Positions 1 to 41,783 of a stretch of DNA of 41,783 nucleotides are shown here, in pieces. The DNA is taken from contig JAFZQX010000014.1 of assembly GCA_017620205.1 (NCBI GenBank), positions 1 to 41,783 on the forward strand, written 5' to 3'. The notes beneath the pieces are model-generated. The model had not been told where the DNA came from. It ran no database searches and saw only the letters and a list, made by a program, of their open reading frames with translations. Source of the stretch: Clostridia bacterium. GTDB lineage: Bacteria > Bacillota > Clostridia > UMGS1883 > UMGS1540. The position numbers and the translations under genes were made by a program. Numbering within the stretch: the stretch's first letter is position 1; every line of letters starts with the position of its first letter.

Positions 1-10
1 TCCTTTCTGT
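1..10 (-). promoter_or_regulatory. Possible ribosome-binding site of an off-window gene
   Basis: Read on the minus strand the first bases give ACAGAAAGGA, a Shine-Dalgarno-like string. This suggests a leftward gene whose start codon lies just outside the window, divergent from thrS. No coding sequence is visible in 1-200. The call rests on one short motif only. Confidence 0.3.
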
Positions 11-69
11 GTGGTTTTTGGTGGTACTTAAACTTTAACACAAAAAGTTTCTGTTCGCTACTTTTTTAG

Positions 70-113
70 CCGACATATTTTTATATGAGTTTACTCGTAT
101 GAAAATATGCCGG
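70..113 (+). repeat. Long hairpin upstream of thrS
   Basis: Two 20-base arms (70-89 and 94-113) pair around a 4-base TTTA loop. On the plus strand 19 of 20 positions pair, counting two G-U wobbles and one A-C mismatch. No T-run follows, so it is not a standard intrinsic terminator. It lies upstream of the thrS promoter and so outside the predicted thrS mRNA. It may belong to the leader of the divergent off-window gene or be a repeat palindrome. Confidence 0.6.
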
Positions 114-170
114 AATGTAACACATCTATTGTAAACCTACATTTAAATACACTTAATATGTAGATAAAGC

Positions 171-199
171 TTGACACAAAGCACTTAAAATTATATAAT
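171..199 (+). promoter_or_regulatory. Consensus sigma-A promoter of thrS operon
   Basis: TTGACA at 171-176 and TATAAT at 194-199 are separated by 17 bp, matching the vegetative consensus in every base. The start of transcription would fall near 206, leaving a leader of only about 20 nt before the start codon. That is too short for the T-box leader found on many Firmicute thrS genes. Confidence 0.9.
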
Positions 200-227
200 T
201 AGAAAATATGAAAGTTGGGTGTTTAAC

Positions 228-2162
228 ATGTTAAAAATTAAATTAAGAGATGAAATTAAAGAATTTGAAAGCGGCATAACTCCTTATGAAATAGCGCTTA
301 GCATAAGCGAGGGTTTGGCGCGCGCGGTACTGGCCGCAAATGTTGACGGTGAGGTTTGCGAGCTTTCCACTCCCATCACCAAGGACTGCACGGTTGAACT
401 TCTGACATTTGACAGCGACGACGGAAAAAGAACGCTCCGCCACAGCGCATCGCACGTTTTGGCACAGGCGGTTAAAAGACTTTATCCCGGTACCAAGCTT
501 GCAATAGGCCCCGCAATTGACGACGGATTTTATTACGATTTCGACTCCGAGGAAGGCTTTACAAACGAAGACCTTTCTAAAATAGAAGCCGAAATGAAAA
601 AGATAGTAAAAGAAAATATAAAAATAGAACGCTTCACGCTCTCGCGCGATGAAGCTTTAGAACTTATGAAGGATGAGCCTTACAAGATTGAGCTTATAGA
701 AGATCTTCCCGAAGGCGAAACAATTTCTTTCTACAAGCAGGGAGACTTTACAGACCTCTGCGCAGGTCCGCACGTCCCCTCTACTTCATATATCAAAGCG
801 TTTAAGCTTTTAAGCGTTACGGGCGCGTACTGGAGAGGCAACGAGAAAAACAAAATGCTCCAGAGAATCTATGCTACCGCGTTTACAAAGAAGAGCGACT
901 TAAACGAATACCTTGAAATGCTTGAAGAAGCTAAAAAGCGTGACCATAACAAACTCGGCCGCGACCTCGGTATTTTTACGACAAGCGATTTAATAGGTCA
1001 AGGCTTGCCTATATTGCTTCCGAAGGGCGCCAAAATTATTCAGACACTCCAGCGCTTTGTTGAAGACACGGAATACGCGCACGGCTGGCAGCTTACAAAA
1101 ACGCCTTACATGGCTAAAAGCGATCTTTATAAAGTATCGGGCCACTGGGATCACTACCGTGACGGTATGTTTGTTATGGGCGACCCCGACAGTGATAAGG
1201 AAGTATTCGCACTCCGTCCGATGACATGCCCGTTCCAGTATCAGGCATATCTTAATAAAATGAGAAGCTACAGAGATTTACCTCTGCGCTATAACGAAAC
1301 TTCAACGCTCTTCAGAAACGAAGCAAGCGGCGAGATGCACGGTCTTATCCGCGTTCGTCAGTTTACAATCTCGGAAGGACACTTAATGTGCCGTCCCGAT
1401 CAGCTCGAGGACGAGTTCAAGGGCTGTCTTGAAATGGCAAGATACATGCTCACAACTCTCGGCCTTATTGAAGATGTTTCATACAGATTTTCACAGTGGG
1501 ATCCCGATGACCGCGAGAAGTATATAGGCACAAAAGAGCAGTGGGACGAAGCTCAGGGCATTATGGAAAAAATCTTAAATCACCTTGAAATTCCTTACAA
1601 AGTAGGCATTGGCGAAGCCGCATTCTACGGTCCGAAGCTCGATATTCAGATCAAAAACGTTTTCGGCAAGGAAGATACGCTTATCACAATTCAGATAGAC
1701 CAGATGCTCGCCGAGAAATTCGGCATGGAATATACGGACAGCGACGGCACAAAGAAAAACCCGTATATTATTCACAGAACGTCAATAGGCTGCTACGAGA
1801 GAACGCTTGCTCTGCTTATTGAAAAATACGCGGGTGCTTTCCCGACATGGCTCGCACCTACGCAGGCAATAATTTTGCCCATCTCCGAAAAGCATTTGGA
1901 ATATGCCGAAAAGCTGCGCACGGAATTTATGCAGGCAGGAATCCGCGTTGAGGTTGACGACAGAAACGAAAAGACAGGCTACAAAATCCGCCAGGCTCAG
2001 CTTGAAAAGATTCCGTACATGCTTATCTGCGGTGAAAAGGAAGAAGAGCTGGGCAACGTTTCAGTTCGCGCAAGAGGCGAAAACGGCGATCTCGGCGCCA
2101 TGGCTACAAAAGACGCAATTAAGCTTATTAAAGAAGATATAGACGAAAAAAGATTATCCTAA
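228..2162 (+). CDS. thrS: Threonyl-tRNA synthetase
   Basis: This class II synthetase charges tRNA-Thr in the cytoplasm. The 644 residues show the usual order: TGS domain (about 1-60), editing domain with the HSASH zinc/editing motif and later DLCAGPH, catalytic core with RPMTCPF, and a C-terminal anticodon-binding domain (about 545-640). Length is normal for the family. I chose ATG at 228; a GTG at 219 in frame would add three residues, but GGGTG just after it is the better Shine-Dalgarno for 228. It is the first gene of an operon with rqcP (9-bp gap), nfnA and nfnB. The promoter is a perfect consensus and the leader is very short, so expression appears constitutive rather than T-box controlled. 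Confidence 0.97.
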   Translation: MLKIKLRDEIKEFESGITPYEIALSISEGLARAVLAANVDGEVCELSTPITKDCTVELLTFDSDDGKRTLRHSASHVLAQAVKRLYPGTKLAIGPAIDDGFYYDFDSEEGFTNEDLSKIEAEMKKIVKENIKIERFTLSRDEALELMKDEPYKIELIEDLPEGETISFYKQGDFTDLCAGPHVPSTSYIKAFKLLSVTGAYWRGNEKNKMLQRIYATAFTKKSDLNEYLEMLEEAKKRDHNKLGRDLGIFTTSDLIGQGLPILLPKGAKIIQTLQRFVEDTEYAHGWQLTKTPYMAKSDLYKVSGHWDHYRDGMFVMGDPDSDKEVFALRPMTCPFQYQAYLNKMRSYRDLPLRYNETSTLFRNEASGEMHGLIRVRQFTISEGHLMCRPDQLEDEFKGCLEMARYMLTTLGLIEDVSYRFSQWDPDDREKYIGTKEQWDEAQGIMEKILNHLEIPYKVGIGEAAFYGPKLDIQIKNVFGKEDTLITIQIDQMLAEKFGMEYTDSDGTKKNPYIIHRTSIGCYERTLALLIEKYAGAFPTWLAPTQAIILPISEKHLEYAEKLRTEFMQAGIRVEVDDRNEKTGYKIRQAQLEKIPYMLICGEKEEELGNVSVRARGENGDLGAMATKDAIKLIKEDIDEKRLS

Positions 2163-2171
2163 GAGGAAAAT

Positions 2172-2417
2172 ATGAGAATTGATAAATATTTAAAGGTTTC
2201 GCGCCTTATAAAGCGCCGCACCATAGCAAACGAAGCGTGCAGCGCGGGCAGAGTTACGATAAACGGCAGAGCCGCCAAGGCGGGCTCGGATGTAAAAGCC
2301 GGCGATATAGTAACCATCGGCTTCGGCACGAAAACAATTAAAATTGAGGTTTTAAAAGAGAGCGAACACATAGGCAAAGACGACGCTCCCACAATGTATA
2401 AAATTTTAGAAGGTTAG
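2172..2417 (+). CDS. rqcP: S4-domain RNA-binding protein RqcP
   Basis: The 81 residues form a single S4 RNA-binding fold beginning MRIDKYLKVSRLIKRR, with the GRVTINGR turn, and end in the MYKIL motif typical of YabO/RqcP. In Bacillus subtilis RqcP binds the obstructed 50S subunit and works with RqcH to add C-terminal alanine tails to stalled nascent chains; that role is known for the family and inferred here. The size matches RqcP rather than the longer Hsp15/HslR. An AGAGGA ribosome-binding site sits 9 bases after the thrS stop, so the gene is co-transcribed with thrS. rqcH is not in the window. Confidence 0.92.
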   Translation: MRIDKYLKVSRLIKRRTIANEACSAGRVTINGRAAKAGSDVKAGDIVTIGFGTKTIKIEVLKESEHIGKDDAPTMYKILEG

Positions 2418-2426
2418 AGGTATAAG

Positions 2427-3266
2427 ATGTACAAAATAGTTGAAAAAAGAGAGCTCAATGACCAGACAACGCTTATGACTATAGAAGCGCCGAATGTTTC
2501 AAAGCACGCTCTTGCAGGTCAATTTATTATCCTCAGAATTGATGAGCAGGGTGAAAGAATTCCTCTCACAATAGCTGATTATGACAGAGAAAAAGGTTTA
2601 GTCACCATTATATTCCAGAAGGTAGGCGCAACCACAAAGAGATTAGGTCTTTTAAGCGAGGGCGACGCGCTACTCGATTTCGCAGGCCCTCTCGGACGTG
2701 CAAGCGAATTTGACGGTCTTAAAAAGGTTTGCGTAATAGGCGGCGGACTCGGCACGGCAATCGCTTATCCTCAGGCAAAGGCTATGCACGACCTCGGAAT
2801 CGAAGTTACGGGCATTGCAGGCTTCCGCAACAAAGACATAATTATTCTTGAAGAAGAAATGGGCAAAGTTTGCGACCACCTTCATATTGCAACGGACGAC
2901 GGCTCAAACGGCAACAAGGGCTTTGTTACAAACATACTTAAAGATTTAATCGAGGGCGGTGAAAAGTTTGACGAGGTTATAGCCATAGGCCCTCTCGTTA
3001 TGATGCGCGCCGTATCGGAGCTTACGCGCCCCTACGGCATCAAAACCGTTGTCAGCATGAACTCTATTATGATAGACGGCACCGGCATGTGCGGCGGCTG
3101 CCGCGTTATTGTAGGCGGCGAAACGAAGTTTGCATGCGTTGACGGACCCGAGTTTGACGGACATTTGGTTGATTTTGACTCCGCTATGCGCCGCGGCGCT
3201 TTCTACCGCGAAAAGGAGCAGATTTCCGTAAACCACAAATGCAGACTTACAGGCGAAACAAAATAA
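2427..3266 (+). CDS. nfnA: NfnA-type ferredoxin:NADP+ oxidoreductase FAD subunit
   Basis: This 279-residue protein resembles the small subunit of NADH-dependent reduced ferredoxin:NADP+ oxidoreductase, related to PyrK and the sulfide dehydrogenase beta subunit. The N-terminal ferredoxin-reductase beta-barrel includes IPLTIADYD, a flavin-binding segment. The central nucleotide-binding fold has VIGGGLGTAIAYP (about 105-117). Near the C terminus MCGGC and a later FAC (about 213-234) supply the four cysteines expected for a [2Fe-2S] cluster. It directly precedes the large subunit gene. In Clostridia the pair bifurcates or confurcates electrons between NADH, ferredoxin and NADPH; that activity is inferred from family and gene pairing. 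Confidence 0.9.
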   Translation: MYKIVEKRELNDQTTLMTIEAPNVSKHALAGQFIILRIDEQGERIPLTIADYDREKGLVTIIFQKVGATTKRLGLLSEGDALLDFAGPLGRASEFDGLKKVCVIGGGLGTAIAYPQAKAMHDLGIEVTGIAGFRNKDIIILEEEMGKVCDHLHIATDDGSNGNKGFVTNILKDLIEGGEKFDEVIAIGPLVMMRAVSELTRPYGIKTVVSMNSIMIDGTGMCGGCRVIVGGETKFACVDGPEFDGHLVDFDSAMRRGAFYREKEQISVNHKCRLTGETK

Positions 3267-3292
3267 TAAACTGAAAGGCTTTGATATAAATT

Positions 3293-4678
3293 ATGGCTAA
3301 TATGTCACCCGAAAAAGTAAAAATGAACGAACTCGACCCCAAAATGCGCGCAAAATGCTTTGAAGAAGTTGCAACGGGTTATACGGCGGCGCAGGCACTC
3401 GAAGAATCGCAAAGGTGCCTCAACTGCAAAAACAAGCCCTGTATGCAGGGTTGTCCCGTAAACGTGCGCATACCCGAGTTTATTGAAAAGATACGCGAAG
3501 AGGACTTTTTAGGCGCGTATGAGATAATTAAATCCACAAGCAACCTTCCCGCCGTTTGCGGCAGAGTTTGTCCGCAGGAAAACCAGTGCGAAAAATACTG
3601 TGTTCGCGGCATTAAGGGCGAGCCTGTAGGTATAGGCAGACTTGAGCGTTTCGCGGCAGACTATTTTATGGAGCACGGCAAAAAGGAAGAAAAAGAAATA
3701 AAGAAAAACGGCATTAAAGTTGCAATTTGCGGCAGCGGCCCTGCGGGTCTTACATGCGCGGGCGATTTAGCGGCGGCAGGCTTTGACGTTACCGTTTTTG
3801 AAGCACTGCACACACCGGGCGGCGTTTTGATGTACGGCATTCCGCAGTTCAGACTTCCCAAAGAAATAGTTCAGAAAGAGATTGATTCGCTCCGCGATAT
3901 GGGCGTTGAGATAAAGACAAACTACGTAATAGGAAAATCAGAGCTTGTTGACGAACTTTTTGAAGACGGTTTTAAGGCAATATTTATAGGTACGGGCGCA
4001 GGTCTTCCCCGCTTTATGGGAATTGACGGCGAAATGCTCTGCGGCGTATATTCGGCAAACGAGCTTTTGACAAGAATAAATCTTATGAAGGGATATAAGT
4101 TCCCAGATTATGATACGCCGGTAAATATAGGCAAACACGTTTGCGTTGTAGGCGGCGGCAACGTTGCCATGGACGCGGCAAGAAGCTCACTTCGTATGGG
4201 CGCCGAAAAGGTATCTATCGTTTACAGACGTTCTATGGACGAGATGCCCGCCCGCCGCGAAGAGGTTCATCACGCAATAGAAGAAGGCATTGAATTTAAC
4301 GTACTTACAAACCCCGTTGAAATTATAGATAACGGCGAAGGCGCTGTAGGCGGCCTTAAATGCATTAAAATGGAGCTTGGCGAGCCTGACGCATCCGGCA
4401 GACGCAGACCCATCCCCGTTGAAGGCTCTGAATTTACAATTGACGCCGATACGGTTGTTATGGCGCTCGGTCAGTCACCCAACCCGCTTATCAAAAACAC
4501 AACGGAAGGACTTGAAATTAACAAGCGCGGATGTATCGTTGTAAACGAAGACGGTTTATCTTCCAAAGCAAACGTTTACGCCGGCGGCGACGTTGTAACA
4601 GGCGCGGCAACGGTTATACTTGCTATGGGCGCAGGAAAAACGGCGGCGAAGGCTATAATTGACAGTCTTAAAGCATAA
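3293..4678 (+). CDS. nfnB: NfnB / GltA-type NADPH oxidoreductase subunit
   Basis: The 461 residues match the large Nfn subunit, also annotated as the NADPH-dependent glutamate synthase small chain. Two N-terminal iron-sulfur motifs are visible: CLNCKNKPCMQGCP (about 43-56) and CGRVCPQENQCEKYC (about 90-104). They are followed by the FAD site CGSGPAGL, the NADPH site GGGNVAMDAAR, and a C-terminal YAGGDVVTG flavin motif. The adjacency to nfnA and the absence of a large glutamate synthase gene favour Nfn over GOGAT. The ribosome-binding site (GAAAGG) is unusually far, about 14 nt, from ATG 3293; an in-frame ATG at 3302 is an alternative start. It is the last gene of the thrS operon. Confidence 0.9.
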   Translation: MANMSPEKVKMNELDPKMRAKCFEEVATGYTAAQALEESQRCLNCKNKPCMQGCPVNVRIPEFIEKIREEDFLGAYEIIKSTSNLPAVCGRVCPQENQCEKYCVRGIKGEPVGIGRLERFAADYFMEHGKKEEKEIKKNGIKVAICGSGPAGLTCAGDLAAAGFDVTVFEALHTPGGVLMYGIPQFRLPKEIVQKEIDSLRDMGVEIKTNYVIGKSELVDELFEDGFKAIFIGTGAGLPRFMGIDGEMLCGVYSANELLTRINLMKGYKFPDYDTPVNIGKHVCVVGGGNVAMDAARSSLRMGAEKVSIVYRRSMDEMPARREEVHHAIEEGIEFNVLTNPVEIIDNGEGAVGGLKCIKMELGEPDASGRRRPIPVEGSEFTIDADTVVMALGQSPNPLIKNTTEGLEINKRGCIVVNEDGLSSKANVYAGGDVVTGAATVILAMGAGKTAAKAIIDSLKA

Positions 4679-4686
4679 AATAAGTA

Positions 4687-4715
4687 TTGACAATTATTTT
4701 TTAATATGATATTGT
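4687..4715 (+). promoter_or_regulatory. Possible promoter for a small RNA after nfnB
   Basis: TTGACA at 4687-4692 is followed 17 bp later by TATTGT at 4710-4715. That -10 box keeps the two most important bases, A2 and T6. A start 6-7 bases downstream falls near 4722, the first base of the paired stem that follows. Confidence 0.5.
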
Positions 4716-4721
4716 TTTTAT

Positions 4722-4792
4722 AGAGTTAAAACTGCTTTCACCCACCGGCAATTGCAGCCCATTAAGTGCAAGCGGTATTAACTCTTTTTTTT
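4722..4792 (+). ncRNA. Possible 71-nt small RNA, or nfnB operon terminator
   Basis: AGAGTTAA (4722-4729) pairs perfectly with TTAACTCT (4778-4785), which runs into eight Ts. Between them are nested pairings: ACCG/CGGT outside TTGCA/TGCAA. A C-rich stretch (TTTCACCCACC, about 4736-4746) stays unpaired on the 5' side. Read simply, it terminates the thrS-nfnB transcript. With the promoter-like boxes just upstream, the predicted start coincides with the first base of the stem, so it may be an independent small RNA whose unpaired C-rich part could pair with Shine-Dalgarno sequences. I do not recognise it as a known RNA family. Confidence 0.5.
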
Positions 4793-4798
4793 GCTTAA

Positions 4799-5010
4799 AT
4801 GTTTTCTTTAACACCTCATCCGAGGCGCGCAGCGCCCCACCTTCCCCTTGTTAGGGGAAGGCGTATTACGTACAATAATCATCCGTCCACAAAGCGGGTC
4901 CAGGGCGGCAGCCTTGGTCGGTTCAAGGGGTTTGGGGGGAAATCGAAATCCCCCACGTTTTTGCTACTTTTGTCGCACAAAAGTAGGCCTGCGGAAGCAA
5001 GTGCAAAGAA
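4799..5010. repeat. Cluster of palindromic intergenic repeats
   Basis: This gene-free stretch between nfnB and the antiporter is packed with short hairpins. They include GCGC/GCGC near 4829-4839, CCTTCCCC with GGGGAAGG near 4841-4862, GGGGGA with TCCCCC near 4935-4955, and CTACTTTTGT with ACAAAAGTAG near 4963-4987. The GC-rich G/C runs differ from the surrounding AT-rich spacer. The look is that of interspersed palindromic repeats dispersed through a genome, with no convincing gene; the open frame across it has no family resemblance. Confidence 0.6.
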
Positions 5011-5012
5011 AA

Positions 5013-5045
5013 AAGGCTTAAAACTCATGATGAGTTTTAAGCCTT
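5013..5045 (-). terminator. Intrinsic terminator of the antiporter gene
   Basis: A near-perfect palindrome (AAGGCTTAAAACTCAT and its complement around a very short loop) is followed on the minus strand by a run of six Ts. It begins 17 bp past the antiporter stop codon. Confidence 0.85.
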
Positions 5046-5061
5046 AGTTTTTATCGGTTTA

Positions 5062-6561
5062 TTATGCAGCTTTTTTCTTCTTAACAGAAGCATAAATACC
5101 AAAGAGAATTGCAAAGAGCACTACAGCACCTGCCAAAAGGCCTAAGTAGCCGTTTCCGCTAAAGCCCGATACGAGGTAGCCTACGAAGCAGCAAGCCGCA
5201 ACGAGGAACGCATAAGGCATCTGTGTTGAAACGTGTTCTATATGGTTGCACTGCGCGCCTGTTGATGACAAAATCGTTGTATCCGAAATCGGAGATACAT
5301 GGTCACCGCAAACAGCTCCGGCAAGTATTGCTGAAACAGTTATAACCAAAAGCTGGCTTACTTCTCCGCCGAAAACGGAAGTTGCAACGGGGATAAGTAT
5401 TGCAAATGTGCCCCAGGAAGTACCTGTTGCAAACGCAAGACCCAAAGCTACCGCAAAGAATATAGCGGGGATTAAGCCGAGAGATATATTGCTTGACTCT
5501 ACTATGCCGCTTACGTATCCGCCGAGGTTTAAATAGTCCTCACTGCAGATGCCGCTTAAGGTCCATGCAAATGTTAAAATAAGAATTGCAGGAACCATTG
5601 CGATAAATCCTTCAACAAGGCTCTTGTTAAACTCTTTAAACGAAACAACTTTTCTCGGGAGATACAAAAGCGCTGTAAACACGATTGCTATAAATGCGCC
5701 GAGTGCGAGAGACAATGCAGAGCTGCAGTCTGCAAACGCGTCAACAATTCCTACGCCTTCCGTAATACCGCCCGTGAAAAGCATAAAGCCGATACAGGAA
5801 ACAATCAAAACAACTATGGGAAGAACGAGGTCGCTTATGCGTCCGTTTTTGTTTTCCACTACAAGATTGTCCATACTTTCTGCAGCGTTTATACCTTCTG
5901 TTTCTTCTTTATTAAGGCTCTTTGCCATTGAGCCGAAGTCTATTTTCGAAACAATCAAAAATACAACCATAGCGAGAGTTAAGAGAGCATAAAGGTTAAA
6001 CGGAATTGTTTTTAAAAACAGTGAGAAACCTTCTATACCGCTGCCCTCCGGAAGCGATGAGCCGACAGCTGCAGCCCAGCTTGATATGGGAGCTATGATA
6101 CATACGGGAGCCGCAGTTGCATCTATGATATACGCAAGCTTTGCTCTTGAAATTTTATGCGTATCCGTAACGGGGCGCATAACCGTACCAACTGTAAGGC
6201 AGTTGAAATAGTCGTCAACAAAAATTAAAACGCCGAGGGCAGATGTTGCTGCGAGCGCACCTCGCTGGCTCTTTATTGATTTCTTTGCCCAGTTTCCGTA
6301 TGCTCTTGTCGCGCCCGATTTATTCATAAGCGCAACGAGCATTCCGAGAAGAACCAAGAAAATAATAATAGTTATGTTACCCGAAACCTTATCACCCATG
6401 ATGTTAAACATTTCCGTAAGTGCGCCTACGGGATGAAAATGCGTATACATCAAGGCGCCCGAAATAACGCCCAAAAACAGTGAAAGGTAAACCTCTTTTG
6501 TAATCAGCGCCAGCACTATTGCAATAAGCGGCGGCAAGATTGTCCAAATTGTTGCTTCCAA
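5062..6561 (-). CDS. NhaC-family Na+/H+ antiporter
   Basis: The 499 residues are mostly hydrophobic, with about a dozen likely membrane segments and the conserved NhaC-family blocks VDDYFNCLTVGTVMRPVTD (about 116-134), IAPISSWAA, ATGTSWGTFAI and CGDHVSPISDTTILSSTGA. The family exchanges cytoplasmic protons or amino acids against sodium, and some members carry malate/lactate or other organic ions, so the exact substrate is open. The start is an uncommon TTG at 6561, chosen because TAGGAGGT lies 8 nt upstream and no ATG is better placed. It ends in lysines. A terminator follows it and another (6642-6672) precedes it, so it appears monocistronic. Confidence 0.9.
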   Translation of the reverse strand: MEATIWTILPPLIAIVLALITKEVYLSLFLGVISGALMYTHFHPVGALTEMFNIMGDKVSGNITIIIFLVLLGMLVALMNKSGATRAYGNWAKKSIKSQRGALAATSALGVLIFVDDYFNCLTVGTVMRPVTDTHKISRAKLAYIIDATAAPVCIIAPISSWAAAVGSSLPEGSGIEGFSLFLKTIPFNLYALLTLAMVVFLIVSKIDFGSMAKSLNKEETEGINAAESMDNLVVENKNGRISDLVLPIVVLIVSCIGFMLFTGGITEGVGIVDAFADCSSALSLALGAFIAIVFTALLYLPRKVVSFKEFNKSLVEGFIAMVPAILILTFAWTLSGICSEDYLNLGGYVSGIVESSNISLGLIPAIFFAVALGLAFATGTSWGTFAILIPVATSVFGGEVSQLLVITVSAILAGAVCGDHVSPISDTTILSSTGAQCNHIEHVSTQMPYAFLVAACCFVGYLVSGFSGNGYLGLLAGAVVLFAILFGIYASVKKKKAA

Positions 6562-6641
6562 TTCTATTACCTCCTAAATTATAAAAAGATATTTTTATAA
6601 TAGCACATTTTTTTACAAAAAACAATATTTTTATACAAAAA

Positions 6642-6672
6642 AACAAGCGCCGCCTATTTGGCTGCGCTTGTT
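6642..6672 (-). terminator. Intrinsic terminator of the DUF6465 gene
   Basis: On the minus strand AACAAGCGC-AGCC and GGC-GGCGCTTGTT pair around AAATA with one mismatch, followed by seven Ts. It lies 12 bp beyond the DUF6465 stop codon. Confidence 0.88.
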
Positions 6673-6683
6673 TAAAATTTGAA

Positions 6684-7097
6684 TTAAAGTTCGATTTTAT
6701 CTGAAAAATCGTCGTTTACAACGTAGTAAACCGCCCTGTCTTCGGGTTTTACATAAATCTTAAGAGTTTTAGCTGTGTCTTTGAATTTCTTCTTACAGTC
6801 AGCTTCAACTGCTTTTGTGATTTTTGCAAAATCAAATTCTGCACCGGCATACTGAAGTGTAACAGTTTCTTTCGGAGCGAATTTTTTAGCAGCGGGTTTC
6901 TTTGTTGTTTTCTTTGCTGCAGGAGCTTTTTTAGCTGCCGGCTTTTTAGCGGCAGGTTTCTTCTCTGCTTTCTTTTCAGCAGGTTTCTTTTCTGCAGCAG
7001 GTTTAGCAGCGGGTTTAACCTCAGCGGGTTTTGCTGCTGTTTTTGCAGCTGCATCTACTGCTTTTGCAGGAGCAGCTTCGGGTTTTTTATTCTGCAT
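6684..7097 (-). CDS. DUF6465 protein with histone-H1-like Lys/Ala tail
   Basis: The 137-residue protein has two parts. Residues 1 to about 80 are almost entirely Ala, Lys and Pro, with repeated AAKKPAAKK units like the tail of histone H1 or bacterial H1-like proteins. The C-terminal 55 residues form a compact domain containing YAGAEFDF, LKIYVKPEDRAVYYVVND and an acidic end, which I recognise as the DUF6465 family of Clostridia. The start at 7097 is supported by GGAGGT 7 nt upstream; a longer open frame reaching 7226 crosses the promoter and is rejected. Function is unknown. The basic tail suggests nucleic-acid binding, which is inference. It has its own consensus promoter and terminator. Confidence 0.85.
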   Translation of the reverse strand: MQNKKPEAAPAKAVDAAAKTAAKPAEVKPAAKPAAEKKPAEKKAEKKPAAKKPAAKKAPAAKKTTKKPAAKKFAPKETVTLQYAGAEFDFAKITKAVEADCKKKFKDTAKTLKIYVKPEDRAVYYVVNDDFSDKIEL

Positions 7098-7128
7098 CGG
7101 AATAACCTCCATTCGATTTGTTAATTTA

Positions 7129-7157
7129 ATTATACTACTATTTTCTTTAAATGTCAA
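7129..7157 (-). promoter_or_regulatory. Consensus promoter of the DUF6465 gene
   Basis: On the minus strand TTGACA (7157-7152) and TATAAT (7134-7129) are separated by exactly 17 bp. The boxes lie just beyond the pfkA stop codon, so this gene is transcribed separately and probably strongly. Confidence 0.9.
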
Positions 7158-7182
7158 TATTTCATACATTAATTTAAAATTT

Positions 7183-8166
7183 TTAAATGGAAATTTCGTT
7201 TGAAATCTGATACAAATCATCATCAAACTCTTTTTTCATTTCAAGCGCTTCTTTAATATCATAGTCAACTATATCTTCGCCGTTTACAACTACAACTCTG
7301 TTGCCTATCCCCTGCGCCAGCAAATGAACTGCATAAACGCCCATACGTGTTGCAATTATTCTGTCCTTTGCTGACGGTGAGCCGCCGCGCTGAACGTAAC
7401 CGAGAACAGTTGTTCTTGTTACAACGCCTGTGGCGTCTTCTATATCTTTTGCCATCTGCACCGTACCGCCCTCGTATTCAACACCCTCGGCAACAAGAAT
7501 TATAAAATGCTTTTTGCCGATGCCGCGCGTATACTGCATTCGCTCAACAATATCCTTTTGAAAATCAAACTTTTTCTCGGGAACGATTATAGCTGTTGCG
7601 CCTGTCGCGATTCCGGCATTTAGCGCGAGATAGCCGCACCGTCTTCCCATAACTTCAACGAGAGAACATCTGTCGTGCGAATGAGAAGTATCGCGGATTT
7701 TATCGACGCTGTCAATTATGGTGTTCAGCGCCGTGTCAACGCCTATTGTGTAATCGGAACAGCTTATGTCATTATCAATTGTAGCGGGAATGCCGACGCA
7801 CGGAATGCCCGCAAGAGACAAATCCCTCGCGCCGCGAAAAGAGCCGTCGCCGCCTATTACAACGATGCCGTCAAGCCCGAACTGTTTGCACGTTCTTATG
7901 CCCCTGTCTATTCCCTCTTTTGTTTTAAATTCGGGACAGCGCGCAGAATATAAAACCGTGCCTCCTCTGTGAAGGATTTCCGAAACGGAGCGCAGATCCA
8001 TTTTGAAAAGATCGCCCTGGATAAGGCCTTCATAGCCACGGTTTACGCCGAAAACCTCAAGTCCTTTTGATATTGCGCTTCTGCAAACGGCGCGCACCGC
8101 CGCGTTCATGCCCGAAGCGTCTCCCCCGCTTGTTAAAACGGCTATTTTTTTCATTTCTTTTTCCAT
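7183..8166 (-). CDS. pfkA: ATP-dependent 6-phosphofructokinase
   Basis: It phosphorylates fructose 6-phosphate to the 1,6-bisphosphate, the committed step of glycolysis. The 327 residues show LTSGGDASGMNAAVRA, the ATP-type GGDGS motif, PATIDND, and the active-site block EVMGRRCGYLAL. Gly after GGD and the lack of Lys in PATIDND mark ATP rather than pyrophosphate as donor. I start at ATG 8166 because AAAGGTGA precedes it at proper spacing; GTG 8175 lies inside that ribosome-binding site. It is downstream of and in the same direction as the PPi-type gene, separated by a hairpin, so it may be partly expressed by read-through. Confidence 0.95.
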   Translation of the reverse strand: MEKEMKKIAVLTSGGDASGMNAAVRAVCRSAISKGLEVFGVNRGYEGLIQGDLFKMDLRSVSEILHRGGTVLYSARCPEFKTKEGIDRGIRTCKQFGLDGIVVIGGDGSFRGARDLSLAGIPCVGIPATIDNDISCSDYTIGVDTALNTIIDSVDKIRDTSHSHDRCSLVEVMGRRCGYLALNAGIATGATAIIVPEKKFDFQKDIVERMQYTRGIGKKHFIILVAEGVEYEGGTVQMAKDIEDATGVVTRTTVLGYVQRGGSPSAKDRIIATRMGVYAVHLLAQGIGNRVVVVNGEDIVDYDIKEALEMKKEFDDDLYQISNEISI

Positions 8167-8186
8167 GTGAATCACCTTTAAAAGAA

Positions 8187-8226
8187 AGCGTGCTTTTCCG
8201 CCTTTAATGCAGGCGAAAAAACACGC
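8187..8226 (-). terminator. Hairpin terminator between the two PFK genes
   Basis: On the minus strand AGCGTG...CGCC pairs with GGCG...CACGCT, followed by TTCTTTT. The tract is imperfect, so some transcription may continue into pfkA, for which I see no clear promoter of its own. Confidence 0.65.
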
Positions 8227-8249
8227 TGAAATTTTAGCTTATCTTTTGA

Positions 8250-9494
8250 TTACTGTGCTTTAACTTTTTTAAGTTTAACAAATCTCGGTAAGCTGTTTTC
8301 TTTCTTCATCTGTGTTTCGCCCTGAATAAGCGGAAGAGCGTAGTCGATGAACTGCTGATTGAGACCGTTGCCTTTTTCGTTGATCCATTCTCTCGGAACT
8401 TTCTTTTCTGTGTTTGCAACTATTGAAAGGTCAAAGAGTTTAACGTTGCACTTATAAGCGCCGTTTTCAACTGTTCTTTCAAAGCCTGCCATTTTGTCTG
8501 TAACGCCTGCTATTGCATTTGAAACAGCTGCAGCTCCTGCTGCAAAGGATTCTTCAATATCTGTCTGTGAAGCACAGTGTGCTGCGCAGCGCTGAAGAAG
8601 TGATAATTCGATTCCGCGAACCTTTGCGCCCGTTCTCTCTTTTACTACGTTTGCAAGGTATGCTGCCAAACCGCCGAGCTGTGAATGACCGAAGTTATCC
8701 TTTGTCTGTGCGAGGTTTGAGCCGTATTCTGAAATGTATTTGCCGTCTTTGTCCTTAATACCTTCGGAAACAACTACGATACATTTTTTCTGTTTTGCGT
8801 AAATGTCTTCAACATCTTTAAAGAATGTATCCATATCGAAGGGGATTTCGGGGAGATAGATAAGGTCGGGGCCGTTTCCGCCGATGTTTGCAAGTGCAGC
8901 GGAAGCTGTGAGCCAGCCTGCGTTTCTGCCCATTGCTTCGATAATTGTGATCATGCCTGTGTCATAAACGCGTGCGTCATGATAAACTTCCATAACGGAT
9001 GTTGCAATATATTTTGCAGCAGAGCCGTAACCGGGGCAGTGGTCTGTGCCGGCAAGGTCGTTATCAATTGTTTTCGGAATACCCATAACGCGGCATTCAT
9101 AACCGTTTTTGAGCATGTATTTTGAAATCTTGTTGCATGTATCCATGGAGTCGTTACCGCCGTTGTAGAAGAAGTAACGAACGTCATACTTTTTGAAGAT
9201 TTCAAGAATTCTCTTGTAATCTGTTTCGTCATCTTCTGCGTCTTTTAATTTGTAACGGCAGGAACCGAGCGCCGAGGAAGGCGTATATTTCATAAGCGCG
9301 AGTTCCTCAGGATCTTCAGCTCCCATATCGATAAGATTATCGTCAAGAACGCCTTTGATACCGTTTAAAGCTCCGTATACTTTTGCAATCTCTTCGCTGT
9401 CAAGTGCAGTTTTGATTGCACCGTAAGCACTGGCATTAATTACCGATGTCGGGCCGCCGGACTGACCGATAATACAAGCACCTTTTAAACTCAT
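8250..9494 (-). CDS. pfp: Pyrophosphate-type 6-phosphofructokinase
   Basis: The 414-residue protein belongs to the PfkA superfamily but has the PPi signature. GGNDSMDT carries Asp where ATP enzymes have Gly (GGDGS), and PKTIDNDL carries the Lys that marks pyrophosphate use. Other motifs are IGQSGGPTSVINAS at the N terminus and IIEAMGRNAGWL. PPi enzymes interconvert fructose 6-phosphate and fructose 1,6-bisphosphate reversibly, so this could run in glycolysis or gluconeogenesis. The length suits the longer PFP groups. It has its own promoter and a good AAAGGAAGAG ribosome-binding site. Donor specificity is inferred from two residues. Confidence 0.88.
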   Translation of the reverse strand: MSLKGACIIGQSGGPTSVINASAYGAIKTALDSEEIAKVYGALNGIKGVLDDNLIDMGAEDPEELALMKYTPSSALGSCRYKLKDAEDDETDYKRILEIFKKYDVRYFFYNGGNDSMDTCNKISKYMLKNGYECRVMGIPKTIDNDLAGTDHCPGYGSAAKYIATSVMEVYHDARVYDTGMITIIEAMGRNAGWLTASAALANIGGNGPDLIYLPEIPFDMDTFFKDVEDIYAKQKKCIVVVSEGIKDKDGKYISEYGSNLAQTKDNFGHSQLGGLAAYLANVVKERTGAKVRGIELSLLQRCAAHCASQTDIEESFAAGAAAVSNAIAGVTDKMAGFERTVENGAYKCNVKLFDLSIVANTEKKVPREWINEKGNGLNQQFIDYALPLIQGETQMKKENSLPRFVKLKKVKAQ

Positions 9495-9564
9495 TTAAAT
9501 CTCTTCCTTTCAAAATATGTTATTTTTGCGTGCCTTGCACACTCTTCTTTATTTACAGTTTATA

Positions 9565-9593
9565 AATATATCATAATAAGTATTAAAAATCAA
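9565..9593 (-). promoter_or_regulatory. Promoter of the PPi-PFK gene
   Basis: TTGATT (9593-9588) and TATATT (9570-9565) on the minus strand have a 17-bp spacer. The leader is about 65 nt. It is back to back with the fba promoter. Confidence 0.7.
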
Positions 9594-9641
9594 TTGTTTT
9601 TGGTGAAAAAAGAGAAATTTTATAAATTTATGCAAAATCCC

Positions 9642-9669
9642 TTGACTTTTAGCTGTAATATGTTAGAAT
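9642..9669 (+). promoter_or_regulatory. Promoter of fba
   Basis: TTGACT (9642-9647) and TAGAAT (9664-9669) are spaced by 16 bp. The ribosome-binding site AAGGAGAGGT (9691-9700) precedes ATG 9707. Confidence 0.8.
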
Positions 9670-9706
9670 ATACCAATAGAAAATAGTAAAAAGGAGAGGT
9701 ATAAAA

Positions 9707-10690
9707 ATGGCAATAGTAACATCTACCGAAATGTTCAAAAAAGCATATGACGGCGGCTATGCAATCGGTGCTTTCAATGTTAATAACATGGAAATCATCC
9801 AGGGTATCACAGAAGCTGCTATGGAGGAAAGAGCTCCTCTTATTCTTCAGGTTTCAAAGGGCGCACGTTCCTATGCAAAACACGTTTATTTAATGAACCT
9901 TATCAAAGCGGCTGTTGAAGATGCAGAACAGTCTGCAGGCTTTGACCTTCCCATCTGTGTTCACCTTGATCACGGCGACAGCTACGAGCTTTGCAAAAGC
10001 TGTATCGACGGCGGTTTCACTTCCGTTATGATCGATAAAAGCGGCGAATCCTTCGAAGAAAACGTTCGCATCACAAAAGAGGTTGTTGACTATGCTCACG
10101 CTCACGGCGTTGTTGTTGAAGCTGAGCTCGGAACACTTGCAGGTGTTGAAGACGAAGTTAACGTTTCCGCTGAAGATTCTTCATACACACGTCCCGAAGA
10201 TGTTCAGGAATTCGTTGAAAGAACAGGTTGTGACTCTCTCGCAATCGCTATAGGAACATCTCACGGCGCATATAAATTCACAGCAGCACAGTGCACAAGA
10301 AATGAAAAAGGCGAACTCGTTCCGCCCCCGCTTCGTTTCGATATTCTCGAAGAAGTTTCAAAACGTCTTCCCGGTTTCCCGATAGTTCTTCACGGTTCTT
10401 CCAGCGTTCCGCAGGAATTCGTTAAGAAAATCAACTCCTTCGGCGGCAAAATGCCCGATGCCGTAGGTATCCCGGAAAGCCAGCTCCGCGACGCTGCTAA
10501 AATGAGCGTTTGCAAAATCAATATCGACTCTGACCTTCGTCTTGCAATGACAGCTTCTATCCGCGAGCACTTTGCTGAACATCCGGATCACTTCGATCCC
10601 CGTCAGTACTTAAAGCCCGCACGTATAGCTATCAAAGACATGGTTAAGCATAAACTCGTAAACGTACTCGGCTGCAACGGCAAAGCGTAA
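9707..10690 (+). CDS. fba: Class II fructose-bisphosphate aldolase
   Basis: This zinc enzyme splits fructose 1,6-bisphosphate into dihydroxyacetone phosphate and glyceraldehyde 3-phosphate. The 327 residues show metal and substrate motifs GAFNVNNME, CVHLDHGDS, VEAELGTLAG, IGTSHGAYKF, VLHGSSSVP and CKINIDSDLR. It is transcribed alone from its own promoter and divergently from the PPi-PFK gene. The codons are markedly uniform (many TTC, GTT, CTT), as expected of a highly expressed gene. The 3' end holds a hairpin that is both a terminator and part of an element shared with the region beyond gpmI. Confidence 0.97.
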   Translation: MAIVTSTEMFKKAYDGGYAIGAFNVNNMEIIQGITEAAMEERAPLILQVSKGARSYAKHVYLMNLIKAAVEDAEQSAGFDLPICVHLDHGDSYELCKSCIDGGFTSVMIDKSGESFEENVRITKEVVDYAHAHGVVVEAELGTLAGVEDEVNVSAEDSSYTRPEDVQEFVERTGCDSLAIAIGTSHGAYKFTAAQCTRNEKGELVPPPLRFDILEEVSKRLPGFPIVLHGSSSVPQEFVKKINSFGGKMPDAVGIPESQLRDAAKMSVCKINIDSDLRLAMTASIREHFAEHPDHFDPRQYLKPARIAIKDMVKHKLVNVLGCNGKA

Positions 10691-10726
10691 TTTAAGACGG
10701 TATCATAAGTATTGTATATTAAAACT

Positions 10727-10766
10727 AACCCCGAAGAGATTATCAAAATCCCTTCGGGGTTTTTTG
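10727..10766 (+). terminator. fba terminator with conserved loop
   Basis: AACCCCG (10727-10733) pairs with CGGGGTT (10755-10761), followed by T-rich sequence. The loop bases AAGAGATTATC and AAATCCCTT recur in a second hairpin at 23325-23359 whose stem is different but still paired. Confidence 0.9.
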
Positions 10767-10850
10767 CTTTTCACAAACGGGGAACTCTACCGCACCTATG
10801 TACGCCGGCGAATTTGAGCTCGCGAGATATACCGTCGTTTCTCAGTGTCT
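10727..10850 (+). repeat. fba/gpmI 3' element, copy 1
   Basis: About 124 bp. It comprises the fba terminator hairpin, a GCTTT linker, then AACTCTACCG, GTACGCCG, the palindrome-like GCGAATTTGAGCTCGC, and ATATACCGTCGTTTCTCAG. The same series in the same order lies on the minus strand at 23237-23359, downstream of gpmI. Both copies are therefore in the sense orientation 3' of a glycolytic gene. No protein is encoded. Confidence 0.75.
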
Positions 10851-10888
10851 TCTATTTTTTTGCATGTTCCGAAACACAGAAGAATTAA

Positions 10889-11314
10889 TCATAACGCTGT
10901 ATGTAAACCAACTGCTATAAAAATAAGTTCTAAAAGATATGTAGAATAATCTATGATTTTCCATTTACTTAAATCCTTAGAAAATAAATCTTTTAAAAAC
11001 CAAAACGGAGTTAAAACCAATCCAAGAATATCTTCTGCTATGTGTGCAAACATTATAACTAAAATATTATCTGAATAAAAGCTAAGCCCTTCTCCTCCAT
11101 CGGAATACTTTGTCGCAAATGCTCCAATTATTGATATAGGAATAAACAGAACCGATGCCCAAAACAGATAAGACATAAAAAGCATACCGAAGTTTCCCGG
11201 AACAGCAAACGAATCAAGTAAATCCTTAATTCCCAATTTACCTAATGCCATGCATACAATACTTGTCAATAGTCCATATAAAGAAATTTCATGTATTTTA
11301 CCTATAACAGACAT
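10889..11314 (-). CDS. Unrecognised small membrane protein
   Basis: The 141 residues carry four likely membrane segments (about 8-28, 43-66, 84-105 and 121-139). Short polar loops include KYSDGGEGLSFYSDN, and FWFLKDLFSKDLSKWK lies before the last segment. I do not recognise a family. GGAGG 6-10 nt before ATG 11314 supports the start. The gene is visibly AT-richer than the fba and Tet-like genes on either side, which could mean recent acquisition. It lies 82 bp after the GNAT gene in the same direction and may be co-transcribed; no clear promoter or terminator is seen between them. Confidence 0.7.
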   Translation of the reverse strand: MSVIGKIHEISLYGLLTSIVCMALGKLGIKDLLDSFAVPGNFGMLFMSYLFWASVLFIPISIIGAFATKYSDGGEGLSFYSDNILVIMFAHIAEDILGLVLTPFWFLKDLFSKDLSKWKIIDYSTYLLELIFIAVGLHTAL

Positions 11315-11396
11315 ACCTTAACCTCCTTTTTAGCATTAGTGTTTTAATTATGTAATCTGCGTGTACACTATTACTGATTATTATCATTGTTATTTT

Positions 11397-11918
11397 CTAT
11401 TTTATTCTCTTTTCAAAACGGAACATGCCGTCCTCAAACTGATTATCGCAAGCATCGGGTTCATTCGGGTCGGGATGATGACTGTTATAAAACTCTACAA
11501 TATGAAACCCGCAGCGGTTAACATAGAAATGAATATTTCTTTTTTCAAAATACGGCGTAACCGTTTCCCATACGGTCACTTCGGGGTGCAGCCGTTCAAC
11601 CTCGCACCATGCGGCGTATCCTATACCCTTGCCGTGGCATTTAGGCGAAACAAAAAGCAGTTCAAGTTCTCCGTGCTTACCGTTTACTTTTATTACCACG
11701 CCGCCTACCGCCTGACCGTTCTGCATTATCCTGTATGCTTCTCCGCCGTCTATTGCATTGCCGATGGTTTCTGCAGATATTATCTCACCGTCTTCTTCAA
11801 AATGATTGTCACGCATTCCGAATTCTTCAAGCGCACAGTAATTAAAGGCTTCCTGATTGTCAAGTATAAACTGCTCGCGGTCACACGGTTCAAGCTTTAT
11901 AAGTTTTACATCTGCCAT
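11397..11918 (-). CDS. GNAT-family N-acetyltransferase
   Basis: The 173 residues contain the acetyl-CoA-binding signature in LELLFVSPKCHGKGIGYAAW (about 87-106; the R/Q-x-x-G-x-G/A loop appears as CHGKGIG), followed by YFEKRNIHFYVNRCGF, the typical end of a GNAT fold. The N-terminal half (about 1-60) is less characteristic. GNAT enzymes acetylate small molecules, peptides or ribosomal proteins; the substrate cannot be read from the sequence. The start lies 16 bp after the stop of the Tet-like/Rae1 fusion, so the two are probably one transcript. Confidence 0.85.
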   Translation of the reverse strand: MADVKLIKLEPCDREQFILDNQEAFNYCALEEFGMRDNHFEEDGEIISAETIGNAIDGGEAYRIMQNGQAVGGVVIKVNGKHGELELLFVSPKCHGKGIGYAAWCEVERLHPEVTVWETVTPYFEKRNIHFYVNRCGFHIVEFYNSHHPDPNEPDACDNQFEDGMFRFEKRIK

Positions 11919-11934
11919 TTTACTACCTCACTAT

Positions 11935-14502
11935 TTAGTCAAGACGGATTGTATCCGATATCTGTTCGCCCGCGTTTTTTTCGGAATAACGGCTTATAAA
12001 TTCTCTCATTTTTTCGTCCGCCGCTTTGATGTCAAGCAAGAATTCGGAAGCCGATATTCTCACCGCGCCTTGTCCGAAAATTATTACCTGCTCTAAATTA
12101 TCCGAAGTTGCAACATGCACGCGGTATTTTTTTACAAGCTCGCGCGAGGTCTTTTCGATATACGCGTCCGCCGTTTCCGCTTCTTTTGTGTATACCACGT
12201 TTATGCCGTGTATCCTTTCTATTTCGCCGTGATTTCCCTTTACCTTGTAAGCGTCAAACACTAAAATGACATTTATTTTGCAAAATGCCTGATAATTAAC
12301 GACCCTATTTATAAGAGTATCACGCGCCGCTTCAAGGCTTGTCTCGGCTATTTTTTTCAAATCGTCCCACGCGAAAATTATGTTGTAGCCGTCAATCAAC
12401 AGATAAAGCGGTATATCGGGAGTTTCTTTGATTTTTTGAGGTTTGAATTCCTTAATCTTTACCGGCTCGGAATACTGTTTCCTCGTGATTTTTCCGTATG
12501 TGCGCTCGTATATCGCCAAAAGCTCTTCTTCACTTGCCGCCTTGCTTTCGCGCTTTGCCGGCTGTACGGAAATAACTTCATCTTTTTTAGTATTTATAAG
12601 CGGCAAATCCATATTGTCAAACACTTCATCCCATTTTACGATATATCCGCTGCCGTGGGCGCAGAATACGGAATCGGGAGTATTGAAAGTATCGGCTTCG
12701 GGGTTATATGCCATATCCGTTATTACCTCATATGAATTTTTGCATGGCGCATATCCGTCGAAAACGCAACTGAGTCTGCCCATGCCGTGAGTGTAAACGA
12801 CAACCTTTTTATGATAGTCTCTGATAGCAGAAACGGGCGCACTGCCTTTTATTACGGATATATCGCCGTTTGACTCGGGCGGTCCGAATTCGGCTCCTAT
12901 TTGTTCTAAATCTGTCATAGCTTTGCCCGTATCCGTAAGCGGCACTTCAAGCGTAAATGAATACCACGGCTCAAGCAGTATGCCGTCCGCCTGCATAAGA
13001 CCCTGTCTCACGGCGCGGTATGTCGCTTGTCTGAAATCACCGCCGTCTGTGTGCTTTACGTGCGCCTTTCCGTTTACTATAGTAATTTTTACGTCTGTAA
13101 GCTCCGAACCGGTTAAAACGCCTTTGTGCGTTTTCTCTTTGAGATGCGTAAGGATAAGCCTCTGCCAGTTTTTGCTCAAAATATCTTCGGAGCAGTTCGA
13201 TGCAAACGTCAGTCCGCTGCCGCGTTTTGCGGGCTCTAAAAGAAGATGCACCTCCGCATAGTGGCGAAGCGGCTCAAAATGGCCTACGCCCTCAACGGTA
13301 TTTTCTATTGTTTCTTTATATATTATTCTGCCGTGGCCGAATGACACGTCAAAATTGAATCGCTCCGACACAATGCGCTTTAAAACCTCAAGCTGTATCT
13401 CGCCCATGACCTGAATCCCTATCTCGTTCATACCGTCATCAACAGACACGCGCATCTGAGGGTCTTCTTCCTCGATCTTTTTAAACGCCGCAAGCGCAGT
13501 ATGAATATCAACGCCATCGGGGAGAATTGCTGTATATGAAAGCACGGGCTCTGTAATGAGTGACGCCGCATCGGCTTCGGAGCCCAGCCCCTGTCCAGCA
13601 TACGTTGCGGAAAGGCCCGTCACTGCATAAACGCCGCCCGCTTCTGCCTCCTGCACAGCCTTATACTTCTGCCCGGAATAAATGCGGATTTCGTCAACTT
13701 TTTCGCTTTTACCCTCAAAAGGAATTACCGTTCTCGGTTTCAGCGTGCCGCCCGTTATTTTAAGATGCGTAAGGCGCCTGCCCTTTTCGTCTTCAGAAAT
13801 TTTATAAACGCGCGCGCCAAACGACGAGGAGTATTTGCGGGCAACCGTATATTTATCAAGCGCTTCGGCAAATTCCTTAACGCCTTCGTTTTTAAGAGCC
13901 GAGCCGAAAAAACACGGAAAAACCTGTCTCGCGGCTATTGCCGTTTTAAGCGTTCCGGTTTCTATTTTGCCGTTTTCAAGATATTCGTCCATCATTTCCT
14001 GTGACAGAAGCGCCGCGTTTTCTGAAAAATCCGCTGAAAAATCGAGGCAGCCCTCGCCGAAGCTCTCGCACATCGAATTTAAAACATTCTCTTTGTCAGC
14101 TCCCGTCAAATCCATTTTATTTACAAAAATAAACGTAGGAACATTATAGTGCGAAAGCATATTCCAGAGCGTAACCGTATGGCTCTGAACGCCCTCCGCG
14201 CCGCTTATAACCAAAATAGCATAGTCAAGCACAGACAAAGTGCGCTCCGCCTCCGCAGAAAAATCAACGTGACCGGGCGTATCCAGCAGCGACACGGAAG
14301 TTTCACCCAAATTAAGCTCCGCCTGCTTTGAAAAAATAGTAATACCCCTGTCGCGCTCTATTTCATTTGTATCAAGAAATGTGTTTTTATGGTCAACCCT
14401 GCCGATAGACGAAATCGTGCCCGAAACGTATAAAAGCGCTTCGGAAAGTGTTGTTTTCCCTGAGTCTACATGGGCAAGGATACCGATAACCGTTTTTTTC
14501 AT
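11935..14502 (-). CDS. Tet(M)-like translational GTPase fused to Rae1-type NYN nuclease
   Basis: The 855 residues join two known families. Residues 1 to about 640 follow the EF-G/Tet(M) ribosomal-protection plan: P-loop AHVDSGKTT (10-18), LDTPGHVDF (about 73), NKMD (about 127), a beta-barrel domain II, then domains III-V including LLEPWYSFTLEVP, the Tet(M) domain IV region. After a basic linker (about 645-695) comes a NYN/PIN domain closely resembling Bacillus Rae1/YacP: LLIDGYNIIFAW (D704), VFDAYKVKG, KEAETAD (D779), HVATSD (D801), IFGQGAVR. Rae1 cuts mRNA in the ribosomal A site; Tet(M) enters the A site and releases tetracycline. The fusion suggests a GTP-driven factor delivering a nuclease to the ribosome (inference). 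Tetracycline resistance is not shown. GNAT follows in the operon. Confidence 0.92.
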   Translation of the reverse strand: MKKTVIGILAHVDSGKTTLSEALLYVSGTISSIGRVDHKNTFLDTNEIERDRGITIFSKQAELNLGETSVSLLDTPGHVDFSAEAERTLSVLDYAILVISGAEGVQSHTVTLWNMLSHYNVPTFIFVNKMDLTGADKENVLNSMCESFGEGCLDFSADFSENAALLSQEMMDEYLENGKIETGTLKTAIAARQVFPCFFGSALKNEGVKEFAEALDKYTVARKYSSSFGARVYKISEDEKGRRLTHLKITGGTLKPRTVIPFEGKSEKVDEIRIYSGQKYKAVQEAEAGGVYAVTGLSATYAGQGLGSEADAASLITEPVLSYTAILPDGVDIHTALAAFKKIEEEDPQMRVSVDDGMNEIGIQVMGEIQLEVLKRIVSERFNFDVSFGHGRIIYKETIENTVEGVGHFEPLRHYAEVHLLLEPAKRGSGLTFASNCSEDILSKNWQRLILTHLKEKTHKGVLTGSELTDVKITIVNGKAHVKHTDGGDFRQATYRAVRQGLMQADGILLEPWYSFTLEVPLTDTGKAMTDLEQIGAEFGPPESNGDISVIKGSAPVSAIRDYHKKVVVYTHGMGRLSCVFDGYAPCKNSYEVITDMAYNPEADTFNTPDSVFCAHGSGYIVKWDEVFDNMDLPLINTKKDEVISVQPAKRESKAASEEELLAIYERTYGKITRKQYSEPVKIKEFKPQKIKETPDIPLYLLIDGYNIIFAWDDLKKIAETSLEAARDTLINRVVNYQAFCKINVILVFDAYKVKGNHGEIERIHGINVVYTKEAETADAYIEKTSRELVKKYRVHVATSDNLEQVIIFGQGAVRISASEFLLDIKAADEKMREFISRYSEKNAGEQISDTIRLD

Positions 14503-14549
14503 TTTATTTCCTTTTTCAGCGCAAATGTGCGCCCACTGCTTTTTTGTTT

Positions 14550-14578
14550 ATTGTAGCATTTTTCAGCAAATATTTCAA
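14550..14578 (-). promoter_or_regulatory. Promoter of the Tet-like/Rae1 fusion gene
   Basis: TTGAAA (14578-14573) and TACAAT (14555-14550) with a 17-bp spacer. The leader of about 45 nt carries AAAAAGGAAATAAA before ATG 14502. I see no leader peptide or attenuator of the kind found before mobile tet(M) genes. Confidence 0.75.
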
Positions 14579-14632
14579 GCTGTTTTACACATCTCTGTTT
14601 TCGTTTTCGTCTTTCTTTTTTGCTTTTAGCTA

Positions 14633-14661
14633 TTGACAACACACCCAATATATGATAAAAT
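14633..14661 (+). promoter_or_regulatory. Promoter of tRNA-Leu
   Basis: TTGACA (14633-14638) and TAAAAT (14656-14661), 17-bp spacer, place the transcript start about 9 nt before the mature tRNA. Confidence 0.8.
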
Positions 14662-14676
14662 ATTTTAGTGTTAAAT

Positions 14677-14764
14677 GCTCGAGTGGCGGAACTGGCAGAC
14701 GCCCGGGACTTAAAATCCCGTGTCCCTTAAAGACGTACCGGTTCGATTCCGGTCTCGAGCACCA
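14677..14764 (+). tRNA. tRNA-Leu (anticodon UAA)
   Basis: The acceptor stem GCTCGAG (14677-14683) pairs with CTCGAGC (14754-14760), followed by A and an encoded CCA. The anticodon stem CGGGA/TCCCG encloses CTTAAAA, giving anticodon TAA (reads UUA, and UUG by wobble). A long variable arm (about 14719-14736) and the GGTTCGATTCC T-arm confirm a class II leucine tRNA of 88 nt. Confidence 0.97.
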
Positions 14765-14797
14765 AAAAGCGGAAATGCAAATGCATTTCCGCTTTTT
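14764..14797 (+). terminator. Terminator after tRNA-Leu
   Basis: AAAAAGCGGAAATGC pairs with GCATTTCCGCTTTTT directly after the CCA end. The stem is symmetrical and could act on both strands. Confidence 0.85.
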
Positions 14798-14819
14798 ACT
14801 TATTCTTTATTCGCTAAAA

Positions 14820-14846
14820 AACAAGGGAGGCTTTTGCCTCCCCTTC
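14820..14846 (-). terminator. Terminator of the DUF1858 gene
   Basis: On the minus strand GGGAGGC and GCCTCCC close an AAAA loop, followed by TTGTTTTTT. It lies 12 bp past the stop codon and faces the tRNA terminator. Confidence 0.85.
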
Positions 14847-14857
14847 TATTGCGATAA

Positions 14858-15058
14858 TTATTTAGACGCGAAGTAGTTGTTGAGTTTCTGGACGAGCACG
14901 TCGGGATCAACGCCGTGAACAGCGCAAGCGTCCTCAAGGCTTTCGCCGCGTGATGCGGGACAGCCTAAACAGTGCATTCCGATTTCAAAGAAAAACGGAG
15001 CTGTTTCAGCGTCAAAATCAAGAATATCTGCAATTATTGTATCCTTTGTTACTACCAT
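14858..15058 (-). CDS. DUF1858 (ScdA-N-like) redox-disulfide protein
   Basis: The 66-residue protein is a single DUF1858 domain: VTKDTIIADIL near the start, then FFFEIGMHCLGCPAS with a conserved CxxC, then a helical end. The family is related to the N-terminal domain of the ScdA/RIC iron-sulfur repair proteins and is often linked to hybrid cluster proteins; the cysteine pair suggests thiol or metal redox chemistry. The start at 15058 has AAGGAGAG upstream; the longer frame to 15151 overlaps the promoter and is rejected. The gene has its own promoter and terminator. Confidence 0.9.
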   Translation of the reverse strand: MVVTKDTIIADILDFDAETAPFFFEIGMHCLGCPASRGESLEDACAVHGVDPDVLVQKLNNYFASK

Positions 15059-15091
15059 TTTAAATCTCTCCTTAAGAAATATTATGCTATT

Positions 15092-15120
15092 ATTATAGTT
15101 TAAATCATTACAAAAGTCAA
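15092..15120 (-). promoter_or_regulatory. Promoter of the DUF1858 gene
   Basis: TTGACT (15120-15115) and TATAAT (15097-15092) with a 17-bp spacer on the minus strand. Confidence 0.88.
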
Positions 15121-15165
15121 TAAACAAATTATGAATTTTTATTTTCGTCACAACATGCGTTTTTC

Positions 15166-15194
15166 TTGACTTTTAAGCGTTGTTTCTGTATAAT
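15166..15194 (+). promoter_or_regulatory. Promoter of the DUF624-like gene
   Basis: TTGACT (15166-15171) and TATAAT (15189-15194) with a 17-bp spacer, divergent from the DUF1858 promoter 46 bp away. The leader is only about 18 nt and includes TAGGAGAT as ribosome-binding site. Confidence 0.88.
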
Positions 15195-15217
15195 ATTCTG
15201 CATAGGAGATTTTAGTT

Positions 15218-16018
15218 ATGGGACTTATTTACAGATTTTCAAAGTCCGGCAAGGGCATAACAAAAGAAGAAGCGCTAAAGCGCAGTTACTTTAATATTCT
15301 TTGGAGAAAGCTCAGCAGATTATCGGTTTTAAATATTTTGTATTTTTTATGCAACATCGTTTTCTTTGCTTTATCTGTTTTTTTGATGTGGGGGTTTTTC
15401 ACAGGCGATGAAAACGAACTTGCAGATTTCTTTATTAATATTTCTAAAGGGCGTGCCCTCCTGCCCATTCTGCCGTTTGTGCCTCTGATGTTTACAGGTC
15501 CCACAACGGCGGGACTTACGTATGTATGCAGGAATTTTGCACGGCAGGAGCATGCGTTTGTCGCAAGCGACTTTTTTGAGCATACAAAAAAGAATTTTAA
15601 ACAGGGTATGCTTGCGGGAATAATACTGACGCTTGTGTTTTATTTATATTTAAATGCGGCAGTATATTATTATCTCAACTTTCCGTCAAGCGCTGTAATT
15701 TCTGCCGTTTTAGGATGCTTTTTGATAATTGCGTCGTTTTATGTATATCCTTTAATGGTTACGTTCGATATGAGCCTTAAGGATATTTTCAAAAATTCCA
15801 TACTTTTTGCACTTTCAAACCTTCCTTGGAATTTGCTGACGCTCGCAGCGCTCGTGGCCGTGCACGGTCTTTTAGTGCTCTTCCTTTCGTCTTTGCACAT
15901 TGTGTTTGCCGTAATTATATGGGTTGTTTTAATGGCGGTTTTTCTTATAGCGTGGTCATCGTTTACAATAAATTTCACCACATGGGGCGCGATACAGAAA
16001 AATATAAATAATAATTAA
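15218..16018 (+). CDS. DUF624/YesL-like membrane protein
   Basis: The 266 residues hold about five to six membrane segments (roughly 38-60, 82-100, 132-155, 160-182, 201-225 and 228-250). The GPTTAGLTYVCRNFARQEH segment (about 92-110), followed by a DFF motif, resembles the conserved core of the DUF624/YesL family, whose members often sit near sugar ABC transporter genes. No such neighbours are present here and the role is unknown. The N-terminal cytosolic stretch is basic. A hairpin terminator follows and converges with the histidine phosphatase gene. Confidence 0.75.
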   Translation: MGLIYRFSKSGKGITKEEALKRSYFNILWRKLSRLSVLNILYFLCNIVFFALSVFLMWGFFTGDENELADFFINISKGRALLPILPFVPLMFTGPTTAGLTYVCRNFARQEHAFVASDFFEHTKKNFKQGMLAGIILTLVFYLYLNAAVYYYLNFPSSAVISAVLGCFLIIASFYVYPLMVTFDMSLKDIFKNSILFALSNLPWNLLTLAALVAVHGLLVLFLSSLHIVFAVIIWVVLMAVFLIAWSSFTINFTTWGAIQKNINNN

Positions 16019-16041
16019 TATTTAATAATGAATAGTTAACG

Positions 16042-16075
16042 AAAAAGCCTTGACGTTTCGTCAAGGCTTTTGTTT
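16042..16075. terminator. Bidirectional terminator
   Basis: AAAGCCTTGAC and GTCAAGGCTTT form a perfect stem around GTTTC, flanked by A-rich and T-rich tracts. It separates the rightward DUF624-like gene from the leftward arg operon. Confidence 0.88.
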
Positions 16076-16692
16076 TATAAATCTGCGTTTAATACTGTGA
16101 TTAAACCGTCAAGAAAGTCTGCATATCCTTTATCTGTTACGGAAAACTTTCCGTTTTCGTAGGAAACGGTTGTAACGGAAGCGTTCGGAACCCAGCCGTC
16201 ATGATCGCCGAGGCGGTCCAGAAACACTTTAATTGCAGTTGCGTGAAAAACTACCGCAACTCTTTTGCCGTCGTTTTCGCGCGCTATTTTATCCATCTCG
16301 CGGTATACTCTTTCGGAAAGCTCGCGTATTGTTTCGCCGCCTATGGTTATAGCGTTTAAAAAGTCATACTTCCACGCTGCGAATTCTTCGGGGTTTCTCT
16401 TTGATATTTCCTCAAAGGTCATCTCTTCCCAATCGCCGCCGTTTATCTCGCGCAAATCTTTTCTTTTTATTATATGGAGTCCTTTATAGTCCGCAAACGG
16501 TTTCGCGGTGTCAACAGCTCTTATAAGGTCGCTCGAATATACGGCGTCTATTTCTACGCCTTTCATATATTCTCCGAGACGTCTCGCCTGTTCAAATCCC
16601 TTTTCTGTCAGGCCCCAGTCCGAGTAGCCGACAAATCTGTCTTCAAGATTACCGCGGCTCTCGCCGTGTCTTATTATGTAAAGCGTTGTCAT
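16075..16692 (-). CDS. Histidine phosphatase family protein
   Basis: The 205 residues belong to the phosphoglycerate mutase-like histidine phosphatases. They show the catalytic RHGES (about 8-12), the phosphate-pocket SSDLIRAVDTA segment (about 53-63), the acidic LREINGGDWE (about 80-89) and the second histidine in VVFHATAIK (about 147-155). Substrate is not predictable; relatives include cobalamin-pathway CobC, sugar phosphatases and glycolytic mutases. A cofactor-independent mutase (gpmI) is present nearby, so a purely glycolytic role is not needed. Its ATG overlaps the last base of the argF stop codon (TAATG), so it is translationally coupled to arginine biosynthesis genes. Confidence 0.9.
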   Translation of the reverse strand: MTTLYIIRHGESRGNLEDRFVGYSDWGLTEKGFEQARRLGEYMKGVEIDAVYSSDLIRAVDTAKPFADYKGLHIIKRKDLREINGGDWEEMTFEEISKRNPEEFAAWKYDFLNAITIGGETIRELSERVYREMDKIARENDGKRVAVVFHATAIKVFLDRLGDHDGWVPNASVTTVSYENGKFSVTDKGYADFLDGLITVLNADL

Positions 16693-17615
16693 TATTTATC
16701 CCCCATAACGGATACCATAACGGCTTTTTGCGCGTGAAGTCTGTTTTCGGCCTCGTCAAATATTACTGAGTTCGGGCCGTCTATAACGTCTTCCGTAACT
16801 TCAAAGCCGCGGTATGCGGGAAGACAGTGCATAAATATAGCGTCATCTTTCGCGTGTCCGAAGAGTTCTTTATTAACCGTATAATCTTTAAAGATTTTTA
16901 TTCTCTCAGCTTTTTCGGCTTCCTGACCCATGCTGCACCATGTGTCTGTATAAACAACATCGGCATCTTTTATAGCTTCAACGGGGTCTTCGGTGAGCAA
17001 AATACTGCTGCCTGTCTTTTTAGCGTCTTCTTTGGCATTTTCTACAACCTCAGCATCGCACATATGCGTTTTGGGCGAGCCTATGGCTATATCCATGCCA
17101 ACCTTTGTGCATCCGTATAAAAGCGAGTTTGCTATATTGTTGCCGTCGCCTATGTACGCCATTTTCAAGCCTTCAAGCTTGCCCTTGTGATCATAAGTTG
17201 TCTGCAGATCGGCTAAAATCTGGCAGGGGTGCAGCAAATCCGTAAGACCGTTTATAATCGGAATCGTACCGTATTTTGCGAGATCCGTTACATCACTGTG
17301 CGCAAAAGTTCTTATCATAATGCCGTCAAGGAAACGCGACAAAACGTTTGCTGTATCGTAAATTGTTTCGCCACGGCCCAGCTGAATGTCATTAGAGCTT
17401 AAAAAGAGTGGATAGCCGCCGAGCTGATACATGCCTACTTCAAACGAAACTCTCGTTCTTGTTGACGATTTTGTAAAAATCATGCCGAGCGTTTTGCCCT
17501 TTAAAAGGTGGTGTTCTATTCCCTTTTTATTTTCGTCTTTAAGCTTTATGGCAAGCTTTAAAATGCCGTGTATTTCTTCCGTTGTAAGGTCATGCAGACT
17601 TATTAAATGTTTCAT
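16692..17615 (-). CDS. argF: Ornithine carbamoyltransferase
   Basis: It makes citrulline from ornithine and carbamoyl phosphate in arginine synthesis; some anaerobes also run the reverse, catabolic reaction. The 307 residues show the carbamoyl-phosphate site SSTRTRVSFE, the HPCQ motif and the ornithine-binding HCLPA near the C terminus. I start at ATG 17615, which overlaps the argD stop as ATGA and has GGAGG 7 nt upstream; ATG 17621 is too close to that site. Coupling to argD and the ARG-box-like site upstream support an anabolic role. Confidence 0.95.
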   Translation of the reverse strand: MKHLISLHDLTTEEIHGILKLAIKLKDENKKGIEHHLLKGKTLGMIFTKSSTRTRVSFEVGMYQLGGYPLFLSSNDIQLGRGETIYDTANVLSRFLDGIMIRTFAHSDVTDLAKYGTIPIINGLTDLLHPCQILADLQTTYDHKGKLEGLKMAYIGDGNNIANSLLYGCTKVGMDIAIGSPKTHMCDAEVVENAKEDAKKTGSSILLTEDPVEAIKDADVVYTDTWCSMGQEAEKAERIKIFKDYTVNKELFGHAKDDAIFMHCLPAYRGFEVTEDVIDGPNSVIFDEAENRLHAQKAVMVSVMGDK

Positions 17616-18778
17616 ATACATTCCTCCAGAGTTTCACAGAATTTATCTATTTCTTCTTTTGTAACTATAAGCGGCGGCAGAATACGCAATGTATCGTCTC
17701 CGACAGCGCCCAAAAGATATTTCTTCTCAAACATTTTGCGGACAATGTCTTTCGCGTTTTTGCCTACCGCAACGCCAATCATAAGACCTTTGCCGCGCAC
17801 GCCGGAAACGCCCGCTATTTTTGAAAGCTTTTCTGCAAAGTATTTGCCGTTTTCCCCGGCTTTTTGGATTAAGTTTTCTTCGTCTATTGTCTTTAAAACT
17901 TCAAGCGCAACTGTAGTGGCTAAGTGATTGCCGCCGAAAGTGCCGCCGTGGTCACCGGGCTGGAACGCACATACCGCTTCTTTTGCAAGCACTGCGCCAA
18001 TGGGCACGCCGCCGCCGAGCGCTTTTGCCATCGTTATAATATCGGGTTCAACACCGTAATGCTCATAAGCAAACATCTTGCCCGTTCTGCCTACGCCCGT
18101 CTGGATCTCATCATCAATAATCAAAATATCGTTTTTGCGGCAAATTTCAAATACTGCTTTTATGTAATCAGGGTCCAAAGGATGAACGCCGCTTTCGCCC
18201 TGAATAAATTCTGCCATAAAAGCCGCAGTTTTGTCCGTTACGGCATTTTTAAAAGCTTCTATATCGTTTATGGGAACATGCGTAAATCCCGGTGTCAGCG
18301 GTGCATACGGCTTCTGGTACTTTTCCTGTCCCGTTGCGGCAACTGCAGCAAGCGTTCTGCCGTGGAAAGACTTTTTGAGCGTTATAATATCAGTTCTGCC
18401 CGTGCCCTTTTTGTAGTGATAAATCTTTGCAAGCTTTATAGCACCTTCGTTTGCTTCCGCACCGGAGTTTGCAAAATACGCTCTGTCACAACAGGAGCGC
18501 GCAGCAAGCTCTTTGGCAAGACACGCCTGCGATTCTATATAGTAGAGCGACGATGTGTGCAAAAGCTTTTCCGCCTGCTCTTTTATTGTTTTTACAATAT
18601 TCGGATGAGAATGACCCAGTGCGGTAACGGCTATGCCCGCGAAAAAGTCTTTGTAAACCTCGCCTTTTGTATCGGTAATATCCATGCCCTTACCGGATAC
18701 AAACGCAACGGGAGTCCTCTCTCCGAAAGTATTCATAAAATATTTTTTATCGGTATCTTTAATCTGCTGTAAATCCAT
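17612..18778 (-). CDS. argD: Acetylornithine aminotransferase
   Basis: The 388-residue PLP enzyme converts N-acetylglutamate semialdehyde to N-acetylornithine. Typical segments are YKDFFAGIAVTALGHSHP, FANSGAEANEGAIKLA, KSFHGRTLAAVAATGQ, IDDEIQTGVGRTGK, and the PLP lysine in ITMAKALGGGVPIG. AGAGGTGA precedes the start. Other class III transaminases (ornithine, succinylornithine, GABA) are similar, but the adjacent argF settles the call. Transcription begins just upstream at a promoter overlapped by an arginine-repressor-type palindrome. Confidence 0.95.
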   Translation of the reverse strand: MDLQQIKDTDKKYFMNTFGERTPVAFVSGKGMDITDTKGEVYKDFFAGIAVTALGHSHPNIVKTIKEQAEKLLHTSSLYYIESQACLAKELAARSCCDRAYFANSGAEANEGAIKLAKIYHYKKGTGRTDIITLKKSFHGRTLAAVAATGQEKYQKPYAPLTPGFTHVPINDIEAFKNAVTDKTAAFMAEFIQGESGVHPLDPDYIKAVFEICRKNDILIIDDEIQTGVGRTGKMFAYEHYGVEPDIITMAKALGGGVPIGAVLAKEAVCAFQPGDHGGTFGGNHLATTVALEVLKTIDEENLIQKAGENGKYFAEKLSKIAGVSGVRGKGLMIGVAVGKNAKDIVRKMFEKKYLLGAVGDDTLRILPPLIVTKEEIDKFCETLEECI

Positions 18779-18809
18779 GATAAGTCACCTCTGTATGTTT
18801 GATTGTATA

Positions 18810-18838
18810 ATTATACTATATTTAGAATAAATATTCAA
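18810..18838 (-). promoter_or_regulatory. argD promoter with overlapping ARG-box-like operator
   Basis: TTGAAT (18838-18833) and TATAAT (18815-18810) are 17 bp apart on the minus strand. TTGAATATTTATTCTA (18838-18823) overlaps the -35 box and matches the ArgR/AhrC palindrome pattern TGAAT-4-ATTC. Bound repressor would block RNA polymerase, giving arginine feedback on argD-argF-phosphatase. Confidence 0.75.
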
Positions 18839-18859
18839 TATGCAAATTTGCCTAAAATA

Positions 18860-21241
18860 TTACTGCGTAAGTTGTGCACACTTGTCGCTTTCCATAGGAA
18901 ACTGTATTTCACGCTCTGCCGTTTTGCCAACGGGAATAAGCGCATTGTCAATTACATATTTCATATCCTTTGCAAATTTAAAACGAAGTTTGTCTTTTAC
19001 CTCCGCAGGTATTTCGTCAAGATCTTTTTTGTTTTCCTCGGGCATAATTATGCATTTTATTCCGAAACGGTATGCAGCCAATACCTTTTCTTTAATGCCG
19101 CCGACAGGCAGAACTCTGCCGCGGATTGTTATTTCGCCCGTCATAGCGAGATCCGAAGGTATTGCGCGGTTTGACAAAGCAGATACCATAGCGGAGCAAA
19201 TTGTAATGCCCGCAGAAGGACCGTCTTTCGGGGTTGCGCCTTCGGGTACGTGCATGTGTATATCGCAGGTTTTATAAAACTCAAGTGGCACGCCGAGCTC
19301 TTCCGCATGCGAACGGATAAAGCTTATTGCGGCTTTTGCGGACTCCTGCATAACATCGCCGAGTTGTCCCGTCAGTTCAACTTTTCCGCTGCCGGGAGTT
19401 ACGTTTACTTCAATGCTTAAAGTGTCGCCGCCGACAGCCGTCCACGCGAGACCGCGCGCAACGCCTATGTCTTCCCTGCCCGAAAGCGTTTCAAAGCGGA
19501 ACTTGCGTTTGCCCAGAAACGCTTCAATGTTTTTGCGGGTGACGGATACGCTTTCGCCGCCCGAGACTATCATTCCCGCCGCTTTGCGGCATATATGGCG
19601 TATTTCGCGTTCCAAATTGCGGACGCCCGCTTCTCTTGTATAATATAAAATAATATCGTCAATTGCACCGCGCGAAATTTTAAGCTCGTGCTTTTCTATA
19701 CCGTGCTCCGAAAGCGCTTTCGGCACAAGATGGCGAAGAGCGATATTTTCTTTCTCCTGTGATGTGTAGCCCGAGATCTCTATAACCTCCATACGGTCGA
19801 GAAGCGGTCTCGGAATGGTTTCAAGATTATTTGCCGTAGTTAAAAACATAACCTTTGTAAGGTCAAGCGGAATATCGAGATAATGATCGCGGAAAGCAAA
19901 ATTCTGCTCGCTGTCCAAAACTTCCAAAAGCGCAGAAGAAGGATCGCCCTTATAGTCCGCGCCGAGCTTGTCGACCTCGTCCAAAAGTATCAGCGGATTC
20001 ATAGAACCCGCCTGCTTTATTGCGTTTACAATTCTGCCGGGCATGGCGCCAATATACGTTTTTCTGTGACCCCGTATTTCCGCTTCGTCACGCACGCCGC
20101 CGAGAGAAATTCTCGCGTAGTTTCTGCCGAGCGCACGCGCTATGCTTTTGGCAACAGACGTTTTGCCGACTCCGGGAGGGCCCGCGAGGCACAAAATCTG
20201 CCCCGATAGCTCACCTTTTAATATGCGCACGGATAAATATTCAAGAATTCTCTCTTTTACCTTTTCAAGGCCGTAATGGTCGTCGTTTAATATCTTTTCA
20301 GCTTTTTTAAGCGATGTTTTTTCCTTTGTATAAACGCCGAAAGGCATTTCAAGAAGGTTATCGAGATATGTTCTTATAACGCCTGAATCCGCGCTGTTTT
20401 GCGACATCTTCTCAAGGTGCGACAGCTCTTTTAAAGCTTTTTTGCGCGCTTCTTCGGGAAGCGGCAGGGAATCTATCTTTTCCTTATATTCGTCAATCTC
20501 ATCCGCGTCCTCACCAAGCTCCGTCATGATGGCTTTTACCTGCTCATGGAGAAAATAGTTTCTCTGGTTTTTGTCCATCTGGCTTTTAACTCTTGTTAAA
20601 ATATCCATCTCCGTGCGGACAAGCTGAAGCTCATCGCTCATTTTGGCAACAAGCTTTGTAAGGCGTTTATAAACATTGAATTCTTCCAAAATCTCCTGCT
20701 TGTCGGAAACCTTTTGAAGAAAGCTTGACGCTATACTGTCAGCATACTGCGAAAGGCTTTCCATGTTTTCAATATTAGCGTAAAGCTCAGCGGACACTTT
20801 GGGTTTTATGGCCGTGTATTCATTCCATATATCGGAAATCATGCGCTTTATGGCTTCAAGTTCTATACCCTCAGTTTTTCTCTGAATACTTTTGCACTCT
20901 ATAACGTCACATTCAAAGTACGGATCGCGCTTTGTGTATTCTGAAATCTTTGCTCTGTACAAGCCTTCAACCAAAACGCGCACGGTTTTGCCGGGAAGCT
21001 TTAAAAGCTGTTTTACTTTCGCAACTGTACCGACGCCATATATTTCATCAATATCCGGCTCTTCATTAGCCGTTTCCTTCTGAGCTGCAAGAAAGACCTG
21101 CTGACCGTTTGCCATAGCCGCTTCAAGTGCGTCTATGGAGCGTTTTCTCGCAACGTCAAAATGCAAAATCATAGAAGGGTATATTACAATGCCGCGAACG
21201 GGTATAAGCGGCAGAACTGCTTCTCTTTTTAAATTTGCCAT
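18860..21241 (-). CDS. lon: ATP-dependent protease Lon
   Basis: Lon is a cytosolic hexameric protease that degrades damaged and regulatory proteins. The 793 residues show the N-terminal substrate-binding domain (VLPLIPVRGIVIYPSM onward), a coiled helical region (about 190-310), the AAA+ module with Walker A GPPGVGKTS (about 355-363) and a Walker B segment (LILLDEVDK), and the serine protease domain with the DGPSAG serine (about 675) and the catalytic lysine in GGIKEKVLAA (about 718). Length is normal. The predicted mRNA leader is nearly 190 nt and contains a 162-nt inverted-repeat structure. The stop codon is followed at once by the arg operator. Confidence 0.97.
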   Translation of the reverse strand: MANLKREAVLPLIPVRGIVIYPSMILHFDVARKRSIDALEAAMANGQQVFLAAQKETANEEPDIDEIYGVGTVAKVKQLLKLPGKTVRVLVEGLYRAKISEYTKRDPYFECDVIECKSIQRKTEGIELEAIKRMISDIWNEYTAIKPKVSAELYANIENMESLSQYADSIASSFLQKVSDKQEILEEFNVYKRLTKLVAKMSDELQLVRTEMDILTRVKSQMDKNQRNYFLHEQVKAIMTELGEDADEIDEYKEKIDSLPLPEEARKKALKELSHLEKMSQNSADSGVIRTYLDNLLEMPFGVYTKEKTSLKKAEKILNDDHYGLEKVKERILEYLSVRILKGELSGQILCLAGPPGVGKTSVAKSIARALGRNYARISLGGVRDEAEIRGHRKTYIGAMPGRIVNAIKQAGSMNPLILLDEVDKLGADYKGDPSSALLEVLDSEQNFAFRDHYLDIPLDLTKVMFLTTANNLETIPRPLLDRMEVIEISGYTSQEKENIALRHLVPKALSEHGIEKHELKISRGAIDDIILYYTREAGVRNLEREIRHICRKAAGMIVSGGESVSVTRKNIEAFLGKRKFRFETLSGREDIGVARGLAWTAVGGDTLSIEVNVTPGSGKVELTGQLGDVMQESAKAAISFIRSHAEELGVPLEFYKTCDIHMHVPEGATPKDGPSAGITICSAMVSALSNRAIPSDLAMTGEITIRGRVLPVGGIKEKVLAAYRFGIKCIIMPEENKKDLDEIPAEVKDKLRFKFAKDMKYVIDNALIPVGKTAEREIQFPMESDKCAQLTQ

Positions 21242-21261
21242 AAGACACCATTGCCTTTCTT

Positions 21262-21423
21262 TAAGCAGTTACTTTAATTTCCAAACACGTTTTAGGTGTG
21301 CGTTTTTACGCCACTGCTTTGTTAAAATACTCGCAAATGCGTGTCGTATTTCAAGACCGGCAACAAAGACAAAGGACTATTTTACTTGTTTTAGGCGTGT
21401 TCGGATATTAAAGCAACTGCTTA
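21262..21423 (-). repeat. 162-bp inverted-repeat element in the lon leader
   Basis: Arms of 28 bases (21262-21289 and 21396-21423) match at 25 of 28 positions when one is reverse-complemented (core TAAGCAGTT, CTTTAAT, AACACG). Inside are AAATAC/GTATTT enclosing CGCA/TGCG, and TTTGTT/AACAAA. TTTTAGGTGTG/TTTTAGGCGTG occur as direct repeats next to both arms. The element lies between the lon promoter and start codon, so it would be transcribed as a branched RNA ending about 20 nt before the ATG. It could be a small mobile-element relic (MITE-like) or a regulatory leader. Confidence 0.7.
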
Positions 21424-21440
21424 GGGTAGTATAGAGTATT

Positions 21441-21469
21441 ATTTTATCACATAAATATATCTTTTTCAA
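21441..21469 (-). promoter_or_regulatory. lon promoter
   Basis: TTGAAA (21469-21464) and TAAAAT (21446-21441), 17-bp spacer, on the minus strand. No CIRCE element and no clear CtsR heptad repeats are seen near it. Confidence 0.75.
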
Positions 21470-21505
21470 GACGCACTTTTATTATTTACGTTTTATTAAT
21501 TATTA

Positions 21506-21534
21506 TTGCAATTATTTATTATTTGAGCTATAAT
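21506..21534 (+). promoter_or_regulatory. Promoter of the ECF sigma operon
   Basis: TTGCAA (21506-21511) and TATAAT (21529-21534), 17-bp spacer. The -10 box is of housekeeping type; an additional ECF-type autoregulated promoter could not be identified in the AT-rich spacer. Confidence 0.65.
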
Positions 21535-21566
21535 TAGAATATACGAACGAAAAAGGGGGTGTATCC

Positions 21567-22103
21567 ATGGACGTGTTTACCGAAAAGCTTAAACACGGCA
21601 GCAGTGAAGCTTTTGAAAAGCTCGTAAAAGACTATAAAGCGCGCATATTCTCTATATCCATGGGTATGCTCGGAAACCGCGAGGACGCACTGGATGCGAC
21701 GCAGGAAGTCTTTATAAAGATTTTCCGTTCCATACACAGCTTTAAGGGCGACAGCGCACTATCTACCTGGATTTTCAGAATCACAAAAAACGTTTGTATC
21801 GATACGCTCCGCAAAAACAAAGCGGTTTTTGAAGATGAAATCCCGGAAACCTTGGCGGATACGTCGCTCCCCACACCGGAGGAAGCGCTTATGCTTTCTC
21901 AAAAGCGTGATCTTGTCAAAAACTGCATCAAAGAGCTTCCCTTAAATTACAAAACCGTTTTGCTGCTCCGCGAATACGAAGGTATGTCATATTCCGAAAT
22001 CGCAGAGACGCTCGAAATATCGGAAGGAACTGTAAAATCGCGCATCTCCCGCGCGAGAGAGTATCTTTTTAAACTTTTAAAAACAAAAAAGGAACTTTTA
22101 TAA
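21567..22103 (+). CDS. ECF-type RNA polymerase sigma factor
   Basis: The 178 residues contain region 2 (about 10-80; EALDATQEVFIKIFRSIHSFKGDSALSTWIFRI contains the -10 recognition helix) and region 4 (about 120-175; LPLNYKTVLLLREYEGMSYSEIAETLEISEGTVKSRISRARE is the -35 helix-turn-helix). There is no region 1 or 3, which marks the extracytoplasmic-function (SigW/SigM-like) class. AAAGGGGGTG precedes ATG 21567. It is co-transcribed with a membrane anti-sigma factor 38 bp downstream, so it is probably released in response to an envelope signal. Confidence 0.95.
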   Translation: MDVFTEKLKHGSSEAFEKLVKDYKARIFSISMGMLGNREDALDATQEVFIKIFRSIHSFKGDSALSTWIFRITKNVCIDTLRKNKAVFEDEIPETLADTSLPTPEEALMLSQKRDLVKNCIKELPLNYKTVLLLREYEGMSYSEIAETLEISEGTVKSRISRAREYLFKLLKTKKELL

Positions 22104-22141
22104 TTATTTTTCGTCAAACTAAGTAAAAGGTGGTGATATCT

Positions 22142-23164
22142 GTGACCTGCGAAGAAATAAAAGCAAAACTGAATGAATACATAGACAGCGAGCTTTCAAA
22201 AGAAGAAACAATGGATTTTGAAATGCATTTATACGACTGCGAAGACTGCAAAAAAGAGTATGTGGCGCTAAAAGAACTTGGCGAAGCCGTGAGAGAAACG
22301 CAGTGCACGGATTTGCCCGAAGACTTTGAGATAGCAATACCCAAGAATAATAAAGTAATATCGCTTTTGAAAAAATATCAAAAAACGGCTGCGGTTATGG
22401 CGGCGGCAATTGCCCTTATTCTGGTTGTTCATGCCGTGCGTGACATGCCGGGTTTTATAACAACTGAAAAGCCGAAAGATACTGCGCAAACAGAAGAGTA
22501 TATAAAAGATGATTCAAAAGAAGAATCAAACTCCGAAACGGTTTCAGCCGTTTCAGACGTAGACGTTTCGGAAGATCAGAAATCCGAAGACACGGATAAC
22601 ACTGCCGCACCTGCAAAAACCCCGGAAAAGAAAGAGCAAAGCACACCGCAGCAATCCGTTCACGAGACGAAGAAAGAAAGCGCAAAACGCGATAACAACA
22701 CAACTGCTGCCGAAGTAAAAGAAGACGCTTCTTCATCAAATGCGCAAAGCGCAGATACGGAAGTAACTAAGCCGGAGCCTACGAGACCGCAAACAACGGA
22801 CAGAGGAGAAGCCATACCCGAAGCCGATAACGAAGCCGCCGAAGACACAGCGGCAGGCGGCGGATCATATAACAGTTATTCCGCATCGTACGACGGCAGC
22901 ACGCCTATGAAAAACGAAAGCGCTCAAAACTCCGCAAAATCCGCATCAGGCGGTACTGCTTTAAAATCTGTTGACGTCTCCCCCGTTTTGTCATACTCCA
23001 TACCGTCAGCCGATTCATTTGCAAATCCCGATTTGTACAGCGATTTCAGTTCCAGACTTTCGTCGCTTAAGTCGCGTGCATCATCAGCGTCTGAAGGCGA
23101 AAAACAGGCGATATTAAACGAGTTTAATTCTTTGCAGGCAGAGATCAGTTATAACTTAAAATAA
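22142..23164 (+). CDS. Transmembrane zinc-finger anti-sigma factor
   Basis: The 340 residues begin with a cytosolic putative zinc-finger (zf-HC2) domain: CEEIKAKLNEYIDSELS, then HLYDCEDCKKEY with the H-x3-C-x2-C metal motif. One membrane segment follows (about 86-106, AAVMAAAIALILVVHAV). The remaining 230 or so residues are outside the cell and mostly low complexity, rich in Ser, Glu, Lys, Asp and Thr, ending with a more ordered Ser-rich helical stretch. I chose GTG 22142 because AAAGGTGG lies 8 nt upstream; GTG 22130 lies within that site. It should hold the adjacent sigma factor inactive until its outer part is cleaved or senses stress; the signal is unknown. Confidence 0.88.
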   Translation: MTCEEIKAKLNEYIDSELSKEETMDFEMHLYDCEDCKKEYVALKELGEAVRETQCTDLPEDFEIAIPKNNKVISLLKKYQKTAAVMAAAIALILVVHAVRDMPGFITTEKPKDTAQTEEYIKDDSKEESNSETVSAVSDVDVSEDQKSEDTDNTAAPAKTPEKKEQSTPQQSVHETKKESAKRDNNTTAAEVKEDASSSNAQSADTEVTKPEPTRPQTTDRGEAIPEADNEAAEDTAAGGGSYNSYSASYDGSTPMKNESAQNSAKSASGGTALKSVDVSPVLSYSIPSADSFANPDLYSDFSSRLSSLKSRASSASEGEKQAILNEFNSLQAEISYNLK

Positions 23165-23236
23165 GCGTTAAAACGCAAAAACAGCCGTGACAGAATGTCA
23201 TAGCCGAGATTGGTGACAAAGTCATCAATCTGTTAG

Positions 23237-23359
23237 GACGCTGAGAAACGACGGTATATTTCGCGAATTTAAATTCGTCGGCGTACAAAAAGTACGGTAG
23301 AGTTTAAATTCGCGGAAAGCAAGCAGCCACAAGGGATTTCGATAATCTCTTGTGGCTGT
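23237..23359 (-). repeat. fba/gpmI 3' element, copy 2
   Basis: Read on the minus strand it starts with CAGCCAC (23359-23353) pairing with GTGGCTG (23331-23325). The loop AAGAGATTATC...AAATCCCTT is the same as in copy 1. Then come GCTTTCC, ACTCTACCG, GTACGCCG, the perfect palindrome GCGAATTTAAATTCGC and ATATACCGTCGTTTCTCAG. It is in the sense orientation downstream of gpmI. Unlike copy 1 the hairpin is not followed by a T-run, so termination is not its only possible role. Confidence 0.75.
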
Positions 23360-23370
23360 ATTTTAAAAAT

Positions 23371-23396
23371 AAAAAAACTGTGTTAATTCTTTTAAC
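23371..23396 (-). terminator. Weak terminator after gpmI
   Basis: On the minus strand GTTAA and TTAAC pair around AAGAA, then ACAG and seven Ts. The stem is short, so termination is likely leaky and read-through would include the repeated element beyond. Confidence 0.45.
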
Positions 23397-23449
23397 TTAC
23401 TGACAAAATACGTCCCCTTTGCGGTAGACCGAGTTTGTCAGCGGTCTGC

Positions 23450-23480
23450 GCTGTGACAGGATGTCACAGCTGTTTTTTTT
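23450..23480 (+). terminator. Intrinsic terminator on the plus strand
   Basis: GCTGTGACA and TGTCACAGC pair around GGA, followed by TGTTTTTTTT. It ends the sigma/anti-sigma transcript, about 285 nt past the anti-sigma stop codon, leaving a long structured 3' region. Confidence 0.85.
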
Positions 23481-23489
23481 ATAGCTTAA

Positions 23490-24998
23490 TCACTTGATAA
23501 TAAGTGACTCTCCCGTCATCTCGGCGGGTTTTTCTATGCCCATGATGTCAAGCAAAGTCGGTGCAATATCGCAAAGCGCACCCGTATCTTTCAGTTTGCA
23601 GTCTTCGCCTATAACTATAAACGGCACAATATTTGTTGTATGCGCCGTAAAGGGCGATACGCCGTCGTCTTCAAGCATTTTGTCTGCGTTGCCGTGGTCG
23701 GCTGTTATAATAACCTTACCGCCTTTAGCGAGTGTTGCGTCTACTACTTTGCCTACGCATGTATCAACCGTTTCAACTGCTTTTACAGCAGCCTCGAAAA
23801 CGCCCGTGTGACCTACCATATCGCAGTTTGCATAGTTTAAGATTATGTTATCGTATTTGTCCGATTCAATTCTTTTGAGTGCTTCTTCGCAAACTTCAAA
23901 AGCGCTCATTTCCGGCTTTAAGTCATACGTTGCAACCTTAGGAGAAGCTATAAGCGCTCTGTCCTCTCCCTCATACGTTTTTTCAACGCCTCCGTTAAAG
24001 AAGAAAGTAACATGCGCGTATTTTTCCGTTTCGGCAATTCTCAGCTGTTTCTTGCCGAGGGACGAAATATACTCGCCGAAAGTATTCTTAAGGCTTTCGG
24101 GCTTAAACGCAACCGTTACATTCGGCATTGAAGCGTCATACTGCGTCATGCAGATGTATTTAACGGGGAAATACTTGCGGTCAAATCCTGAAAAATCTGT
24201 ATCTACGAATGTTCTTGTTATCTCCCTTGCCCTGTCCGGTCTGAAGTTATAGAAAACTATACTGTCGTTTTCTTTTATAGCGCCTTCGCTGAGACTTGCG
24301 GGGATAATGAATTCGTCTGTTACGTCTTTTTCATAAGAAGCTTTTACATAGCTTTCGGCATCGTCTGTTTTTTCTCCGCCGCCGAGCATAGCCGCATAAC
24401 CCTCTTTAACTCTTTCCCATCTGTTGTCTCTGTCCATAGCGTAATATCTTCCCATAACGGAAGCTATTTTGCCTACGCCTATCTCTTTCATTTTAGTCTT
24501 GAGCTGATTTATATAACCTGCGCCCGATGTCGGAGATACGTCTCTGCCGTCCATAATGGCGTGAACATAAACCTTAGTAAGGCCAGCTCTTTTAGCGAGC
24601 TCCAAAAGACCGAAAAGGTGGTTTATATGGCTGTGAACGCCGCCGTCCGAGAGAAGACCGATAAAATGGATAGCGGAATCGTTTTTCTTGCAGTTTTCAA
24701 CTGCTTCTTTAAACGCTTCGTTTTCGAAAAAGTCGCCGTCTTCTATTGACTTTGTAATTCTTGTAAGCTCCTGATAAACAATTCTGCCGGCGCCGATATT
24801 TGTGTGACCTACTTCGGAGTTGCCCATCTGACCGTCCGGAAGACCTACGTGAAGGCCCGAAGCGTTTATGCACGTATTCGGATACTCCCTAAAGTATTTA
24901 TCAAGATTAGGAGTTTTTGCGGCGGCAATGGCGTTGCCCTTTGTTTCCTTGTTTATGCCAAAGCCGTCCATTATAATAAGTGTTATTGGTTTACTCAT
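23490..24998 (-). CDS. gpmI: 2,3-bisphosphoglycerate-independent phosphoglycerate mutase
   Basis: It interconverts 3- and 2-phosphoglycerate using two Mn ions. The 502 residues show the alkaline-phosphatase fold motifs LIIMDGFGI, DGQMGNSEVGH with the phosphorylated serine (about 62), VHAIMDGRD, NYANCDMVGHTG and ITADHGNADKM. I start at ATG 24998, preceded by GAGGT with 7-nt spacing; a TTG at 25016 would add six residues but lies upstream of that site. It is the last gene of the run pgk-tpiA-gpmI. A 232-bp spacer containing a palindromic element separates it from tpiA. Confidence 0.96.
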   Translation of the reverse strand: MSKPITLIIMDGFGINKETKGNAIAAAKTPNLDKYFREYPNTCINASGLHVGLPDGQMGNSEVGHTNIGAGRIVYQELTRITKSIEDGDFFENEAFKEAVENCKKNDSAIHFIGLLSDGGVHSHINHLFGLLELAKRAGLTKVYVHAIMDGRDVSPTSGAGYINQLKTKMKEIGVGKIASVMGRYYAMDRDNRWERVKEGYAAMLGGGEKTDDAESYVKASYEKDVTDEFIIPASLSEGAIKENDSIVFYNFRPDRAREITRTFVDTDFSGFDRKYFPVKYICMTQYDASMPNVTVAFKPESLKNTFGEYISSLGKKQLRIAETEKYAHVTFFFNGGVEKTYEGEDRALIASPKVATYDLKPEMSAFEVCEEALKRIESDKYDNIILNYANCDMVGHTGVFEAAVKAVETVDTCVGKVVDATLAKGGKVIITADHGNADKMLEDDGVSPFTAHTTNIVPFIVIGEDCKLKDTGALCDIAPTLLDIMGIEKPAEMTGESLIIK

Positions 24999-25072
24999 AC
25001 CTTTAACCTCTTTCAACGGTTATTTTGCTATTTCTTCTTCTCCTTTATTTAAGGGAAAGAAAAAATCGTGCA

Positions 25073-25147
25073 GAACGGACAAACGGAACCCGAAGGGGTT
25101 ACCCGAAGCAGTACATAGGTACAGCGAGAGGTGACGTTTGTTCGTAG
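25073..25147. repeat. Palindromic element between tpiA and gpmI
   Basis: Outer arms CGGACAAACG (25076-25085) and CGTTTGTTCG (25135-25144) pair at nine of ten positions. Inside are the hairpins AACCC/GGGTT (25087-25100) and GTAC/GTAC (25111-25122). It would be transcribed within the tpiA-gpmI spacer and form a three-branch structure. It shares only short strings (ACCTATGTAC) with the fba element and is probably a different repeat. Confidence 0.55.
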
Positions 25148-25248
25148 CATAAAGCATCAAATTATCTTCAGAAATAATAAAACAAAAGTTCTTTTTTTAC
25201 TTTATATTTTCTTTTTTTGCTTTATGCGGTCTGTGCATTTTTTTGGCC

Positions 25249-25998
25249 CTACGCGTTTGCGATAATTGAGAAGTCTTCTGTCTTAAGGCTTGCGCCGCCA
25301 ACGAGTCCGCCGTCTATATCACTGCAAGCGAAGAGTTCTGCCGCGTTTTTAGCGTTACAGCTGCCGCCGTAGAGGATAATGATTTTTTCTGCAGTATCTG
25401 CGCCGTAAAGCTCAGCGATAAGAGCGCGGATAGCTGAGCAAACTTCGTTTGCCTGTTCGGGTGTTGCAGTTTCACCTGTGCCGATAGCCCAGATGGGTTC
25501 GTATGCAACGATAACTTTTGCAGCGTCTTCTTTTGATACGCCGCCGAAAGCGATTTTAAGCTGCATTCTGATAAAGTCTATAGTAATGCCGCTTTTTCTC
25601 TGCTCAAGTGTTTCGCCGCAGCAAAGTACGGGAGTTAAGCCGTGCGAAAGAGCGCAAAGAACTTTCTTGTTTACCGTCCGGTCTGTTTCAGCGAAGTATT
25701 CGCGTCTTTCGGAGTGACCGATTATAACGTGTGTTGCGCCGAGGTCTTTAATCATATTAGGAGAAATTTCGCCGGTAAAAGCGCCTTTTTCTTCAAAGTA
25801 CATATTCTGTGCGCCAACCTGAATGTTTGTGCCCTTTGCGGCTTCAATTGCTGCGGGGAGACAAACGGCTGTCGGGCAAACGAGAATATCGTTTGAAGCG
25901 CCTTTTGCTTTTTCTGCGAGTTCTTTAATAAATGCTCCGCATTCCGAGGGAAGCATATTCATTTTCCAGTTACCTGCTGCGAGTTTTTTTCTTGCCAT
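25249..25998 (-). CDS. tpiA: Triose-phosphate isomerase
   Basis: It interconverts dihydroxyacetone phosphate and glyceraldehyde 3-phosphate. The 249 residues contain AGNWKMN with the active lysine, IIGHSERR with the histidine, [12 protein letters not shown] with the catalytic glutamate, and the phosphate-binding YGGS near the C terminus. ATG 25998 is chosen because AAAGGAAAG precedes it and the protein then starts [14 protein letters not shown], as in the family. In-frame ATGs further up (26020, 26040) lie in the terminal repeat of a 305-bp element and are rejected as starts. It lies in the pgk-tpiA-gpmI run. Confidence 0.96.
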
Positions 25999-26030
25999 TT
26001 TTATCTTTCCTTTCATATTTAACAAAGTTT

Positions 26031-26335
26031 GGGACTGCATTGAGCCTAACAGTACTAATCCGAACCTGCTTAAAACGTCGATATTTTGCCTCTTTTCACC
26101 TTATCGGGTCTTGATGGGCGCCAGCCCATCTTCGCCCTCTGCGGCAAAAATCAAACAAAATCTCATAGTTTTAAGTCCGCAGGAGTTTTGTTTCGAGCAA
26201 ATTTTCGTCAAGATAAGGAAAGCACCGCGGAGAATACCCGACGTATTTTCAAGGTGTTTGACGCAATATTGGCGTAAATTTGCCGAAAAAAACCACGGCT
26301 CGAATTATTACTGTTAGGCTATGTTATGCAGTCCC
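26031..26335. mobile_element. 305-bp element with terminal inverted repeats (MITE-like)
   Basis: The ends are inverted repeats of 29 and 32 bp (26031-26059 and 26335-26304) sharing GGGACTGCAT, AGCCTAACAGTA and TAAT, differing by a short insertion and single changes. Inside is a perfect hairpin GATGGGC/GCCCATC (about 26113-26130) and no convincing gene. It fills the pgk-tpiA spacer, ending 33 bp before the tpiA start and 12 bp from the pgk stop. I see no clear target-site duplication. The form fits a non-autonomous transposable element, but a structured RNA repeat is also possible. Confidence 0.6.
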
Positions 26336-26346
26336 TTGATGTTTTA

Positions 26347-27543
26347 TTATTTATCCTGTAAGCAATCGATACCGGGAAGGATTTTGCCTTCGAGGAATTC
26401 GAGCGATGCGCCGCCGCCTGTTGAGATATGAGTAATCTTATCTGCAAAGCCAAGCTTTTTAACAGCTGCCGCGCTGTCTCCGCCGCCTACGATTGTTGTA
26501 GCGTCAGTTTCTGTGAGCGCTTTTGCAACAGCTATTGTACCTGCCGCGAGTGTCGGGTTTTCAAATACGCCCATAGGTCCGTTCCAAACAACTGTTTTAG
26601 CGTTTTTAACAGTATCAGCGAAGAGCGCGCGTGTCTTTTCGCCTATATCAAGGCCTTCCATGTCAGCGGGAATAGCGTCTATATCAACTGTTTTAACGTC
26701 TACGGGACCGTCAATCGGGTCCGGGAAGTCGGAAGCTACCACCGTATCGATGGGAAGTAATAATTCTTTACCGAGCTTATTGGCTTTTTCGATCATCTCT
26801 TTGCAGTATGAAATCTTTTCATCGTCAACGAGGGATTTACCTATTTCATAGCCTTTTGCCTTAGCGAAAGTAAACGCCATGCCGCCGCCTATGATAAGAG
26901 TATCGCATTTTTCAAGAAGGTTTGAAATAACAGCGAGTTTATCTGCAACTTTAGCGCCGCCGAGGATAGCTACAAACGGTCTGTCGGGGTTTGAGAGTGC
27001 CTTGCCCATGATGTCAATTTCCTTTTGGATAAGGAAGCCGCAAACAGCGGGGATATAATCAGCAACACCTGCTGTCGAAGCATGCGCTCTGTGAGCCGTA
27101 CCGAAAGCGTCGTTTACGAAAACGTCTGCAAAGGAAGCGAGCTCTTTAGAGAATGCCGGATCGTTATCTGTTTCTTCTTTGTGGTAACGAACGTTTTCAA
27201 GTAAAACTACGTCGCCGTCTTTCATTGCGGCTACTGCGGCTTTAGCGCTGTCGCCAATAACGTCTTTAGCCATAACTACTTCTTTGCCTAAAAGTTCAGA
27301 AAGTCTCTTTGCAACGGGTGCAAGACTGAATTCGGGCTTGAATTCACCCTTCGGTCTGCCGAGGTGTGAGCAAAGAATAACTTTAGCGCCTTTTTCTACA
27401 AGGTATTTGATTGTCGGCAAAGCGCCGAGAATTCTGTTTTCGTCTGTGATGTTTTTGTCTGCGTCAAGCGGTACGTTAAAGTCGCAGCGAACAAGTACTT
27501 TCTTGCCGGCAACTTCGATGTTTTCAATACTTTTTTTGTTCAT
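26347..27543 (-). CDS. pgk: Phosphoglycerate kinase
   Basis: This enzyme transfers phosphate from 1,3-bisphosphoglycerate to ADP. The 398 residues begin with [12 protein letters not shown], then SHLGRPKG, and have [20 protein letters not shown] and [11 protein letters not shown] in the C-terminal nucleotide domain. Length is normal. AAAGGAGCG lies upstream of ATG 27543. It follows the gamma subunit of the 2-oxoacid oxidoreductase by 31 bp with no visible terminator or promoter, so it may be on the same long transcript. Confidence 0.97.
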
Positions 27544-27574
27544 TTTCTTTTCGCTCCTTTAATATTCTGGTATT

Positions 27575-28102
27575 CTAGAGTTCAAAACCTTTATCCATAG
27601 CCTTCATGTTAATTTCAAACATTTCGGGTTTCTTAATGCTCTTGCCTATTCCCTTTTTCATTGTTTCGTATGATACAAAGCCGCTTTTTTTAATGTATGC
27701 GCCGAGCAGTATCATGTTTGCAAGCTTTTTGGCATTCATCTCCTCCGCGATTTTAGCGGCGGGGATTGCAACAACGTTTACATCTTTTCTCGTAATTTCA
27801 GCGGGGTCAATAAGCGTTTCGTCAATTACGATGTATCCGCCTTCAACTACTGAATCCTGGAACTTCAAAAGTGAAGGCAGGTTCATAGCGAAAAGCGTTG
27901 TCGGGTTTATGATAAGGGGCGATGCTACGGGGTCATCGGATACGATAACGTGACAGTTAGCCGTACCTCCGCGCATTTCGGGGCCGTATGAAGGAAGCCA
28001 TGAAACGTTTTTCTCATCAGCCATGCCCATGTATGCCAGAGCCTTGCCCATAAAGAGCACGCCCTGTCCGCCGAAACCGGCAATAACAAATTCATTAGTC
28101 AT
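27575..28102 (-). CDS. 2-oxoacid:ferredoxin oxidoreductase gamma subunit
   Basis: The 175 residues form one gamma-type domain: [21 protein letters not shown] at the N terminus, the [19 protein letters not shown] motif (about 38-56), and a helical C-terminal end. It works with the alpha, beta and delta subunits encoded upstream to oxidise a 2-oxoacid with CoA and ferredoxin. Its ATG overlaps the beta-subunit stop (ATGACTAA), so the two are translationally coupled. Substrate (2-oxoisovalerate or 2-oxoglutarate) cannot be decided from this subunit. Confidence 0.92.
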
Positions 28103-28847
28103 TTTTTTCTGCCTCCTTATCTTTGTATACGCCGAGAGGATAATAAGGAATCATATTTTCTCTGAGCCATTTAAGCGCTTCTGTAGGCGTTAAGCCCCAG
28201 TTTGTCGGGCAGGCCGAAAGCACTTCGATAAGCGAGAAGCCTTTGCCCTCAATCTGGTTTGTAAACGCTTTTTTGATAGCCGCTTTTGCTTTTTTGATAT
28301 TGGGAACGCTGTCAACAGATACGCGTTCGAGATATGCAGCGCCGCCTGTATTTGAGAGGAGCTCGCAAACTCTTACGGGATAACCCTGTGTTTTAAGGTC
28401 ACGACCGTAAGGAGAAGTCTGTGTTACCTGTCCTTCAAGAGTTGTCGGCGCCATCTGACCGCCTGTCATGCCGTAGATAGCGTTGTTTATAAAGATAACC
28501 GTAATGTTTTCACCGCGGGATGCTGCGTGAACTGTTTCGGCAGTACCGATAGCGGCAAGGTCACCGTCGCCCTGATATGTGAAAACAACGTTTTCCGGAA
28601 GAGCACGTTTAACTCCCGTAGCAACAGCCGGAGCACGTCCGTGAGCCGCTTCTATCATATCACAGTTAAAATAATTATATGCGAAAACCGCACAGCCAAC
28701 AGGCGCAACGCCTACTGTTTTACCTTCAATACCAAGCTCATCTATAACTTCTGCAACAAGACGGTGAACTATACCGTGCGTGCAGCCGGGGCAGTAATGA
28801 AGAGGTACATCGCACAGTGCTTTAGGTCTTTCAAATACTTTTTCCAT
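28095..28847 (-). CDS. 2-oxoacid:ferredoxin oxidoreductase beta (TPP-binding) subunit
   Basis: The 250 residues carry the thiamine pyrophosphate fold: [13 protein letters not shown] near the N terminus, the GDGD of [14 protein letters not shown] (about 91-104) starting the TPP/Mg motif, and [16 protein letters not shown] downstream. It begins 3 bp after the alpha-subunit stop codon and overlaps the gamma subunit start. Together with the small ferredoxin this is the four-subunit KorDABC/VorDABC type used by anaerobes to make or consume acyl-CoAs with ferredoxin as electron carrier. Confidence 0.93.
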
Positions 28848-28850
28848 GAC

Positions 28851-29921
28851 TTATTTTCCCTCCTTCATTTTTTTAAGAGCGTCGCAAATTTCGCCCGGTG
28901 TCGGGATAACGCCGCCTGTTCTTCCGAAGAATTCTACAGGGCATTTGCCGTTTACGGAAAGACGAACGTCTTCAACCATCTGACCCATGCTCATTTCAAC
29001 GTCAAGTATTCCTTTTACCTTGTCAGCTGCTTTTGCAAAAGATGCCGACGGGAAAGGCCAGAGCGTTATGGGACGGATAAGGCCGACTTTTATGCCTTCT
29101 TTGCGAAGGTTTGCAATAGCTGTTTTTGCAACACGGGCAATTGTGCCGTATGCTGCAATTACATATTCAGCGTCGTCAAGCATATATTCTTCAACACGGG
29201 TTTCGTTTTCTTCAACCTTTTTATATCTCTCGTATCTTTCGAGAACTGTTTTTTCAAGTTCGGAAGGCTCGATGTAAAGAGAGTTTATAATGTTGTGAGG
29301 TCTCTTCATCTGTGTTCCGTTTGTAGCGTAATCTCTTTCGGGAACCACTACTTCCGTTTCTTCGCCGAACTCGATAGGCTCCATCATCTGACCGAGCATA
29401 CCGTCGCCCATGATCATAACGGGCATGCGGTATTTTTCGCTGAGTTCAAACGCGTCTTTTGTGATATCAACAATTTCCTGGATAGAACCGGGAGCGAGAA
29501 CTATAAGATGATAGTCGCCGTGGCCGCCGCCTTTACAAGCTTGGAAATAGTCGCTCTGTGCGGGCTGGATGCCGCCGAGACCGGGGCCGCCGCGAACGAT
29601 GTTTATAATTACGCAGGGAAGGTCTGATCCTGCAATGTATGAAATACCTTCCTGTTTAAGACTTACGCCGGGGCTTGACGATGATGTCAAAACTCTTTTG
29701 CCGGCCGATGCCGCGCCGTAAACCATGTTTATTGCCGCAACTTCGCTTTCAGCCTGAAGGAAAACGCCGCCTATTTTCGGAAGACGCTTTGCCATGTATG
29801 CGGCAAGTTCTGTCTGAGGAGTTATAGGATAACCGAAAAACATTTTACAACCCGCGCGGATTGCCGCCTCGGCGATAGCTTCGTTACCCTTCATTAAAAC
29901 TTTTTCGCCCATCTCATTCAA
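28851..29921 (-). CDS. vorB: 2-oxoacid:ferredoxin oxidoreductase alpha subunit (VorB type)
   Basis: The 356-residue alpha chain contains the pyrimidine-binding domain (GNEAIAEAAIRAGCKMFFGYPITPQ at 13-37), ERDYATNGTQMKRPHN in the middle, and a C-terminal VDVEMSMGQM-like segment (DVEMSMGQMVEDVRLSV). Size and these segments fit the 3-methyl-2-oxobutanoate (VorB) or 2-oxoglutarate (KorA) group rather than pyruvate oxidoreductase, which is usually a single large chain in Clostridia. It is preceded by a 68-residue ferredoxin and followed by beta and gamma subunits. A branched-chain 2-oxoacid is the likeliest substrate, by family only. Confidence 0.88.
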   Translation of the reverse strand: MNEMGEKVLMKGNEAIAEAAIRAGCKMFFGYPITPQTELAAYMAKRLPKIGGVFLQAESEVAAINMVYGAASAGKRVLTSSSSPGVSLKQEGISYIAGSDLPCVIINIVRGGPGLGGIQPAQSDYFQACKGGGHGDYHLIVLAPGSIQEIVDITKDAFELSEKYRMPVMIMGDGMLGQMMEPIEFGEETEVVVPERDYATNGTQMKRPHNIINSLYIEPSELEKTVLERYERYKKVEENETRVEEYMLDDAEYVIAAYGTIARVAKTAIANLRKEGIKVGLIRPITLWPFPSASFAKAADKVKGILDVEMSMGQMVEDVRLSVNGKCPVEFFGRTGGVIPTPGEICDALKKMKEGK

Positions 29922-29927
29922 TCCTTT

Positions 29928-30134
29928 CTATCTTTCAACTTCTATAACCGCGTCGGGGCACATTGTTGCGCAGAAAGCGCAGCCTATACACTCATCGGGA
30001 TCCACGACTTCGGCAGGATGAAATCCTTTTTTATTAAGTCTTGTTTTTGCAAGCTTTACTATTTGTTTAGGACATGCAGATACGCAAAGCTCACAGCCCT
30101 TGCATCTGTCTTCGTTAAATGTAACCTTTGGCAT
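29928..30134 (-). CDS. 2x[4Fe-4S] ferredoxin-like delta subunit
   Basis: The 68 residues are a compact two-cluster ferredoxin: CKGCELCVSACP (about 11-22) and CIGCAFCATMCP (about 49-60) each supply three cysteines plus the CP of the partner cluster. It should pass electrons from the TPP catalytic subunit to soluble ferredoxin. AAAGGAAGT lies upstream. It begins 20 bp after the P-loop ATPase gene and ends 6 bp before vorB. Confidence 0.93.
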   Translation of the reverse strand: MPKVTFNEDRCKGCELCVSACPKQIVKLAKTRLNKKGFHPAEVVDPDECIGCAFCATMCPDAVIEVER

Positions 30135-30154
30135 TTTACTACTTCCTTTCTCAC

Positions 30155-30799
30155 TTAAAATGGTAAATTTAAATATAATTTAAGTCCTAAGACATTGTTG
30201 CCTATTTTATCAGCTATTTTATCTTTCAAATCTTCGCGGACGGCTGTAAACAATATAGGTATTCCCGTTTTGCGGCTTACCTCTTCCGTTACCGCCTGTC
30301 CTTTTAAAACCGTATCGATCTCCGTGTACTTTGAAAGATGCGTGTTGTTTATAAGGTGCGTTACGCGAAGCCTTGACGCGGCTTCTATATTTCTTATCAT
30401 TTCTATTACATCGTCCGCCGTGCTCATTAAAGGGCGCGTTGTGCAGACAACAAAATACATATCTGGGTTTTCTTTTTGGAAATAGTTATGATACATGCCG
30501 AGCGCCAGGGCGCCGTCATCATCACCGCCGACATCAAATATTACTCTGCCGTCGTTTTGAAAAACGGAATATATTTCGGGCGGCAATGTCGGCAAATCAA
30601 GATTTGTGTTTGCAAATTCGGGTACTATTGCGCGTATGCCGTGCCGTTCGAGTTCCTCTTTTGCATCCGCCGTGCGAAAGTACGGATTTACGGTGTCAAG
30701 GTCTACTATTGTTGTGCCCTTATCCTGCATTGCGAGGTTTACGGCAACTTCCGTTTTTCCGCTTCCGAAATGGCCAGTTATAATTTTAATCCTGCTCAT
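30155..30799 (-). CDS. P-loop ATPase (CobQ/MinD-like) of the vor/kor operon
   Basis: The 214 residues start with a Walker A loop IITGHFGSGKTEVAVNLA (6-23), then VDLDTVNPYFRT (33-44) resembling the switch region of MinD/ParA/CobB-type ATPases, IFDVGGDDDGALALG (about 88-102), and VVCTTRPL. No membrane-targeting helix is visible. Such proteins occur beside 2-oxoacid oxidoreductase genes in Clostridia, and a role in assembly or iron-sulfur delivery can be proposed, but the function is not established. The start overlaps the end of the rseC-like gene by 14 bp. Confidence 0.82.
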   Translation of the reverse strand: MSRIKIITGHFGSGKTEVAVNLAMQDKGTTIVDLDTVNPYFRTADAKEELERHGIRAIVPEFANTNLDLPTLPPEIYSVFQNDGRVIFDVGGDDDGALALGMYHNYFQKENPDMYFVVCTTRPLMSTADDVIEMIRNIEAASRLRVTHLINNTHLSKYTEIDTVLKGQAVTEEVSRKTGIPILFTAVREDLKDKIADKIGNNVLGLKLYLNLPF

Positions 30800-31208
30800 C
30801 TTTTTTCTCCGAACTCAAAACTTCCGCAATCCTGCTCTTATACTTTTCGCCGCGGAAAAGACCCGCTTTCGCAACTATTAATACAGACAGAAGCAAAACA
30901 CCTATTGAAATGAAGTCCACAGCCGCCTGCGGCACATTGCATTTTGTTAAAATAACGCACGCTAAAACAGCGACTATAATGGGAACTATATACGCGGTAA
31001 ACGCCATAAGCAATATGGAAGAGCTTTTTGTAAAAAGCAAAACCGTATCGCCTTTTTGGGCGCCGGCTTCATTTATAACCCATCTGTCTATTTTCTTATC
31101 ACCGCACAAATTGCAGTCCGCGCAGTTTTCGCCGCACGCAGTTGCGCGCTTAACTCTTACAAGTGCTTTACCGTCTTCGGTTTCAAGTACAAAACCTGTC
31201 TGTTCCAT
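30786..31208 (-). CDS. RseC/MucC-family membrane protein
   Basis: The 140 residues show a cysteine cluster ACGENCADCNLC (about 23-34), two membrane helices (about 62-82 and 90-112) and a basic cytosolic tail, the plan of RseC. In proteobacteria RseC helps the Rnf-like SoxR-reducing system; in Clostridia the domain is often linked to ferredoxin and Rnf metabolism. I start at ATG 31208 (TTGGAG upstream); the longer frame to 31253 lacks a ribosome-binding site. It opens the long leftward run and overlaps the ATPase gene by 14 bp. Confidence 0.85.
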   Translation of the reverse strand: MEQTGFVLETEDGKALVRVKRATACGENCADCNLCGDKKIDRWVINEAGAQKGDTVLLFTKSSSILLMAFTAYIVPIIVAVLACVILTKCNVPQAAVDFISIGVLLLSVLIVAKAGLFRGEKYKSRIAEVLSSEKKDEQD

Positions 31209-31261
31209 GGCACAGCTCCAAACTTTTGAGGATATTCCACCCCATAATTCCAATCTTCAAT

Positions 31262-31291
31262 ATTATACCACAATCATGTAGTTTTTGTAAA
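31262..31291 (-). promoter_or_regulatory. Promoter of the rseC-vor/kor-glycolysis run
   Basis: TTTACA (31291-31286) and TATAAT (31267-31262), spacer 18 bp, on the minus strand. It is the only strong promoter I see between here and the end of gpmI, 7.8 kb downstream, although internal promoters in the pgk-tpiA and tpiA-gpmI spacers cannot be excluded. Confidence 0.75.
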
Positions 31292-31345
31292 GAAAAATTT
31301 TAAGCTTACTGTCTGTGTTTTTTTGTCATTTTTAACAAGCGGGCA

Positions 31346-31380
31346 GCAAAAAAGAAGCCCCTGCTCTTTGCAGGGACTTC
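31346..31380 (-). terminator. Terminator of the giant esterase gene
   Basis: On the minus strand GAAG-CCCTGC and GCAGGG-CTTC pair around AAAGA with small bulges, followed by six Ts. It lies about 19 bp after the stop codon. Confidence 0.85.
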
Positions 31381-31398
31381 CTGTTTAATTATTTGGTT

Positions 31399-34300
31399 TT
31401 ATTTTGTGAGTATTGTAGCTTTCTGAATTGCCGAAAGCGTCAGACCGTTCCATGTATAGATTTTAACATATTCAAAGTCCTCGGGAATCTGGAGCTCAAA
31501 CGAACCTTCGCCGTCAGCCTCTGCGGTATTTGCGGAAAGGAGTTCGCCGTCCGCATCGTAGCATGCCGCGAAAATTCTTGTGCTTTCGCCTACGTTTTCG
31601 CTATAGTCGATTGTAAGCGTATCGCCCGCAGAGAGGTCTGAAAGCTTATTTATAGCTGTGCCGTCTGCGTTTTTAGCAGTAAGCTTTGTATATGCCATTG
31701 TATCGTAAGCGTCTTTTTCGTTGTCATAAATATTTGCGATACCGTCTTCGCTCAAAACGCCTGAGTATACTTTAACGTCTGAGAAGCTGATGTCGCCGGG
31801 GATATATCCGCCGTTTTCGTCAGCACCGAGACTTATCCATGACTCAGCGAGTCCGTGTCCGCCGAGGCTTAAGCTTTCCGTAAGTTTGAGCTCTCCGTCT
31901 ACGTAAACCTGAACCGTTTTAGCGCCGTCCGTAAACTTAGGAATTGTCATTACAACGTGATGCCACTGTTTATCTGTGCCTACTCCAAATGTTCCGTTTG
32001 ACCAGTTATCGCTCCAGAGGTATCCGCTTTCCTCATTTGTTTCAAGCGTTGCCTGCCAGAGTCTGCCGCGTGAGTTTGTGCCGTCATCAGTATTTCTGAA
32101 TGTTCCGTCATCGCGCTTAGCATTGTACTGAACTATCGGATAATATGAGCTGCCCTGTATCTGTTTTGATATCGGGTCTAAGTTCGTCCAAAACGTCAGC
32201 GTTATATCCTGCGACTCAAACGCGGGATCTGTTATCTTAAACGCGTTGCCCGTCTCACCCGCCGGGTTGCTGTGAGATATTCTTATAACTTTCTTCGGTG
32301 CGGACAAATCATCTTTATTATAGAGGAAGTCCGTTGTAAGTCTTACTTTGTTTGAAGAATAAGCGCTGATAATTGCAGTTGTGCTTGTACCTATATTTAC
32401 AATGCCGGACGAACCTTCTTCTGTTGTCGGAGCAAAATCCGTAAGATCAAGGTCTACCAAAATTTCTCCGTCGTAAGCGGGCGGTGTCTGCTCCTCTGTA
32501 ATAGTAAGAGTAGCTGTAAGTACTAAGTCATTGTATCCTTCTTTTGTGATTGTAGCGGTTACATCGTATGTACCTACATCGGAAGCGCCCAAGAATGCTG
32601 TGCCGCCGCATGTGTATGTTATATCAACATCTTCTGTTGCGCCAACAGCTGCGGATACCAGAATATTGTGTGTAGCGCCGTCGAATTCGAACGAAGCGTC
32701 TTCGAATGTGTAACCCGTGATATCCTGAAGTACGGGTGCGCTGCCCTCTTCGGTAAATCTGTTTACATCTGCGCTGTAGAGTGACGCGATATCGCTTGCA
32801 GACATAACGCCTGAGTAAACTTTAATATCGCCGAATTTTCCGGCTTTGAGAACGCGGGCTCTAAATCCGTTGCCCTCGTTGCGCGCTGCAAGGGAAACTG
32901 TTGCGCCCGTAATAGTTGCATTATCGGGAATACTCAGTGTTACTGTATCCTTAAGCTGACCGTTTATATATACGCCCATTGTCTTTGAGCCGCCCGAGCG
33001 TTTTGGGTTTGTAATAACAACGTGTTTAAAGCCTTCGGGTACAGAATATGCATCCGCAGTTGTAGCAACTGAGTTATTCTGTGCGTTCCAGTCGCCTTCC
33101 GTGTTCATAGAAAGGTCAAAGGAAGCTACACCGCCGTCATACTCTACATAGTACTGCAGGATTTCCTTGTTCTTGTCCGTATACCTTTCCGGATCAACCC
33201 ACAATGAAATTGTGTTGTCATAAGCTTCAAAATCGGTATTGCTGAAGTTAAAGCCTATTTCGTTTTCGGCCCAAGCATAGTTTTCGTTTTCGAGTTTTAT
33301 ATAATCTGTCGTTGTGCCTGCTGCGTTTGCAAATGACTCTTTGCCGATTGTTACGCCGTTCTTTGAACGGATAACCGTATTTGTTGTGCCTGCCCATTCA
33401 CCGTTATCTACGGCTCCGGAGGTGCCGGAATACGGGTATGTGCCAACATCAACTGCCATGTTTGTAACATCAATGTCTAAGAGCGTGTCGCCTTCTTCTA
33501 TAGGATCGGGAGGCGTCTGCTGAGCCGTAATGGTAAGCGTAGCAGAAAGAACCACAGGCGTGCAGCCCGCTTTTGTGATTGTAGCAGTTACAGGGTATGT
33601 GCCAACTTCCGCAGCGCCCGTAAATGCCGCGCCGCCGCATGTATACGCAATGCTTACGCCCCCGGTAGCGTTTGCGCCTGCCGTAACGGTTATGTTATGG
33701 CTCTGACCGTCATATTCTACCGTATCGTTTGCGAAAGTATATCCCGTAATTGTTTCGGGTTCTACATATTCGCCCGTATGTTCTTCTTCTTCATAAATAA
33801 CCGTTGGTGCTGTATAGCTGTTTGCGTTGTTGCAAACGCTTTCAACAACCGACTGGCTCGGAATTGTGCCGTATGTTATATAGTGCATATACATAAAGAT
33901 TTCTTTCTGTGCGAGACCCCATGAGTGGTTTCCCCAACCGGACGGAGCTACGAACTTCGTAACTACATCGGGATTGTTATATGCTATGCCCTGTTCATAA
34001 CGGTTTATAGTCGCCAGGAATTCGCCGTTTTGTTCGCCCTCGCCCGCGGAGAGGTATACATCTGCATCATCAGCGAAGTGAATATCTTTTGCCCAGTAAC
34101 GGAAGCCCCAGCCGCTTGTACCTGAGGATTCACCAAGATAGAAGCTTTTAGCCGGGCTCAAACCGCCGACGTTTTTAAGGCGTGTATTATACTCGTCGCC
34201 TGCGTAAACGGCCGCCATACCGCCCATTGAGAAGCCTGCAACGTAGATGGGTTTGTCTGTGCCTATCTGCGGAGAAAGCGTTCCGTTTTCAATGCTTGTA

Positions 34301-37300
34301 AGAAGCGTATTAAATCTCTTCGGCTGTGATTTTATAATGTAGTACTGGAAGTCGTCTATGTTGCTGCCGCCGCCCGTGTAGTCAAGAACTTCCGGAATTA
34401 CAACGTTTACGGGCGGGAAATAACCTGCTTTTACCCATCTTTCAAAGTTTGACTGCAGTCTTTCCTGGAATGATGTTACGCTGCCCTGACCGTGGATAAG
34501 AATAATAGTAGGATATTTGCCTGCTTTTTTGGGTGTGAAGTAATAACCTACACATTCGTCATTGAGCGTATAACGAACTATTTTGCCGCTGTATATATCT
34601 TCCGAGGATGTCGCATACTGCGGTCCTACCGGCTGTATTGTTGCGGAATTTATAGTAAGCGTTGCAGTAAGTACGAGGTCGTCGTATCCGGACTTTTTAA
34701 TTGTTGCCGTTACGGGGTATGAGCCAACTTCGGAAGCGCCTGTAAACGTAGAGCCGTTTGATGTATATGTAATAGTAACGCCGTCTGTTGCATCTTCCGC
34801 GTGCGATACATAAATCATATGTGTTGCGCGGTCATACGCTACAGTTTTGTTTTCTAACGTGTAACCCTCTATCTGAGGATATTCCACTTCACCTGTTTGT
34901 GTAAATCTGTTTTTGCTGTTGTTATATGCATCCGATGCTGCGGAAGCGCTCAAAGCGCCCCGGTAAATCTTAAAGTCGCCTATCTTACCTGCTGCTGCAA
35001 CTGCTTCGCGTGTTCTCCACGGGCCGTCATCGGATGTATAGCTTCCGACAGATTTAGAGAAGAACGATATTGTCGCTCTGTCAATTGTTGCGCCGTCGGG
35101 AATATCAAGCGTTACTGTCTTTTTAAGTGCGCCGTTTATATAAACGTTCATTGTCTTTGTGTTTCCGGAACGTTTCGGGTTTGTTATAACTATGTGCTTC
35201 CAGCCGTCGGAAACGGAGAACGCACCTGTCGCTGCGTCAGAGGGACTTGTCGATGTGGGAGCGCTTACGGCGTTCCATGTACCGTCGGAATTTACGCCGA
35301 GGTCGAAAGTTTCAAAGCCTTTGGTGCCGCCGGAAGTGTAGTCAACTCTGTAACACATGATCTCTTTCCAGACATGGCTCTTTGTTACATCAAGCCAGAA
35401 TGAAATTGTGTTGTCAGCGCTTTCAAACGAATTATTATGCATCTGCAAATTGATAAGATGCTGTGCATAGGAATTACCCGTTGCTACATTGGGGTAAATT
35501 ACCGAGTCAAAGTAATCAAGGTAATTTGTAGTACCATTATCAGCGTTTTCAAACGAACCCTTTTTAAGAGTTGTCTCTCCGTTAGGTCTCTGTGAGAAAC
35601 CAAGCGTTGTACCCGTCGCCCAGTCGCCCGATTTTGTGATGCCGGAAGACGCCGCAACGGAGCTTGCCGTAGGCGTGAAGCTCTCCGGTACCAGGTTTGT
35701 CATATCAAGTTCAAGATATGTGTCGCCAAGGTCAGCCGGATCGGGATCTGTCTGCTTAGCCGTTATTGTAAGCGTTGCATTTAAAGTGCGGGTGTTATAT
35801 CCTGATTTTGTAATTGTAGCAGTTACAGGGTATGTGCCCACTTCCGTTGCACCGGTAAATGCCGCGCCGTTTGATGTGTAAGCTATGCTTACGCCCTCAG
35901 TAGCGCCGTTTGCCGCCGTAACCGTTATGTTATGACTTGCGCCGTCATATTCTACGGAGCTGTCCGAGAATGTATAGCCCTCTATGTCGGGCGTAACGGC
36001 ATTGCCTGTATCCGTGAATTTATTTTTGCCCGCGTTATATGCAGAGGCAACTTCTGAAGCGGTCATAGCGCCGGAATATACTTTTATGCCGCCGAAGGAC
36101 ATATCTTCGGGATAGTATATAGAACCTGTAGTTACGGGACAGCCTGCAAAACCGAGCGTGGCAGTGCCGAGTGTTCCCGACGGTTTTGAGATTGATTTGG
36201 TCAGTTTAAGCTCGCCGTTTACATAAATCTTAACAATCTTTGTACCGTTTGTATATGCAGGGTTTACTATAGTATAGTTTGCCCATTTGTTCCAAAGACT
36301 TCCGAGTTCAACTTTGGACGAGGTGTCCCATGCGTCATATATTGACATTGCCGAGCCTGTATCCGTGCAAAGTCTCAAAATGTTCGTGTTTGTTCCGTCA
36401 TAAGTTGCGCTGTAAGTCATCAGATTTCTGCGCTCTCTTGTAGGCGCGGAAGTTTTAATCCAGAACGAAATTGTGTTTGCCTGTGTTTCAAGAACGCTGT
36501 CCTGTAAGAAACGTCTTGTATTATTCGCGCTTTCGAGCTGATCGTTCTGCGTATAATGCAAATATGACGTTGTGCCGCCTGCGGCATTTGCAAACGTTTC
36601 CTTTGCAAGACTTTGGTTTGTATATGTACTTGTGCGGTTTGACATAACAACTCTTGTAGAAGCGCCGCGTGTACCGTTATTTATAATACTGCCGATAGTG
36701 TTTGTGTCGCCCGTCTGAGTTGTTGTGTCGCTTACGTATGATGACATATCAAGGTCGATAAGCGCATTGTCGCCTGTACCGGGATCGGGATCTACGGGAT
36801 CGGGATCGTCGGGTGTTGCCTGTGTTGCCTCGGCGTCAAATTTATTTGCGCCCATCTCGTTTATCTTATATATCTGTTTTGTACTTAATACGCCGTTATA
36901 TACTTCAATTTCGCTTATTGAAAGGCTGTCCGGATAATAAATTGTATGATTTCCGTCTGCCTCACCGCCGAATGCGAGTTTTGCGGACTGGAGCGTGCCG
37001 CTGGGTTTTGTAACAGTTTTCTCAAACGCCAAAGAGCCGTCAATATAAACGCCGAGTGTCTTAGAGCCTTCCGAATCATAAGCGGGGTTTGTTATAACGT
37101 AATGCGCCCATTTGCCGTTTGTGTCGTTTATATTTACTCTCGGCTTGCCGCCCGAGCTGTCATCCCAGCCGTTGCAGAGGAACAAGGTTGATGTGCTTGA
37201 ATCGGAGCAGAGTCTCAGCACATGCGAATCCGAGCCGTAATTTACCTGATAGTGTAAGATATTACGTCTTTCCTGTCCGGGCTGAACTTTTGCCCAGAAT

Positions 37301-38616
37301 GAAATTGTATTTGCCTGTGTTTCAAGAATACTGTCTGATATAAATCTCTTGTTGTTAGCCGTCTGAACGAGAGTAGTATTCTTTGTGAATTCCAGATACG
37401 GCGTTTGTTCGTTTACGCCGTTTGTAAACGTTTTCTTTTCAAGCTTCTGTGAATTTGATGTGTCATAGTTTGACATAACAACTCTTGTAGAAGTGCCGCG
37501 GGTACCGCTGTTTGTAACGTTACCTATTGAAGCTGTGCCCGATGCAGGATTTGTTGTTGTGTCTTTTGTATAGCCTGACATATCGAGGTCGATAAGCTTT
37601 GAAGGAAGAGTTACGTTGCTTAAATCAAGCTCTTCGCTTACAACCTCGGGCGTTGTCGGCATTCTGTAGTTACAAGCCGATTCCGTAACTTCAACGCTCG
37701 GCAATACGCCGTGTTTGTTAAGATACATCCACATGAAGATTTCCTTCTGGAAGAGAGGCCATGCGTGACCGCCCCAGTCATACGGACATTTGTTAACAAC
37801 GAGATTCAATCCGTCGTTATTTCCCGTAGATGTAATTGCTGTTGAATACTTCGTTACTGCCTCTTCAAAAACTTTTTCGTATGAAGGAGCCTCACCTCTT
37901 TCGGCGTCGCCGTAAGTAAGAAGTATCCTCGCTCTGGGGTCTTTTGAACAATAAATATCAGAAGCATGTTCATACCAGCCCCCTTTGCCTTCACCGAGAT
38001 ACATACCTCTCGAAGGACTTATTGCGCCTATATCAAATATTTCATCTCTGAAATTAGGATCACAGCCTATCTGGAGCGCTGTCATACCGCCCATTGAGTA
38101 GCCTGCAACCTGAACGGGTTTTGTAGTATCAATTTTGTCGCAGAACGTGCCGTCTTTAATATGACTGTAAAGAAGCGGCCATCTGTACTGGTTTGTAATC
38201 CAACCCGTAAAATCGCCCGTGCTTCTAACTTCGCCTGTGCTGTAGGCTCCGTCTGCCGGGTTGTGGTTTATCTCCGGTATAATGACAACCGCAGGTTCAA
38301 ACCAACCCGCTTTTACCCATTCGTTCATAAACGCGAGTATATGCGGTTTCATGTTCTGCATACCGCCCTGACCGTGAATCAAAACGATACACTGATATTT
38401 ACCCGGCGCTTTCGGCGCAAAATAATAACCGTGGTTATAGAATGTATTGCCGCTTGCGTTGGGGTACGCGTATTCTACGAGCACATTGTAATAACAATCT
38501 GCTGCGTAAACGTCTGAAATATCAGACGGAAGCAATGATACAATCATCATTGCACACAGCAGCACTGCCAAAAATGGCAGTGCCGTTTTGTGAGTTTTGC
38601 CAAATACTTTTTTCAT
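31399..38616 (-). CDS. Giant secreted multidomain protein with two esterase domains
   Basis: 2405 residues. A signal peptide (1 to about 39, cut after VYA) is followed by E1-L1-L2-M1-L3-M2-E2-M3-L4-M4-L5 and a 95-residue beta-type tail. E domains (about 40-310 and 1335-1610) are alpha/beta-hydrolase esterases: HGQG, GYSMGG (S174) and GFSMGG (S1463), and histidines in GGHAW (H284) and GNHSW (H1564). E1 has GDAE (D237) as likely acid, whereas E2 has GEGE. L domains (about 340-590, 618-870, 963-1240, 1710-1960, 2055-2305) look like LamG/concanavalin folds with TISFW and VYINGxL strands. M modules (about 80 residues) are MBG-like, each with GYT, YDG and VGTYPVTATI. No LPXTG, SLH or dockerin is seen. 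The start at 38616 has AGGAGG 6 nt upstream. Binding and deacylation of polysaccharide is a plausible inference; the substrate is unknown. Confidence 0.88.
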   Translation of the reverse strand: MKKVFGKTHKTALPFLAVLLCAMMIVSLLPSDISDVYAADCYYNVLVEYAYPNASGNTFYNHGYYFAPKAPGKYQCIVLIHGQGGMQNMKPHILAFMNEWVKAGWFEPAVVIIPEINHNPADGAYSTGEVRSTGDFTGWITNQYRWPLLYSHIKDGTFCDKIDTTKPVQVAGYSMGGMTALQIGCDPNFRDEIFDIGAISPSRGMYLGEGKGGWYEHASDIYCSKDPRARILLTYGDAERGEAPSYEKVFEEAVTKYSTAITSTGNNDGLNLVVNKCPYDWGGHAWPLFQKEIFMWMYLNKHGVLPSVEVTESACNYRMPTTPEVVSEELDLSNVTLPSKLIDLDMSGYTKDTTTNPASGTASIGNVTNSGTRGTSTRVVMSNYDTSNSQKLEKKTFTNGVNEQTPYLEFTKNTTLVQTANNKRFISDSILETQANTISFWAKVQPGQERRNILHYQVNYGSDSHVLRLCSDSSTSTLFLCNGWDDSSGGKPRVNINDTNGKWAHYVITNPAYDSEGSKTLGVYIDGSLAFEKTVTKPSGTLQSAKLAFGGEADGNHTIYYPDSLSISEIEVYNGVLSTKQIYKINEMGANKFDAEATQATPDDPDPVDPDPGTGDNALIDLDMSSYVSDTTTQTGDTNTIGSIINNGTRGASTRVVMSNRTSTYTNQSLAKETFANAAGGTTSYLHYTQNDQLESANNTRRFLQDSVLETQANTISFWIKTSAPTRERRNLMTYSATYDGTNTNILRLCTDTGSAMSIYDAWDTSSKVELGSLWNKWANYTIVNPAYTNGTKIVKIYVNGELKLTKSISKPSGTLGTATLGFAGCPVTTGSIYYPEDMSFGGIKVYSGAMTASEVASAYNAGKNKFTDTGNAVTPDIEGYTFSDSSVEYDGASHNITVTAANGATEGVSIAYTSNGAAFTGATEVGTYPVTATITKSGYNTRTLNATLTITAKQTDPDPADLGDTYLELDMTNLVPESFTPTASSVAASSGITKSGDWATGTTLGFSQRPNGETTLKKGSFENADNGTTNYLDYFDSVIYPNVATGNSYAQHLINLQMHNNSFESADNTISFWLDVTKSHVWKEIMCYRVDYTSGGTKGFETFDLGVNSDGTWNAVSAPTSTSPSDAATGAFSVSDGWKHIVITNPKRSGNTKTMNVYINGALKKTVTLDIPDGATIDRATISFFSKSVGSYTSDDGPWRTREAVAAAGKIGDFKIYRGALSASAASDAYNNSKNRFTQTGEVEYPQIEGYTLENKTVAYDRATHMIYVSHAEDATDGVTITYTSNGSTFTGASEVGSYPVTATIKKSGYDDLVLTATLTINSATIQPVGPQYATSSEDIYSGKIVRYTLNDECVGYYFTPKKAGKYPTIILIHGQGSVTSFQERLQSNFERWVKAGYFPPVNVVIPEVLDYTGGGSNIDDFQYYIIKSQPKRFNTLLTSIENGTLSPQIGTDKPIYVAGFSMGGMAAVYAGDEYNTRLKNVGGLSPAKSFYLGESSGTSGWGFRYWAKDIHFADDADVYLSAGEGEQNGEFLATINRYEQGIAYNNPDVVTKFVAPSGWGNHSWGLAQKEIFMYMHYITYGTIPSQSVVESVCNNANSYTAPTVIYEEEEHTGEYVEPETITGYTFANDTVEYDGQSHNITVTAGANATGGVSIAYTCGGAAFTGAAEVGTYPVTATITKAGCTPVVLSATLTITAQQTPPDPIEEGDTLLDIDVTNMAVDVGTYPYSGTSGAVDNGEWAGTTNTVIRSKNGVTIGKESFANAAGTTTDYIKLENENYAWAENEIGFNFSNTDFEAYDNTISLWVDPERYTDKNKEILQYYVEYDGGVASFDLSMNTEGDWNAQNNSVATTADAYSVPEGFKHVVITNPKRSGGSKTMGVYINGQLKDTVTLSIPDNATITGATVSLAARNEGNGFRARVLKAGKFGDIKVYSGVMSASDIASLYSADVNRFTEEGSAPVLQDITGYTFEDASFEFDGATHNILVSAAVGATEDVDITYTCGGTAFLGASDVGTYDVTATITKEGYNDLVLTATLTITEEQTPPAYDGEILVDLDLTDFAPTTEEGSSGIVNIGTSTTAIISAYSSNKVRLTTDFLYNKDDLSAPKKVIRISHSNPAGETGNAFKITDPAFESQDITLTFWTNLDPISKQIQGSSYYPIVQYNAKRDDGTFRNTDDGTNSRGRLWQATLETNEESGYLWSDNWSNGTFGVGTDKQWHHVVMTIPKFTDGAKTVQVYVDGELKLTESLSLGGHGLAESWISLGADENGGYIPGDISFSDVKVYSGVLSEDGIANIYDNEKDAYDTMAYTKLTAKNADGTAINKLSDLSAGDTLTIDYSENVGESTRIFAACYDADGELLSANTAEADGEGSFELQIPEDFEYVKIYTWNGLTLSAIQKATILTK
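32486..35990 (-). repeat. Four MBG-module DNA repeats inside the giant gene
   Basis: Modules of about 240 bp recur at roughly 32486-32730, 33520-33760, 34640-34880 and 35757-35990. They share near-identical 20-40 bp blocks such as GTAGCGGTTAC/GTAGCAGTTACAGGGTATGTG. The DNA similarity, beyond protein similarity, implies recent duplication or gene conversion and makes this gene prone to recombination and assembly collapse. Confidence 0.8.
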
Positions 38617-38648
38617 ACTAATCCTCCTATTTGCCATAATGCACATAC

Positions 38649-38654
38649 ATTATA
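38649..38654 (-). promoter_or_regulatory. Extended -10 promoter of the giant gene
   Basis: TGATATAAT on the minus strand gives an extended -10 box (TG-n-TATAAT). The matching -35 position (TGTACT) is poor, which suggests an activator. Upstream, ACATGT occurs twice and GTACA/TGTAC are frequent within 38672-38712, possible sites for a dimeric regulator. Confidence 0.55.
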
Positions 38655-38658
38655 TCAC

Positions 38659-38855
38659 TCGGCGTGCTGTCAGTACATGTGAAAACGTAATATAAACATG
38701 TATTTTTGTACACTTAATGCTTTTTCGTTGTTTTTCACATTTTTTCAATGTAATCTTCTCTACAAAGTCCGATTTTATGTTCAATATTCACAAAACACAG
38801 GCTTTGCGCATGTAAAATAGTAAACTATTATTACCACTTTTCTCTTATCGGAGAC
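38659..38855. other. Gene-free spacer upstream of the giant gene
   Basis: AT-rich DNA between the giant gene promoter and the lipoprotein terminator. Apart from the ACATGT-containing stretch noted with the promoter I see no gene, RNA or repeat. Confidence 0.5.
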
Positions 38856-38890
38856 AAAAATACGCCCGTGCATTCATGCACGGGCGTATT
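38852..38890 (-). terminator. Terminator of the lipoprotein operon
   Basis: A perfect 14-bp stem (AATACGCCCGTGCA and complement) with a 4-base loop, followed on the minus strand by TTTTT. It lies about 80 bp after the last gene of the operon. Confidence 0.88.
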
Positions 38891-38968
38891 CAATCACAGT
38901 TTTTATTTTAACGCCGTTTAAGAACGGAGTTTTTGTTCCTCTCATGCTCCCACTTTGGTTTTCATTGA

Positions 38969-39412
38969 TTATTCCGGCTGTTCCACGGCATCCTCCGTGA
39001 TATACTGATCCGGGTTAGCCGCATCCGTCCCTTCTCTTCCGAATATGAGCTTAACTGCTTCGCCGTCATCATCTTTTAAATAAAGAGTTAAAGTATCGCC
39101 TTCAAGCTCTGCCGTGCGGCCTCTTTTTATCGAGCCTTCTTTTATCCATATTGTTATGAGGCTGTTTTCTTTTTCCCACTCGTATTTATTTGTTTCGCCG
39201 TCTATCGTATAGTCAACCTTGCCGTTTGCGCCAAACTGCATGGTTATTTCTCCTTCCTGCGGATTCACTTCGCCGCCCTTTTCCGCAGCGACAACTACCC
39301 ATTTCCCCGCCATAGCTTCGGCGTCCTCAGGACTGACCTTCTTGCCGCCGCACGCTGTGAATGAAAGCAGCAAAACAGCCATAACCATCAAAAACAGAAT
39401 ATTTCTTTTCAT
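38969..39412 (-). CDS. Small secreted lipoprotein, lipocalin-like
   Basis: The 147 residues begin with a lipoprotein signal (MKRNILFLMVMAVLLLSFTAC, lipidated cysteine at 21, followed by GGKK). The rest alternates short strands and charged turns, with GKWVVVAAEKGG, YTIDGETNKYEW and DGEAVKLIFGR. This is the pattern of small lipocalin-like or copper-resistance-like beta barrels used for unknown ligands. I do not recognise a specific family. AGGAG precedes the ATG. It is the last gene of a four-gene leftward operon. Confidence 0.82.
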   Translation of the reverse strand: MKRNILFLMVMAVLLLSFTACGGKKVSPEDAEAMAGKWVVVAAEKGGEVNPQEGEITMQFGANGKVDYTIDGETNKYEWEKENSLITIWIKEGSIKRGRTAELEGDTLTLYLKDDDGEAVKLIFGREGTDAANPDQYITEDAVEQPE

Positions 39413-39431
39413 ATTAATCTCCTTTATATAT

Positions 39432-40025
39432 TTACTTCAGCAACATATTGTTGCAGTGTGCGCACTTGAATGATTTTAATTCGTTTTCAAATCCGCAAAA
39501 CGGGCAGACATTAACTCCGCTTGCATCTTTATTATAAATCTCAACAGGGAAAGGATAACCGTAATGATAACGCACTTTATCTCCCTCGCTTATGTACGGA
39601 CAAACAGTTATAGCTTTTTTACCTTTAACCTTAATTTTCTTCCCGTCTTCAGTTTCTAATATCAGTATACATTTCTTTATTGAATCGTCTTCCTTATATT
39701 GCTTTTTAATCTTAATTACCATTCCGTCTTTAGCGCCTTTTTCAAGCTTTTTCACACTCAATAGATACACGATGAGTATAACTAATGCAACAAGTACGAA
39801 AATACCCAAAAGCACAAGACCGGGTATAAGCATTCTGGCATAATTGATTTCATCTTTGATCCCTGTAATAATCGCGGTGATTTGGTAAATAATGATATAG
39901 AGAATCGGAAGAACAACAAAAGCAAATTTATACTTTTTATTCACATAATTCTTCATATCCTTTTTAAAGCCGGAATCTTCAGGGATTTTCGAAAATCCAA
40001 TCATACCGGCAAATTCATTTTCCAT
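39432..40025 (-). CDS. Two-helix membrane protein with C-terminal zinc ribbon (paralog B)
   Basis: The 197 residues consist of an N-terminal cytosolic part with MIGFSKIPEDSGFKKDMKNYV, two membrane helices (about 34-54 and 67-90), a beta domain (about 100-165: GKKIKVKGKKAITVCPYISEGDKVRYHYGYPFPVEIY in part) and a C-terminal zinc ribbon CPFCGFEN...CAHCN (about 173-192). It is a clear duplicate of the gene upstream, with the same domain order. No known function is recognised. It is followed 19 bp later by the small lipoprotein gene. Confidence 0.82.
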   Translation of the reverse strand: MENEFAGMIGFSKIPEDSGFKKDMKNYVNKKYKFAFVVLPILYIIIYQITAIITGIKDEINYARMLIPGLVLLGIFVLVALVILIVYLLSVKKLEKGAKDGMVIKIKKQYKEDDSIKKCILILETEDGKKIKVKGKKAITVCPYISEGDKVRYHYGYPFPVEIYNKDASGVNVCPFCGFENELKSFKCAHCNNMLLK

Positions 40026-40071
40026 TGCTGATTACCTCCAATGATATGGGTTGTTGTGAAAAAACACAAAG

Positions 40072-40677
40072 TCAGATAAGCATAAGATTTTTACAGCGTG
40101 TACAAGTTTTTGCGTTTAAATCATTCGCGGCACCGCAAAAAGCGCATACATTTACGCCGTTTCTTGACTTATCAAACAGTTCAACGGGAAAAGGATAGCC
40201 CGGATGAAAACGCACCTTTTCGCCTTCCTCAACGTGTTCAAAAACCGCCGCTGCCTTTGCATCTTTAACCTTTACTTTTTTTCCGTCTTCTGTTTCTATT
40301 GTAATAAGGTATTTTGTTTTTCTGGTTCTGCCTTCTCTTTCGTATGTACTCCATTTTTTCTTTTTTATAACCGTACCGTCAACGCTGTCCAGTTTAAGCT
40401 TGCCTATATTTCTGAGCGACGAAATGCATACACATATACCGATAATAACAAATATAGCAAGAAGCACTATAGCAACGGGTATAAACGTTCTCATATCAAG
40501 CCCGTCTTTTTTTGCAGATACAATAGCTGTTATAATAAGTACCACAATATAGATTATCGGAACCGAAATCATAGCATACTTTAGTGTCTTACGGAGATAC
40601 TTTTTCATATCGTCAATAAATTCCGGGTTTTGCGGCAGGCGTGAAAAACCTTTGGTGTTGTCAAATTCATTTGCCAT
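40072..40677 (-). CDS. Two-helix membrane protein with C-terminal zinc ribbon (paralog A)
   Basis: The 201 residues have the same plan as the next gene: GFSRLPQNPEFIDDMKKYL, two membrane helices (about 33-53 and 65-88), a beta domain with ETEDGKKVKVKDAKA and VRFHPGYPFPVELFDKS, and a zinc ribbon CAFCGAAN...CTRCK (about 176-195). The shared blocks GYPFPVE, NGVNVC and TEDGKK show tandem duplication followed by divergence of the helices. The domain order suggests a membrane-bound binding or regulatory protein; function is unknown. It starts 16 bp after the lipoprotein gene. Confidence 0.82.
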   Translation of the reverse strand: MANEFDNTKGFSRLPQNPEFIDDMKKYLRKTLKYAMISVPIIYIVVLIITAIVSAKKDGLDMRTFIPVAIVLLAIFVIIGICVCISSLRNIGKLKLDSVDGTVIKKKKWSTYEREGRTRKTKYLITIETEDGKKVKVKDAKAAAVFEHVEEGEKVRFHPGYPFPVELFDKSRNGVNVCAFCGAANDLNAKTCTRCKNLMLI

Positions 40678-40693
40678 AAATCATAACTCCTTT

Positions 40694-41413
40694 TTATCCT
40701 ATATAGTTTTCTATAACATCATAAATTTCATTGTAATCATACATAAGCTCTTCACTGTATGGATCTGTTTCCCGTGAGGTATCATATACGGAATTCAGCA
40801 TTTCTTCGTATTCCTCTTCAGAAACCTCCGTATCCTCCCAATAATACTCATATATGGGCTTTCCGTTTTCATCAAACTGTACGTTTGTGTTGTCCTCTGC
40901 TCCGTACGCGCCGCTTGCAACCGATATGAACTTTCCGTTTTCTATACGGTATATTTCATCATAATATCCGTCCATATGACCGCCCATATCTCTGAAAAGG
41001 TTTTCGCCTTCTATATAGTGCAATCCGTAAGTGTACATATACTGACTTTCAAGGTTTCCGTTAAAGTAAGTTAAAACTTCCGCACCGCCTGCCGTTGAGC
41101 CGTGATCTTCATAGAGTTCGGGAATGCCGTCATCGTTTAAATCTATCAAAGCAAAAGTTTCTGCATCTATATTATAACTTTCATTCGAAGTAAGACTTTC
41201 AAGATAATTTATATATGCCTGTTTCCAGCTGTCTGCCGAATCTTCATCATCAGCAGGTACCGAGTCAACCGCAGTTTCGGCCTGAGCAGGCTCATCCGTT
41301 GATTGAACGGAATCATTGTTTGGCTTAGCGGAATTTAATTCTTCGTTTCCGCAAGCACATAAACAGAAAAACAATGCAAGACATAAAGATAAAATCAAAA
41401 TAAGCTTTTTCAT
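40694..41413 (-). CDS. Secreted lipoprotein with EF-hand-like loop
   Basis: The 239 residues start with a lipoprotein signal ending CLCAC-GN (lipidated cysteine about 21) and a Ser/Asp/Glu-rich linker (about 25-65). A folded part follows with IDLNDDGIPELYED (about 90-103), a D-x-N-x-D-G calcium-binding-like loop common in Clostridial lipoproteins, then Tyr- and Asp-rich segments (YFNGNLESQYMYTYG). The family is not recognised beyond this pattern. I start at ATG 41413, 6-8 nt after AAGGAGGT; the frame running to 41467 crosses the promoter. First gene of the operon beside the rRNA operon. Confidence 0.83.
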   Translation of the reverse strand: MKKLILILSLCLALFFCLCACGNEELNSAKPNNDSVQSTDEPAQAETAVDSVPADDEDSADSWKQAYINYLESLTSNESYNIDAETFALIDLNDDGIPELYEDHGSTAGGAEVLTYFNGNLESQYMYTYGLHYIEGENLFRDMGGHMDGYYDEIYRIENGKFISVASGAYGAEDNTNVQFDENGKPIYEYYWEDTEVSEEEYEEMLNSVYDTSRETDPYSEELMYDYNEIYDVIENYIG

Positions 41414-41450
41414 ATGTATTACCTCCTTAAACACTTTGTTATGATGAATA

Positions 41451-41479
41451 AGTATAGCACAAAACACAGCCTATTTCAA
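41451..41479 (-). promoter_or_regulatory. Promoter of the lipoprotein/zinc-ribbon operon
   Basis: TTGAAA (41479-41474) and TATACT (41456-41451) with a 17-bp spacer on the minus strand. It begins 11 bp after the rRNA operon terminator hairpin. Confidence 0.8.
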
Positions 41480-41481
41480 GG

Positions 41482-41510
41482 CAAAAAAATAGGGACTTTG
41501 AAAAAGTCCT
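41482..41510 (-). terminator. rRNA operon terminator
   Basis: AGGACTTT and AAAGTCCC/T pair around TTC on the minus strand, followed by A then seven Ts. It lies about 15 bp beyond the 3' end of 5S rRNA. Confidence 0.85.
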
Positions 41511-41525
41511 AAAAAAATAAAGAAG

Positions 41526-41642
<117 letters not shown>

Positions 41643-41714
41643 TCTTCTTCCTTGAAAGCTTGCGCTCTCAAAACTAAACAATGCATAACTCATATAATTT
41701 TCCTTAACCTTTAA

Positions 41715-41783
41715 GGTTAAGCCCTCGGTCTATTAGTATCACTCAGCTTAATGCATCTCTGCACTTACACATGTGACCTATCA
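41715..41783 (-). rRNA. rrl: 23S ribosomal RNA, 3' end only
   Basis: The last 69 bases on the minus strand contain ACTAATAGACCGAGGGC and TTAACC, the typical 3' terminus of 23S rRNA. The gene continues beyond the window. The 72-bp spacer to 5S contains a CCTTAACC/GGTTAAGG processing stem and no tRNA. Confidence 0.95.

Follow-up and report, generated by a model that had tools for sequence, protein, structure and literature searches.

A Tet-like GTPase fused to a Rae1-type nuclease in Clostridia, its relation to free Rae1 and its possible role at paused ribosomes

How is the cleavage of mRNA in the ribosomal A site targeted and triggered on paused ribosomes? Rae1 is an A-site endonuclease (PMC12320835, PMC6613710), and A-site cleavage feeds the tmRNA/SmpB rescue route; the list of A-site mRNA endonucleases is still incomplete (PMC12320835). 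A gene from a Clostridia bacterium bears on this question. It lies in a 41,783-nucleotide stretch of DNA (the window) and encodes an EF-G/Tet-like GTPase followed by a Rae1-type NYN nuclease domain. A nuclease fused to a ribosome-binding-type GTPase is a Rosetta-stone clue: the natural fusion hints that free Rae1, too, may have a GTPase of this kind as a partner. The natural candidates are those sister GTPases that lack the NYN domain and share a genome with free Rae1.

The architecture itself has already been published: Atkinson 2015 described it in ten Clostridiales, as Tet proteins that carry a YacP-like NYN domain (PMC4342817). No later paper on the function of the fusion was found in the literature searched, where Rae1 papers were only partly covered and the absence is thus weak; its function has apparently never been tested in print. 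New here are the replacement of free Rae1, the finding that NYN-less sisters do not occur alongside the fusion, and the loss of a basic tail from the fused nuclease. Condon 2018, which reportedly treats the distribution of Rae1, may contain an earlier mention of the fusion or of the replacement.

Gene and protein architecture

The gene occupies positions 11935-14502 of the minus strand, stop codon included, as one unbroken frame of 855 residues with an ATG start and an AGGAA-type ribosome-binding site; the coordinates of its parts refer to the same strand. Pfam assigns a G domain (GTP_EFTU, residues 5-219, 13846-14490), domain II (EF-G_D2, residues 229-304, 13591-13818; its 26.4 bits are slightly under the 27-bit cut-off), domain III (EFG_III, residues 318-389, 13336-13551), domain IV (EFG_IV, residues 391-505, 12988-13332) and domain V (EFG_C, residues 509-590, 12733-12978). 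By alignment, the P-loop, the switch II motif DTPGH and NKxD are all kept in the G domain. P-loop residues D13, K16 and T17 are present in 108/108 aligned fusions with letters there, D74 and H78 in 110/110 (His78 of switch II is invariant), and NKxD is kept across the 110 with the exception of one N.

Domain IV is the part of EF-G and Tet proteins that reaches the decoding site. Its tip (residues 480-491, AHVKHTDGGDFR; 13030-13065) belongs to a family pattern, H-x-K-H-T-x-G-G-D-F-R, which is nearly invariant; H481 is the conserved EF-G-type His, and K483 stands at the position of Tet(M) Pro509. Domain V is followed by a conserved C-terminal extension (DSVFC.HG.G..VKWDEV...M, residues 591-632, 12607-12732) at the position of the Tet(M) C-terminal helix. 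The extension is also found in the NYN-less sister proteins.

A linker (residues 633-700, 12403-12606), which varies from 67 to 116 residues across the fusions, leads to the Rae1/YacP-type NYN ribonuclease domain (residues 701-851, 11950-12402). This domain is assigned by structure and by Pfam (NYN_YacP, 171 bits, E 2e-50, cut-off 24.6). The first-pass annotation had named the acidic residues D704 (12391-12393), D779 (12166-12168) and D801 (12100-12102), correctly; D750 (12253-12255) is an additional fourth. It had also named a loss of catalytic residues among homologues as a refutation, which is not seen in 110 aligned fusions: the catalytic-type D704 and D779 and the acidic D750 are present in 110/110, and the catalytic-type D801 in 109/110. 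This conservation supports the view that the NYN active site is kept under selection. One intact frame with GTPase motifs and a complete NYN domain is likewise upheld, by the ORF, by Pfam and by the 110-fusion alignment.

An AlphaFold2 model built from an alignment of 31 fusions has a mean pLDDT of 80, and both the GTPase body and the NYN domain are confident. The GTPase body superposes on ribosome-bound EF-G and TetM. The NYN part aligns to the B. subtilis Rae1 structures 5MQ8/5MQ9 (E 6e-31); when folded separately, the C-terminal part fits 5MQ9 at 1.8 A over 143 columns (TM 0.77 by target length, 40% identity), and B. subtilis Rae1 is its sole convincing structural match. The Rae1 assignment first made for this domain thus agrees with both sequence and fold. 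The linker is low-confidence except for a helix at residues 658-669, flanked by disordered residues 639-656 and 673-695. The conserved linker motif D.EL..IFERTYG (residues 658-670, 12493-12531; E660 in 105/110 fusions, T668 in 104/110, Y669 in 102/110) is predicted as a helix amid an otherwise disordered tether, and may be a docking element.

The other refutation named in advance was an assembly chimera or a frameshift that joined two genes. More than 100 genomes, each assembled independently and some of them closed and on a single contig, contain the same single open frame of about 840-950 aa; because of this recurrence a joining error can be excluded with near certainty. In 391 same-class genomes, NYN_YacP frames are either about 170-215 aa or about 850-950 aa long, and a phylum-wide draw of 249 genomes gives the same two sizes. 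A scan of named genomes added 80 more loci, mainly from gut Oscillospiraceae and Ruminococcus-type Clostridia. One copy is broken: in genome G221 (L084:1544-4255) a frame break splits the fusion into a GTPase frame and an NYN-bearing frame, which could be a decaying copy or a sequencing error.

Relation to tetracycline-protection proteins

Atkinson 2015 suggested that the fusion is a ribosomal protection protein of the tetracycline type that has gained an RNase. The complete EF-G/Tet domain set accords with this, NCBI labels some members 'TetM/TetW/TetO/TetS family', and in a tree with EF-G as outgroup the window family adjoins the acquired Tet proteins. However, the same tree (37 fused and 18 NYN-less family members and seven acquired Tet proteins; quick trees, with long branches flagged) places the seven acquired Tet proteins in one clade and the window family in another, apart from Tet(M)/O/Q/36/TetB(P)/OtrA, with support of 99 and 99-100. 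For the GTPase part, identity is 57.8% with a Monoglobus relative and ~48% with NYN-less proteins encoded by Ligilactobacillus salivarius megaplasmids, and it falls to ~35% with TetB(P), 30% with Tet(Q) and 28% with Tet(M). The first description of the GTPase as 'Tet(M)-like' can be kept in the sense of EF-G/Tet-like, but not in the sense of close Tet(M) kinship, as identity is 28% and the family is sister to all sampled acquired Tet proteins.

A curated model and a key residue also stand against tetracycline protection. On the NCBI tetracycline-protection equivalog (cut-off 775) the fusion scores 427 bits, whereas the controls Tet(M) and TetB(P) score 878 and 959. Pro509 of Tet(M) overlaps bound tetracycline (PMC7456112; PMC8161019). 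The equivalent residue, 483 in a gap-free alignment for which the Tet(M) numbering was checked, is Lys in 36/37 fusions and in 16/18 NYN-less relatives, whereas it is Pro in 7/7 acquired Tet proteins.

The family is widespread on commensal chromosomes; members are mostly chromosomal and come from gut commensals. The fusion has neither conserved neighbours nor a mobile context: no mobile element was seen at the locus, and no neighbour family occurs in more than 6 of 115 loci, by which an operon partner was also dismissed. A promoter-like TTGAAA-17-TACAAT (14550-14578, minus strand; a consensus match only) lies 48 bases upstream of the start codon, with no obvious space for a leader peptide of the Tet(M) type; no such leader peptide or attenuator is evident in the 174 bp upstream, which is weak evidence. 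Two distinct EF-G-type genes of ~700 aa are present in the window's genome, and no acquired Tet protein was found in it.

Tetracycline protection with an added RNase is thus improbable, and judged from its sequence the GTPase is not a tetracycline-protection protein. The suggestion of the first-pass annotation that the fusion is 'not merely a resistance protein' is supported by the separate clade, the Lys in place of Pro509, the missed Tet cut-offs and the lack of mobile context. Some public records name members of the family 'TetM/TetW/TetO/TetS family tetracycline resistance', a label for which the sequences give no support. A case of its own is the NYN-less LSL_RS10690 (L098:2986-4920) on pMP118 of L. 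salivarius UCC118, which adjoins rpsN and scores 374 bits against the 775 cut-off; its public name, TetM/TetW/TetO/TetS resistance protein, looks misleading.

The other contents of the window can be noted briefly. An RqcP-like S4 ORF (2163-2414, plus strand) directly follows thrS (219-2162) and lies 9.5 kb from the fusion. The presence of RqcP in the window, pointed out earlier, is real, but a link to the fusion is not borne out; with no neighbour conserved across 115 loci, its proximity is coincidental. The fusion matches no family among the PADLOC anti-phage defence models at E 0.001, and a defence system was dismissed. Positions 31399-38646 encode a protein of 2415 aa in which an esterase and an MBG-type domain accompany five lectin-type Laminin_G_3 domains; it is probably a large carbohydrate-active enzyme of the cell surface. 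A 5S rRNA gene (41526-41642, minus strand) is located close to the contig end.

Replacement of free Rae1

A linker-region query finds the fusion in 104/291 Clostridia-class genomes; a related GTPase without the nuclease, about 640-735 aa, is found in 16/291. (For this table genome handles were matched, and the 291 were taken as the first 291 of the 391-genome draw.) A separate NYN above the cut-off is present in 0/104 genomes with the fusion vs 84/187 without it. Fisher's p for this association is 1.6e-20 with no correction for relatedness, and it overstates the evidence because related genomes are not independent. The window's genome has exactly one NYN_YacP, which is the fusion, and in the phylum-wide draw 16/16 fusion genomes have exactly one NYN. 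Genome G133 has two fusions. Apparent second NYN domains in G136, G201 and G242 were dismissed, as they are 46-residue matches below the cut-off. Only one genome of the 391-genome list, G330 (L039 and L062), was seen with the fusion plus free Rae1.

The absence of a separate Rae1 had been named in advance as support for replacement, and the 0/104 against 84/187 provides it: the fusion has taken the place of free Rae1 in many Clostridia. Neither fusion nor free Rae1 is present in 96/291 class genomes, about a third, and the function is therefore dispensable. The NYN-less sister GTPase is never found in a genome with the fusion (0/104 vs 16/187 genomes without it); 10 of the 16 class genomes that carry the sister have a separate Rae1.

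Fused and free nucleases differ at the C-terminus. Free Rae1 ends in a basic tail, LE(K/N/E)xR (of LE(K)xRR type), in 26/26 class genomes. Beyond the class the tail is variable, mostly FEKWRR or LEKxRR, and 17/25 fit by a loose pattern. Fused NYN domains have no basic tail there: they either end before it or carry an acidic version, and the few loose matches to the tail pattern in fusions lie at other positions. In B. subtilis Rae1 the missense allele R166P, within the tail, causes loss of function (PMC6613710). The tail may help free Rae1 to dock or act on the ribosome and would be dispensable once the GTPase had taken over docking; its loss from the fused NYN fits a transfer of docking to the GTPase. 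Median net charge also differs, being -4 for fused NYNs vs +2.5 for free ones; the fused domain may therefore act on another substrate.

The trees are compatible with a single fusion event: grouping the fused GTPases costs nothing (AU p 0.52), and a branch with SH-aLRT 96 splits fused from free NYNs when the L027 sequence is omitted. L027 (L027:1486-2004) is a free NYN of genome G243 which has an intact LEKIR tail and yet groups with the fused NYNs; an NYN-less GTPase (L090:1987-3933) is encoded elsewhere in the same genome. This free NYN is either an unfused ancestor-like form or a product of fission. Its grouping implies that fusion is not strictly required.

Two further explanations must be weighed here. 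The first, mere linkage, supposes two independent activities with no common mechanism. The GTPase and the NYN domain do occur separately in other genomes and the linker is mainly disordered in the model, but a single fusion has been maintained across about 50% protein divergence, the linker motif is conserved, the tail of free Rae1 has been lost from the fused NYN, and the trees (AU p 0.52; NYN-side SH-aLRT 96, one row omitted) are consistent with one origin. Mere linkage is accordingly hard to credit.

The second supposes a lineage-specific translation or ribosome-maturation factor, comparable to EF-G paralogues such as EF4 and BipA, whose NYN domain would trim rRNA or tRNA instead of mRNA. 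The NYN-less sisters occur on their own, which shows the GTPase to have a function independent of the nuclease; the altered charge of the fused NYN would permit a new substrate; and rRNA and tRNA maturation was earlier proposed for NYN domains (cited in PMC4342817). Against this, fusion genomes are otherwise without any Rae1, which better fits Rae1 replacement, and the fused domain shares the Rae1 core beyond the catalytic residues (DGYN, FDA, TKE.ETAD, TSD..Q). A maturation factor is unlikely on balance, though it deserves serious attention.

Proposed role and known systems

The explanation we prefer, to which we give an even chance, is that the fusion is a chromosomal, vertically kept ribosome-surveillance endonuclease in which the GTPase anchors Rae1 activity on paused ribosomes and the products enter tmRNA rescue. 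Its observed basis is the architecture, the intact active sites, the replacement of Rae1, the separation from the Tet clade, the loss of the tail, and the presence of tmRNA and SmpB, both found in the window's genome by family searches. The EF-G/Tet-like GTPase module would bind ribosomes with a vacant or paused A site, and a tether of roughly 70 residues would deliver the Rae1-type NYN nuclease, perhaps in a GTP-gated manner. The nuclease would cut mRNA, presumably within the A site or close to it; hydrolysis of GTP would release the factor from the ribosome, and the truncated complex might then be passed to tmRNA/SmpB rescue. The fusion would thereby fill the role played by free Rae1 in Bacillus and other Clostridia.

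The chief mechanical objection is that domain IV and the Rae1 domain would each claim the A site, which cannot hold both at once; they would have to be placed in sequence or in some other way. The two may take turns in the A site, or the NYN domain may act from beside it; a linker of 67-116 residues allows either arrangement. Stated more broadly, and held a little less firmly, many Clostridia may have swapped free Rae1 for a GTP-driven, ribosome-targeted mRNA endonuclease in one polypeptide, whose GTPase forms a subfamily distinct from EF-G and Tet and has a nuclease-free sister.

The fusion can be compared with several known systems. The Tet-NYN fusions of Atkinson 2015 (PMC4342817) have the same order, an EF-G/Tet-type GTPase and then a YacP-like NYN RNase, in Clostridiales. 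They were classed with tetracycline resistance Tet proteins, as a possible resistance mechanism (PMC4342817); in contrast to that reading, the GTPase described here forms a separate clade, the tetracycline-contacting proline is absent and free Rae1 has been replaced. B. subtilis Rae1 (5MQ8, 5MQ9) and the fused NYN have in common the NYN/PIN-type fold, all the acidic residues, and the DGYN, FDA, TKE.ETAD and TSD..Q motifs. However, the B. subtilis protein is free, ~170 aa long and ends in a basic FEKWRR-type tail, whereas the tail of the fused NYN is lost or acidic. Tet(M) and Tet(O) resemble the fusion in having a five-domain EF-G-like GTPase, the catalytic motifs and a C-terminal element past domain V; the fusion differs in the absence of the SPVST loop and in having a further conserved C-terminal extension, a linker and a nuclease. 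EF-G shares domains G, II, III, IV and V and the His at the domain IV tip, but on the EF-G equivalog the fusion scores 291 bits, under the cut-off of 659. The NYN-less sister GTPases belong to the clade of the fusion and have the HT.GGDFR loop and the VFC.HG.G C-terminal extension, but have neither the linker motif nor the nuclease.
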